Positions 1 to 44,076 of a DNA stretch of 44,076 nucleotides are shown in pieces. Under the pieces are notes generated by a model. That model was not told the origin of the DNA. It searched no databases and worked only from the letters and a program-made list of their open reading frames with translations. The stretch's first letter is position 1; each line of letters begins with the position of its first letter. A program made the translations under genes and the position numbers. Where the stretch lies: contig QCPB01000009.1 in the NCBI GenBank assembly GCA_003209795.1, positions 1 to 44,076 of the forward strand, written 5' to 3'. This DNA comes from Prochlorococcus sp. AG-436-C05 (lineage in GTDB: Bacteria > Cyanobacteriota > Cyanobacteriia > PCC-6307 > Cyanobiaceae).

Positions 1-1
1 A

Positions 2-52
2 CTTCAACAAGATATAAGAAAGGCCAAATTAAAAATAAATCAATCTTCCTAA
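2..52 (+). CDS. 3' end of an upstream gene (partial)
   Basis: An open frame enters from the window edge and ends at TAA (50-52). Its last residues read LQQDIRKAKLKINQSS, a charged, helical-looking tail with the lysine-rich composition of real proteins here. From memory of picocyanobacterial gene order, a TPR-repeat protein precedes this topoisomerase gene, so this may be its C-terminus. Too little is visible to name it. The other forward frame starting at base 1 also stays open further, so the frame choice is inferred. Confidence 0.4.
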   Translation, partial: LQQDIRKAKLKINQSS

Positions 53-57
53 TACTT

Positions 58-91
58 AAGACTGGTAAAAAATTTTTTACCTATTAGTCTT
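58..91. repeat. Nested inverted repeat upstream of the topoisomerase gene
   Basis: Bases 64-81 form a perfect 18-bp palindrome, GGTAAAAAATTTTTTACC. It is flanked by a second pair of arms, AAGACT (58-63) and AGTCTT (86-91), with four unpaired bases (82-85) on one side. It sits between the stop of the upstream frame and the ATG at 130. It could be a weak AT-rich transcription terminator for the upstream gene or a protein-binding site. The sequence alone does not decide. Confidence 0.45.
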
Positions 92-129
92 AATTAAGTT
101 AACTAAAGCATATTTAATTTTGCGCTTTA

Positions 130-2571
130 ATGAATAAGGAAAAATTCACTTCTATATCACTCCAAGAAGAAATGCAACGTTCCTATCTGGAATATGCAAT
201 GAGTGTAATAGTTGGAAGAGCTTTACCCGATGCTAGGGATGGACTTAAACCTGTGCAAAGGAGAATTCTTTTTGCAATGCATGAATTGGGTTTAACACCA
301 GATAGGCCCTTTAGAAAGTGCGCAAGAGTTGTAGGTGATGTTCTAGGGAAATATCATCCTCACGGAGATCAAGCAGTATATGATGCATTAGTTAGATTAG
401 TTCAAAATTTTTCAACTAAATACCCAACTCTAGATGGACACGGAAATTTTGGATCAGTAGATAACGATCCCCCAGCAGCAATGAGATATACAGAAACTCG
501 CCTTGCTCCAATAGCTAATGAAGGATTTCTTGAAGAAATTAATTCAGAAACAGTAAGTTACTCAGATAATTTTGATGGTTCGCAAAAAGAACCAGATATT
601 TTGCCAGCACAACTCCCATTCTTATTATTAAATGGTTCATCAGGAATTGCTGTGGGAATGGCAACAAATATTCCACCTCATAATTTAGGGGAAATAGTAG
701 ATGGATTGATTGCTATAATTAAGGAGAAAGAAATAAGTGATAGTAAACTATCTAGTATTATTCATGGACCTGACTTTCCAACAGGAGGTGAATTAATTTA
801 CAATGATGGAATTAAAGAAGTCTATAAAACAGGAAAAGGATCAATAACAATAAGAGGTGTAATAAACTCAGAAGAGATAAATGTAGGTAAAGGCAAACAC
901 AAAAGAAATGCCCTAGTAATATCAGAACTTCCTTATCAAATAAATAAAGCAGGATGGATTGAAAAACTTGCAGAACTTGTTAATACAGGAAAAATTGATG
1001 GAATCTCTGATATTAGAGATGAAAGCGATAGAGATGGGATGAGAATTGTAATAGAATTAAAAAAAGATTCTAATAGTGACATCGTTATTTCTAATTTATA
1101 TAAAAAAACTACTTTACAAACAAATTTTGGGACAATATTTTTAGCCCTAATTAATGGCAAACCAATCCAACTAACCTTAAAGCAATATCTTGATTATTTT
1201 TTGGAATTTAGAGAAGAGACAATCAGAAAAAGAACTAGATATTTTCTAAAACATACCTCTGAAAAACTTGAAATCCTAGAGGGTTTATCTATAGCAACGA
1301 AAAAAATAAAATATATTATTGAAATTATTCAGAATTCATACAATTCTTCTGAAGCTAAATCAATATTAACTAAAGATCTTCTTTTAAGTGAAAGACAAGC
1401 GAACGCGGTTTTAGATATGCCATTGAAAAAATTAACAAATCTAGAAAGAAACCAGATAGATATTGATATAAAAAAATTAGAAGAAAAAAAGAACTATTTA
1501 AACAATCTATTGAATGAAAGAAAATTATTACTTGAATTATTAATACAAGAATTAACTATATTGAAGCAAAAATATAATGTAAAAAGAAAAACGAAAATTT
1601 TAAAAAATATTAATCATGATAACGAAATAGAAACTATTAACAATCAGATATTAGAAGAGCTTATAAACAAAAAAACTAAATTATATATAAACAACAGACT
1701 ATATTTAAAAAAAATGATTTTTAATAATTATAGAAAATCATTCGATAGCGAAAATAAAATTATAGAGAATAAAAATCTCCAAAAGTTTATATGCAATATT
1801 GAAAAAAATTTAAAAATTATTGGAATTACTTATACGGGACGTATTTTTAAAATTAATTGGCAAGAAAATATTAATACTGATTATAAATTAGATTATAAAA
1901 TATTAGGAAATATAGACCCCAACGAAATACTAAATTTTCATCATATTAATAAAGAAATAAAAAATTATTTATGTACTCTTGATTCAGATGGAAGATTTAA
2001 AAAAGTTTTATTTGATAATGAGATGCTTAAAAGTAATAGAGCATTTGCGATTACAAAATTAAAAAATAATAAAAAAATAATTGATTCATTTATTTATAGA
2101 GGAGAAGAGACGTTAATAATATTAACTTCAATAGGAAGAATTTTTAAATTTAATTTATCTAATAAATATCTAACACCAACTACTAAACAATCTCAAGGTT
2201 TATTACTAATAAAGCTTTTACCAACTGAAAAAATAGTTTCTTGCTGTAAAAGCAAAAGTGAAGAAAAACTTTATTTAGTATCTCAAAAAGGAAAATATTT
2301 TCTTTTAAACTGTGATGAAATATATTATGCAAATGATTATAAATTAGGATATCTAAATGAAAAAATTCAACTTAAAAATGATTACTTCATCAAAATATTA
2401 CCAAGTAATCAATACCTTGATATTGAAACTAATAAAAACAAATCTGCTAGAATAAACTTTGATAAATTGAGTTTTGAATCAAATAAAAAAATTTTAACAG
2501 TAGATTTTTTAAATTTAGAAAAGGACGAATATCTTGAAAATTGTTTTAGCAATGAAAGCTTTCTAAATTAA
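130..2571 (+). CDS. Type IIA topoisomerase subunit A (GyrA/ParC family)
   Basis: This is the DNA-cleaving subunit of a gyrase or topoisomerase IV, 813 aa. The N-terminal breakage-reunion domain (about residues 1-500) is well conserved. The catalytic tyrosine is Tyr120 in RYTETRLAP, and the KYHPHGD motif is at 74-80. The position equivalent to E. coli GyrA Ser83 is Gln81. A coiled-coil region rich in Lys, Glu and Asn follows, then a divergent beta-pinwheel C-terminal domain with GRIFK-type blade motifs. I see no GyrA-box (QRRGGKG), so wrapping activity like true gyrase is doubtful and a ParC-like decatenase is possible. The gene is transcribed toward the origin. Its stop shares the four bases TTAA with the purF stop on the other strand. 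The symbol is left blank because gyrA and parC cannot be separated here. Confidence 0.9.
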
Positions 2572-4028
2572 GATTGATATTCATTTTCTACCCAATTTAA
2601 GTACTCTTCAGTAACTGTTCCTGTGACATAGGAACCTGTAAAACAACTCATTTCAAGATCTAGAATTGGAGAATCAATAATGATCGATTTACGCAAATTT
2701 TCTATGCTTTGATAAACAAGATTATCTATTTCAAGTTTTTCTGCTATTTGATTTATTGTTCTGTCATGAGCTATCAATTCATCTCTATTAGGCATATTAA
2801 TACCATAAACATGTGGAAAACGAACTGGTGGAGCGGCAGAAGTAAAGAAAACTTTATTTGCTCCTGCATCTTTTGCCATTTGTACAATTTCTTTTGAAGT
2901 AGTACCTCTGACTATAGAATCGTCCACTATTAATACATTTTTATTCTTAAATTCTGTACTCATTGCATTTAATTTTTGTCTCACTGATTTCTTACGTTTT
3001 TGTTGACCCGGCATTATAAATGTTCTCCCAACATATCTATTTTTAAAGAAACCCTCTCTATACTCTATACCCAATTGCCTCGCTACTTGCATTGCTGCAG
3101 GACGAGAAGAATCAGGAATCGGCATAACAACATCGACATCCCCTGATTGAATTTTTTCTTTAATTGTTTCCGCTAAATAATCACCCATCTTTAAACGGGC
3201 TTTATAAACAGATATACCATTCATAATTGAATCTGGTCTAGCTAAATAAACATATTCAAAAGCACAGGGAAATAATTTTGGATTATCTGAACATTGCTTA
3301 GAAAAAAATTCACCATTTTGATTTATAAAAATTGCCTCTCCAGGTTCTACATCTCTAACTACTTCATAATCATTATTTTCCAATACCAATGATTCGCTTG
3401 CAACCATCCACTCTTCTTTTTGGCTTTTAAGAGAAATTCTTCTACCAATTACTAAAGGTCTAATACCGAAAGGATCTCTGAAAGCTAATAAACCATGACC
3501 TGAAATTAATGCAATTGAGGTATATGATCCTTGGATTCTTTGATGTAATGTTTCGACAGCATTAAAAATAATATCTGGCTCTAATTCTTGATTATGAATT
3601 TGTTCTTGCAATTCTGTAGCAAAGACATTTAATAGCATTTCTGTATCGCTAGAAGAATTAGTATGACGTTTATCAATATTAAATAATTGTTTTTCTAAAT
3701 CTCTCGTATTAGTTAAATTTCCATTATGTATTAAAACAATCCCATAAGGAGCATTAACATAAAAAGGTTGTGCTTCTTCTACACTTTCAGCTGATCCTTT
3801 TGTTGCGTATCTAACATGGCCCAATCCAATTTTCCCCCTTAAATTCCTCATATCTCTAGTTCTATAAGCAGTATTTACCTGACCTTTAGCCTTGTGTATA
3901 TGGAACATAGTATTTTCCATTGTGGCTATGCCTGTTGAATCTTGACCTCTATGCTGTAGGAGCAAAAGGCTATCATAAATTTGTTGATTTACATCCTCAG
4001 AAGAGACAATTCCAACTATTCCACACAT
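2568..4028 (-). CDS. purF: Amidophosphoribosyltransferase PurF
   Basis: It catalyses the first committed step of purine synthesis, PRPP plus glutamine to phosphoribosylamine, in the cytosol; 486 aa. Cys2 of MCGIVGI is the N-terminal nucleophile of the glutaminase domain, and no propeptide precedes it. RHRGQ-like and HNGN motifs of that domain follow. The PRPP loop [14 protein letters not shown] lies at 365-378. The C-terminal region ([10 protein letters not shown] near 404, [10 protein letters not shown] near 461) resembles the E. coli enzyme. It lacks most cysteines that hold the 4Fe-4S cluster in B. subtilis-type PurF. It is the last gene of the dnaN - PRC - purL - purF run, 51 bases after purL. 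The convergent topoisomerase gene overlaps it by four bases. Confidence 0.97.
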
Positions 4029-4079
4029 AATTTAATTTCTCAATAATTCTGATAATTGAAAATATTTATACATTAATAT

Positions 4080-6419
4080 TTAAAAGTAACTTGAAATACT
4101 ATTATTAAATTTTTTGGTTAATTCCTCAACCTTAATATTGCAAATTTCCGTATTTTGAAAATTTATTTTTAAATTTTCATTAGAGACGTAACCTATTTTT
4201 TTAACATATACACTATTTGGAAAATCTATTTGCATGTCCTTTAAATAATTTAACCAATTTAATTCTTTATTTTTATTTACTGAGAAAACAATCCTTGAAC
4301 CACCTTCAGAAAATAATACATTATCTAAACGATGATCACCCATTTCTAAGTTTATAGTTGCACCTTTTGAAGAATAAATACAACATTCTGATAATGTAAC
4401 AGCTAATCCACCATCACTTATATCGTGAGAAGATACAACAAAATTTTCTAAAATTGATCTTCTTAAAAAACTCTGGCAATATTTTTCGTCTTGCAAATCA
4501 ATCTTTGGAGGTCTCCCTAAAATCTTGCCATGGAAATATTCCAAATAAGAACTAGCTGCTATTGTCGACTCAGAAGCATATGAACCAACTAACCAAATTG
4601 AATCATTAATATTCTGCCATCCACTGCTAATAGCTTGATTAATATTATTTATTTTTCCAACCATGCCAATCACTGGAGTAGGGTTAATAGGGGTTATTTC
4701 ATCGTTTTCATTTTTTGATTCATTATATAGAGAAACATTACCACCTGTAACAGGTGTTCCTAAAGCAATACAAGCCTCAGTAATCCCCTCACAGGAAGAT
4801 GATAGCTGCCAGTATCCTATTGGGTTTTCAGGAGATGAAAAATTTAAATTATTTGTAATTGCAATTGGCTCAGCACCTACACAACTAACGTTTCTAGCAG
4901 ATTCAGCTACTGCAGCAATACTTCCTCTGAAAGGATCCAGAGAAACCCATCTACTATTGCAATCTACAGAGGCTGCTACACCAGTAAATAACTGATTTTT
5001 ATTGTTTTCACTTTGCGACCTTAACCTTATTAAAGCTGCATCTGATTCTCCAGGTTTAAAAACTGTATTTGCTTGAACTTGTGAATCGTATTGTTTATAT
5101 ATCCATCGTTTTGAAGCTATTGAAGGGTTGGAAAGAAGTTTTAGAATGATTTCAGAAAAATAAAAATAATTATTGTCCTTAATAGATAAAATTTTATTTT
5201 CATATATTTTTGGTAAATCATTTTCTGTCCATTCCCATTTATTACGCAAATAATCAGGTGGATTTTTCATAGCCTTATGAAGGTTAATTGGAGTATCATC
5301 AGATAAAGCAGAAGTAGGTATTTGAGCAACTATTTTGCTATTATGAGAAATAACAACCTCTTTAGTTGGTATTACTTCACCAATTACATTTGCAAAAAGT
5401 CCCCACTTTTTAAATTTCTTAATAAGGTCATTTAATTTTTCTTCCTTGACAACAAGCAACATTCTCTCTTGCGATTCAGATAACAAATATTGGTAGGCAG
5501 ACATATTATCCTCTCTAGAAGGAACTAAATCCAAATTAATCGATATTCCTAAACTACCGTTTGAAGCCATTTCTGCACTACTACAAGTCAATCCCGCTGC
5601 GCCCATATCTTGAGCTGCTATTACATCGCCAGTTTTAAAGGCATCTAGACAAGCTTCAATAAGACTTTTTTCAATAAATGGGTCGCCAACCTGGACAGCA
5701 GGTCTATTATCTAATGAACTAGTAGTTAATTCTGAGCTAGCAAAACTAGCTCCTCCTACACCATCTCTTCCTGTCGTATTTCCTACATATAAAACAGGAG
5801 AACCAACTTTATTAGCTCCTGAGCAAACAATTTCTTCAGTTTCTAACAGTCCTAAAGCCATAACATTTACTAAAGGATTTCCAGAATAACTATCATCAAA
5901 ATCAATCTCACCTCCAACAGTTGGTACACCAACACAATTACCATAATGAGAAATCCCTGAAACTACACCACGCAGTAAAGAAACATTAGACAAATTGTCA
6001 AGATTACCAAATCTCAATGAATTCAAAACTGCTATTGGCCTTGCACCCATAGTAAAAATATCTCTTAATATGCCTCCAACTCCAGTTGCAGCACCTTGAA
6101 ATGGCTCAATAGCAGATGGATGATTATGACTTTCAATTTTAAACACAAGTTTTTGATTATTCCCAACATCAATAACACCAGCATTTTCTCCAGGACCAAC
6201 CAAAACATGTTTCCCTTTAGTTGGAAAATTTGCTAAAAGAGGTTTTGAATTTCTATAACAACAATGTTCAGACCACATAACTCCAAACATTCCCAATTCA
6301 GTTCTATTTGGCTTTCTTCCTAGTCTTTTGCAAATTTCTTTAAAATCATCGTTAGTTAAGTTTTCAGATTTAAGTGCTTCACTTAAATCATAAGAATCAG
6401 GATTAAAATGATTTATCAT
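4080..6419 (-). CDS. purL: Phosphoribosylformylglycinamidine synthase subunit PurL
   Basis: It is the ATP-dependent FGAM synthetase subunit of purine synthesis, converting FGAR to FGAM with ammonia delivered by PurQ/PurS. At 779 aa it is the short form that needs separate PurQ and PurS, not the ~1300-aa fused enzyme. The conserved [10 protein letters not shown] motif (about 50-59) and [19 protein letters not shown] (from about 98) mark the AIRS-type ATP-binding fold. A second AIRS-type half starts near residue 450 ([10 protein letters not shown]). It begins three bases after the stop of the PRC-barrel gene, so it is probably translated from the dnaN mRNA. No purQ or purS is in the window. Confidence 0.97.
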
Positions 6420-6422
6420 TAT

Positions 6423-7130
6423 TCAAATCCAAGGGTCATCTTCTCTTTTCTCTCTAAAAGATCTTTTTTTATTGTTTTCATTATAAAAACTTTTTTCTTT
6501 AAAATCTAAATTTTGGTTTATATCTTCATCTTCTTCAAGCCAATCCTCCAACTTATTTGAAGCAATATCTTTCATATCGGTAACCGTATCAATAACTTTC
6601 TTCCCTTTTTTAAAAAATTCCTGTTTAATACTAGATTTTATTAAAATTAAATCATCTAAGGAAATTTTTGAACAAAATACTAAACCAGGTTGTTGATCAT
6701 TAATATCATCAATATTTAATTTCCACCTACTAGAACCAGGAATTTTAGGATTAGATCTCGAAACTAAATAATATTTAATATTTCCTGTTTGCATTTCAAA
6801 TAAAAAATCTGCAATAAAACCTATTTTTGAGCCCTTAGAGTTTATCAAACCAGCTTGTATTAATGTAGGAAACCTATTAAGAGTTCCCAAGTCAGAAATA
6901 GCCGGTTCACCTTTTACATAAATTTCATTATCTATAATTTGACTAATTTGGTTTAGTCTCCAAACATTTCGTTTTAAATCAAAATTTGAAGGACGAGAGT
7001 ACCATCCTAAAATTCTATGGACTGGAGGATGCATCCACACATTTTCTCCATTTCCATAGTTAAGGTTCATATTTCCCTTTACATTACGATTTAATAATTC
7101 ACTTAATAAAAATTCTTTTGGTAATTTCAA
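6423..7130 (-). CDS. PRC-barrel domain protein of unknown role
   Basis: A 235-aa protein conserved in picocyanobacteria. The N-terminal part looks like a PRC-barrel (about residues 5-70: LPKEFLLSELLNRNV, and NFDLKRNVWRLNQ). A second similar stretch (about 95-160) carries KIGFIADFLFE and YYLVSRSNPKIPGSSRW. PRC-barrels are small beta barrels found in RNA-processing (RimM) and photosynthetic reaction-centre proteins. The C-terminal 60 residues are charged, with an acidic DWLEEDEDIN segment and a KKRSFREKREDD tail, and are probably disordered. No membrane segment or signal peptide is seen. It lies one base after dnaN and three bases before purL, so it is cotranscribed with both. The family assignment is by eye and the function is not known to me. 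Confidence 0.8.
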   Translation of the reverse strand: MKLPKEFLLSELLNRNVKGNMNLNYGNGENVWMHPPVHRILGWYSRPSNFDLKRNVWRLNQISQIIDNEIYVKGEPAISDLGTLNRFPTLIQAGLINSKGSKIGFIADFLFEMQTGNIKYYLVSRSNPKIPGSSRWKLNIDDINDQQPGLVFCSKISLDDLILIKSSIKQEFFKKGKKVIDTVTDMKDIASNKLEDWLEEDEDINQNLDFKEKSFYNENNKKRSFREKREDDPWI

Positions 7131-7131
7131 T

Positions 7132-8289
7132 TTAAGAACGAACCTGAACTGGCATAACTAGATAAGTAAAAGAATTGATATTATCTTCTGGAACAAAAAC
7201 CGCTGGAGTAGTTGAAAGATTACACTTTAATACTACATTTTCACATGAAATAACTTTTAATCCCTCAAGTAAATATCTAACATTAAATGCAATATCGAAT
7301 TTTTCTCCAGAATAAGAAACAGGTATAGATTCATTCGCACTTCCTATATCTTGTGCATCAGCACTTATAAGGGCAAGATTATTTTTATCCAACTTAATCT
7401 TTACAACACTACTCTGCTGATCAGCTAAAACAGCGATTCTTTCTAACGCATCAGTTAATTTTTTTGTATTAAAAATAAATAATTTTTCAAAATTATCTGG
7501 TATTAATTGAGAGTAATTAGGATAATCTCCTTCAAGAGTTCTAGTTGTAATTATTTGATTAGAAGAAATAAATACTACTTGACCTTTATCATAAAATAGT
7601 TTAATTGATTTTTCAGTACTTCTTAAAGTTAAAAGTTTTTCAATTTCCCTCAATGATCGGGTTGGAATAGTTACAGAAAAGTTTTCGTCATCAGATGATG
7701 AATTTTCTGTAACTTCAATATGTTCTTCATTACCAATAAGTACTACAGCTAATCTATGACCATCTGTTGAAGCAGATTCTAAATATTTTTGCTTGAATGT
7801 GAAATTAACCCCTGTAAGTAATTGCTTTGAATCATCATTACTACTAGCAAAGACTGTCAATTTTAAAGCTTGTAAAAAAGAAGATGGATCAATATTTAAA
7901 GATGTACCACTCTCAACAAATGGTAAATTTGGATAATCATCCGATGGAATACCTTTAAGATTAAATGTACCAGTATCACTTTTTATTAAAATATTATCTG
8001 AATTCTCATCAACCTCCAAATTAACTGGGGTTTCACTTGGTAATTTATTTACTATTTCAGATAAAAGTTTTGAAGGTATTGTAATAGCTCCACTATTTTT
8101 AACTGTTGCATCAAAAGAAGTTTGTATTCCTAAATTCAAATCAAATCCTGTCAAGCTAACTTTATTAGTACCTTGATCAGCTGTTAGAAGTATATTTGCA
8201 AGAATAGGATGAGTTGGTCTTGAAGCAACTGCTTTACTTACTAGTTGAATAGCATTATTTAATTCATTTTGGTTGCAAACAATCTCCAT
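7132..8289 (-). CDS. dnaN: DNA polymerase III sliding clamp (beta subunit)
   Basis: It is the ring-shaped processivity clamp that tethers the replicative polymerase to DNA; 385 aa, the usual length. Recognisable features are the N-terminal MEIVCNQNELNNAIQLVSKAV, the ILANILL segment, a central SSDDENFSVTIPTRSLREIEKLL, and the C-terminal VMPVQVR end typical of beta clamps. Three repeats of the clamp fold span the length. The ATG (8287-8289) runs into a 12-bp palindrome (8288-8299), and no clear Shine-Dalgarno is seen. It is the first gene leftward of the probable origin and is transcribed away from it. No dnaA lies beside it, as is usual in cyanobacteria. Confidence 0.98.
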   Translation of the reverse strand: MEIVCNQNELNNAIQLVSKAVASRPTHPILANILLTADQGTNKVSLTGFDLNLGIQTSFDATVKNSGAITIPSKLLSEIVNKLPSETPVNLEVDENSDNILIKSDTGTFNLKGIPSDDYPNLPFVESGTSLNIDPSSFLQALKLTVFASSNDDSKQLLTGVNFTFKQKYLESASTDGHRLAVVLIGNEEHIEVTENSSSDDENFSVTIPTRSLREIEKLLTLRSTEKSIKLFYDKGQVVFISSNQIITTRTLEGDYPNYSQLIPDNFEKLFIFNTKKLTDALERIAVLADQQSSVVKIKLDKNNLALISADAQDIGSANESIPVSYSGEKFDIAFNVRYLLEGLKVISCENVVLKCNLSTTPAVFVPEDNINSFTYLVMPVQVRS

Positions 8290-8299
8290 CAGGCCTGAT
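8288..8299. promoter_or_regulatory. 12-bp perfect palindrome at the dnaN start
   Basis: ATCAGGCCTGAT is a perfect palindrome with a GGCC core in a strongly AT-rich region, and its end supplies the first two bases of the dnaN ATG. It could be an operator, or an RNA or DNA structure at the start codon. No binding protein is known to me. Confidence 0.45.
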
Positions 8300-8400
8300 T
8301 ATTATTTTGATATACACAATATACTTTTTTAATAAATTAAATTCAATATGCTGTTTTTTTATTTCTTTTCTATTAATAAAAAGAATAAAAGAAAAAAATA

Positions 8401-8412
8401 TAGTAGTAGTAG
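8401..8412. promoter_or_regulatory. DnaA-trio-like element (TAG)4
   Basis: TAGTAGTAGTAG lies four bases from a tandem pair of DnaA boxes. Read 3' to 5' away from the boxes, the plus strand is GAT-GAT-GAT-GAT, which matches the 3'-(G/A)AT-5' repeats of the DnaA-trio described in B. subtilis. An AT-rich stretch follows on the dnaN side. The reading as an unwinding element is inference. Confidence 0.6.
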
Positions 8413-8416
8413 TTTT

Positions 8417-8434
8417 TGTGGAATTTGTGGAATT
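8417..8434 (-). promoter_or_regulatory. Tandem pair of DnaA boxes
   Basis: Two abutting copies of TGTGGAATT (8417-8425 and 8426-8434) read AATTCCACA on the minus strand. Each matches 7 of 9 bases of TTTTCCACA, with the CCACA core intact. They are head to tail with no gap and sit next to the TAG tract. Confidence 0.6.
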
Positions 8435-8479
8435 TTTATTGAAAACCTTTTTGAGACAAGTGTCTATTAAAAATATATC

Positions 8480-8488
8480 TGTGGAAAT
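8480..8488 (-). promoter_or_regulatory. DnaA box
   Basis: TGTGGAAAT reads ATTTCCACA on the minus strand, matching 8 of 9 bases of TTTTCCACA. It has the same orientation as the tandem pair. Confidence 0.6.
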
Positions 8489-8500
8489 ATTTTTATTGTA

Positions 8501-8509
8501 TGTGGATTT
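8501..8509 (-). promoter_or_regulatory. Weak DnaA box
   Basis: TGTGGATTT reads AAATCCACA on the minus strand, matching 7 of 9 bases of the E. coli consensus TTATCCACA. Orientation is the same as the others on this side. Confidence 0.5.
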
Positions 8510-8598
8510 TTTTTAATATATTTAATTTATAAAAAAGAATTTAACATTTTAATTTTTTATTAAACTATTTTTCAACAATTGTATTTTAGTTTTATTTA

Positions 8599-8607
8599 TT
8601 TTCCACA
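8599..8607 (+). promoter_or_regulatory. DnaA box, perfect TTTTCCACA
   Basis: TTTTCCACA is an exact match to the DnaA box form common in cyanobacteria. It is in the opposite orientation to the other boxes and about 20 bases from the thrC stop, marking the right edge of the box cluster. Confidence 0.7.
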
Positions 8608-8629
8608 GACACTAATATTTTTGGTTTGT

Positions 8630-9733
8630 TTAATATCCTAATATTTTGCTTATATCTTTTAACGAAGGCTCAATATTTTTTCTAAAAATTGCATCATTAT
8701 TTTTAATTGCACAATCAGGGTCTTTTAAACCATTTCCAGTTAAAACACAAACAATAGTTGATTCTTTTTTTATTCTATTTTTATTTTTTATTAATCCAGC
8801 AACTGATGCTGCGCTGGCAGGTTCACAAAACACACCTTCCTTAGCAAGTATTTTATAAGCATTTATTATTTCTTCGTCTGTTACAGACTGAAAGTCTCCT
8901 TTACTTTCTTTTTTAACTTCTTTTGCTTTTTCTCTATTAACGGGATTACCAATTCTAATAGCTGTTGCTATTGTCTCTGGGTTTTTTACAATTATATTAT
9001 TTACTAATGGTGCAGACCCTTCAGATTGGAAACCCATCATTATTGGTAATTTTAAATTTCTTTTTATTTTTAAATATTCTTTAAAACCTAACCAATATGC
9101 AGTTATATTACCTGCATTTCCCATTGGTATACAAAGCCAATCAGGTGCATGACCTAAGTCATCTACTATTTCGAATGCTGCAGTTTTTTGACCTTGTATT
9201 CGGTATGGATTAACAGAATTTACAAGTTCTATTGGATATTCTGAAGATAACTCTCTTACTATTTCTAAAGCTTTATCAAAATTACCTTTTATAGATATTA
9301 TTTCGGCACCATACATCAAAGCTTGAGCAAGTTTACCTTGAGCAACAAAACCTTCAGGGATTAAAACATATGATTTTAATCCACCTCTAGAAGCATAAGC
9401 AGCAGCTGAAGCAGAAGTATTTCCAGTACTAGCGCAAATCACTGCTTGTTGCCCTTCTTCTTTTGCTTTACTTATTGCCATTGTCATTCCTCGATCTTTG
9501 AAAGATCCAGTAGGATTAAGGCCATCATATTTTAAATAAACTTTTGTTCCGTTTCCAATTAATTTACTAATTAAATCACTCTCTATTAAGGGAGTATTGC
9601 CTTCATTGAGTGAGACAATAGGAGTATTCAATGTAACTGGCAGATAATTTTTATAAGCATTAATTAATCCAGGCCATCTTTCTTTTCTGTAGTTAAGATG
9701 AAGTTTCTTTTTAATTCTATTTAATAACGACAT
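8630..9733 (-). CDS. thrC: Threonine synthase
   Basis: It converts O-phosphohomoserine to threonine with PLP; 367 aa. The PLP lysine is Lys79 in GSFKDRGM, preceded by NEGNTPLI and [10 protein letters not shown]. The PLP-phosphate loop ASTGNTSAS and the late VLTGNGLKD motif are typical of the thrC/cystathionine-synthase fold type II family. It is the last gene of the ABC1 kinase - DUF1400 - thrC run, starting six bases after the DUF1400 stop. Transcription points into the origin region, so it runs head-on to a rightward replication fork. Confidence 0.96.
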
Positions 9734-9739
9734 AATTCT

Positions 9740-10312
9740 TTAATTTGTTTTAATTTTTTCTAGAGGAGAATTTGTGAAAAAGTCTAATAATTCTGAGATT
9801 GATTCTACTTTATTTAAAACTTTGCTTAAAGCGCTGACATTTAAAATAACAGTTTTAGTTGGATATGACTCAAAAAAATTAAGAAGATTTATTTTTCCAT
9901 CTCCTAAATTTAAACCTTGTATTACGCTAGCTTTTAGAGCAAGTTTACCTGTTTTTTCATCTTTTGCTCTTGGTGGATGAATTATTAATGAAAGTCTTGT
10001 TAAAAATACATTACCTATCTCGGAATTAACTAACTTGCTTGCAATTGTAATTGGCACTTCAAAATTTTTATTTAATGTATCTTGAATTTCTTTATCTGAA
10101 GATCCAGTTGCTCTTAAAATTCTTCTTAAATTGTTTGATGCATAACCTTCTTCAGCAAATTTTTTTAATGAATCTACTGCAATTGTTCTTGAAAATATGC
10201 TATAAATTATTTTAATATTTTCAGCAGATTTAACATCTGGAGTATTAAAGTAAAATCCATTAGTTATTAACAATAAGCTTATTTTAGGAATTATATTTTT
10301 AGAAAATTTCAT
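9740..10312 (-). CDS. DUF1400-type exported protein
   Basis: A 190-aa protein when started at the ATG 10310-10312, one base after the kinase stop. A longer frame begins eight codons upstream. Residues about 1-29 look like a signal peptide: a lysine, then a hydrophobic IIPKISLLLITNGF core, ending near VKSA-EN. The mature part resembles the DUF1400 domain, which cyanobacteria often carry in front of an alpha/beta hydrolase (pattern: I-R-Y-F-R-I-V-D-L-F-G). Here only DUF1400 is present and no hydrolase catalytic domain follows. It probably lies in the thylakoid lumen or periplasm. Function is unknown. Confidence 0.75.
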   Translation of the reverse strand: MKFSKNIIPKISLLLITNGFYFNTPDVKSAENIKIIYSIFSRTIAVDSLKKFAEEGYASNNLRRILRATGSSDKEIQDTLNKNFEVPITIASKLVNSEIGNVFLTRLSLIIHPPRAKDEKTGKLALKASVIQGLNLGDGKINLLNFFESYPTKTVILNVSALSKVLNKVESISELLDFFTNSPLEKIKTN

Positions 10313-10313
10313 T

Positions 10314-12171
10314 TTAAATATTTGCACCTGCAGCAATTTTTACTAGTCTTACTACTCCTTTTTCTGTTACTTTTTTAGCTATTTTAAAACTCATTTCTTT
10401 TGTGTAAGGTTCGTTTATAAGTCTTGGAATTCTCTTCAGAAAAATATCAATTGAGTATCCTGGTACTTTTTGTAAAATTTCTAAGAAGTTTTTTAATGGA
10501 TCTATGTTTAGTATTAAGTCATTTAAATGAATATGGTCACTAGTAATATTTAATTTAATAGATTTTGGGAGGAAGTTGTTGAAGTTTTTTAAAAATGTCA
10601 AACCAATTGAATCTATTTGATTTGTTAAGCTTTCAATTATTTCATTTCTTAGAAAGCCTCCCTTAGGAGAAAAAAGAAGATTTATTACTTCATCTAAAAG
10701 TTTTTCTAAGTCGAGATTTGTTTGTTTTGCAGCATTTGAAAGAAGATCCTCTAGGCGGTCCCATTTAAATTTTTTGTTATGAAATAGCATTTCTTTTAAA
10801 CTTTCTCTAAGTTGTGGATCTGGATCCTCCATTAATCTTCTTGCAAAATATGGATAAGCTGCGCCTAATATTTTAAAGTTTGGATCTACACTAAGAGCAA
10901 TACCTTCTAAAGTTAGTAATGATCTAATTATAAGAGCGTAGTATGGCGGTAATTTAAATGGGAATTTATACATAACTCCTGACATATCATCAGTTACGCT
11001 TTTAAAATCCATTTTTTGAAACACCTTCCTCTACGGCATTTATAAATACATCTTGAAAAGCTGGAACTATGGGTTCAAGATTAACCTCTTCTGATAAGAA
11101 TCCAAGTTTGACAAAGTCTTGAGATAATTTATCAAAGTTTTTATTTACTAAATGCACAACTGCTTGGATTAAACCAGATCTAGATTCTCTAGAAACTTCA
11201 CTCATCATCCCAAAATCTAGGTAACATAATCTGCCATCTTCTAAAGCTAATAAATTCCCTGGATGGGGATCAGCATGAAAAAAACCATGTTCCAAAAGCT
11301 GTTCTAAACTACACTGAACTCCTATATCAATCATTTTGTCTGGATCGATACCTAATTTTTTAACATCTTCTAAATTAGTAAGCTTTGCCCCATCGATCCA
11401 CTCCATTGTTAAAACTCTTCTTGATGTTATTTCTTTGTATATTTTTGGAACTGCAATCATTTGATTGTGCTTATGCAAATTTCTAAATTTTTCAGCATTT
11501 GCAGCTTCGTTTAAGTAATCCATTTCCTCAAAAACTCTTTTACCTAATTCATCAATCAATGCCACAAGATCACTTCTTATTAATCCAATATTATTTTTTA
11601 ACCAATACGCAATATTTCTAACAATATATAGATCTAGAGTGATTTGTTCTCTTAAACCTGGTCGTTGTACTTTAACAGCAACAATTTCTTGGTTTTTAAG
11701 AATAGCTTTGTGAACTTGTCCTAAAGATGCAGCAGAAATTGGTTCTTTTTCAATAGATAAAAAAATTTCATCAATTTTTAAGTTTAGATCCTCTTCTATT
11801 AATTCCATAGCTTTGTTTCCATTAAAGCCTGGTAATTGATCCTGTAATTCGGATAATTCTTCTAAGAAAATCGATGGAATAATATCTGGTCTAGTAGATA
11901 ACGCTTGACCTGCTTTAACAAATGCAGGACCTAATTCTACTAATAAATTAGTTAACTGTTTGGCTCTTAATCTTGCTTGTTTTTCTTTTTTTAATTTTCC
12001 AGTTAATTTATCCCATCCAATAGAAAAAATATATGCAAATATAGGAATAAGCGTTTCCCACAATCTTTTTAACAATCTTTTTGGATTTTTTTGGTAAATT
12101 TTAGAAATTGTTTCTGGATCATAATTAAGCAGTCCAGATACCTCAATAAAATCTGTAAAATCTCCATTCAT
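10314..12171 (-). pseudogene. ABC1/UbiB-family atypical kinase, split by a one-base frameshift
   Basis: Two overlapping frames make one protein. Bases 12171-11002 give 389 aa, with the kinase motifs VKAGQALSTRPD, SAASLGQVHKA, VAVKVQRP, HADPHPGN and CYLDFGMM. Bases 11024-10314 continue it with SVTDDMSGVMYKFPF and the helical C-terminal domain. The first frame ends in an aberrant SKNGF-stop at the A6 run (plus-strand T6, 11012-11017). Removing one A restores SKMDFKSVTDD and a 618-aa protein of normal family length. ABC1 kinases in cyanobacteria and plastids act in prenylquinone metabolism and stress. The cause may be sequence error, real decay, or slippage on the A run. The gene heads the DUF1400 - thrC operon. 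Confidence 0.85.
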
Positions 12172-12239
12172 AACTTTATTTATTTAAAACCTTTATTTTT
12201 TTAAAAAAGGAGCTAATTTCTTTATATAGAAGACTTATC

Positions 12240-13919
12240 ATGTTAATAGAATTAAAATTAAAGAATGTTGCCTTAATTGAAATTATAGAAATTAATTTCG
12301 AAAAAGGTTTGAATGTTCTTACTGGTGATTCAGGTTCAGGAAAATCCTTGATTTTGGATTCTTTAAATGTTTTATTTGGTGGAACTAATATACCTTTAAA
12401 TCACTTAATTCGTCCAGGAAAAGATCATTGTGTAATTCAGTCAAAATTCTCTTCTTCTTTGGAGATTAATAATTGGTTAATTAATAATGGCTTTCAAGAA
12501 AATTTAAAAGAATTAATTATTAAAAGAAAATCGTTTAAAAGAAATAATAAAGTTTTATCTAAATATACGCTTAATGATTTATCTCTAAATAAAAAACTTA
12601 TCCAAGAACTTGGATGCTTGTTATTAGATTTTGCTGGCCAATCAGATAGTTTTTTATTTAATTCTAAAGAGTATAGAAGATTAATTATTGATGAATTAGG
12701 TTCAAAAGAATTACAAGAAACTAACGTTAACATAAAAAATGAATGGAAAAAATATAATGCCTTCAAAGGGTTAATGCTAGAGAAAATAGAATTCAGTAAG
12801 AAGCAAGAAGAAAATAATTTAGCAATTAAAGATATGTTTCATATTTTAGAGCAAGCGAATTTAACAGCTGTTGATGAAATCTTAGAATTAGAATCACAAG
12901 AAAAGAAGCTTGCTAATAGTCTTGAAATCAATAATTCTATTCAACTATCTTTAAATAATTTAAATAACTTTAGCGATGATGAACCATCCGTGGCAGGTTT
13001 GATAGATCAGTCAATAAAATCTATTAATAAAACTGCAGAATTTGATTTGAAAATAAATGAATTTAGAGAAAAATTGTGTATTATTCAAGGTTATGTAGAA
13101 AATTTAATTTTTGAAATTAACTCATATGCACAACAAGAGGAAAGTAGTGATATTAGTCTTGAAGATATCCAAAAAAGATTATTTTTTTTAAAAAACTTAG
13201 AAAGATCTTTTTCTATGGATTTGCCCCAATTAATTGAAAAGCGAGATCATCTAAAGAGTTATTTACTAAGTAATGTTTATGAAGAAGAAATTAATAAATT
13301 GGAAGTTGAAATAAATAACTTAGAGATTCATTTAAATTCTCTTTTTGCAATTCAGTCTGCAGAAAGAAAACGAATTGCCAATAGATTGCAGGATTCAGTT
13401 ATGTCTATTTTAAAAAACTTAGGTTTGGGAAATGCAAAGTTTGCTATTGAATTTGACAAAATTAATCCTTCAAGTGATGGTACAGATAATATAAATTTTT
13501 TGTTTTCTGCAAATCCTGATCAAAAACTAGCCCCCCTTTCTAAAGTTATTTCTGGCGGAGAAATGTCTAGATTTTTATTAGCTATTAAATCAAGTATTTC
13601 TAAAAAACCGAATACTTTTTTCTTAGATGAGATTGATAGTGGTTTAAGTGGTAAGTCATTATTTTCATTGGTAGAACTAATAAAAGTAATTTCAAAAGAT
13701 CAACAAGTTTTATGTATTACTCACCAGCCTTGTTTAGCTGCAGCAGCAAAAGCCCATTTCAAAGTAAAGAAAAAGGTAATAAATGGATTAACTTATACTT
13801 CTATTTCAAAATTAATTACAAAAAAAGAGAGACAGGGTGAATTAATAGAATTGATTGGAGGAGGTTTTGGAGAGGCAAATGATTACGCTTCGATACTTCT
13901 CGATAGAGCTGCTGCGTAA
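12240..13919 (+). CDS. recN: DNA repair protein RecN
   Basis: An SMC-like ATPase that acts at double-strand breaks, 559 aa. The N-terminal Walker A is GDSGSGKS at 29-36, where the family more often has GETGAGKS. A long coiled-coil middle (about 150-400, rich in Glu, Lys and Asn) separates it from the C-terminal half. That half has the ABC signature SGGEMSRFLLAIK (about 440) and the Walker B FFLDEIDSGLSG, followed by the H-loop region CITHQPCLAA. It starts 68 bases from the divergent ABC1 kinase gene and is followed by uvrA on the same strand, so the two form a small repair cluster. Confidence 0.96.
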   Translation: MLIELKLKNVALIEIIEINFEKGLNVLTGDSGSGKSLILDSLNVLFGGTNIPLNHLIRPGKDHCVIQSKFSSSLEINNWLINNGFQENLKELIIKRKSFKRNNKVLSKYTLNDLSLNKKLIQELGCLLLDFAGQSDSFLFNSKEYRRLIIDELGSKELQETNVNIKNEWKKYNAFKGLMLEKIEFSKKQEENNLAIKDMFHILEQANLTAVDEILELESQEKKLANSLEINNSIQLSLNNLNNFSDDEPSVAGLIDQSIKSINKTAEFDLKINEFREKLCIIQGYVENLIFEINSYAQQEESSDISLEDIQKRLFFLKNLERSFSMDLPQLIEKRDHLKSYLLSNVYEEEINKLEVEINNLEIHLNSLFAIQSAERKRIANRLQDSVMSILKNLGLGNAKFAIEFDKINPSSDGTDNINFLFSANPDQKLAPLSKVISGGEMSRFLLAIKSSISKKPNTFFLDEIDSGLSGKSLFSLVELIKVISKDQQVLCITHQPCLAAAAKAHFKVKKKVINGLTYTSISKLITKKERQGELIELIGGGFGEANDYASILLDRAAA

Positions 13920-13973
13920 AATAAAAAAAATTCTACTATAATAAGTTTTTTTAAATCAAATATAGATTTAAAC

Positions 13974-16874
13974 ATGGTTAAAAATAATAATAGTTTTACA
14001 GAAGATAACGCAATAAATATAAGAGGAGCTCGTCAACATAATCTTAAAAATATTGATCTTTCTCTACCAAGAAATAAATTTATAGTTTTTACAGGGGTAA
14101 GTGGTAGTGGGAAAAGTTCTTTAGCATTTGATACTATTTTTGCTGAAGGCCAACGAAGATATGTTGAGAGTCTTTCTGCTTATGCTAGACAATTTTTAGG
14201 TCAAGTTGATAAACCAGATGTTGATAATATTGAGGGCTTATCACCTGCTATATCAATTGATCAAAAATCTACAAGTCATAATCCGCGTTCAACTGTGGGA
14301 ACAGTTACTGAGATACAAGATTATTTAAGATTATTGTTTGGTCGAGCAGGCGAACCACATTGTCATCACTGTGGGAATCCAATTGCTCCTCAAACAATTG
14401 ACGAAATGGTGGATCAAATAGTTTTATTACCCGAAGGTACAAGATATCAATTGCTGGCTCCTGTTGTAAGAGGAAAAAAAGGAACACATTCCAAATTGCT
14501 TAGCGGGTTAGCTGCTGAAGGTTTTGCTAGAGTAAGAATAAATACTGAGGTAAGAGAGTTAGCAGATAGTATTGAACTAGACAAAAATCAAACACATAAT
14601 ATTGAAGTTGTAGTAGATCGATTAATTTCAAGAGAAGGCATACAAGAACGATTGAATGATTCTTTGCAAACTTGTCTCAAGAGGGGAGATGGATTAGCAA
14701 TTGTAGAAGTTGTTCCGAAAAAAGGGGAAAATTTACCTCCGAATTTAGTAAGAGAAACATTATATTCAGAGAATTATGCTTGCCCAATTCATGGGTCTAT
14801 CGTAGAAGAACTTTCCCCTAGATTATTTTCTTTTAACAGTCCTTATGGTGCATGTCCAGATTGTCATGGTATAGGTTTTTTAAAAAAATTTACTGCAGAT
14901 AGAGTTATACCAGATAAGTCTTTACCTGTCTATGCTGCAATAGCACCTTGGAGTGAAAAAGATAATACGTATTACTTCTCGTTACTATATTCAGTTGGTC
15001 AAGCTTATGGTTTTGAACTAAAAACTCCCTGGAAGGAATTAACTGATCTTCAAAAAAATGTTTTGCTTTTTGGGTCTGATAAGCCAATCTTAATCCAAGC
15101 TGATAGCCGTTTTAAAACTTCCAGTGGTTTTGAAAGACCTTTTGAAGGAATTTTGCCAATATTAGAGAGGCAATTAACCGAAGCCAATGGTGAATCAGTT
15201 AAACAAAAGTTAGAAAAGTATCTTGAATTAGTTCCTTGTAAAACTTGTTCTGGTAAAAGATTAAGACCAGAGGCTCTTGCTGTGAAACTTGGGCCTTACA
15301 ACATTACTGACTTAACTTCTATTAGTGTTTCAGAAACCTTATTACATGTAGAGAGATTAATGGGATTAAGTAATGAAGCTAAGAAAAATGTTTCTTTATC
15401 AGAAAAGCAAAAACAAATAGGCGAATTGGTTTTAAAGGAGATTCGTTTACGTTTAAAGTTTCTTATTAATGTAGGTTTGGATTATTTAACATTAGACAGG
15501 CCAGCAATGACGTTGTCTGGAGGAGAGGCTCAGCGTATACGATTGGCTACGCAGATAGGCGCTGGCCTTACTGGTGTTTTATATGTCTTAGATGAACCAA
15601 GTATTGGTTTACATCAGAGAGATAATGACAGATTATTGGAAACACTAAAAAGCTTAAGGGATTTAGGAAATACATTAGTTGTTGTTGAACATGATGAAGA
15701 TACCATGAAAAGTGCAGATTACTTGGTCGATATTGGACCAGGTGCAGGAGTTTATGGTGGTGAAATTATTGCAAAAGGAACATTTGATGACGTACTGAAA
15801 TCAGAGAAATCTTTAACTGGAGCTTACCTTAGTGGAAAAAAGTCAATTCCCACTCCAAAAGAACGAAGATCATCGGTTAAAAAAAGCTTAATTTTAAATA
15901 ATTGTTCTAAAAATAATTTAAAGAATATTTCGGTAGAATTTCCTTTAGGTAGACTTGTTTCTGTAACTGGAGTAAGCGGGAGTGGAAAAAGTACGTTAGT
16001 TAATGAATTACTTCACCCTGCTTTGTGTCATTCTTTAGGATTAAAAGTTCCTTTTCCTAACGGTGTTAAAGAACTAAAAGGTATAAAAGCAATTGATAAA
16101 GTTATTGTTATTGATCAGTCACCAATAGGAAGAACCCCAAGATCAAATCCTGCAACTTATACAGGAGCTTTTGATCCAATTAGACAGATATTTACTGCCA
16201 CAGTAGAAGCTAAAGCAAGAGGATATCAGGCTGGTCAATTCAGTTTTAATGTAAAAGGAGGTAGATGCGAAGCATGTAAGGGTCAGGGAGTTAATGTTAT
16301 TGAAATGAATTTTTTACCTGATGTATATGTTCAATGTGAGGTTTGCAAAGGAGCACGTTTTAATAGAGAAACCCTTCAAGTCAAATATAAAGGTTTCAAT
16401 ATCTCTGATGTTTTAGAGATGACAGTCGAACAAGCTGCAGAAACTTTTTCAGCTATACCTCAAGCTGCTGATAGATTATCTACATTAGTAGATGTAGGTC
16501 TAGGTTATGTTAAATTAGGCCAACCAGCACCAACATTATCTGGAGGAGAAGCTCAAAGAGTAAAATTAGCGACTGAGTTATCAAAAAGAGCAACAGGTAA
16601 AACTTTATATTTAATTGATGAGCCAACTACAGGTTTAAGTTTTTACGATGTCCATAAATTAATGGATGTTATACAACGTTTGGTTGATAAAGGTAATTCA
16701 GTAGTTGTTATTGAACATAATTTAGATGTTATTAGATGTTCAGATTGGATAATTGATTTAGGTCCTGATGGAGGAGATAAAGGTGGTGAAATTATTGTAG
16801 AGGGTACTCCTGAAGATGTTGCAATACATCCGAGTAGTCATACTGCAAAATACCTCAAAAAAGTCCTAAAATAG
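13974..16874 (+). CDS. uvrA: UvrABC excinuclease subunit A
   Basis: It is the damage-recognition ATPase of nucleotide excision repair, 966 aa, full length. The first Walker A is GVSGSGKS at 41-48, with a second GVSGSGKS in the C-terminal half (about 665). Zinc-binding cysteines are visible as CHHCGNP, CPIHG with CPDCHG, CKTCSGKRL, and CEACKGQG with CEVCKGARF. Two ABC signatures, LSGGEAQRIRLATQIG and LSGGEAQRVKLATEL, each precede a Walker B (VLDEPSIGL, LIDEPTTGL). It lies 54 bases after recN, so cotranscription is plausible. UvrB and UvrC are not in the window. Confidence 0.98.
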   Translation: MVKNNNSFTEDNAINIRGARQHNLKNIDLSLPRNKFIVFTGVSGSGKSSLAFDTIFAEGQRRYVESLSAYARQFLGQVDKPDVDNIEGLSPAISIDQKSTSHNPRSTVGTVTEIQDYLRLLFGRAGEPHCHHCGNPIAPQTIDEMVDQIVLLPEGTRYQLLAPVVRGKKGTHSKLLSGLAAEGFARVRINTEVRELADSIELDKNQTHNIEVVVDRLISREGIQERLNDSLQTCLKRGDGLAIVEVVPKKGENLPPNLVRETLYSENYACPIHGSIVEELSPRLFSFNSPYGACPDCHGIGFLKKFTADRVIPDKSLPVYAAIAPWSEKDNTYYFSLLYSVGQAYGFELKTPWKELTDLQKNVLLFGSDKPILIQADSRFKTSSGFERPFEGILPILERQLTEANGESVKQKLEKYLELVPCKTCSGKRLRPEALAVKLGPYNITDLTSISVSETLLHVERLMGLSNEAKKNVSLSEKQKQIGELVLKEIRLRLKFLINVGLDYLTLDRPAMTLSGGEAQRIRLATQIGAGLTGVLYVLDEPSIGLHQRDNDRLLETLKSLRDLGNTLVVVEHDEDTMKSADYLVDIGPGAGVYGGEIIAKGTFDDVLKSEKSLTGAYLSGKKSIPTPKERRSSVKKSLILNNCSKNNLKNISVEFPLGRLVSVTGVSGSGKSTLVNELLHPALCHSLGLKVPFPNGVKELKGIKAIDKVIVIDQSPIGRTPRSNPATYTGAFDPIRQIFTATVEAKARGYQAGQFSFNVKGGRCEACKGQGVNVIEMNFLPDVYVQCEVCKGARFNRETLQVKYKGFNISDVLEMTVEQAAETFSAIPQAADRLSTLVDVGLGYVKLGQPAPTLSGGEAQRVKLATELSKRATGKTLYLIDEPTTGLSFYDVHKLMDVIQRLVDKGNSVVVIEHNLDVIRCSDWIIDLGPDGGDKGGEIIVEGTPEDVAIHPSSHTAKYLKKVLK

Positions 16875-16917
16875 GTCATTTTTTAGTTGTATTTCTTCGT
16901 ATTGTATTTTTATTCGT

Positions 16918-16923
16918 TATAAT
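16918..16923 (+). promoter_or_regulatory. Possible -10 element upstream of sps
   Basis: TATAAT at 16918-16923 is a perfect -10 hexamer in the 201-base gap between uvrA and the glucosyltransferase gene. No good -35 stands at the right distance. It would give an RNA start near 16930 and a leader of about 145 bases. Confidence 0.35.
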
Positions 16924-16983
16924 TTATTCTCATTTAAAATTTCTGAAAGTTCTTTCTAAGCCTATTTTCTTGGGATATTAATC

Positions 16984-17079
16984 ATGAAATCCATTCTAAA
17001 TCATTATGCTTTCTTAATATTTACTCTTGAAATACATATTATTTCTATTAATGAGATCGAACAGAAAGGTGCAAAATGA
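16984..17079 (+). CDS. Possible 31-codon leader ORF upstream of sps
   Basis: An ATG at 16984 opens a 31-codon frame whose TGA (17077-17079) overlaps the sps ATG (17076-17078) as ATGA. The peptide is MKSILNHYAFLIFTLEI and a polar tail. It has no recognised family and no clear Shine-Dalgarno of its own. The overlap suggests translational coupling, but chance cannot be excluded. Confidence 0.25.
   Translation: MKSILNHYAFLIFTLEIHIISINEIEQKGAK
17065..17071 (+). promoter_or_regulatory. Ribosome binding site of sps
   Basis: AAAGGTG lies four bases before the ATG at 17076 and supports that start. Confidence 0.5.
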
Positions 17080-18488
17080 GTTTAAAGTTTTTACATTTAC
17101 ATTTGCATGGTTTAATTCGTTCTACAAATCTTGAGTTAGGTAGAGATTCAGATACTGGAGGACAAACAAAATACGTATTAGAATTAGTTAAAAGTTTAGC
17201 TAATACTCCTGAAGTCGATCAAGTAGATTTAGTCACTCGTTTTATTAAAGATACGAAGGTTGATAATGACTATTCTAAAGAACAAGAATTCGTTGAACCT
17301 GGCGTAAAAATTTTAAGATTTAAATTTGGACCTAGCAAATATTTAAGAAAGGAATTACTTTGGCCTTATTTAGATGAATTAACTGAAAGCCTTTTTGCTT
17401 ATTATAAAAAAACGAATAATAAGCCAAATTGGATTCATGCCCATTATGCAGATGCTGGATATGTAGGAGTTAGATTAAGTCAATATCTTAAGGTTCCATT
17501 GATTTTTACAGGTCATTCCTTAGGAAGAGAAAAACAAAGGAAATTGCTTGAAGCAGGTTTAAAAAGGAATCAAATAGAAAAGTTATACTGTATAAGTAAG
17601 AGAATAAAGGCAGAAGAAGAAGCTTTAAGATTTGCAGATGTTGTTGTTACAAGTACTCAACAGGAAGCTGTCCATCAATATTCTCAATATCTTTCTTTTT
17701 CTGCTCCAAAAGCTAAGGTAATCCCTCCTGGAGTTGACCATAATAAATTTCATCATATTCATTCCACAACTGAAACTTCTGAAATAGATAACATGATGCT
17801 TCCTTTCTTAAAGGATTTAAGAAAGCCTCCTCTTTTGACAATTTCTAGGGCTGTAAGAAGGAAAAATATTCCATTTTTAGTCGAGGCATACGGAAGATCT
17901 GAAAAATTAAAAAGAAAGACTAATTTGATTTTGGTCTTGGGTTGTCGTGATAATACTTCAAAACTTGATTCCCAACAAAAAGATGTTTTTCATAATATTT
18001 TTGAAATGATTGATAAGTATAATTTGTATGGGAAGGTAGCTTATCCAAAAAAACATACCCCAGCTCAAATACCTTCTTTATATAGGTGGGCAGCTAGTAG
18101 AGGAGGATTATTTGTTAATCCAGCTTTAGCAGAACCATTTGGTTTAACATTGCTTGAAGCCTCTTCCTGTGGGTTGCCAATTATTTCAACCAATGATGGT
18201 GGTCCAAAAGAAATTCAATCAAAATGTAAAAATGGTTTACTTGTTGACGTGGATGATATTAATAAATTCAAAGCTATTCTTGAAAAAGGTTTTGCTAATA
18301 GTTCTGAATGGAAATTATGGAGCAGAAATGGTATAGAAGGTGTGCATAGACATTTCAGTTGGAACACTCATGTTCGTAGTTATTTAGCAACACTCATAGA
18401 CAAATATCAAACATCTAGCATTAGTTCATCATCAGCTATTAAACAAAGTTGTTTAAAAGGAAGTTCCTCACTTATAAACCCCCATTGA
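17076..18488 (+). CDS. sps: Sucrose-phosphate synthase-like glucosyltransferase
   Basis: A GT4 family enzyme that probably makes sucrose-6-phosphate from a nucleotide-glucose and fructose-6-phosphate for the compatible-solute pool; 470 aa. The N-terminus HLHLHGL with RDSDTGGQTKYV (24-34) is the sucrose-synthase/SPS signature. HAHYADAGYVG (121-131) and FTGHSLGREK follow. The EX7E motif is Glu353-Glu361 in AEPFGLTLLE. The sequence ends soon after the glucosyltransferase fold, so no HAD-type sucrose-phosphatase domain is attached and none is encoded nearby. The last 27 codons (18407-18488) lie antisense to the end of the next gene and are low-complexity serine-rich, so this tail may have arisen by read-through of an older stop. 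A sucrose-synthase-like role is less likely. Confidence 0.85.
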   Translation: MSLKFLHLHLHGLIRSTNLELGRDSDTGGQTKYVLELVKSLANTPEVDQVDLVTRFIKDTKVDNDYSKEQEFVEPGVKILRFKFGPSKYLRKELLWPYLDELTESLFAYYKKTNNKPNWIHAHYADAGYVGVRLSQYLKVPLIFTGHSLGREKQRKLLEAGLKRNQIEKLYCISKRIKAEEEALRFADVVVTSTQQEAVHQYSQYLSFSAPKAKVIPPGVDHNKFHHIHSTTETSEIDNMMLPFLKDLRKPPLLTISRAVRRKNIPFLVEAYGRSEKLKRKTNLILVLGCRDNTSKLDSQQKDVFHNIFEMIDKYNLYGKVAYPKKHTPAQIPSLYRWAASRGGLFVNPALAEPFGLTLLEASSCGLPIISTNDGGPKEIQSKCKNGLLVDVDDINKFKAILEKGFANSSEWKLWSRNGIEGVHRHFSWNTHVRSYLATLIDKYQTSSISSSSAIKQSCLKGSSSLINPH

Positions 18489-18667
18489 TCAAATATTTTA
18501 GGATCAGAGTGAATTATTAATTGATGCTTTTCTGTCTTTTTAAGTTTGAAACCTTTTTGAGATAATTTTTTCATTAAGTTTGCAGTCTCTTCAAATCTAG
18601 AGGCCATTGCATCAAGACTTGAACAGTCACTTGTTAAGCCATTATCTTTCCATGTAAAAAAACTCAT
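18407..18667 (-). CDS. Small conserved cyanobacterial protein
   Basis: An 86-aa soluble protein when started at the ATG 18665-18667 (MSFFTWKDNGL). The open frame reaches 18736, but that start would overlap the end of mraY by 58 bases and adds a tail with no family look. Visible parts are a helix with CSSLDAMASRFEETANLMKK and a beta-rich part with QLIIHSDPK and DQWGFISEEL. I recognise the pattern as a short hypothetical protein of picocyanobacteria but know no function. The gene lies 11 bases after mraY on the same strand. Its 3' end is antisense to the last codons of the sps gene. Confidence 0.65.
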   Translation of the reverse strand: MSFFTWKDNGLTSDCSSLDAMASRFEETANLMKKLSQKGFKLKKTEKHQLIIHSDPKIFDQWGFISEELPFKQLCLIADDELMLDV

Positions 18668-18678
18668 AATAAATTTTT

Positions 18679-19758
18679 TTATAGACTCATTTTTAAAACT
18701 ATACCGAAAATAACTAGACATATGTTGATTTTCCAAAAATTTTCAACTATTTTTGCTTCCCTAATACCTTGAATTTCAAAATGATGATGTAATGGTGTCA
18801 TTAAAAATATTCGTTTGCCGCTATGAAATAATCTTTTTGTAATTTTAAAAAATCCTACTTGAATAATTACAGATAAAGATTCCAGAATGAATATTCCGGA
18901 AAAAATAAATAAAGTGAAAAAACTATTAGTGAAGATGGAGATTGAGCCTAGAATTGCACCTATGCTCAAAGAACCTGTGTCTCCCATAAAAATTTTTGCA
19001 GGGTATCTATTAAATTTGAGAAATCCCAAACATAAGCCTGACATTGAATAACATAAAAGACTAAAAATAATTAATTCCTGCTGATCTTTTAGTAATATTT
19101 CGGTACCAAGTCCATAAAATACTGTTGCACTACATCCTGATGCTAGTCCATCAAGACCATCAGTTAAATTAACGGAGTTACTTAAGCCAACTAAAGTAAA
19201 AAAAGATATTGGCAGAATCATTATATTTGTATCAATTCCCTCGCTATTAGATATCATAATTAATGGATTTATATAGCCTCGTTCATAAGCCAACAAAATA
19301 AAAATTATAGATATTAAAGATTGTAAAATGAATTTTTCGCTGGATTTTAAACCTGTATTTCTTTTATTTTTAATACTTAAATAATCATCTAACAAGCCAA
19401 TAATAAAAAAACCAAAAACACAAAAAAACAAAAGCAATATTTTTATTGTATAAAAGTTAATACTTAGGATTAAAAGTAAAATTAAAAAAGGAATTATTAT
19501 AAATATCCCTCCAGTAGTTGGAGTATTTTTTTTATTAAAGTGAATAGCAGGAGCAATATTACTGATATTTTGGAATAAGCGTAATTGTGTAATTATTTTT
19601 AAACCGTATTTTGTAGCTAATGATGAAATTAAAAAAAATAATATAAAAATTGCTATAAATATATAATTATTGAATATATAAGAAGTTACTATTAATGCAA
19701 AAGTATTGAAGATGAATAACGATTGAAAGTTAAATGAATTAATTTTCCCAATCATCAT
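18679..19758 (-). CDS. mraY: Phospho-N-acetylmuramoyl-pentapeptide transferase
   Basis: An integral membrane enzyme that links UDP-MurNAc-pentapeptide to undecaprenyl phosphate, making lipid I for peptidoglycan; 359 aa with about ten hydrophobic segments. Signature motifs are all present: TPTTGGIFI, LLDDYLSIKNKRNTGL (first Asp pair), NLTDGLDGLASG, RYPAKIFMGDTGSLSIG and the MTPLHHHFE loop. The ATG at 19758 overlaps the end of the DUF3134 gene by 20 bases, and a second ATG follows directly. It is probably cotranscribed with that gene. Confidence 0.95.
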   Translation of the reverse strand: MMIGKINSFNFQSLFIFNTFALIVTSYIFNNYIFIAIFILFFLISSLATKYGLKIITQLRLFQNISNIAPAIHFNKKNTPTTGGIFIIIPFLILLLILSINFYTIKILLLFFCVFGFFIIGLLDDYLSIKNKRNTGLKSSEKFILQSLISIIFILLAYERGYINPLIMISNSEGIDTNIMILPISFFTLVGLSNSVNLTDGLDGLASGCSATVFYGLGTEILLKDQQELIIFSLLCYSMSGLCLGFLKFNRYPAKIFMGDTGSLSIGAILGSISIFTNSFFTLFIFSGIFILESLSVIIQVGFFKITKRLFHSGKRIFLMTPLHHHFEIQGIREAKIVENFWKINICLVIFGIVLKMSL

Positions 19759-20017
19759 CTGATTGGTCTTCTTCAGTTTTATAATCTTCTTTTTCTCCCA
19801 TTAAAGCTGATAGTTCTTCTTCTTCTATTGTGCTAATTTCTTGTGAATCCCCTTCATTTTCAGCTACAAGTCTTCCTGTATTCTCTAACCAAGATAAGAG
19901 GTCAGGTTCTTCTCTTAATGGCAAGACAGGAGCTGGATCATCTCTGCGGTAACAAGTCAAGGCAGGATTAATTTCAGATATCTCATCCAATCTAAGTTTT
20001 AGTTTATTTGGGTCCAT
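19739..20017 (-). CDS. DUF3134 family protein
   Basis: A 92-aa acidic protein. The N-terminal half (MDPNKLKLRLDEISEINPAL, YRRDDPAPVLPLREEPDLLSWLE) matches my memory of the cyanobacterial DUF3134 family. The C-terminal third is almost all Glu, Asp, Ser and Thr (EEEELSALMGEKEDYK, DQSDDDWEN) and is probably disordered. No membrane segment or cysteine cluster is seen. It overlaps the start of mraY by 20 bases. The function is not known. Confidence 0.8.
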   Translation of the reverse strand: MDPNKLKLRLDEISEINPALTCYRRDDPAPVLPLREEPDLLSWLENTGRLVAENEGDSQEISTIEEEELSALMGEKEDYKTEEDQSDDDWEN

Positions 20018-20071
20018 TGAAAATAATCTTCTTTTATATAAGATAATACATAATTATGCACTTTAAAAATT

Positions 20072-20266
20072 TTGTTTGATAAAGGAAATTTAAAATACTT
20101 TTTAATTTGGCCGATTTCATTGTTCCTGACTCTTCTCTTTAAACTTTTTGGCTATTTCTATTCTGATGTTTTATTAATTAATAACTATCTTGTTTTATTA
20201 CTAGTTTTTGGGCCAGCTCTTTTAGTTACAATAATATTAGTTTTTAAAAAGATTCTTAATTCTTGA
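20072..20266 (+). CDS. Small two-helix membrane protein
   Basis: A 64-aa frame with two strongly hydrophobic segments (about residues 10-29, and 37-59) and a lysine-rich end (FKKILNS). The start is a TTG at 20072, since no in-frame ATG exists upstream. It ends 41 bases before argG on the same strand. It is not a shadow of another gene, because the opposite strand is empty here. I recognise no family, and no clear ribosome binding site precedes it. Confidence 0.5.
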   Translation: MFDKGNLKYFLIWPISLFLTLLFKLFGYFYSDVLLINNYLVLLLVFGPALLVTIILVFKKILNS

Positions 20267-20292
20267 TGATGTTAAGATTTTAAATTTTTTAA

Positions 20293-20299
20293 AAGGAGG
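20293..20299 (+). promoter_or_regulatory. Strong ribosome binding site of argG
   Basis: AAGGAGG lies eight bases before the argG ATG at 20308. Most genes in this window lack such a site, so it stands out and fixes the start. Confidence 0.75.
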
Positions 20300-20307
20300 G
20301 AATTTAA

Positions 20308-21519
20308 ATGCAGAAGGTAAAAAAGGTTGTTTTAGCATATTCTGGAGGAGTTGATACAAGTGTCTGCATTCCATACTTAAAGAATGAATATGGAATCTCG
20401 GAAGTTGTCACTTTTGTTGCAGATCTTGGTCAAGGTGAAGATTTGGAAGTGATTAAAGAAAAAGCTTTAAAATCTGGCGCATCTGAATCAATCATTGGTA
20501 ATTTGGTAGATACTTTTGTAGAGAGATATGCTTTTCCAGCTATTAGAGCAAATGCATTATATTCAGAAAAATACCCATTATCTACAGCTTTGGCTAGACC
20601 TTTAATTGCTGAAAATCTTGTAAATATTGCAAGAGAATCTAATGCCGATGCAGTTGCACATGGCTGTACTGGTAAAGGAAATGATCAAGTTAGATTTGAT
20701 TTGGCTATTAATGCTTTAGGCCCTCATTTAAAAATAATTACTCCTGCAAGAGAATGGAATATGAGTAGGGAAGAAGCAATATTGTATGGAGAACAATTTG
20801 GTATTCCTGCTCCTGTATCTAAAAAATCACCATACTCAATTGATGTTAATCTTCTTGGTCGAAGTATTGAGGCTGGTTTATTAGAAGATCCAATGCAGGA
20901 ACCCCCTGAAGATATTTTTGCAATGACTTCATCTATTGATGATGCACCTAATTCCCCACAAGATATAGAAATTGTTTTTAAAAATGGCTTTCCAATTGGA
21001 ATTGGAAATGAATTATTAAAGCCTGTGGAGATTATAAACAAAGCAAATCATCTTGCAGGAGCTCATGGCTTTGGAAGAATAGATATGATCGAAGATAGAG
21101 TTGTTGGTATTAAGAGTAGAGAGATTTATGAATCTCCTGGTCTTTTACTGTTAATCAAGGCGCATCAAGAATTAGAGACAATAACCTTAAATCCAGAGGT
21201 TATTGATTTCAAAGGAACAATTGAGAAAAAATGGGCTCAACTAGTTTATCAAGGTTTTTGGTTTGGTCCTTTAAAGCAATCTTTAGATGCGTTTATTGAA
21301 TCTACCCAAAATTCGGTTAATGGCAGAGTAAAGATAAGATTACATAAGGGAAATGCCATTGTTATTGGAAGACTTTCTGAAAATAATTCCCTTTATAGGG
21401 AAGATTTAGCGACTTACAGTAAAGATGATATTTTTAAACATAAGCAAGCTGAAGGATTTATTTATATGTGGGGTATGTCTAATAAAATATGGGCAGAATT
21501 AAATTCAAAAAATAAATAA
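20308..21519 (+). CDS. argG: Argininosuccinate synthase
   Basis: It joins citrulline and aspartate with ATP to form argininosuccinate in arginine synthesis; 403 aa. The N-terminal PP-loop [13 protein letters not shown] (8-20) binds [45 protein letters not shown] and the late [24 protein letters not shown] are all family hallmarks. A strong Shine-Dalgarno decides the ATG. Its stop is seven bases from the stop of convergent rpsF, with no room for a standard terminator. Confidence 0.98.
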
Positions 21520-21526
21520 TTAATAT

Positions 21527-22012
21527 TTAAGTTTCACTGGTTTCTTTTATTTCAGAAGTTTCGTTTTCTGAAGCGGCAGCCTCAGGATTTGTCTTAGTTT
21601 CTTTTTCTATAGATTGATCTTTAGGCTTTTTGTTGTTTTTAGGATCAGCATTTTTGATGTCTGACTTTTCTGTTTGTTCGGTACCTTTATTAGAAGATCT
21701 GGGAGTTGGTAAAGGACCCTCTTGTTTAACAGTCATATACCTTATGACATCTTCGCCTAACCTCATGGCTTTTTCAATTTTGAATATGTGTTGTCCATCA
21801 CCTTGATGACTTAATTGGACGTATATTCCTTCTCTATGTTTTGCTATTTGATACGCCAGTCTCCTTTTGCCTCTCATTTGACTGTCAAGTATTTTCCCCC
21901 CAAATTCTTCTAATAGTTTATTGTATTTATCAATGTGATTAGTAACTTCCTCTTCCGCAATATCAGGGCGGAGGATGTACATAGTTTCGTAATAAGTTTG
22001 TTGATCGGTCAT
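21527..22012 (-). CDS. rpsF: 30S ribosomal protein S6 with a long C-terminal tail
   Basis: A small-subunit ribosomal protein that binds S18 and 16S rRNA; 161 aa from the ATG 22010-22012. A TTG four codons upstream is the only alternative and is less likely. Residues 1-98 form the S6 fold ([52 protein letters not shown]). The last ~60 residues are a charged, low-complexity tail ([19 protein letters not shown] and Glu-rich end), well beyond the usual ~100-aa protein. Such tails occur in cyanobacterial S6 to a variable extent. A sigma70-like promoter stands 45-80 bases upstream. Confidence 0.95.
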
Positions 22013-22062
22013 GTTTTCAGACAAGGTCTTTGGCTCATAAGAAATTAAATGAGCGTCTGGTC

Positions 22063-22090
22063 ATTATTTACCATACATTACGATGGTCAA
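22063..22090 (-). promoter_or_regulatory. Probable sigma70-type promoter of rpsF
   Basis: On the minus strand, TTGACC (22085-22090) is followed by 16 bases and AATAAT (22063-22068), each matching five of six consensus positions. The RNA would start near 22056 with a leader of about 45 bases before the rpsF ATG. Confidence 0.5.
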
Positions 22091-22118
22091 TTTATTTAAA
22101 AATTAAAATTAGTTTTTG

Positions 22119-22982
22119 CTAAAGATGTTTTTTTAATGCATTACTCATAATTTCAAAAGGTACTTCTAAGCCATTAGTCCAAAACGATAGTGATTTTGCT
22201 CCCTGAGCAATAAGCATTTGTGTCCCATCTATTGTTCTACATCCTTTTTTATCGCAGTATTTTAATAATGGAGTTGGAGCTGGGTTGTAAATAAGATCGT
22301 AAACTATTGTTTTAGAATTTAGCGATTTCCAAAATTCTTCTCCATACGGTAATACATTATTTGCGCTATTTGACTTTGTTTTCATTCCTACTGGTGTTGT
22401 ATTGACAATCAAATCTGTTTCTTCAATCAAATTATTAATTTGGCTATCATTATTAAGCAAACCTTTAATTTGGCTTTGATTTCCAAAATTTTTCATTAAT
22501 TCATATAAAGATTTTTCATTTCTTGAAATTATTGTAAATTTTGAGAAGTTTAGATTGATGAGACCTTGTATTACAGATCTTGCAGCACCCCCAGAGCCTA
22601 GCACTATTGCTTCCTTTTTTCTTAAATTCAGATCTTTTAAAGGGTAAATAAATCCTTCAACATCAGTATTTGTTCCGCTCCATTTTTGATCAGAATTTTT
22701 CTTAAGAGTATTAATTGCTTTCAGTGTTTTTGCGACAGGAGAAATCTCATCGCAAAGATCAAAAACTTTTTGCTTGTAGGGGATTGTAATATTTAATCCT
22801 TTGCAATTAATTTTTTCCAAAGAGTTGATTACTAGTTTTAGATCTTTATCTTTACAAGGGATTGCTATATAAATTAAATCTAACCCTAAATACTGAAATG
22901 CAGCATTTTGCATAATTGGAGATAAAGAGTGATTTACAGGATTGCCAATCAATGCAATAAATGATGTTTGACTTGTAATCAT
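22119..22982 (-). CDS. aroE: Shikimate dehydrogenase
   Basis: It reduces 3-dehydroshikimate to shikimate with NADPH; 287 aa from the ATG 22980-22982 (MITSQTSFIALIGNP). The open frame extends 21 codons upstream, but those residues have no family look. The substrate motif is NHSLSPIMQNAAF with the lysine of NITIPYKQKV. The NADP loop is VLGSGGAARSV, and the C-terminal VYDLIYNPAPTPLL and IAQGAKSL are conserved. It diverges from dnaK with about 114 bases between the chosen starts. Confidence 0.95.
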   Translation of the reverse strand: MITSQTSFIALIGNPVNHSLSPIMQNAAFQYLGLDLIYIAIPCKDKDLKLVINSLEKINCKGLNITIPYKQKVFDLCDEISPVAKTLKAINTLKKNSDQKWSGTNTDVEGFIYPLKDLNLRKKEAIVLGSGGAARSVIQGLINLNFSKFTIISRNEKSLYELMKNFGNQSQIKGLLNNDSQINNLIEETDLIVNTTPVGMKTKSNSANNVLPYGEEFWKSLNSKTIVYDLIYNPAPTPLLKYCDKKGCRTIDGTQMLIAQGAKSLSFWTNGLEVPFEIMSNALKKHL

Positions 22983-23096
22983 TTTTAAAATTTTTAAAAA
23001 AAATTGTAATCTGTTCGGGAACCACTCCCCGTCTTTGAGTAACAATAATGACGCCGATGACCGATTATGGAGAATATTAAATATGAGAATTTACCC

Positions 23097-24998
23097 ATGG
23101 GTAAGGTTGTTGGAATCGACTTAGGAACAACTAATAGTTGTGTTGCTGTTATGGAAGGTGGTAAACCTACTGTAATAGCAAATGCAGAGGGTTTCAGAAC
23201 AACGCCCTCAGTTGTTGCATATACAAAAAATAAGGACCAGCTTGTTGGGCAGATTGCAAAAAGACAAGCTGTTATGAATCCTGAAAATACTTTTTACTCT
23301 GCAAAGCGTTTTGTTGGTAGAAGGGTTGATGAAGTTAATGAAGAATCCAAAGAAGTAAGTTATTCAGTTCAAAAATCTGGTTCTAGTGTAAAATTAAAAT
23401 GTCCTATTTTAGATAAACAGTTCTCTCCAGAAGAAGTAAGTTCTCAAGTTTTAAGAAAATTAGCCGAAGACGCAGGAAAATATCTTGGTGAAAAAGTAAC
23501 TCAGGCTGTAATAACTGTTCCTGCTTATTTTAATGATTCTCAAAGACAGGCTACAAAAGATGCAGGAAAAATTGCTGGTTTAGAAGTCCTCAGAATAGTT
23601 AATGAGCCTACTGCTGCTGCCTTGGCATATGGTTTAGATAAAGAAAATGAAAAAATTCTTGTTTTTGATCTTGGTGGTGGAACATTTGATGTGTCTGTGA
23701 TTGAAGCAGGAGATGGTGTAACTGAGGTTCTCTCAACATCTGGTGATACTCATTTGGGTGGAGATGATTTTGATAAGTGTATTGTTGATCATTTAGCCAG
23801 TTCGTTTAAATCAAATGAGGGAATTGATCTTAGACAAGATAAGCAAGCTTTACAACGTTTAACTGAAGCGGCTGAAAAGGCTAAAATTGAGCTATCTAAT
23901 GCCACACAAAGTGAAATAAATTTACCTTTTATAACAGCAACTCCTGAGGGACCTAAGCATCTTGATTTGAATTTAACTCGTGCAAAATTCGAAGAATTGG
24001 CTGCTTCTTTAATTGATAGATGTAGGACTCCTGTAGAACAAGCTATTAATGATGCAAAAATTTCTACAAGCGAAATTGATGAGGTCGTAATGGTGGGGGG
24101 TTCATCAAGAATCCCAGCAGTATTAGATTTAGTGAAAACAATCATTGGAAAAGAACCTAATCAAACTGTAAACCCAGATGAAGTTGTAGCTGTTGGAGCT
24201 GCTATCCAGGGAGGAGTTCTAGCTGGAGAAGTTAAAGATATTTTGTTGCTTGATGTAACACCACTTTCTCTTGGAGTAGAGACTTTGGGAGGAGTAATGA
24301 CGAAAATGATTAATAGAAATACAACAGTCCCCACCAAAAAATCTGAAACTTATTCAACAGCTGTTGATGGCCAAACGAATGTAGAAATCCATGTCTTACA
24401 GGGTGAACGAGAGATGGCATCTGATAACAAAAGCTTAGGTACTTTTAGATTGGATGGTATACCTTCTGCCCCAAGAGGCGTCCCTCAAATTGAGGTTACA
24501 TTTGATATTGATGCGAATGGTATTTTAAGCGTTACTGCAAAAGATAAAGGAAGTGGAAAAGAACAAAGTATTTCTATAACTGGTGCTTCTACCCTATCTG
24601 ATAATGAAGTTGACAAAATGGTTAAGGATGCAGAATCAAATGCATCTGTAGATAAAGAAAAGAGGGAAAAGATAGATCTTAAGAACCAAGCTGAGACTCT
24701 TGTTTATCAGACAGAAAAGCAACTTAGTGAATTAGGTGACAAGATTGATGCTGATGCAAAGGCTAAAGTCGAAGAGAAAAGTAAGGCTTTAAAAGAAGCA
24801 ACATCTAAAGAAGATTATGAATCGATGAAAAAGCTGTTAGAAGAACTTCAGCAAGAACTTTATGCAGTTGGTTCTTCTGTGTATCAGCAACCTGGTAATC
24901 AGCCTCCAGCTGCAGGTGCTCCTGATCAGAATGAATCTAATGAAAAAGGTGGAGACGACGTTATTGATGCAGATTTTACAGAGACAAAGGAAGATTAA
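23097..24998 (+). CDS. dnaK: Chaperone DnaK (Hsp70)
   Basis: It is the ATP-dependent chaperone that works with DnaJ and GrpE; 633 aa from the ATG at 23097 ([14 protein letters not shown]). An ATG ten codons upstream (23067) is open too but adds residues not usual for the family. The nucleotide-binding domain shows [40 protein letters not shown] and [10 protein letters not shown]. The linker DVTPLSLG leads to the substrate-binding domain, and the C-terminus is [15 protein letters not shown] see no CIRCE operator upstream. Its stop shares TTAA with that of the convergent FAD oxidoreductase gene. No grpE or dnaJ is present. Confidence 0.97.
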
Positions 24999-26077
24999 AG
25001 AAAGTATTTTTTTAGTTCACTAGCAACCCAATTAGAGCATGTAGGGGCGAGTAAAAATCCATTTTTATAAAATCCTGTACACAAAATCAAGCCGTCTTCT
25101 AAATTTTTCTGAATTGGTGATGGTTCTCCATCTGGGCGAGATCTTATACCAAACCATTTTCTAGTAATTTTATCTTTACTTAGCCATAGAGGTTTTTTTT
25201 CTAGAAAATCAGTCAGTTTTTCAAAGACATTATCTTCTGGTTTGTCATGATATTCATCTGTAGAACCAATAACAATTTTATTTTTACTTAATGTCAGAAT
25301 GTTTTTACCATTAATGTTGAAATGCTTTGGTAGGGATAAAAAATCTACTTCTTTTTCGTCTATGCAAATTTCTATAGCTTGACCTAAAACTCGTTTTAAT
25401 TGGACCTTGTGAGTCTTTAGGTCTATTAAGTTAAGGGCATTGAGAGAATTGCATAAGATAATTGCGTCAGTTTTTATTTCATTATTTTTTCTTGAGGTTG
25501 AAATCCATTGTTTATGTAATCTTTTAATTTTTATTATTTCATCTTTTAAAAAAGTTATTTTTTTATTTTTTAGGTAAATATTTAATGTATCTAATAATGA
25601 TCGAGGATCTATTCTTCCATCTTTGTGGGAAATGATTCCTTTTAAATGTTTTGTTTTGAAAGTCTTATTGATATTCTTAATAACAAATGATTCTTTTTCT
25701 AAAATTTCAAGTCCCTGGTTAGTATTTTCCTTAACAAATTTCTTTAACTTTTCAAATTTTGCATCATTTGACGTTAACTCTATTAATGGTTTTTCTATAT
25801 GTAATTCTGTATTAAATTGTTTCAATAATTTGATCCATTTTGGCCATAATTCAATACTTTGTTTTCTAAGTATCCAACTTCTACCATTTCTTTTCTGATA
25901 CATATTTCCCATTAGAAGTCCTAAGGCAGCACTACTACTATTTTTATCTAAAACTGGATCTGCAATTGTTATTTGATACCCTAATTGAGAAAGTTCTATT
26001 GCGTTAAATTTTCCTATGATGCCAGCACCTACAATAAGTATGTGTGGTTTTTGAAAATTTTCTTTTAATCTTTTCAT
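24995..26077 (-). CDS. FAD-dependent oxidoreductase, glycine/D-amino acid oxidase type
   Basis: A 360-aa flavoprotein of the DAO family. The N-terminal dinucleotide fold is [17 protein letters not shown] (GxGxxG at about 17-22), followed by an acidic strand end (ITIADPV). [10 protein letters not shown] and the C-terminal [15 protein letters not shown] and [14 protein letters not shown] parts match glycine oxidase (ThiO)- and DadA-like enzymes. The substrate cannot be read from the sequence, and a thiamine-pathway ThiO role is only one option. It overlaps the dnaK stop by four bases and diverges from purU by 48 bases. Confidence 0.85.
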
Positions 26078-26125
26078 TGATATATTAGATGTAGTTACTT
26101 ATTTGATTAAATAATTAATTTTTTT

Positions 26126-26980
26126 TTGGAACATCCCTCAATTATATTCAAAATTGTTTGTCCTGATCGTCCTGGTCTTGTAAGTAAACTTACAAGTTGG
26201 ATATCAAATTATGGAGGCAATATTAAGCACTCAGATCATCATACAGATCAAGATGCAGGACTATTTCTTAGTAGGATTGAATGGAATAGTATCGATTCAA
26301 AAATTAATAGAAAGGAGATTTATGATAAATTTCAAAAAATTGCAGTTGATATAAATGGAAAATTTCATATTAATTATTCAGATGATATTCCCAATATTGC
26401 TATTTTTGTGAGTAAACAAAATCATTGTTTAATTGATTTACTTTGGAGGGTAAGAAATGGTGAACTTAAAATGAATGTCCCACTAATAATTTCTAATCAT
26501 CCTGATCTTAAAAGTATTGCGAAAGACTTTAATTCACAATTTGTTTATATTGATACTGTTAATTCTTCAAAATCCGATGTTGAAGATCAGATTTTAAAAC
26601 TGTTAGAACAATTTGATATCGATCTTGTTGTACTAGCTAAATATATGCAAATTTTGAGTGACTCTTTTTTAGAAAAGTTCTCTTCAATAATAAATATTCA
26701 TCATTCTTTCTTACCTGCTTTCAAGGGGGCTCAACCATATCATCGTGCATGGAAGAGGGGTGTTAAATTAATTGGTGCCACAGCACATTATGTGACTCAC
26801 GATCTAGATGAGGGGCCAATTATAGAACAATGCACTGTCAATGTAAGTCATAGAGATGAAGTTGATGATTTGATTAGAAAAGGCAGGGACATTGAAAGAG
26901 TTGCTTTGGCAAGGGCTGTTAGATTACATTTAAATCACCAAGTTTTTGTTTATAACAGCAAAACTGCTGTTTTTGATTGA
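26126..26980 (+). CDS. purU: Formyltetrahydrofolate deformylase
   Basis: It hydrolyses 10-formyl-THF to THF and formate, supplying formate and balancing one-carbon pools; 284 aa. The N-terminal ACT domain (about 5-80) starts IIFKIVCPDRPGLVSKLTSW. The formyltransferase domain carries NIHHSFLPAFKGAQPYHRAW and HYVTHDLDEGPIIEQ with the conserved Asn, His and Asp. The start is a TTG at 26126 after a T9 run (26119-26127), because no in-frame ATG exists before the upstream stop at 26108. The convergent ClC gene begins 10 bases after it. Confidence 0.93.
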   Translation: MEHPSIIFKIVCPDRPGLVSKLTSWISNYGGNIKHSDHHTDQDAGLFLSRIEWNSIDSKINRKEIYDKFQKIAVDINGKFHINYSDDIPNIAIFVSKQNHCLIDLLWRVRNGELKMNVPLIISNHPDLKSIAKDFNSQFVYIDTVNSSKSDVEDQILKLLEQFDIDLVVLAKYMQILSDSFLEKFSSIINIHHSFLPAFKGAQPYHRAWKRGVKLIGATAHYVTHDLDEGPIIEQCTVNVSHRDEVDDLIRKGRDIERVALARAVRLHLNHQVFVYNSKTAVFD

Positions 26981-26990
26981 CAAATTATTC

Positions 26991-28349
26991 TTAATCCTCT
27001 AATTCAATCTGAATTTGTCTTTCATAAATTGATTCTTCATTAAATGCTCTTGCTATCAGGAAACTTGCAATGCAGCTAATCAGAACGGGCTTCATAATTA
27101 ATAAATTTTTGGTTAATGCAAAAGCTAAAAACATTGCTGTTATTGGTGTTCTAGAGCAGCCAGCTACGAAAGCACCCATTCCAGCAAATATATAAGTACT
27201 TGGTGCATGACCTGTTGCGATTTCTACCCAGCTCCCCATTATTAGCCCAATAGCTCCACCTAAAGTGAGCATTGGATAGAATAGTCCTCCCGGTGCACCT
27301 GATGAAGCAGCTAAACCTGTCGTAATAAATAATACTAATACAGCTAAGAGCGCAATCCCAATACTTGTATTCTGTTCAGCTATTATCTTTTGCAACTCAT
27401 CTAAATTGTGAAAAGTGCTTGGTAAGAAAGAATAGATAGTGCCTAAAAGAAGTCCACAAATACTCATTTTTAAAACAAATTTATTTTTATACCACCGTTT
27501 TCCAAGATTTTGCATTAGAAGAACATACCTGCTATAAAGTTCTGCAAAAATCCCAACAATTACACCAAGCAAAACCAGATAAAGAAAATCAATCGGTAAG
27601 AAAAATACGGATGGGTCATATTCTTTTTGGATTAAAAATCCTAAGTTGAAATCAAATCCCCCTGCTTTAGGATCTAAACCTAAGGCTTGAATAATATCAG
27701 CAGAAGAATCGGCTATGAAGGTTGTAATTACAACTAATAATAAAATTACTGGTCTGGCAGAGTTTAATAATTCTTCTATTGCATAAACAAATCCTCCTAG
27801 TGGGGCGCTAAAAACTGCAGCTATTCCTGCGCCACCTCCGGCAGCGACTAAAACCCTTCTAAAAGCTAATGGAGCCTTAAGCCATTTTGCCATTTGCCAA
27901 GCAACAGATCCGCCCATTTGAACTGAAGGACCTTCTGGACCCAATGGGAAGCCACTACCAATTGCGATAATTCCAGATATGAGTTTTACTAATCCTACTC
28001 TCAGATTCATTGGAACTTGCTTATGCCTCAAGAAACCCATGATTTGACTGACTCCCGAACCTTTTGCGGCTGGAGCAAGATTTTTAATTAAAAATCCTGC
28101 TAAGGCACCTCCAATAGCACCAAAAATTGGTAGAACCGCAATAGATGGGAATTGGTCTAATAAAGCTAATCTCCAACTGTTAATAAAATAAATTCCAGTT
28201 TTAAAAGATATGCTTGTTATGGATGCTCCTAAGCCTGTTAATAAAAGTGATATGGCAACAACAAAAGATCTTTGTTTCAGTAATTTTTTAATGCTACGAG
28301 AAGATTTATTACCTGTTCTTTTAATATTTTCTTTTATAAGGTTGTGCAT
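26991..28349 (-). CDS. ClC-family chloride transporter
   Basis: A 452-aa integral membrane protein of the voltage-gated chloride channel family. GSGVSQIMG keeps the anion-binding serine of the GSGIP motif, with Ser in place of the proline. GPEGPSVQMG holds the gating glutamate (E. coli Glu148 position), with Pro where GREGP has Arg. FVYAIEELL has the pair that includes the internal proton glutamate (E. coli Glu203). With both glutamates present, a Cl-/H+ antiporter is more likely than a channel, by inference. GAPGGLFYP is the third filter motif. It starts nine bases after acnB and is probably cotranscribed with it. Confidence 0.93.
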   Translation of the reverse strand: MHNLIKENIKRTGNKSSRSIKKLLKQRSFVVAISLLLTGLGASITSISFKTGIYFINSWRLALLDQFPSIAVLPIFGAIGGALAGFLIKNLAPAAKGSGVSQIMGFLRHKQVPMNLRVGLVKLISGIIAIGSGFPLGPEGPSVQMGGSVAWQMAKWLKAPLAFRRVLVAAGGGAGIAAVFSAPLGGFVYAIEELLNSARPVILLLVVITTFIADSSADIIQALGLDPKAGGFDFNLGFLIQKEYDPSVFFLPIDFLYLVLLGVIVGIFAELYSRYVLLMQNLGKRWYKNKFVLKMSICGLLLGTIYSFLPSTFHNLDELQKIIAEQNTSIGIALLAVLVLFITTGLAASSGAPGGLFYPMLTLGGAIGLIMGSWVEIATGHAPSTYIFAGMGAFVAGCSRTPITAMFLAFALTKNLLIMKPVLISCIASFLIARAFNEESIYERQIQIELED

Positions 28350-28358
28350 AGTCCATGA

Positions 28359-30932
28359 TCACTTTGACAAGCTGAAATCGCCAATTTCATCAAATTGAAG
28401 ATAGCGATAAAGTTCATCTGAATATGGATTTATTTTATTTTTAGTAATATCCTGATATTCTTCTACTTCAGGAATTTTTCCAAGAAGTGCACAAACTGCT
28501 GCTAATTCAGCACTCCCTAAAAAGACTTGAGCATTTTTGCCAAGCCTATTGTCAAAATTTCTTGTACTCGTAGAAAATACGACTGATCCTTCATCTACTC
28601 TGGCTTGATTTCCCATGCATAAAGAACATCCAGGTAACTCTAATCTTGCACCACAATTTTCAAATATTTCATAGTAACCTTCATTTTTTAGAGTATCCTC
28701 ATCCATTTTTGTAGGTGGACAAATCCATAGTTTTGCTTTTAAATTTTTCACACCTTCAAGAACTTTTGCGGCAGCCCTGTAATGCCCAATGTTTGTCATA
28801 CAAGAACCTATAAAAACTTCATCAATATTTGTATTTGCAACATCTGTAATTTCCTTCACATTATCTGGATCATTGGGGCAAGCAACAATAGGTTGTGTAA
28901 CTTGTGACAAGTCAATTTCAATTATTTCTTCGTAACTGGCATTTTGATCTGGCTGAATTAATTCAGGTTTCTTTAACCAATTTTTCATATCATTAATTCG
29001 TCTTAATATCGACTTTGAATCTTCATAATTGCTCTCAATCATTTTTTCTAAAAGGCAAATATTGCTTCTTATATATTCTTGAACAGTTTCCTGAGATAAA
29101 AGTATTGTGCTTCCAGCGCATGAGCGTTCAGCAGTCGCATCAGTTAGTTCAAAAGCCTGTTCAAGTTTTAAGTTAGGTAATCCTTCAATTTCCATAATTT
29201 TCCCGTTAAATATATTTTTTTTATTTGCTTTCTCAACAGTTAAAAGTCCTTTTTTAATCGCGAAAAGAGGGATTGCATTAACTAAATCTCTTAATGTAAT
29301 GCCTGGTAATAATTCTCCCTTAAATTTTACTAGTACAGATTCTGGCATATTTAATGGCATTGATCCTATTGCAGCAGCAAAGGCAACAATTCCCGAGCCT
29401 CCAGGGAATGAAATGCCAAGAGGGAATCTTGTATGACTATCTCCACCGGTACCAACAGTATCAGGGAGGAGCATTCTGTTAAGCCAGCTATGAATTATAC
29501 CGTCCCCAGGCTTTAGAGCCACTCCACCTCGTTGAGATATAAAGTCAGGTAATTCTTTATGTGTCACGAGGTCTACTGGTTTAGGATATGCAGCTGTGTG
29601 ACAAAAACTTTGCATAACTAAATCTGCAGTGAATCCTAAACAAGCTAGTTCTTTCAGTTCATCCCTAGTCATTGGTCCAGTAGTATCTTGACTGCCAACT
29701 GTCGTCATAATTGGTTCACAGGTCATTCCAGGTCGAACGCCCTTTAAACCGCATGCTTTACCTACTATTTTTTGTGCTTGAGTAAAGCCAGAATTAATTT
29801 CTTTTGGATTTTCTGGTCGGATAAATATTTCACTAGGTTGAAAATCTAATTTGTTTCTAATTTTGTCTGTGAGTGACCTTCCAATCATGAGATTAATTCT
29901 TCCGCCAGCTTGAATTTCATCAGTAAGAGTTGATGGGAACAAGTCGAATTGACTTATTAATACTTCAGTGTTTGTATTTTTTTCAATTTTTTTAATAATG
30001 CCTTCATAAGGAAATATTTTTATTAAATCTCCTGTGTTCATTTGAGATACATCAGTCTCAATTGGTAGTGCGCCTGAATCTTGAGCGGTATTAAAGAAAA
30101 TAGGAGCTATTTTGCCTCCAATTATTATTCCTCCGGTTTTTTTATTTGGGACAAAAGGAATATCTTCGCCTATATGCCAAATAAGTGAATTAATAGCCGA
30201 TTTTCTTGAACTCCCAGTACCTACTACATCTCCAACATAAGCAATTTGTATCTCTTGTTTTTTAAGATTATTAAGAATTTCTAATCCATCTTGCTTTTTA
30301 AATTCGAGCATAGCCAATGCGTGCATTGGTATATCTGGACGTGTTGTCGCATGAACGGCAGGAGATAAGTCATCTGTATTTGTCTCCCCATCAATTTTAA
30401 ATACTAGACAAGTAATTTCTTTTTGGAGAACTTTTTTACTTTTGAACCATTCTGCATTTGCCCAACTATTTACTACCTCTTTTGCATAAATATTATTTTT
30501 AGATAATTCATAAATATCATTCGCTGAATCGTAAACAAGAATAATATTTTTTAAAACTTCTGCTGCTTTTTTCGCTAGTAAACTGTTTTCTCCTTTAAGT
30601 ATTTCAACCAGAGAATTAACATTATATCCTCCTATCATTGTTCCTAGTATTTCAATTGCTTTTTCTGGGTTAATGTATCTGCAATGTTTTTCGCCATTGG
30701 CAATTGCGGTAAGCCAGCTTGCTTTTACATATGCCGCCTCATCAACACCTGGTGGTACTCTATTTATTAACAAATCAAGTAAATATGAGCTATCGAAATT
30801 ACTATCTTGTTCCAATAATTCAGTAACACAATTTGTTTGTTCTGAATTCAGTGGTAAAGGAGGTATCCCTTGAGCAGCTCTTTCAGCTACGTGATTTGCA
30901 TAATCTTTGAGCAATGTTTCCAAATTCTTCAT
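28359..30932 (-). CDS. acnB: Aconitate hydratase B
   Basis: It isomerises citrate to isocitrate, the TCA step that feeds 2-oxoglutarate and nitrogen assimilation; 857 aa, the AcnB type. The HEAT-like N-terminal domain is followed by the swivel domain (DGETNTDDLSPA, VGTGSSRKSAINSL) before the catalytic core, as in AcnB. The core holds the 4Fe-4S cysteines in IGSCMTNIGHYRAA and PGCSLCMGNQARV, and GGDSHTRFPLG. It is the first gene of a leftward pair with the ClC transporter. The divergent DAHP synthase gene begins 97 bases to the right. Confidence 0.97.
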   Translation of the reverse strand: MKNLETLLKDYANHVAERAAQGIPPLPLNSEQTNCVTELLEQDSNFDSSYLLDLLINRVPPGVDEAAYVKASWLTAIANGEKHCRYINPEKAIEILGTMIGGYNVNSLVEILKGENSLLAKKAAEVLKNIILVYDSANDIYELSKNNIYAKEVVNSWANAEWFKSKKVLQKEITCLVFKIDGETNTDDLSPAVHATTRPDIPMHALAMLEFKKQDGLEILNNLKKQEIQIAYVGDVVGTGSSRKSAINSLIWHIGEDIPFVPNKKTGGIIIGGKIAPIFFNTAQDSGALPIETDVSQMNTGDLIKIFPYEGIIKKIEKNTNTEVLISQFDLFPSTLTDEIQAGGRINLMIGRSLTDKIRNKLDFQPSEIFIRPENPKEINSGFTQAQKIVGKACGLKGVRPGMTCEPIMTTVGSQDTTGPMTRDELKELACLGFTADLVMQSFCHTAAYPKPVDLVTHKELPDFISQRGGVALKPGDGIIHSWLNRMLLPDTVGTGGDSHTRFPLGISFPGGSGIVAFAAAIGSMPLNMPESVLVKFKGELLPGITLRDLVNAIPLFAIKKGLLTVEKANKKNIFNGKIMEIEGLPNLKLEQAFELTDATAERSCAGSTILLSQETVQEYIRSNICLLEKMIESNYEDSKSILRRINDMKNWLKKPELIQPDQNASYEEIIEIDLSQVTQPIVACPNDPDNVKEITDVANTNIDEVFIGSCMTNIGHYRAAAKVLEGVKNLKAKLWICPPTKMDEDTLKNEGYYEIFENCGARLELPGCSLCMGNQARVDEGSVVFSTSTRNFDNRLGKNAQVFLGSAELAAVCALLGKIPEVEEYQDITKNKINPYSDELYRYLQFDEIGDFSLSK

Positions 30933-31029
30933 TAGTAAGGTTTAATGCCTAATCTATTGTTATTTTTAATATTGATAAGGAGAGTATTCATAAATGCTTT
31001 TTAAAATATTAAAACTTCTTTATTAATCA

Positions 31030-32097
31030 ATGACGACATCATCAAATAATCCAGCTTTAGAAAAGACATCAGATTTACATGTTGTTGAAACACGTCCATT
31101 AATACCTCCAAGCAGATTACATAATGATATACCTTTAGATCACAACTCTGCTACCACAGTATCTAAAACAAGAAGATCGATACAAAATATTTTGCATAAC
31201 AATGAACCGAAACTTTTAGTCATCGTTGGTCCATGTTCAATTCATGATATCGAAGCAGCTATGGAATATTCAAAATATATTCAAAATTTTCGTGAAATCT
31301 ATAAAGATAAATTAGAAATAGTCATGAGAGTATATTTTGAAAAACCAAGGACAACTGTTGGCTGGAAGGGACTTATAAATGACCCTCATCTAGATGATTC
31401 TTACGATATCAATACTGGTTTAAGAAGAGCAAGAAGTTTGCTTTCATATCTAGCAACTCGTGGAATACCTTCTGCTACAGAATTATTAGATCCAATTGTT
31501 CCTCAATATATTGCTGATTTGATTAGTTGGACAGCCATCGGTGCAAGGACAACTGAAAGTCAAACTCATAGGGAAATGGCATCAGGGTTATCTATGCCTA
31601 TTGGATTTAAAAATGGAACCGATGGGTCTTTTAATACTGCAATTAATGCTATGCAGTCAGCTTCAAAATCTCATCATTTCTTAGGTGTCAATGGTAATGG
31701 TATGGCTTCAATAGTCAATACCACAGGTAATCCAGATGGCCATATAGTTTTAAGAGGTGGTTCAAAAGGCCCCAATTTTGATAGTCATCATGTTAATAGA
31801 ATTTCCTCTGAATTAAAGCAATGTAGTCTTCCTCACAAAGTGATGATTGATTGTAGTCATGGAAATTCAAATAAAGATTTCCGAAAGCAATCTGATGTAC
31901 TTAGAAATGTTGCTAATCAAATAGCAAATGGTGAAAAAAATATTTTAGGGGTTATGCTTGAAAGTCATCTTAAAGAGGGAAATCAAAAACTTTTAAAAAG
32001 AGAAGATCTTGAATTTGGCAGAAGCATTACAGATGCATGTATTGATATAGAAACAACTAAAGAATTACTCGCGATTTTATACGATTCTATTGTGTAG
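31030..32097 (+). CDS. 3-deoxy-7-phosphoheptulonate synthase (class I alpha)
   Basis: It joins phosphoenolpyruvate and erythrose-4-phosphate in the first step of the shikimate pathway; 355 aa. It is the AroF/AroG/AroH (class I alpha) type: VGPCSIHD (metal-binding Cys), MRVYFEKPRTTVGWKGLINDP, GARTTESQTHREMASGLSMP, and MIDCSHGNSNKD. Feedback specificity (Tyr, Phe or Trp) cannot be judged by eye, so no symbol is given. The stop is one base from the stop of the convergent kinase gene, leaving no space for a terminator. Confidence 0.96.
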   Translation: MTTSSNNPALEKTSDLHVVETRPLIPPSRLHNDIPLDHNSATTVSKTRRSIQNILHNNEPKLLVIVGPCSIHDIEAAMEYSKYIQNFREIYKDKLEIVMRVYFEKPRTTVGWKGLINDPHLDDSYDINTGLRRARSLLSYLATRGIPSATELLDPIVPQYIADLISWTAIGARTTESQTHREMASGLSMPIGFKNGTDGSFNTAINAMQSASKSHHFLGVNGNGMASIVNTTGNPDGHIVLRGGSKGPNFDSHHVNRISSELKQCSLPHKVMIDCSHGNSNKDFRKQSDVLRNVANQIANGEKNILGVMLESHLKEGNQKLLKREDLEFGRSITDACIDIETTKELLAILYDSIV

Positions 32098-32098
32098 T

Positions 32099-32743
32099 TT
32101 ATATGTTAGTCACGAAAATATTGAAACAAAATGCGGCTCCAATAGGAACTATAAAATTATCTATTCCTCTTACACTAAATTGTTCAAGTGCAGTAGCAAT
32201 AAAAGCAATCATTAAAAAATTTATATTAAAATTATTTTGTTGTATGTAGCCTAAGGAAGAAACTACTATAAAACTTGTTAAGAACATAGTAAATGTTCCA
32301 AATAAAGATTTTTTTTGCTTTAGAAAAAACCAACTTTTTGATTTAAAGTTTTTCCCTATTAAACCAGCTAATCCGTCTCCAAAAGTCATTATAAAAAATC
32401 CTGCTATCAATGAGTAAGGGTCTTTTTCCCAGAAAAGGAAAATTAAAAAGAATAAACTAAGACAATAAAGTAAAGTTCCAAAACTTTTTCTATCAACATC
32501 TTCAATTGATGGAAATAATTTATACAAGTAATTTAAGAAAATTAATAAGGAAATAATACCTGTAAATGTGAGAGCTGAATTTTGATCAATTTTTAAATAT
32601 TTAGCAATCGGTATTAAAGGTCCTATTCCAATATGTATTATTTTTCTGAGAGCTTCTTTGTTGTCTTCGTTATATTTTTTATAAATTATTGATATTAAAA
32701 ATACTGAAAATATATAAATTATAATTGGGATAAATTTTAACAA
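32099..32743 (-). CDS. Phytol/dolichol kinase-like membrane protein
   Basis: A 214-aa protein with about six or seven hydrophobic segments. It carries the family motif GDGLAGLIGK at 122-131, preceded by an early RKIIHIGIGP motif. The CTP-dependent prenol kinases (phytol kinase VTE5, farnesol/phytyl-phosphate kinase VTE6, yeast Sec59) share it. In a cyanobacterium the likely substrate is phytol released from chlorophyll, for tocopherol or chlorophyll recycling. This is inference. It follows the sigma factor gene by five bases and is probably cotranscribed with it. Confidence 0.8.
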   Translation of the reverse strand: MLKFIPIIIYIFSVFLISIIYKKYNEDNKEALRKIIHIGIGPLIPIAKYLKIDQNSALTFTGIISLLIFLNYLYKLFPSIEDVDRKSFGTLLYCLSLFFLIFLFWEKDPYSLIAGFFIMTFGDGLAGLIGKNFKSKSWFFLKQKKSLFGTFTMFLTSFIVVSSLGYIQQNNFNINFLMIAFIATALEQFSVRGIDNFIVPIGAAFCFNIFVTNI

Positions 32744-32748
32744 TTTAG

Positions 32749-33768
32749 TTAAGCTGCTTTTTGATGAGTAGTCATTACTCTCAGTTTTAATATTGCTTTA
32801 GCTTCTAATTGCCTCACTCTTTCTCGTGAAACATTAATTTGCCTGCCTATTTCGGCAAGTGTTAAGGGTTCTTCTCCATCTAGGCCAAATCTAAGTTTCA
32901 TAATTTTTTGTTCTCTTTCATTTAATTGAGATAGCCAAGTACCTAAATGTTCTTTTTGAATAGTTCTATCCATGCCTTCCATTGGTTCTTCGCAGTTTGG
33001 ATCTGGAATAAGTTCACCTAGTGTACTTCTATCTTCTTCCCCTCTTGCATGTGCATCAAGAGATGCGCAAGGAGCACTTTGAGAAATTAAATCCTCTAAA
33101 TCTTTTTGTTCAATTCCCATTGCATTTGCCATTTCTAATCGTGAAGGCTGTCTGCCATATTTATGTGACAATTCTCTAGATACTCTTCTCATTTTAGATA
33201 GTTTTTCGCTGATATGGATTGGCAAACGTATTGTTCTTGCACTATTGTCAATAGCTCTTGTCATTCCTTGTCTAATCCACCAATAAGCATAAGTAGAAAA
33301 CTTATACCCCATTGCAGGATCAAATTTGTCTACGGCTCTTTCCAAGCCAATAGCGCCCTCCTGGACTAGGTCTAATAATTCTAAACCTTGATTTTGATAT
33401 TTTTTAGCAACAGAAACTACTAGTCTCAAGTTTGCTGACATCATCCTATCTCTCGATCTTTTCCCTATCTTAATTTGATAGCGATCTTTTGATGTTCTAT
33501 CGATCTCAGGAGTTTTTAGCAATTTTTTCATGTTCTGTACATGATGTGCTAACTCTATTTCTTCAGCTGCAGTAAGCAGAGGAACTCTGCCAATACTACT
33601 CAAGTAATAACCAATAGAATCTGAAGAGACTTTCCCAGATTTCTTTTGAGTCTGTTTTGCAGATAAACTGGATTTTGTTTGACGGGATTTACCCGCCGTG
33701 TTTGGTAATCTAGGTTCTTCAATATTATTATTTGAAGAACTCTTTACAGATTCCAGAGGGATCCCCAT
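32749..33768 (-). CDS. RpoD-like (group 2) sigma factor
   Basis: An RNA polymerase sigma factor, 339 aa from the ATG 33766-33768. That start is fixed by a perfect AAGGAGG eight bases upstream, and the open frame extends 44 codons further back without family likeness. Residues 1-45 are a low-complexity Ser/Lys/Asn stretch. IGYYLSSIGRVPLLT is region 1.2, and LVQEGAIGLERAVDKFDPAMGYKFSTYAYWWIRQ contains region 2 with the -10-binding helix (2.3-2.4). TLAEIGRQINVSRERVRQLEAKAI is region 4.2 with the -35-binding helix. The gene has a 195-base leader after ppk. Which regulon it serves cannot be read here. Confidence 0.92.
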   Translation of the reverse strand: MGIPLESVKSSSNNNIEEPRLPNTAGKSRQTKSSLSAKQTQKKSGKVSSDSIGYYLSSIGRVPLLTAAEEIELAHHVQNMKKLLKTPEIDRTSKDRYQIKIGKRSRDRMMSANLRLVVSVAKKYQNQGLELLDLVQEGAIGLERAVDKFDPAMGYKFSTYAYWWIRQGMTRAIDNSARTIRLPIHISEKLSKMRRVSRELSHKYGRQPSRLEMANAMGIEQKDLEDLISQSAPCASLDAHARGEEDRSTLGELIPDPNCEEPMEGMDRTIQKEHLGTWLSQLNEREQKIMKLRFGLDGEEPLTLAEIGRQINVSRERVRQLEAKAILKLRVMTTHQKAA

Positions 33769-33963
33769 CACCCTGGCCTCCTTAAATGGATTTTTTAAAA
33801 AGCTAGCACTGAAATTGAAATAAAAACTACTTTTACGTTGAAACTTTAAAGTCCAAAAAAAAATTTTTTCAAAAAAATCCCTTAAAACTCTTGATATCAA
33901 TAGGTTTTATATAAATATAAAATTTTTCAAAATATTAAGTATTTTTTGTAACTGTCATAAAAA
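33769..33963 (-). other. 195-base leader region of the sigma factor gene
   Basis: The gap between ppk and the sigma gene ATG is AT-rich, with a perfect 10-bp palindrome TTGATATCAA at 33891-33900, long A and T runs near 33850-33880, and a TATA-rich stretch near 33905-33930 that could be a promoter. I see no clear -35/-10 pair or GC-rich hairpin. Confidence 0.4.
33777..33783 (-). promoter_or_regulatory. Perfect Shine-Dalgarno of the sigma factor gene
   Basis: AAGGAGG on the minus strand, eight bases before the ATG at 33768. It decides that start over the longer reading to 33900. Confidence 0.8.
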
Positions 33964-36054
33964 TCAATAATTATGCCATTTTTCTATAATGTCAATTTGG
34001 GATCGATTGTTGTTTGCATCGAATGATTGTTTTTCGTAAGAACCATCTTGTTTCATTATCCATGAAAAGTAATTATCTTTCATGTAAGTTTGTAGAAGAT
34101 TATATATTTGAGATTTCAATTTTAAATCTTCTATAGGAGTAATAGCTTCTATTCTCCTATCTAAATTTCTTCTCATCCAATCTGCACTGCCAATAAAAAC
34201 CTCAGGATTATCGTTATTACTGAACCAAAAAATTCGTGAATGTTCAAGGAAATGTCCAATAATGCTTATTACCGTTATATTTTCACTTATATTTTTTCTT
34301 TGAGGATATAAACAACAAATACCTCTAATTATGAGATTAATTTTGACCCCTTTATCAGAAGCTAAATAAAGTAACCGAATAATTTCAGGGTCTACTAGAG
34401 AATTCATTTTTGCAATTATTTCAGCTTTTTCACCTTGTTCAGAATTTTTAATTTCTCTTTTTATAAGATAAATAAATTTTTCTCTTAATGATGAAGGGGC
34501 TACTAATAATTTTTGAAATGGCTTTTGTTTTGAAAAACCTGATAAGTAATTAAATAATTCAATTAAATCTGAAGCAATTTCAGGGTCAGTTGAGAGCAGT
34601 CCTAGATCTGTATAAAACCTTGAAGTATTTGAATTGTAATTACCTGTTCCAATATGAAAATAATTTCTTAATCTACCTTTTTCTTTTCTAACTATTAAGC
34701 ATATTTTTGTATGAGTTTTAAAACCTATTATTCCGTAAACAACGTGGATTCCTGCTTGTTCAAGTTGTTTTGCCCATTGAATGTTTTTATCTTCATCAAA
34801 TCTTGCTTTAAGTTCAACTAAAGTCATTACTTCTTTTCCATTTTCAGCAGCTCTCATTAAAGCTGCAATTATGGGTGAATCTTTTGAAACTCTATATAAG
34901 GTAATTTTTATAGCCATTACAAGTGGATCGTCTGCTGCTCTATTTATAAATTCTTCAACAGAAGTTTTAAATATGTCATATGGGTGATGAAGAAGAATGT
35001 TTTGTTTCCTTAGAATTTTGAAAATAGAATTAAAGTTTTTATTTGAATGTGAATCTAAGAACTTTAACGATGGATGAGTTTTCCCAATTAATAGATTTTG
35101 TTTTAAATCATCTCTATTGATATTTGTCAGAAAATTTAAATCGTCAAGGGCTAATAAACTTTTGCTAAAGTAAATATATTCTTGCGATATTTCAATACTA
35201 TCAATAAGTAATTTTAATATATTCTTAGGTATATCTTCTTTGACTTCTAATCTAACTACATCTCCTCCTAATCTCCTTTTTTGTAAACTTTGCTCTACTG
35301 CTAAAAGTAAATCATCAGCTTCAAGTTCTTTTAATTCTAGATCTGCATCTCTAGTAACTCTAAAAAAAGAATAATTGATGCATTCCATTCCATTGAACAA
35401 AGTATTAATATTATTTCCGATTAAATCCTCAACGGTAATAAAAAAGGTATTTTTATGATTATTATTTGCAATAATTTCGTTAGGAATTTGAATAAATCTA
35501 TTTATATTTTTTGTGGGAATTTTGACTCTGACAAACTGATTTTTAGATTCCCCTCCATCCGTTATTATCGCTGCTAAGTTAAGACTCAAATTACTTATAA
35601 ATGGAAATGGATGTGCAGGATCTACTACTAATGGAGTTAATAAAGGGAATATTGATGATATGAAGAAGTTGTTGCACCAATTTTTTTGATTTTCATTTAA
35701 TTCTTGATATTTTTTTATGAAAATCCCTTCATTATTGAGTTCATTATTGAGTTCATTATTAAAATAGTTTTCTTGCAGCATAGTTAAATTTTTTACTTCT
35801 TTATTTATTTTTTCAAGTTGTTCTTTAGGTGAAAGCCCATCAATACTTTTTTTGCTGATACCTGCTTCAACTTGAGCTTTTAAAGAAGCGACCCTGACCA
35901 TAAAAAATTCATCAAGATTATTACTAAAAATTGAAAAAAATTTAATTTTATCAAGTAATTTGTAGTCTTTTTCCATACCAGTAAGAAGAACTCTTTTATT
36001 GAATTCAATCCAACTTAATTCTCTATTTATGAAATTATTAGCCTCGTTATTCAT
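33964..36054 (-). CDS. ppk: Polyphosphate kinase
   Basis: PPK1 makes inorganic polyphosphate from ATP; 696 aa, the usual length. The catalytic histidine is His448 in GFKTHTKICLIV, and the second conserved histidine is His605 in FLEHSRIFWF. The N-terminal NRELSWIEFNKRVL (10-24) and SNNLDEFFMVRVA (44-56) are family hallmarks, and RFDEDKNIQWA and HIGTGNYNSNTSRFYTD lie in the core. A small Leu-Asn-Asn-Glu repeat stands near residues 99-109. Its ATG shares one base with the TAA stop of the MFS gene (TAATG), so the two are probably translationally coupled. Confidence 0.96.
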   Translation of the reverse strand: MNNEANNFINRELSWIEFNKRVLLTGMEKDYKLLDKIKFFSIFSNNLDEFFMVRVASLKAQVEAGISKKSIDGLSPKEQLEKINKEVKNLTMLQENYFNNELNNELNNEGIFIKKYQELNENQKNWCNNFFISSIFPLLTPLVVDPAHPFPFISNLSLNLAAIITDGGESKNQFVRVKIPTKNINRFIQIPNEIIANNNHKNTFFITVEDLIGNNINTLFNGMECINYSFFRVTRDADLELKELEADDLLLAVEQSLQKRRLGGDVVRLEVKEDIPKNILKLLIDSIEISQEYIYFSKSLLALDDLNFLTNINRDDLKQNLLIGKTHPSLKFLDSHSNKNFNSIFKILRKQNILLHHPYDIFKTSVEEFINRAADDPLVMAIKITLYRVSKDSPIIAALMRAAENGKEVMTLVELKARFDEDKNIQWAKQLEQAGIHVVYGIIGFKTHTKICLIVRKEKGRLRNYFHIGTGNYNSNTSRFYTDLGLLSTDPEIASDLIELFNYLSGFSKQKPFQKLLVAPSSLREKFIYLIKREIKNSEQGEKAEIIAKMNSLVDPEIIRLLYLASDKGVKINLIIRGICCLYPQRKNISENITVISIIGHFLEHSRIFWFSNNDNPEVFIGSADWMRRNLDRRIEAITPIEDLKLKSQIYNLLQTYMKDNYFSWIMKQDGSYEKQSFDANNNRSQIDIIEKWHNY
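35728..35760. repeat. 12-bp tandem repeat inside ppk
   Basis: The unit TTCATTATTGAG occurs 2.75 times (35728-35739, 35740-35751, 35752-35760) and encodes repeated Leu-Asn-Asn-Glu in the polyphosphate kinase. The period keeps the reading frame. Confidence 0.6.
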
Positions 36055-37655
36055 TAAGTTAATTTTGTTTTTTGATCAAAAGTTAAATTATTATTTTTAC
36101 CTTCTGCAATAAGGTATATCATGAAAATCAAAATAATGGAACCAGCAATAAATGGAGATTTAGGACCAAATTCATCATAAACTCTTCCAGCCATTGCAAT
36201 TCCTAAAACCCCACCAAGACTTTGGAGGCCCTGCAAATTGCTTAGAATAGACCCTTGGTTATTAACATCTAATTTTTTTGATATCAGTGCTCTTAAAGTT
36301 GGTGTAATTAGACCAGCCCCAATAGCTAAAAAAGAAACTGCAGTATAAACATTAAATACTATTCTTTTTTTTGTTTTATTTTCTTTCCTTGTGTCAAAAT
36401 CTCTAATTTCTTTATCGTAAATTTTTTGTCTATCATATTTTATATAATTTCTTCCTTGCTCTTTTCTCCATGCTTGATTTTTTAAGTGTATTTGCCATCT
36501 ATCTTCATCAGTAAATGCACCTGATTTAGCCCCAGGACTTTTAGTTGTCTTATTAATCCATTCTTTTCTTTTCTGTGATTTAAACAATTGAGAATCACTC
36601 TTTAAAAATTCTTGATTCTCGGTTTTTATATCTTTTTTTATTTCACCATTTAAATGAACTTGATTATTACTATATTTTATATCAGGTTGAGGACATGATA
36701 TTAGAAGCAAACAAGCTACAAGAATAAATCCTGATCCTATTAAAGTTAATCTTTTTTCTCCAAACTGTTTAACTAAAGGACCTATAAGACCACCTTGAAC
36801 AATGATCGCAATTACCCCTACTACCACAAGAGTTCCACTTGATGCCTTAGTTGTCCAGTTTAAAGATTCCTGAAGGAAAAATATTAGGATATTTGTCAAT
36901 CCAGTAAAAGCTATAAAGTAAATAAAAAATGCTAAAGATAATTTTTTTATCTTTTCTTCTTGAAATACTTTTAATAATTGTTTTAAAGGGTTTTTTAAAG
37001 TTACTTTTGTTTGATTAGAGTCATTTTTAGGCCTCGTTTCTGGCAAATAAAAGAATACTAAAAGAAAGTTTATTATTGGAATTATTGAGGCTATTAAAAC
37101 GGGAACGATAAAATTATTATTTGTGTTTTTTGCGAAAATTACAACAAAAATATTACCTAAGAAAAAACTTAACCCAAAAGCTACTCCAATCAGTCCAAAT
37201 GTTTTTGCTCTTTTTTCAGGACTTGAGATGTCTGCAAGAATGGTTGTTGCTGTGGCTGCCGTTCCTCCGCTAAAACCGTCAATTAGTCTTGCTAGAAACA
37301 ACAAAAATAATGGTATTGCAGCTATGGAATTTGACCAATTGAATAGTACTGTAAATGATAATATTGATATTCCTATGATTGAGCCAGTAATACAAAAAAG
37401 AGTTACAGGTCTTCTGCCATACCTATCACTCATAAGCCCAATTAAAGGAGATGCTGTGAATTGGGCTAATTGGTAAGTACAAGATAGTAAACCATATGTA
37501 CTAGCTTTAGAGTCAAAAAGTAAAACGAAGGAGGGTAAAATTGGTAATAGAATACTTTCGCTTAAACGATCATTTAAAAGAGTTACAAAAGCACTTAATA
37601 AAGTAAATTTTTTGTTTGGTTTCAATAAACTTTCTTTCACAATATTTACATTCAT
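36054..37655 (-). CDS. MFS transporter with a large internal hydrophilic insert
   Basis: A 533-aa major facilitator protein of tetracycline/multidrug-efflux likeness; substrate unknown. The loop 2-3 motif GLMSDRYGRRPVTLF (about 73-87) is the MFS A motif. Helices cluster in 15-210 and 236-321, and again from about 433 to the end. Residues about 322-432 are a charged segment (Lys, Glu, Asn-rich) placed after the ninth or tenth helix, which makes the protein longer than usual for its subfamily. It overlaps ppk by one base and diverges from cobA with about 25-30 bases between starts. Confidence 0.88.
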   Translation of the reverse strand: MNVNIVKESLLKPNKKFTLLSAFVTLLNDRLSESILLPILPSFVLLFDSKASTYGLLSCTYQLAQFTASPLIGLMSDRYGRRPVTLFCITGSIIGISILSFTVLFNWSNSIAAIPLFLLFLARLIDGFSGGTAATATTILADISSPEKRAKTFGLIGVAFGLSFFLGNIFVVIFAKNTNNNFIVPVLIASIIPIINFLLVFFYLPETRPKNDSNQTKVTLKNPLKQLLKVFQEEKIKKLSLAFFIYFIAFTGLTNILIFFLQESLNWTTKASSGTLVVVGVIAIIVQGGLIGPLVKQFGEKRLTLIGSGFILVACLLLISCPQPDIKYSNNQVHLNGEIKKDIKTENQEFLKSDSQLFKSQKRKEWINKTTKSPGAKSGAFTDEDRWQIHLKNQAWRKEQGRNYIKYDRQKIYDKEIRDFDTRKENKTKKRIVFNVYTAVSFLAIGAGLITPTLRALISKKLDVNNQGSILSNLQGLQSLGGVLGIAMAGRVYDEFGPKSPFIAGSIILIFMIYLIAEGKNNNLTFDQKTKLT

Positions 37656-37685
37656 TCCAGTTAACTTCTACTACCATACTTGTTA

Positions 37686-38501
37686 ATGGAGATTAATGTG
37701 CCCGGTATTGTTTATTTGGTTGGAGCAGGTCCTGGTGATCCTGAGCTTTTAACTCTAAAAGCCTTACGTCTAATAAAAAATTGTGATGCTTTAGTACATG
37801 ATGCGCTAATTCCTTTTGAAATAACAAATCAAGTAAGAAACAATGCAGAAATTTTTCATGTTGGTAAAAGAGCTGGTAAGTGTTCTGTTCCCCAAGCTGA
37901 AACTAATTCTCTTATCTTAAAATTAGCCAAAGAAGGTAAAAATGTTGTGAGGCTAAAAGGAGGAGATCCTTTTGTTTTTTCTAGGGGTGGTGAAGAAGTT
38001 GCTTTTTTAGAGAAAAATGGAGTTTCAGTTGAAATCGTTCCTGGTATAACTTCTGGTATAGCTGCCCCCACATATTTTGGAATTCCATTAACACATAGAG
38101 ATGCTGCAAGTTCAGTAACTTTTGTTACAGGCCATGAGCAAATAGATAAGGGAAAAAAGAGTGTGAATTGGAGAGAATTAGCTAAATCTTCTGATAGCTT
38201 AGTAATTTATATGGGTATAAGAAATATTGAATTTATTGTTCAAGAATTACTTTTAGGAGGTATAGATAAAAATACTAAATGTGCCGTCATTCAAGAAGCT
38301 ACTTTAAAGAATCAAAAATGCATAATTGCAGAATTAAAAAAGCTTGTTGATACAATTAAAGATCAAAAATATTTATCTCCATCTATAATTGTGATTGGAA
38401 AAATTGTTGATTTTAAGGCAAATAATAATATTACTAAATTATCTGAGGTCTATTTGTCCGACATAAATCAAGTTCAATTATATAATAATTCCCAAAAATA
38501 A
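37686..38501 (+). CDS. cobA: Uroporphyrinogen-III C-methyltransferase
   Basis: It methylates uroporphyrinogen III at C2 and C7 with SAM to give precorrin-2, the branch toward siroheme and cobalamin; 271 aa from the ATG at 37686. A TTG two codons earlier is possible. The motif VYLVGAGPGDPELLTLKALR is near the N-terminus. RLKGGDPFVFSRGGEE and VPGITSGIAAPTYFGIPLTHRD are the second and third family motifs. It stands as a separate enzyme without the CysG oxidase part. Its last 28 bases overlap the end of convergent pabC. Confidence 0.95.
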   Translation: MEINVPGIVYLVGAGPGDPELLTLKALRLIKNCDALVHDALIPFEITNQVRNNAEIFHVGKRAGKCSVPQAETNSLILKLAKEGKNVVRLKGGDPFVFSRGGEEVAFLEKNGVSVEIVPGITSGIAAPTYFGIPLTHRDAASSVTFVTGHEQIDKGKKSVNWRELAKSSDSLVIYMGIRNIEFIVQELLLGGIDKNTKCAVIQEATLKNQKCIIAELKKLVDTIKDQKYLSPSIIVIGKIVDFKANNNITKLSEVYLSDINQVQLYNNSQK

Positions 38502-39301
38502 ATTGGATCAAACTTTGATCTAAGTTTTAAATCATTAACCTTATTGATTTGCCTACAAGATAAGCTATTGATTGCAACAATAATGTCATCTTCTTGAAAT
38601 TCTGGAAAAATTAATTCTTCTTTTGCGATTTTTAATTTTAAAGCCTTTTCAACCATTATTCCCTCTAGACACCCACTTTCTTTTCTAGGCGTTATCCAAT
38701 GTGTATTCTTTTTGATTAATATATTAAAAGCGCTTCCGCAACAGAGCTCACCAGATGTATTTAATAAAATTGAATCATCGAAGGATTTTTGATTAGCCTC
38801 TAATAATACATTTATTGCCTGGTTATATGAAAATGTCTTACATTTGCTTATCAAACTAAATTCATTTCTTTTTTCTATTTGACTGATACAAACGCTTATT
38901 GGAGAAAAATTAGGCTGTATTTGATAAAACTCTAACCATAGATTATCTAAAATATTTGTTTTTGAAGAGCTATTTATTTTTAATGATCTACCTTCGTTAA
39001 TTCCTCTACTCAAATTTAACCTTACTGATCCAAATTGATTATCGTTCAGAGATAACTTTTTAATGCCCTCATCAATAAGTCTTTTTAGAGTTAACTTATT
39101 TAGTTTGAGATTTATATTTAAAATTTTGCTACTTTTTTCTAGCCTTTTTATATGGTCATTTAAAAGGACAGGTTGATTATGCTTGATTAATATAGTTTCA
39201 AAAATCCCATCTCCAAATTTTAAGCTTCGATCATTAGCTGAAATAAAAATATTATCAATATCTAACCATTGATTTTTATACCAACCTATACTTGCTTTCA
39301 T
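38474..39301 (-). CDS. pabC: Aminodeoxychorismate lyase-like PLP enzyme (class IV aminotransferase)
   Basis: A 275-aa fold-type IV PLP protein. The PLP lysine is Lys155 in SKCKTFSYNQAIN, and the glutamate-loop is NTSGELCCGSAFNI. ANDRSLKFGDGIFETI near residue 25 is the family's N-terminal motif. Branched-chain and D-amino acid aminotransferases share the fold. The four-base ATGA overlap with the stop of pabB argues for ADC lyase, releasing p-aminobenzoate and pyruvate for folate. Its 3' end overlaps cobA by 28 bases on the other strand. Confidence 0.88.
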   Translation of the reverse strand: MKASIGWYKNQWLDIDNIFISANDRSLKFGDGIFETILIKHNQPVLLNDHIKRLEKSSKILNINLKLNKLTLKRLIDEGIKKLSLNDNQFGSVRLNLSRGINEGRSLKINSSSKTNILDNLWLEFYQIQPNFSPISVCISQIEKRNEFSLISKCKTFSYNQAINVLLEANQKSFDDSILLNTSGELCCGSAFNILIKKNTHWITPRKESGCLEGIMVEKALKLKIAKEELIFPEFQEDDIIVAINSLSCRQINKVNDLKLRSKFDPIYFWELLYN

Positions 39302-40617
39302 TTTAATGAATCAATTAATGGCAATAATTTCCATTTTAATTCTTCAGTTTCTGCTTCAGGATTTGAGTCACTTACTATTCCGCAACCAGCATAGATATTT
39401 ATTTTTTTCTTCTTTATCAAAAATGATCTGATAAGTATATTACTGTCTAATTCTCCATTCCAATCAAGCTTAATAAATGACCCACAGTAAGGTCCACGCT
39501 CACATTCTTCTAATTCAAAAAGTCTTTGGCATGATCTTAATTTAGGTGCTCCAGTTATAGACCCTCCTGGCCAACAAGCTTTTAGTAAATCAATCCAGCT
39601 TTTATCTTTTTTTAATCTTCCCCTAATAACAGATGTAAGGTGATGAACTTTTAAGAAACTTTCAAGTTTTAATATTTCAGGCACGATAATGCTTCCTATT
39701 TCGCATACTTTGCTTAAATCATTTCTTAGGAGGTCAACGATCATAATATTTTCAGCTCTATCTTTTTCATTTGTAATTAATTCGATTGCATTAAGCGCGT
39801 CTTGATTTAAATCTTTATCTCTAGATCTTGTTCCTTTAATAGGTCTTGACTCTACATGATTTTCACTATCTAATTTTATAAATCTTTCTGGTGATGTAGA
39901 TAATACTGCTTCTTCGTGGTTATCAAAATTATTAATTATTATCCCTCCAAAAGGAGCTTTTAATTTACTTCTAATTTTCGAATATATATTCAGCGGACTA
40001 TAGTGTTCAAGGGTTTCAACTTCACATTTGGTTGTTAGGTTGGCTTGAAATATATCTCCTATTGATATTAATTTTTTTACTTCTAAAATATTTTCCTGAA
40101 ATTTTTTACTTATTTCCTTTAACTTGATTTTTGAAAAATCGAACTTCATATTTATTTTAATAGCAGTTTTTTCCTCTTCGACATTTATCTTACTGATTAT
40201 ATTTTGATAATTGATCAGTTCCTCCGAATTCGTCCCTTCAATAATTATTTCTTTTTTAACAAGGTTGCATTTAATGATTGGATCATATGATGCAATCCAT
40301 AAAGTTGCCATATCAGTCGTTCTCCATGGATTTTTTGGTTCAATATATGCACCAGCTTCATAGCTTAACCATCCCATCCAAAATCCTTCTTGAATTTTTT
40401 TTAAGTTATTAAAGGGATTCTTATCTTCGCTTGAGTTGTTTGTATCTCTTGACTGGATTATTTGTTTTGGTTTCACTCCTATTATTGACCATTCACCATT
40501 TTCTTTACCATCACTGTCTAACCAAGCTAATCCTTCTTCTCCAAACTTTTTGACTAGATGGTGCGTAATTAATTCTGGATCTATCCATTTAGTTAATATC
40601 TTACTTTCTATTTTCAT
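39298..40617 (-). CDS. pabB: Aminodeoxychorismate synthase component I
   Basis: It converts chorismate and ammonia to 4-amino-4-deoxychorismate for folate; 439 aa from the ATG 40615-40617. That start overlaps the queC stop as ATGA, and a longer frame reaches 40638. RPIKGT (Lys261) carries the lysine that distinguishes PabB from anthranilate synthase, which usually has PIAGT. GSITGAPKLRSCQRLFELE and GPYCGSF are the chorismate-binding C-terminal motifs. The glutaminase partner PabA is not in the window. pabC follows by a four-base overlap. Confidence 0.93.
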   Translation of the reverse strand: MKIESKILTKWIDPELITHHLVKKFGEEGLAWLDSDGKENGEWSIIGVKPKQIIQSRDTNNSSEDKNPFNNLKKIQEGFWMGWLSYEAGAYIEPKNPWRTTDMATLWIASYDPIIKCNLVKKEIIIEGTNSEELINYQNIISKINVEEEKTAIKINMKFDFSKIKLKEISKKFQENILEVKKLISIGDIFQANLTTKCEVETLEHYSPLNIYSKIRSKLKAPFGGIIINNFDNHEEAVLSTSPERFIKLDSENHVESRPIKGTRSRDKDLNQDALNAIELITNEKDRAENIMIVDLLRNDLSKVCEIGSIIVPEILKLESFLKVHHLTSVIRGRLKKDKSWIDLLKACWPGGSITGAPKLRSCQRLFELEECERGPYCGSFIKLDWNGELDSNILIRSFLIKKKKINIYAGCGIVSDSNPEAETEELKWKLLPLIDSLK

Positions 40618-41285
40618 GATTCCCTGTTTTGGTTCCATTTTTGATAAGCTTTATCTCGGATTCTGCAACTATCACACTTTCCACATGGTTTAGCGTTGCC
40701 TGAGTAACAACTCCATGTTTTATCTAAAGGAACATTATTGGAAACAGCTAATTCTATAATTTCTTCTTTATTTAAATCTATTAAAGGTGTCCAAAGTTTT
40801 ATTGGGTTATTTTCCCGTCCTCTTTTGTTAGCAAGATCTGCTAATTCTTGAAATTTTTTAATGTAGTCAGGTCTGCAATCAGGATAACCAGAATAATCAA
40901 GTGCATTGACTCCTAAACCAATATAATCAGCATCTATTGCTTCGGCGTAACTTAATGCGACGGAAATGAAGATAGTATTTCTCCCAGGAACATAGGTATT
41001 AGGTATTTTATTAGGTTGAATCCCTTCTGTTGGAATATTTTTTTGAGTATCAGTTAAAGAAGATCCTCCCCATAAAGATAAGTCAAGCTTAATAATTTTA
41101 AATTCTTCGATCTCAAAGTGTTTTGCGATTATTGATGCAGAATGCAATTCTTTTTTATGCCGTTGACCATAGTCAAATGAAAGGCCAAAAATTTTAGCTT
41201 TGGATTGTTTTGCGATACTAGTAACGGTAGAAGAATCTAGACCCCCAGATAATAAAACTACTATAGATTTGTTTTTAAGACTCAT
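40614..41285 (-). CDS. queC: 7-cyano-7-deazaguanine synthase
   Basis: It makes preQ0 from 7-carboxy-7-deazaguanine with ATP and ammonia, in queuosine synthesis; 223 aa. The PP-loop is LLSGGLDSSTV (11-21). Zinc cysteines are in CYSGNAKPCGKCDSCRIR near the C-terminus. SFDYGQRHKKEL and YVPGRNTIFISVALSYAEA are family motifs. It begins six bases after the queE reading frame, so QueE and QueC are made together. The ATGA overlap couples it to pabB. Confidence 0.96.
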   Translation of the reverse strand: MSLKNKSIVVLLSGGLDSSTVTSIAKQSKAKIFGLSFDYGQRHKKELHSASIIAKHFEIEEFKIIKLDLSLWGGSSLTDTQKNIPTEGIQPNKIPNTYVPGRNTIFISVALSYAEAIDADYIGLGVNALDYSGYPDCRPDYIKKFQELADLANKRGRENNPIKLWTPLIDLNKEEIIELAVSNNVPLDKTWSCYSGNAKPCGKCDSCRIRDKAYQKWNQNRES

Positions 41286-41291
41286 ATAAAT

Positions 41292-41976
41292 TTATTTAAT
41301 TTTTAGGTATTTGTGGGTTTGAATACTCAAGTTCCAATTTGGATTATTTTTTACGAAATCAATAGCAAGAGATAATCCTTTTTCATTGTCCCAAGCTGGT
41401 TGTAAAAAAAATATTTTTTTTTGTTTAATCAAGCTATTATCAAGGGTTGGCATTTGAACCCTTTTAATAATTTCTTTTCTTATTTCTGTTGCAAACTCGA
41501 GATCCTTTTTGTCATTAATAATGATTTTTATTTCATTACAATGTTCTAAAAAGTAATTTTTTGGTGGCGAATGTCTTTTTTGGAGATAAAGTAATCCAGT
41601 CATAAATACCAGATATTGTGTTTACTCCACTTGTTTCAAGATGAATTTTTATCGATTTTTGTTTTTCTCCCATGGTTTCTTTCTTTATTGACTTGCAAAA
41701 TTTATCTAAGTTATGTTGTAAAGGCTCTCCACCAGTAATAACGCAAAAGGACGCTCCTTTTTTACGGGCAATTTTTATGTGTTCTATTATTTTTTCAATC
41801 GATATAGAGGGGTATTTTTTTTCATCCCATGAATGTTTGGTATCGCACCATGAACAGCCAACATTACAGCCTGCTAATCTTATAAAAAAAGCACTTTTAC
41901 CAGCATGATAGCCTTCTCCTTGCAATGAATGGAAGTGTTCTACTAAGGGCAAAAGATCTGTCATTTTTTCATTCAA
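41292..41976 (-). pseudogene. queE: 7-carboxy-7-deazaguanine synthase (QueE), split by a one-base frameshift
   Basis: A radical SAM enzyme that contracts the ring of 6-carboxytetrahydropterin. The first frame (41976-41536) has SLQGEGYHAGKSAFFIRLAGC and the cluster cysteines Cys37, Cys41 and Cys44 (CNVGCSWC), then VITGGEPL and HLETSGV, but ends in an aberrant KKTFATKK. The second frame (41603-41292) continues with RHSPPKNYFLEHCNEIKIII and IFFLQPAWDNEKGL. Removing one A from the A6 run (plus-strand T6 at 41576-41581) restores ITLSPKRHSPPK and a 227-aa protein of normal length. The partner queC is intact. Confidence 0.88.
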
Positions 41977-41991
41977 AAAAAATAAAGAATA

Positions 41992-43602
41992 TTAATTTGA
42001 TTGAGCTAATTTCTCTTGACAGGCCTTTATTAAGCCTTTAAACAAAGGATGTGGTTTGCCAGGTCTTGATAAAAACTCTGGATGATATTGGCATGCCAAA
42101 AAATAAGGATGATTGTCTAATTCAATTAACTCTACTAATCTGCCATCTGGAGATGTACCACTAATTTTGTAGCCAGAATTTAAAAAACTTTGTTTGTAAT
42201 AATTATTAAATTCATATCTATGTCGATGTCTTTCATAAATAACATCCTCTTCATATAAACTTTTGCCAGTTGTATTCTTTGTCAATCTACATGGATAAAC
42301 TCCTAGTCTCATTGTTCCACCTAAATCAATTACATCTTCTTGTTCTGGTAATAAATGTATAACAGGATGAGGAGAGTTTGGGTCTAGTTCAGAGCTAGAT
42401 GCATCAGGAAGATTGGCCACATTTCGTGCCCATTCTATAACTGCACATTGCATGCCAAGGCATAGTCCTAAAAATGGAATTTTATTTTCTCTAGCAAATT
42501 TTATTGCTGAAATTTTCCCATTGACTCCTCTATTCCCAAATCCACCTGGCACAACAATTGCATCTACTCCATTTAAGTAACTTGCTGCGGAATTTTCCTC
42601 TATCATTTCAGCGTTAACCCAGTGCAAATCTAGTAAAGCTTTTTGTTCAATACATGCATGCCTTAAAGCTTCTACAACAGATAAATATGCATCGCCAAGT
42701 TCAATATATTTTCCTACTAGAGCAACTTTGATGGGAGCTCCAGGATTTCTTAGATTATGAATTAATGTTTCCCAATGTTTTAGATCACATTCTTTATCTT
42801 CAAGATCTAAGTATTTCAAGGTTTCTCTACATAAACCCTCTTTTTTTAAAGAAAGAGGTACAGAATAAATGCTATCAGCATCTAATGCTTCAATCACAGA
42901 ATTAATATTTACCCCACAAAATCCACTAAGCTTTCTTTTGAGACCATCATTTATTGATTTATCACTTCTACATACAAGCAAATCTGGTTGTATTCCTATT
43001 GATCTTAATTCTTTAACTGAATGTTGTGTTGGTTTAGTTTTTATTTCGCCAGAGGTTTTGATGTAAGGAAGTAATGTTACGTGAATGTATGCAACATCAT
43101 TTCTATTAACATCATTTTTAAATTCTCTTATCGCTTCCAAAAAGGGTAAAGATTCAATATCACCAACTGTCCCACCAATTTCAGTAATAATAATATCTGC
43201 ATTGCTGTTGGCTGCTACTCTATGAATTCTCTCTCTTATTTCTCCAGTTATGTGAGGTATTACTTGCACAGTGCCACCGTTATAACTTCCTCTTCTTTCT
43301 TTATTAATTACTGCTTGATAAATAGATCCTGTAGTAACACTATTTAATCGAGTCATAGTAGTATCTGTGAATCTCTCATAGTGCCCTAAATCCAGGTCTG
43401 TTTCAGCTCCATCTTCGGTTACAAAAACTTCTCCATGCTGGAAAGGACTCATTGTGCCGGGATCAACATTTAGATATGGATCTAGTTTTAGTATTGAAAC
43501 GCTATATCCTCTAGACTTTAATAATCTCCCTAAGCTTGCAGCAACAATTCCTTTACCAATGCTAGAAACTACACCTCCAGTGACAAAAACAAATTTTGAC
43601 AT
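41992..43602 (-). CDS. pyrG: CTP synthase
   Basis: It aminates UTP to CTP using glutamine; 536 aa. The synthase domain opens with [22 protein letters not shown] (P-loop-like). The class I glutaminase domain holds [18 protein letters not shown] with the nucleophile cysteine, and [19 protein letters not shown] with the catalytic His and Glu. [23 protein letters not shown] is typical. It lies 75 bases after aspS and 15 bases before the queE frame, on the same strand, and may head the pyrG - queE - queC - pabB - pabC run. Confidence 0.98.
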
Positions 43603-43677
43603 TAAATATTTTTAATTAAGCACAGACTCCTTATATTTTATTTAAACAAAAAACTTTTAGGACATCCATATATATTC

Positions 43678-44076
43678 TTATTCATCAATTGTTATTTCAA
43701 TATCTAATTCTTTTAATTGTGATTCGGAGACATTTGAAGGTGCATTTGTGAGAAGACATTTGGCTTGTTGATTTTTTGGAAAAGCAATGGTTTCTCTTAT
43801 TGAATCTGCACCTATGATCAGCATAGTAATACGATCTAAGCCAAACGCTATTCCACCATGAGGAGGAGCACCCATTTCTAAGGCTTCTATTAAAAATCCA
43901 AATTTTTCATCAATTTCTTTATCCGTAAGACCCACCGTCTTCAGCACTTCTCGTTGCAATTTCGCTTCATGAATACGTAAAGAGCCACCTCCTAATTCCA
44001 AGCCATTAAGAACTAGGTCATAAGCATTGGCTATAGAATTTTCGATTTCTTGTTTCAAGTTTTCAGAATTTTTAGA
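43678..44076 (-). CDS. aspS: Aspartyl-tRNA synthetase, C-terminal part (cut by the window edge)
   Basis: The frame runs to the end of the window and has 132 codons here. [22 protein letters not shown] and [19 protein letters not shown] with [23 protein letters not shown] are the motif 3 region of class IIb aspartyl/asparaginyl synthetases of the bacterial AspRS type. GLDR gives the motif 3 arginine. The rest of the gene lies to the right. Confidence 0.93.

Follow-up and report, generated by a model that had tools for sequence, protein, structure and literature searches.

A probable DnaA-trio unwinding module beside dnaN in Prochlorococcus, and its natural variants among related cyanobacteria

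A module of four DnaA-trios, a 4-base spacer and two tandem DnaA boxes, at 8401-8434 of the window (the whole stretch of DNA analysed, 44,076 nucleotides of contig QCPB01000009.1 from Prochlorococcus sp. AG-436-C05), is very probably the Basal Unwinding System (BUS) of the Prochlorococcus origin, oriC. The basis of this reading is the sequence and geometry of the module, its conservation, a GC-skew minimum sampled in the relative G050, and the main trio-contacting residues in the DnaA protein of the relative G104. Prochlorococcus is an abundant marine photosynthetic genus; its likely unwinding site can now be put in the BUS family, and the exact bases to mutate are given here.

Several elements of this picture were already in place. 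The layout and spacing are not new, since the gap between box and trios, 'previously named GC-rich', is reported to be 4 bp on average (PMC8287927). The same source predicts a BUS in 1755 of 2070 bacterial origins (85%), and describes in vitro reconstitution of the S. elongatus BUS, with strand separation by that organism's own DnaA. A cyanobacterial oriC beside dnaN with TTTTCCACA boxes was likewise known (PMC4674748), and another study places oriC near dnaN and reports that DnaA dependence has been lost in some lineages (PMC7198777). Our literature search, conducted outside subscription main texts and supplements, found no paper that pairs Prochlorococcus with 'DnaA-trio'.

Results

On the plus strand, positions 8401-8412 read TAGTAGTAGTAG, 8413-8416 read TTTT, and 8417-8425 and 8426-8434 each read TGTGGAATT. 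The minus strand, followed toward dnaN, therefore runs AATTCCACA AATTCCACA AAAA CTACTACTACTA and continues into an A/T run. Sequence and conservation identify the two minus-strand AATTCCACA elements as DnaA boxes, the trio-proximal one at 8417-8425 and a second, abutting it, at 8426-8434. Taken 3' to 5' from position 8412, the plus strand is (3'-GAT-5') repeated four times, a tract retained in 128 sequences of the genus and in 99 from elsewhere in the family, and this is the strand on which capture by DnaA would be expected. Beyond the tract, the DNA at 8347-8400 is AT-rich as far as a putative dnaN promoter, and would mark the direction of strand opening.

The arrangement follows the published BUS rules. 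These allow a box, optionally tandem, to have up to two mismatches, and each of our abutting boxes departs from TTTTCCACA/TTATCCACA at two positions. At least three contiguous 3'-NAN-5' trios are called for within 16 bp of a box; here four 3'-GAT-5' trios lie 4 bp from the trio-proximal box and are separated from the second by 13 bp. The order of boxes, spacer, trios and AT-rich DNA holds on the minus strand, and relatives have the same order. A sequence-only reading of this DNA had placed a trio tract at 8401-8412, four bases from abutting boxes at 8417-8434, and proved exact in coordinates, spacing and polarity; its proposal of a B. subtilis-type basal unwinding layout with four perfect trios is supported by sequence, geometry and conservation alike.

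A chance origin of either the tandem boxes or the tract-plus-box pattern is unlikely. The window contains a single copy of the tract TAGTAGTAGTAG and none of its reverse complement. The tandem-box pattern TGTGGAANTTGTGGAA has a single match in the window, without mismatches; with up to two mismatches allowed, shuffled sequences contained 0.11 matches on average, and at least one match in 9 of 100 shuffles. The tract-plus-box pattern TAGTAGTAGNNNNTGTGG, searched with up to two mismatches, gave two overlapping matches, one of them exact, against a shuffle mean of 0.16, and two matches were reached in 1 of 100 shuffles.

The module is situated in the intergenic region between dnaN (7132-8289, minus strand; DNA polymerase III beta clamp, TIGR00663 above cut-off) and thrC (8630-9733, minus strand; threonine synthase, TIGR00260 above cut-off), which forms the other border of oriC. 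The nearest named matches of DnaN are Prochlorococcus AG-402-K10 (96% identity) and AG-409-A22 (95%). Further DnaA boxes accompany the tandem pair. About 50 b upstream of it, and in the same orientation, is ATTTCCACA (8480-8488, minus strand), and 51 boxes at about this distance were counted in 117 genus regions (up to one mismatch). A weaker box with two mismatches, AAATCCACA, follows at 8501-8509 on the minus strand. A distal, inverted box without mismatches, TTTTCCACA, lies beside thrC on the plus strand (8599-8607), about 170 b from the pair; 108 boxes at about this distance and in this orientation were counted in the same 117 regions. In B. subtilis, a further distal DnaA box is a requirement (PMC6669920). 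The sequence separating the trios from dnaN contains a putative sigma-70 type dnaN promoter, TTGAAT-17-TATATT (8318-8346, minus strand).

The draft genome that contains the window consists of 40 contigs and is 71.65% complete, and GC skew was therefore taken from G050, a relative assembled as one contig. Across 21 sampled 20-kb pieces, cumulative skew was lowest at the dnaN end, peaked at 0.44 at 0.89 Mb, stood at 0.42 at 1.07 Mb and had fallen to 0.03 at the other end, the single pieces being noisy and some of opposite sign. A minimum at the dnaN end makes this locus the expected origin, and the module thus lies in the dnaN-thrC region of the chromosome where, in G050, the skew minimum also falls. 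The sequence-only reading had staked itself on the module not sitting away from the GC-skew minimum, and on these 21 samples, noisy as the pieces are, it does not.

Within the genus, the exact pattern CCACANNNNCTACTACTA was found in 117 of 200 genomes, once per genome, while the same pattern read backwards as a control gave 6 matches altogether in the 200. Each of the 117 exact matches is on the dnaN strand, 104-120 b upstream of that gene. The exact pattern is absent in the other 83 genomes, several of which, when fetched, had substitutions in box or trios; a dnaN match is missing in 49 of the 200. Among 128 distinct genus sequences, CTA, the top-strand form of the trio, is present at trio 1 in 128, at trio 2 in 125, at trio 3 in 117 and at trio 4 in 118. 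One sequence of the 128, L096 (genome G182), has five consecutive CTA units after a 4-base spacer, and another, L187, admits two readings, a 4-base spacer with four trios or a 1-base spacer with five.

For the wider family, 259 upstream regions were assembled, and removal of 3 that were too short and 28 duplicates left 228 (128 genus and 100 other family sequences), whose lineages are not independent. A 4-base spacing was found in 227 of these 228 distinct regions, 220 by blind scoring and 7 by hand. The blind procedure scored boxes and tract jointly with the spacer free from 0 to 10; its matrices had been trained on 181 rows that already had a 4-base spacer, while the search itself kept the spacer free. 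It returned four bases for 123 of the 128 genus sequences and for 97 of the 100 from the rest of the family; the 97 include two with weak scores (L275 and L292), and the mislocated L109, L255 and L294 were left uncounted. Seven sequences were read by hand as having the same spacing (L009, L018, L072, L187, L109, L218 and L255), four of them truncated by a contig end. The single sequence of the 228 without the module is L294. An earlier locator, which placed box and tract separately, gave four bases for 120 of the 128 genus sequences and for 64 of the 100 others; we put the remainder down to degenerate boxes or to ties within the repeat, and replaced this locator. The TAG tract, whose free variation in close relatives would have counted against the initial proposal, is thus held in place, with CTA at trio 1 in every genus sequence and one spacing almost throughout the family.

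These data bear directly on the suggestion that the TAG repeat is a chance microsatellite, low-complexity DNA prone to slippage within an AT-rich intergenic stretch. AT-rich DNA does give rise to simple repeats, and five CTA units are present in 1 of 128 genus sequences, or also in L187 if its spacer is one base. Against this, 103 of the 128 have four consecutive units and 104 keep the full (CTA)4 string, phase and spacing persist in the family and in other families, and most deviating sequences show substitutions under a positional rule and not changes of length. We regard a microsatellite as scarcely credible.

The spacer was the one point on which the initial description needed revision. 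It had been described as A-rich and not GC-rich, and AAAA is indeed what the minus strand reads at 8413-8416. The commonest spacers are AGAA and AAAA in the genus and GCCC and GGCC among the other family members, and spacer GC goes up with dnaN third-position GC. The A-rich spacer is therefore not a distinctive feature: it keeps a constant length, its letters follow base composition, and the departure loses its importance beside a published rule that concerns an average length of 4 bp.

In the rest of the family (n=99), CTA is retained at trio 1 in 91 sequences, at trio 2 in 76, at trio 3 in 63 and at trio 4 in 31. Constraint thus declines away from the boxes, as predicted for a filament nucleated at them. 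The substitutions themselves are far from even. At the middle base (T on the top strand, A on the bound strand), 76 cells carry a top-strand G, against 4 with C and 6 with A, and the genera with a changed middle base number 19, 4 and 2 respectively. Simple parsimony, applied to a single FastTree tree of 78 dnaN sequences, infers 18 T>G changes and 2 T>C changes at the middle base. At fourfold dnaN sites the same tree yields 224 T>G and 276 T>C changes, or 139 and 200 under the other root preference. The difference between the middle base and the 128 fourfold sites has a Fisher p of ~5e-5 (~2e-5 with the other root preference). When both directions are counted, A<->C exchanges on the bound strand make up 34 of the 41 changes at the middle base; the corresponding figure for fourfold sites is 366 of 1320. 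Most of the 40 dnaN genes added for the tree were taken from genomes whose middle base is not T, a choice that should not bias G against C. A smaller fourfold control on two fully invariant sites (p = 0.035) was discarded as too small and widened to the 128.

The other two positions of the trio behave differently from each other. The first base, G on the bound strand, changes least (7 inferred events), and the third accounts for 35 inferred events, mostly top-strand A>G; in the B. subtilis structure the third base faces away from the pocket (PMC10721633). In all, 41 of 99 family tracts contain no three contiguous middle A's within the first four trios, a figure that applies to an in-frame reading, whereas the published BUS search program also allows other frames.

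A DnaA protein with the main trio-contacting residues is found in a relative. The window's own draft genome (71.65% complete) yielded no DnaA match, and because the relatives G103 and G104 have the protein we presume that its gene falls in a gap. Across the genus, DnaA was matched in 158 of 200 genomes, and in 64 of the 66 high-quality ones. In an alignment with B. subtilis DnaA (structure 8btg), where residue correspondence was assigned by eye, G104 DnaA is identical at E183, N187, I190, I193, R202, K222, E223, E228 and R264. According to the structural work, residues 183, 187, 202 and 228 contact the two captured bases, 190 and 193 flank the third base, 196 contacts it, and 222 and 223 contact the backbone (PMC10721633); R264 is the arginine finger. 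The trio-capturing residues for the first two bases, together with the arginine finger, are thus found in G104, while B. subtilis Asn196 differs, being Asp.

An ancestral BUS might nevertheless persist as a remnant in a lineage that replicates independently of it, as some polyploid cyanobacteria do. DnaA dependence has been lost several times in cyanobacteria (PMC7198777), and 7 of 21 loci fetched from across the class have no module beside dnaN. The strong constraint on trio 1 and on spacing within the genus, the DnaA matches in nearly all of its high-quality genomes, and the roughly V-shaped cumulative skew of G050 all argue against a remnant, and we consider it very improbable here; a V-shaped skew is reported for most species of clades that include S. 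elongatus (PMC7198777).

One family member is an exception. In G223 (L378 and L294), which supplies the single sequence of the 228 lacking the module, the thrC-dnaN synteny is kept, yet neither trios nor tandem boxes are found there, and no DnaA match was obtained at 95% completeness, making it a candidate for DnaA-independent replication among picocyanobacteria. Joint loss of DnaA and BUS was weighed as proof and set aside. Seven other family genomes without a DnaA match keep the module, six of them under 80% complete and one, G378, 97% complete, and the association is therefore suggestive at most (Fisher p = 0.08, resting on one genome).

Modules of this type adjoin dnaN in many other cyanobacterial families. 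In 13 of 21 loci fetched from across the class Cyanobacteriia, tandem boxes resembling TTTTCCACA lie upstream of dnaN, followed by four bases and a CTA tract. An exact match to tandem box, four bases and CTAYTA was found in 54 of 97 class genomes, and in 50 of the 54 it shares the strand of dnaN and precedes that gene by 119-633 b. This pattern was composed after module sequences had been seen in the fetched loci, so that adjacency to dnaN is the independent part of the result; its reversed control also has matches, at up to two mismatches. A class-wide search by single box was abandoned, as background swamped the signal. Within 900 b upstream of dnaN, seven fetched loci (L334, L336, L337, L338, L339, L340 and L345) contain no good module, and these may represent lineages with a moved or DnaA-independent origin. 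They belong to families labelled f15, f28 and f32.

The class-wide comparison also helps to weigh the idea that tandem boxes and CTA repeat control dnaN, as a DnaA operator or an untranslated-leader element, with strand opening elsewhere. The module does stand just upstream of the likely dnaN promoter, at a constant 104-120 b from dnaN in the 117 exact-match genus genomes. That distance widens to 119-633 b over the class, and 4 of the 54 genomes with an exact match have the module away from dnaN, the one in G409 lying ~1 kb downstream of a DnaA domain match. An operator, moreover, would need neither a fixed 4-base phase nor a 3-base code with a rule for the middle base. A control element is, in our assessment, very improbable.

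Discussion

The Prochlorococcus module joins the known BUS family, and the natural trios with cytosine in the middle, seen in GC-rich relatives, are the interesting part of the finding. The DUE of E. coli oriC shares with it DnaA boxes and adjoining AT-rich DNA; there, AT-rich 13-mers and an IHF site lie beside DnaA box R1 and opening involves an IHF loop-back, and a 3-base code is not known to be required. The BUS score of E. coli is relatively weak (PMC8287927).

A close experimental counterpart is the incC BUS of B. subtilis (DnaA-boxes #6/#7 and trios), which is alike in its tandem boxes, short spacer, 3'-GAT-5' trios on one strand and distal box (PMC6669920). It differs in having six trios engaged in the cryo-EM model, against four here (PMC10721633), and the Prochlorococcus module is set apart by its A-rich spacer, its thrC-dnaN location and its AATTCCACA boxes. 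The S. elongatus BUS is alike in being a cyanobacterial oriC near dnaN with boxes and trios (PMC7198777). The Prochlorococcus boxes and spacer appear A/T-drifted by comparison; the genomes G421 and G402 read TTTTCCACA TTTTCCACA GCCC CTA(C/T)TACTACTG.

The A-to-C bias of the middle base in GC-rich relatives matches a rule derived by mutation in B. subtilis. There, strands with a middle C were separated at a rate similar to those with A, while G and T gave lower rates, and mutants with middle C outgrew and out-initiated those with G or T, from which the authors concluded that DnaA reads the amino group (PMC10721633). On balance we lean towards viewing picocyanobacteria as a natural mutagenesis of the DnaA-trio code. 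As dnaN third-position GC goes from ~15% to 80%, 3'-GAT-5' would give way to 3'-G(A/C)(T/C)-5', so that the code in use would be 3'-GM-5' with a constant spacing, real trios could lack a middle adenine, the NAN rule may undercount them, and loss of DnaA would be followed by loss of the module. The authors of the BUS survey suspected that deviant trios without a middle adenine exist (PMC8287927), and cytosine tolerance might, according to the structural study, widen the trio code (PMC10721633). The GC-rich relatives are apparent natural examples of such suspected C-middle trios.

Published work on B. subtilis and S. elongatus suggests how the Prochlorococcus BUS might operate. DnaA domain IV would dock on the tandem boxes, from 8434 to 8417, and the 4-base spacer would set the register, bringing the first AAA+ domain to trio 1. 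Adjacent DnaA subunits would then each capture the 3'-GA-5' pair of a trio on the plus strand, from 8412 toward 8401. The growing oligomer would extend the opening into the AT-rich DNA on the dnaN side, the direction of unwinding expected from the polarity of the module, and the helicase would be loaded there. The distal inverted box at 8599-8607 probably delivers or stabilises DnaA. In such an arrangement the position of the putative promoter at 8318-8346 means that strand opening and dnaN transcription could interfere with one another; a block resembling this promoter is visible by eye in relatives.
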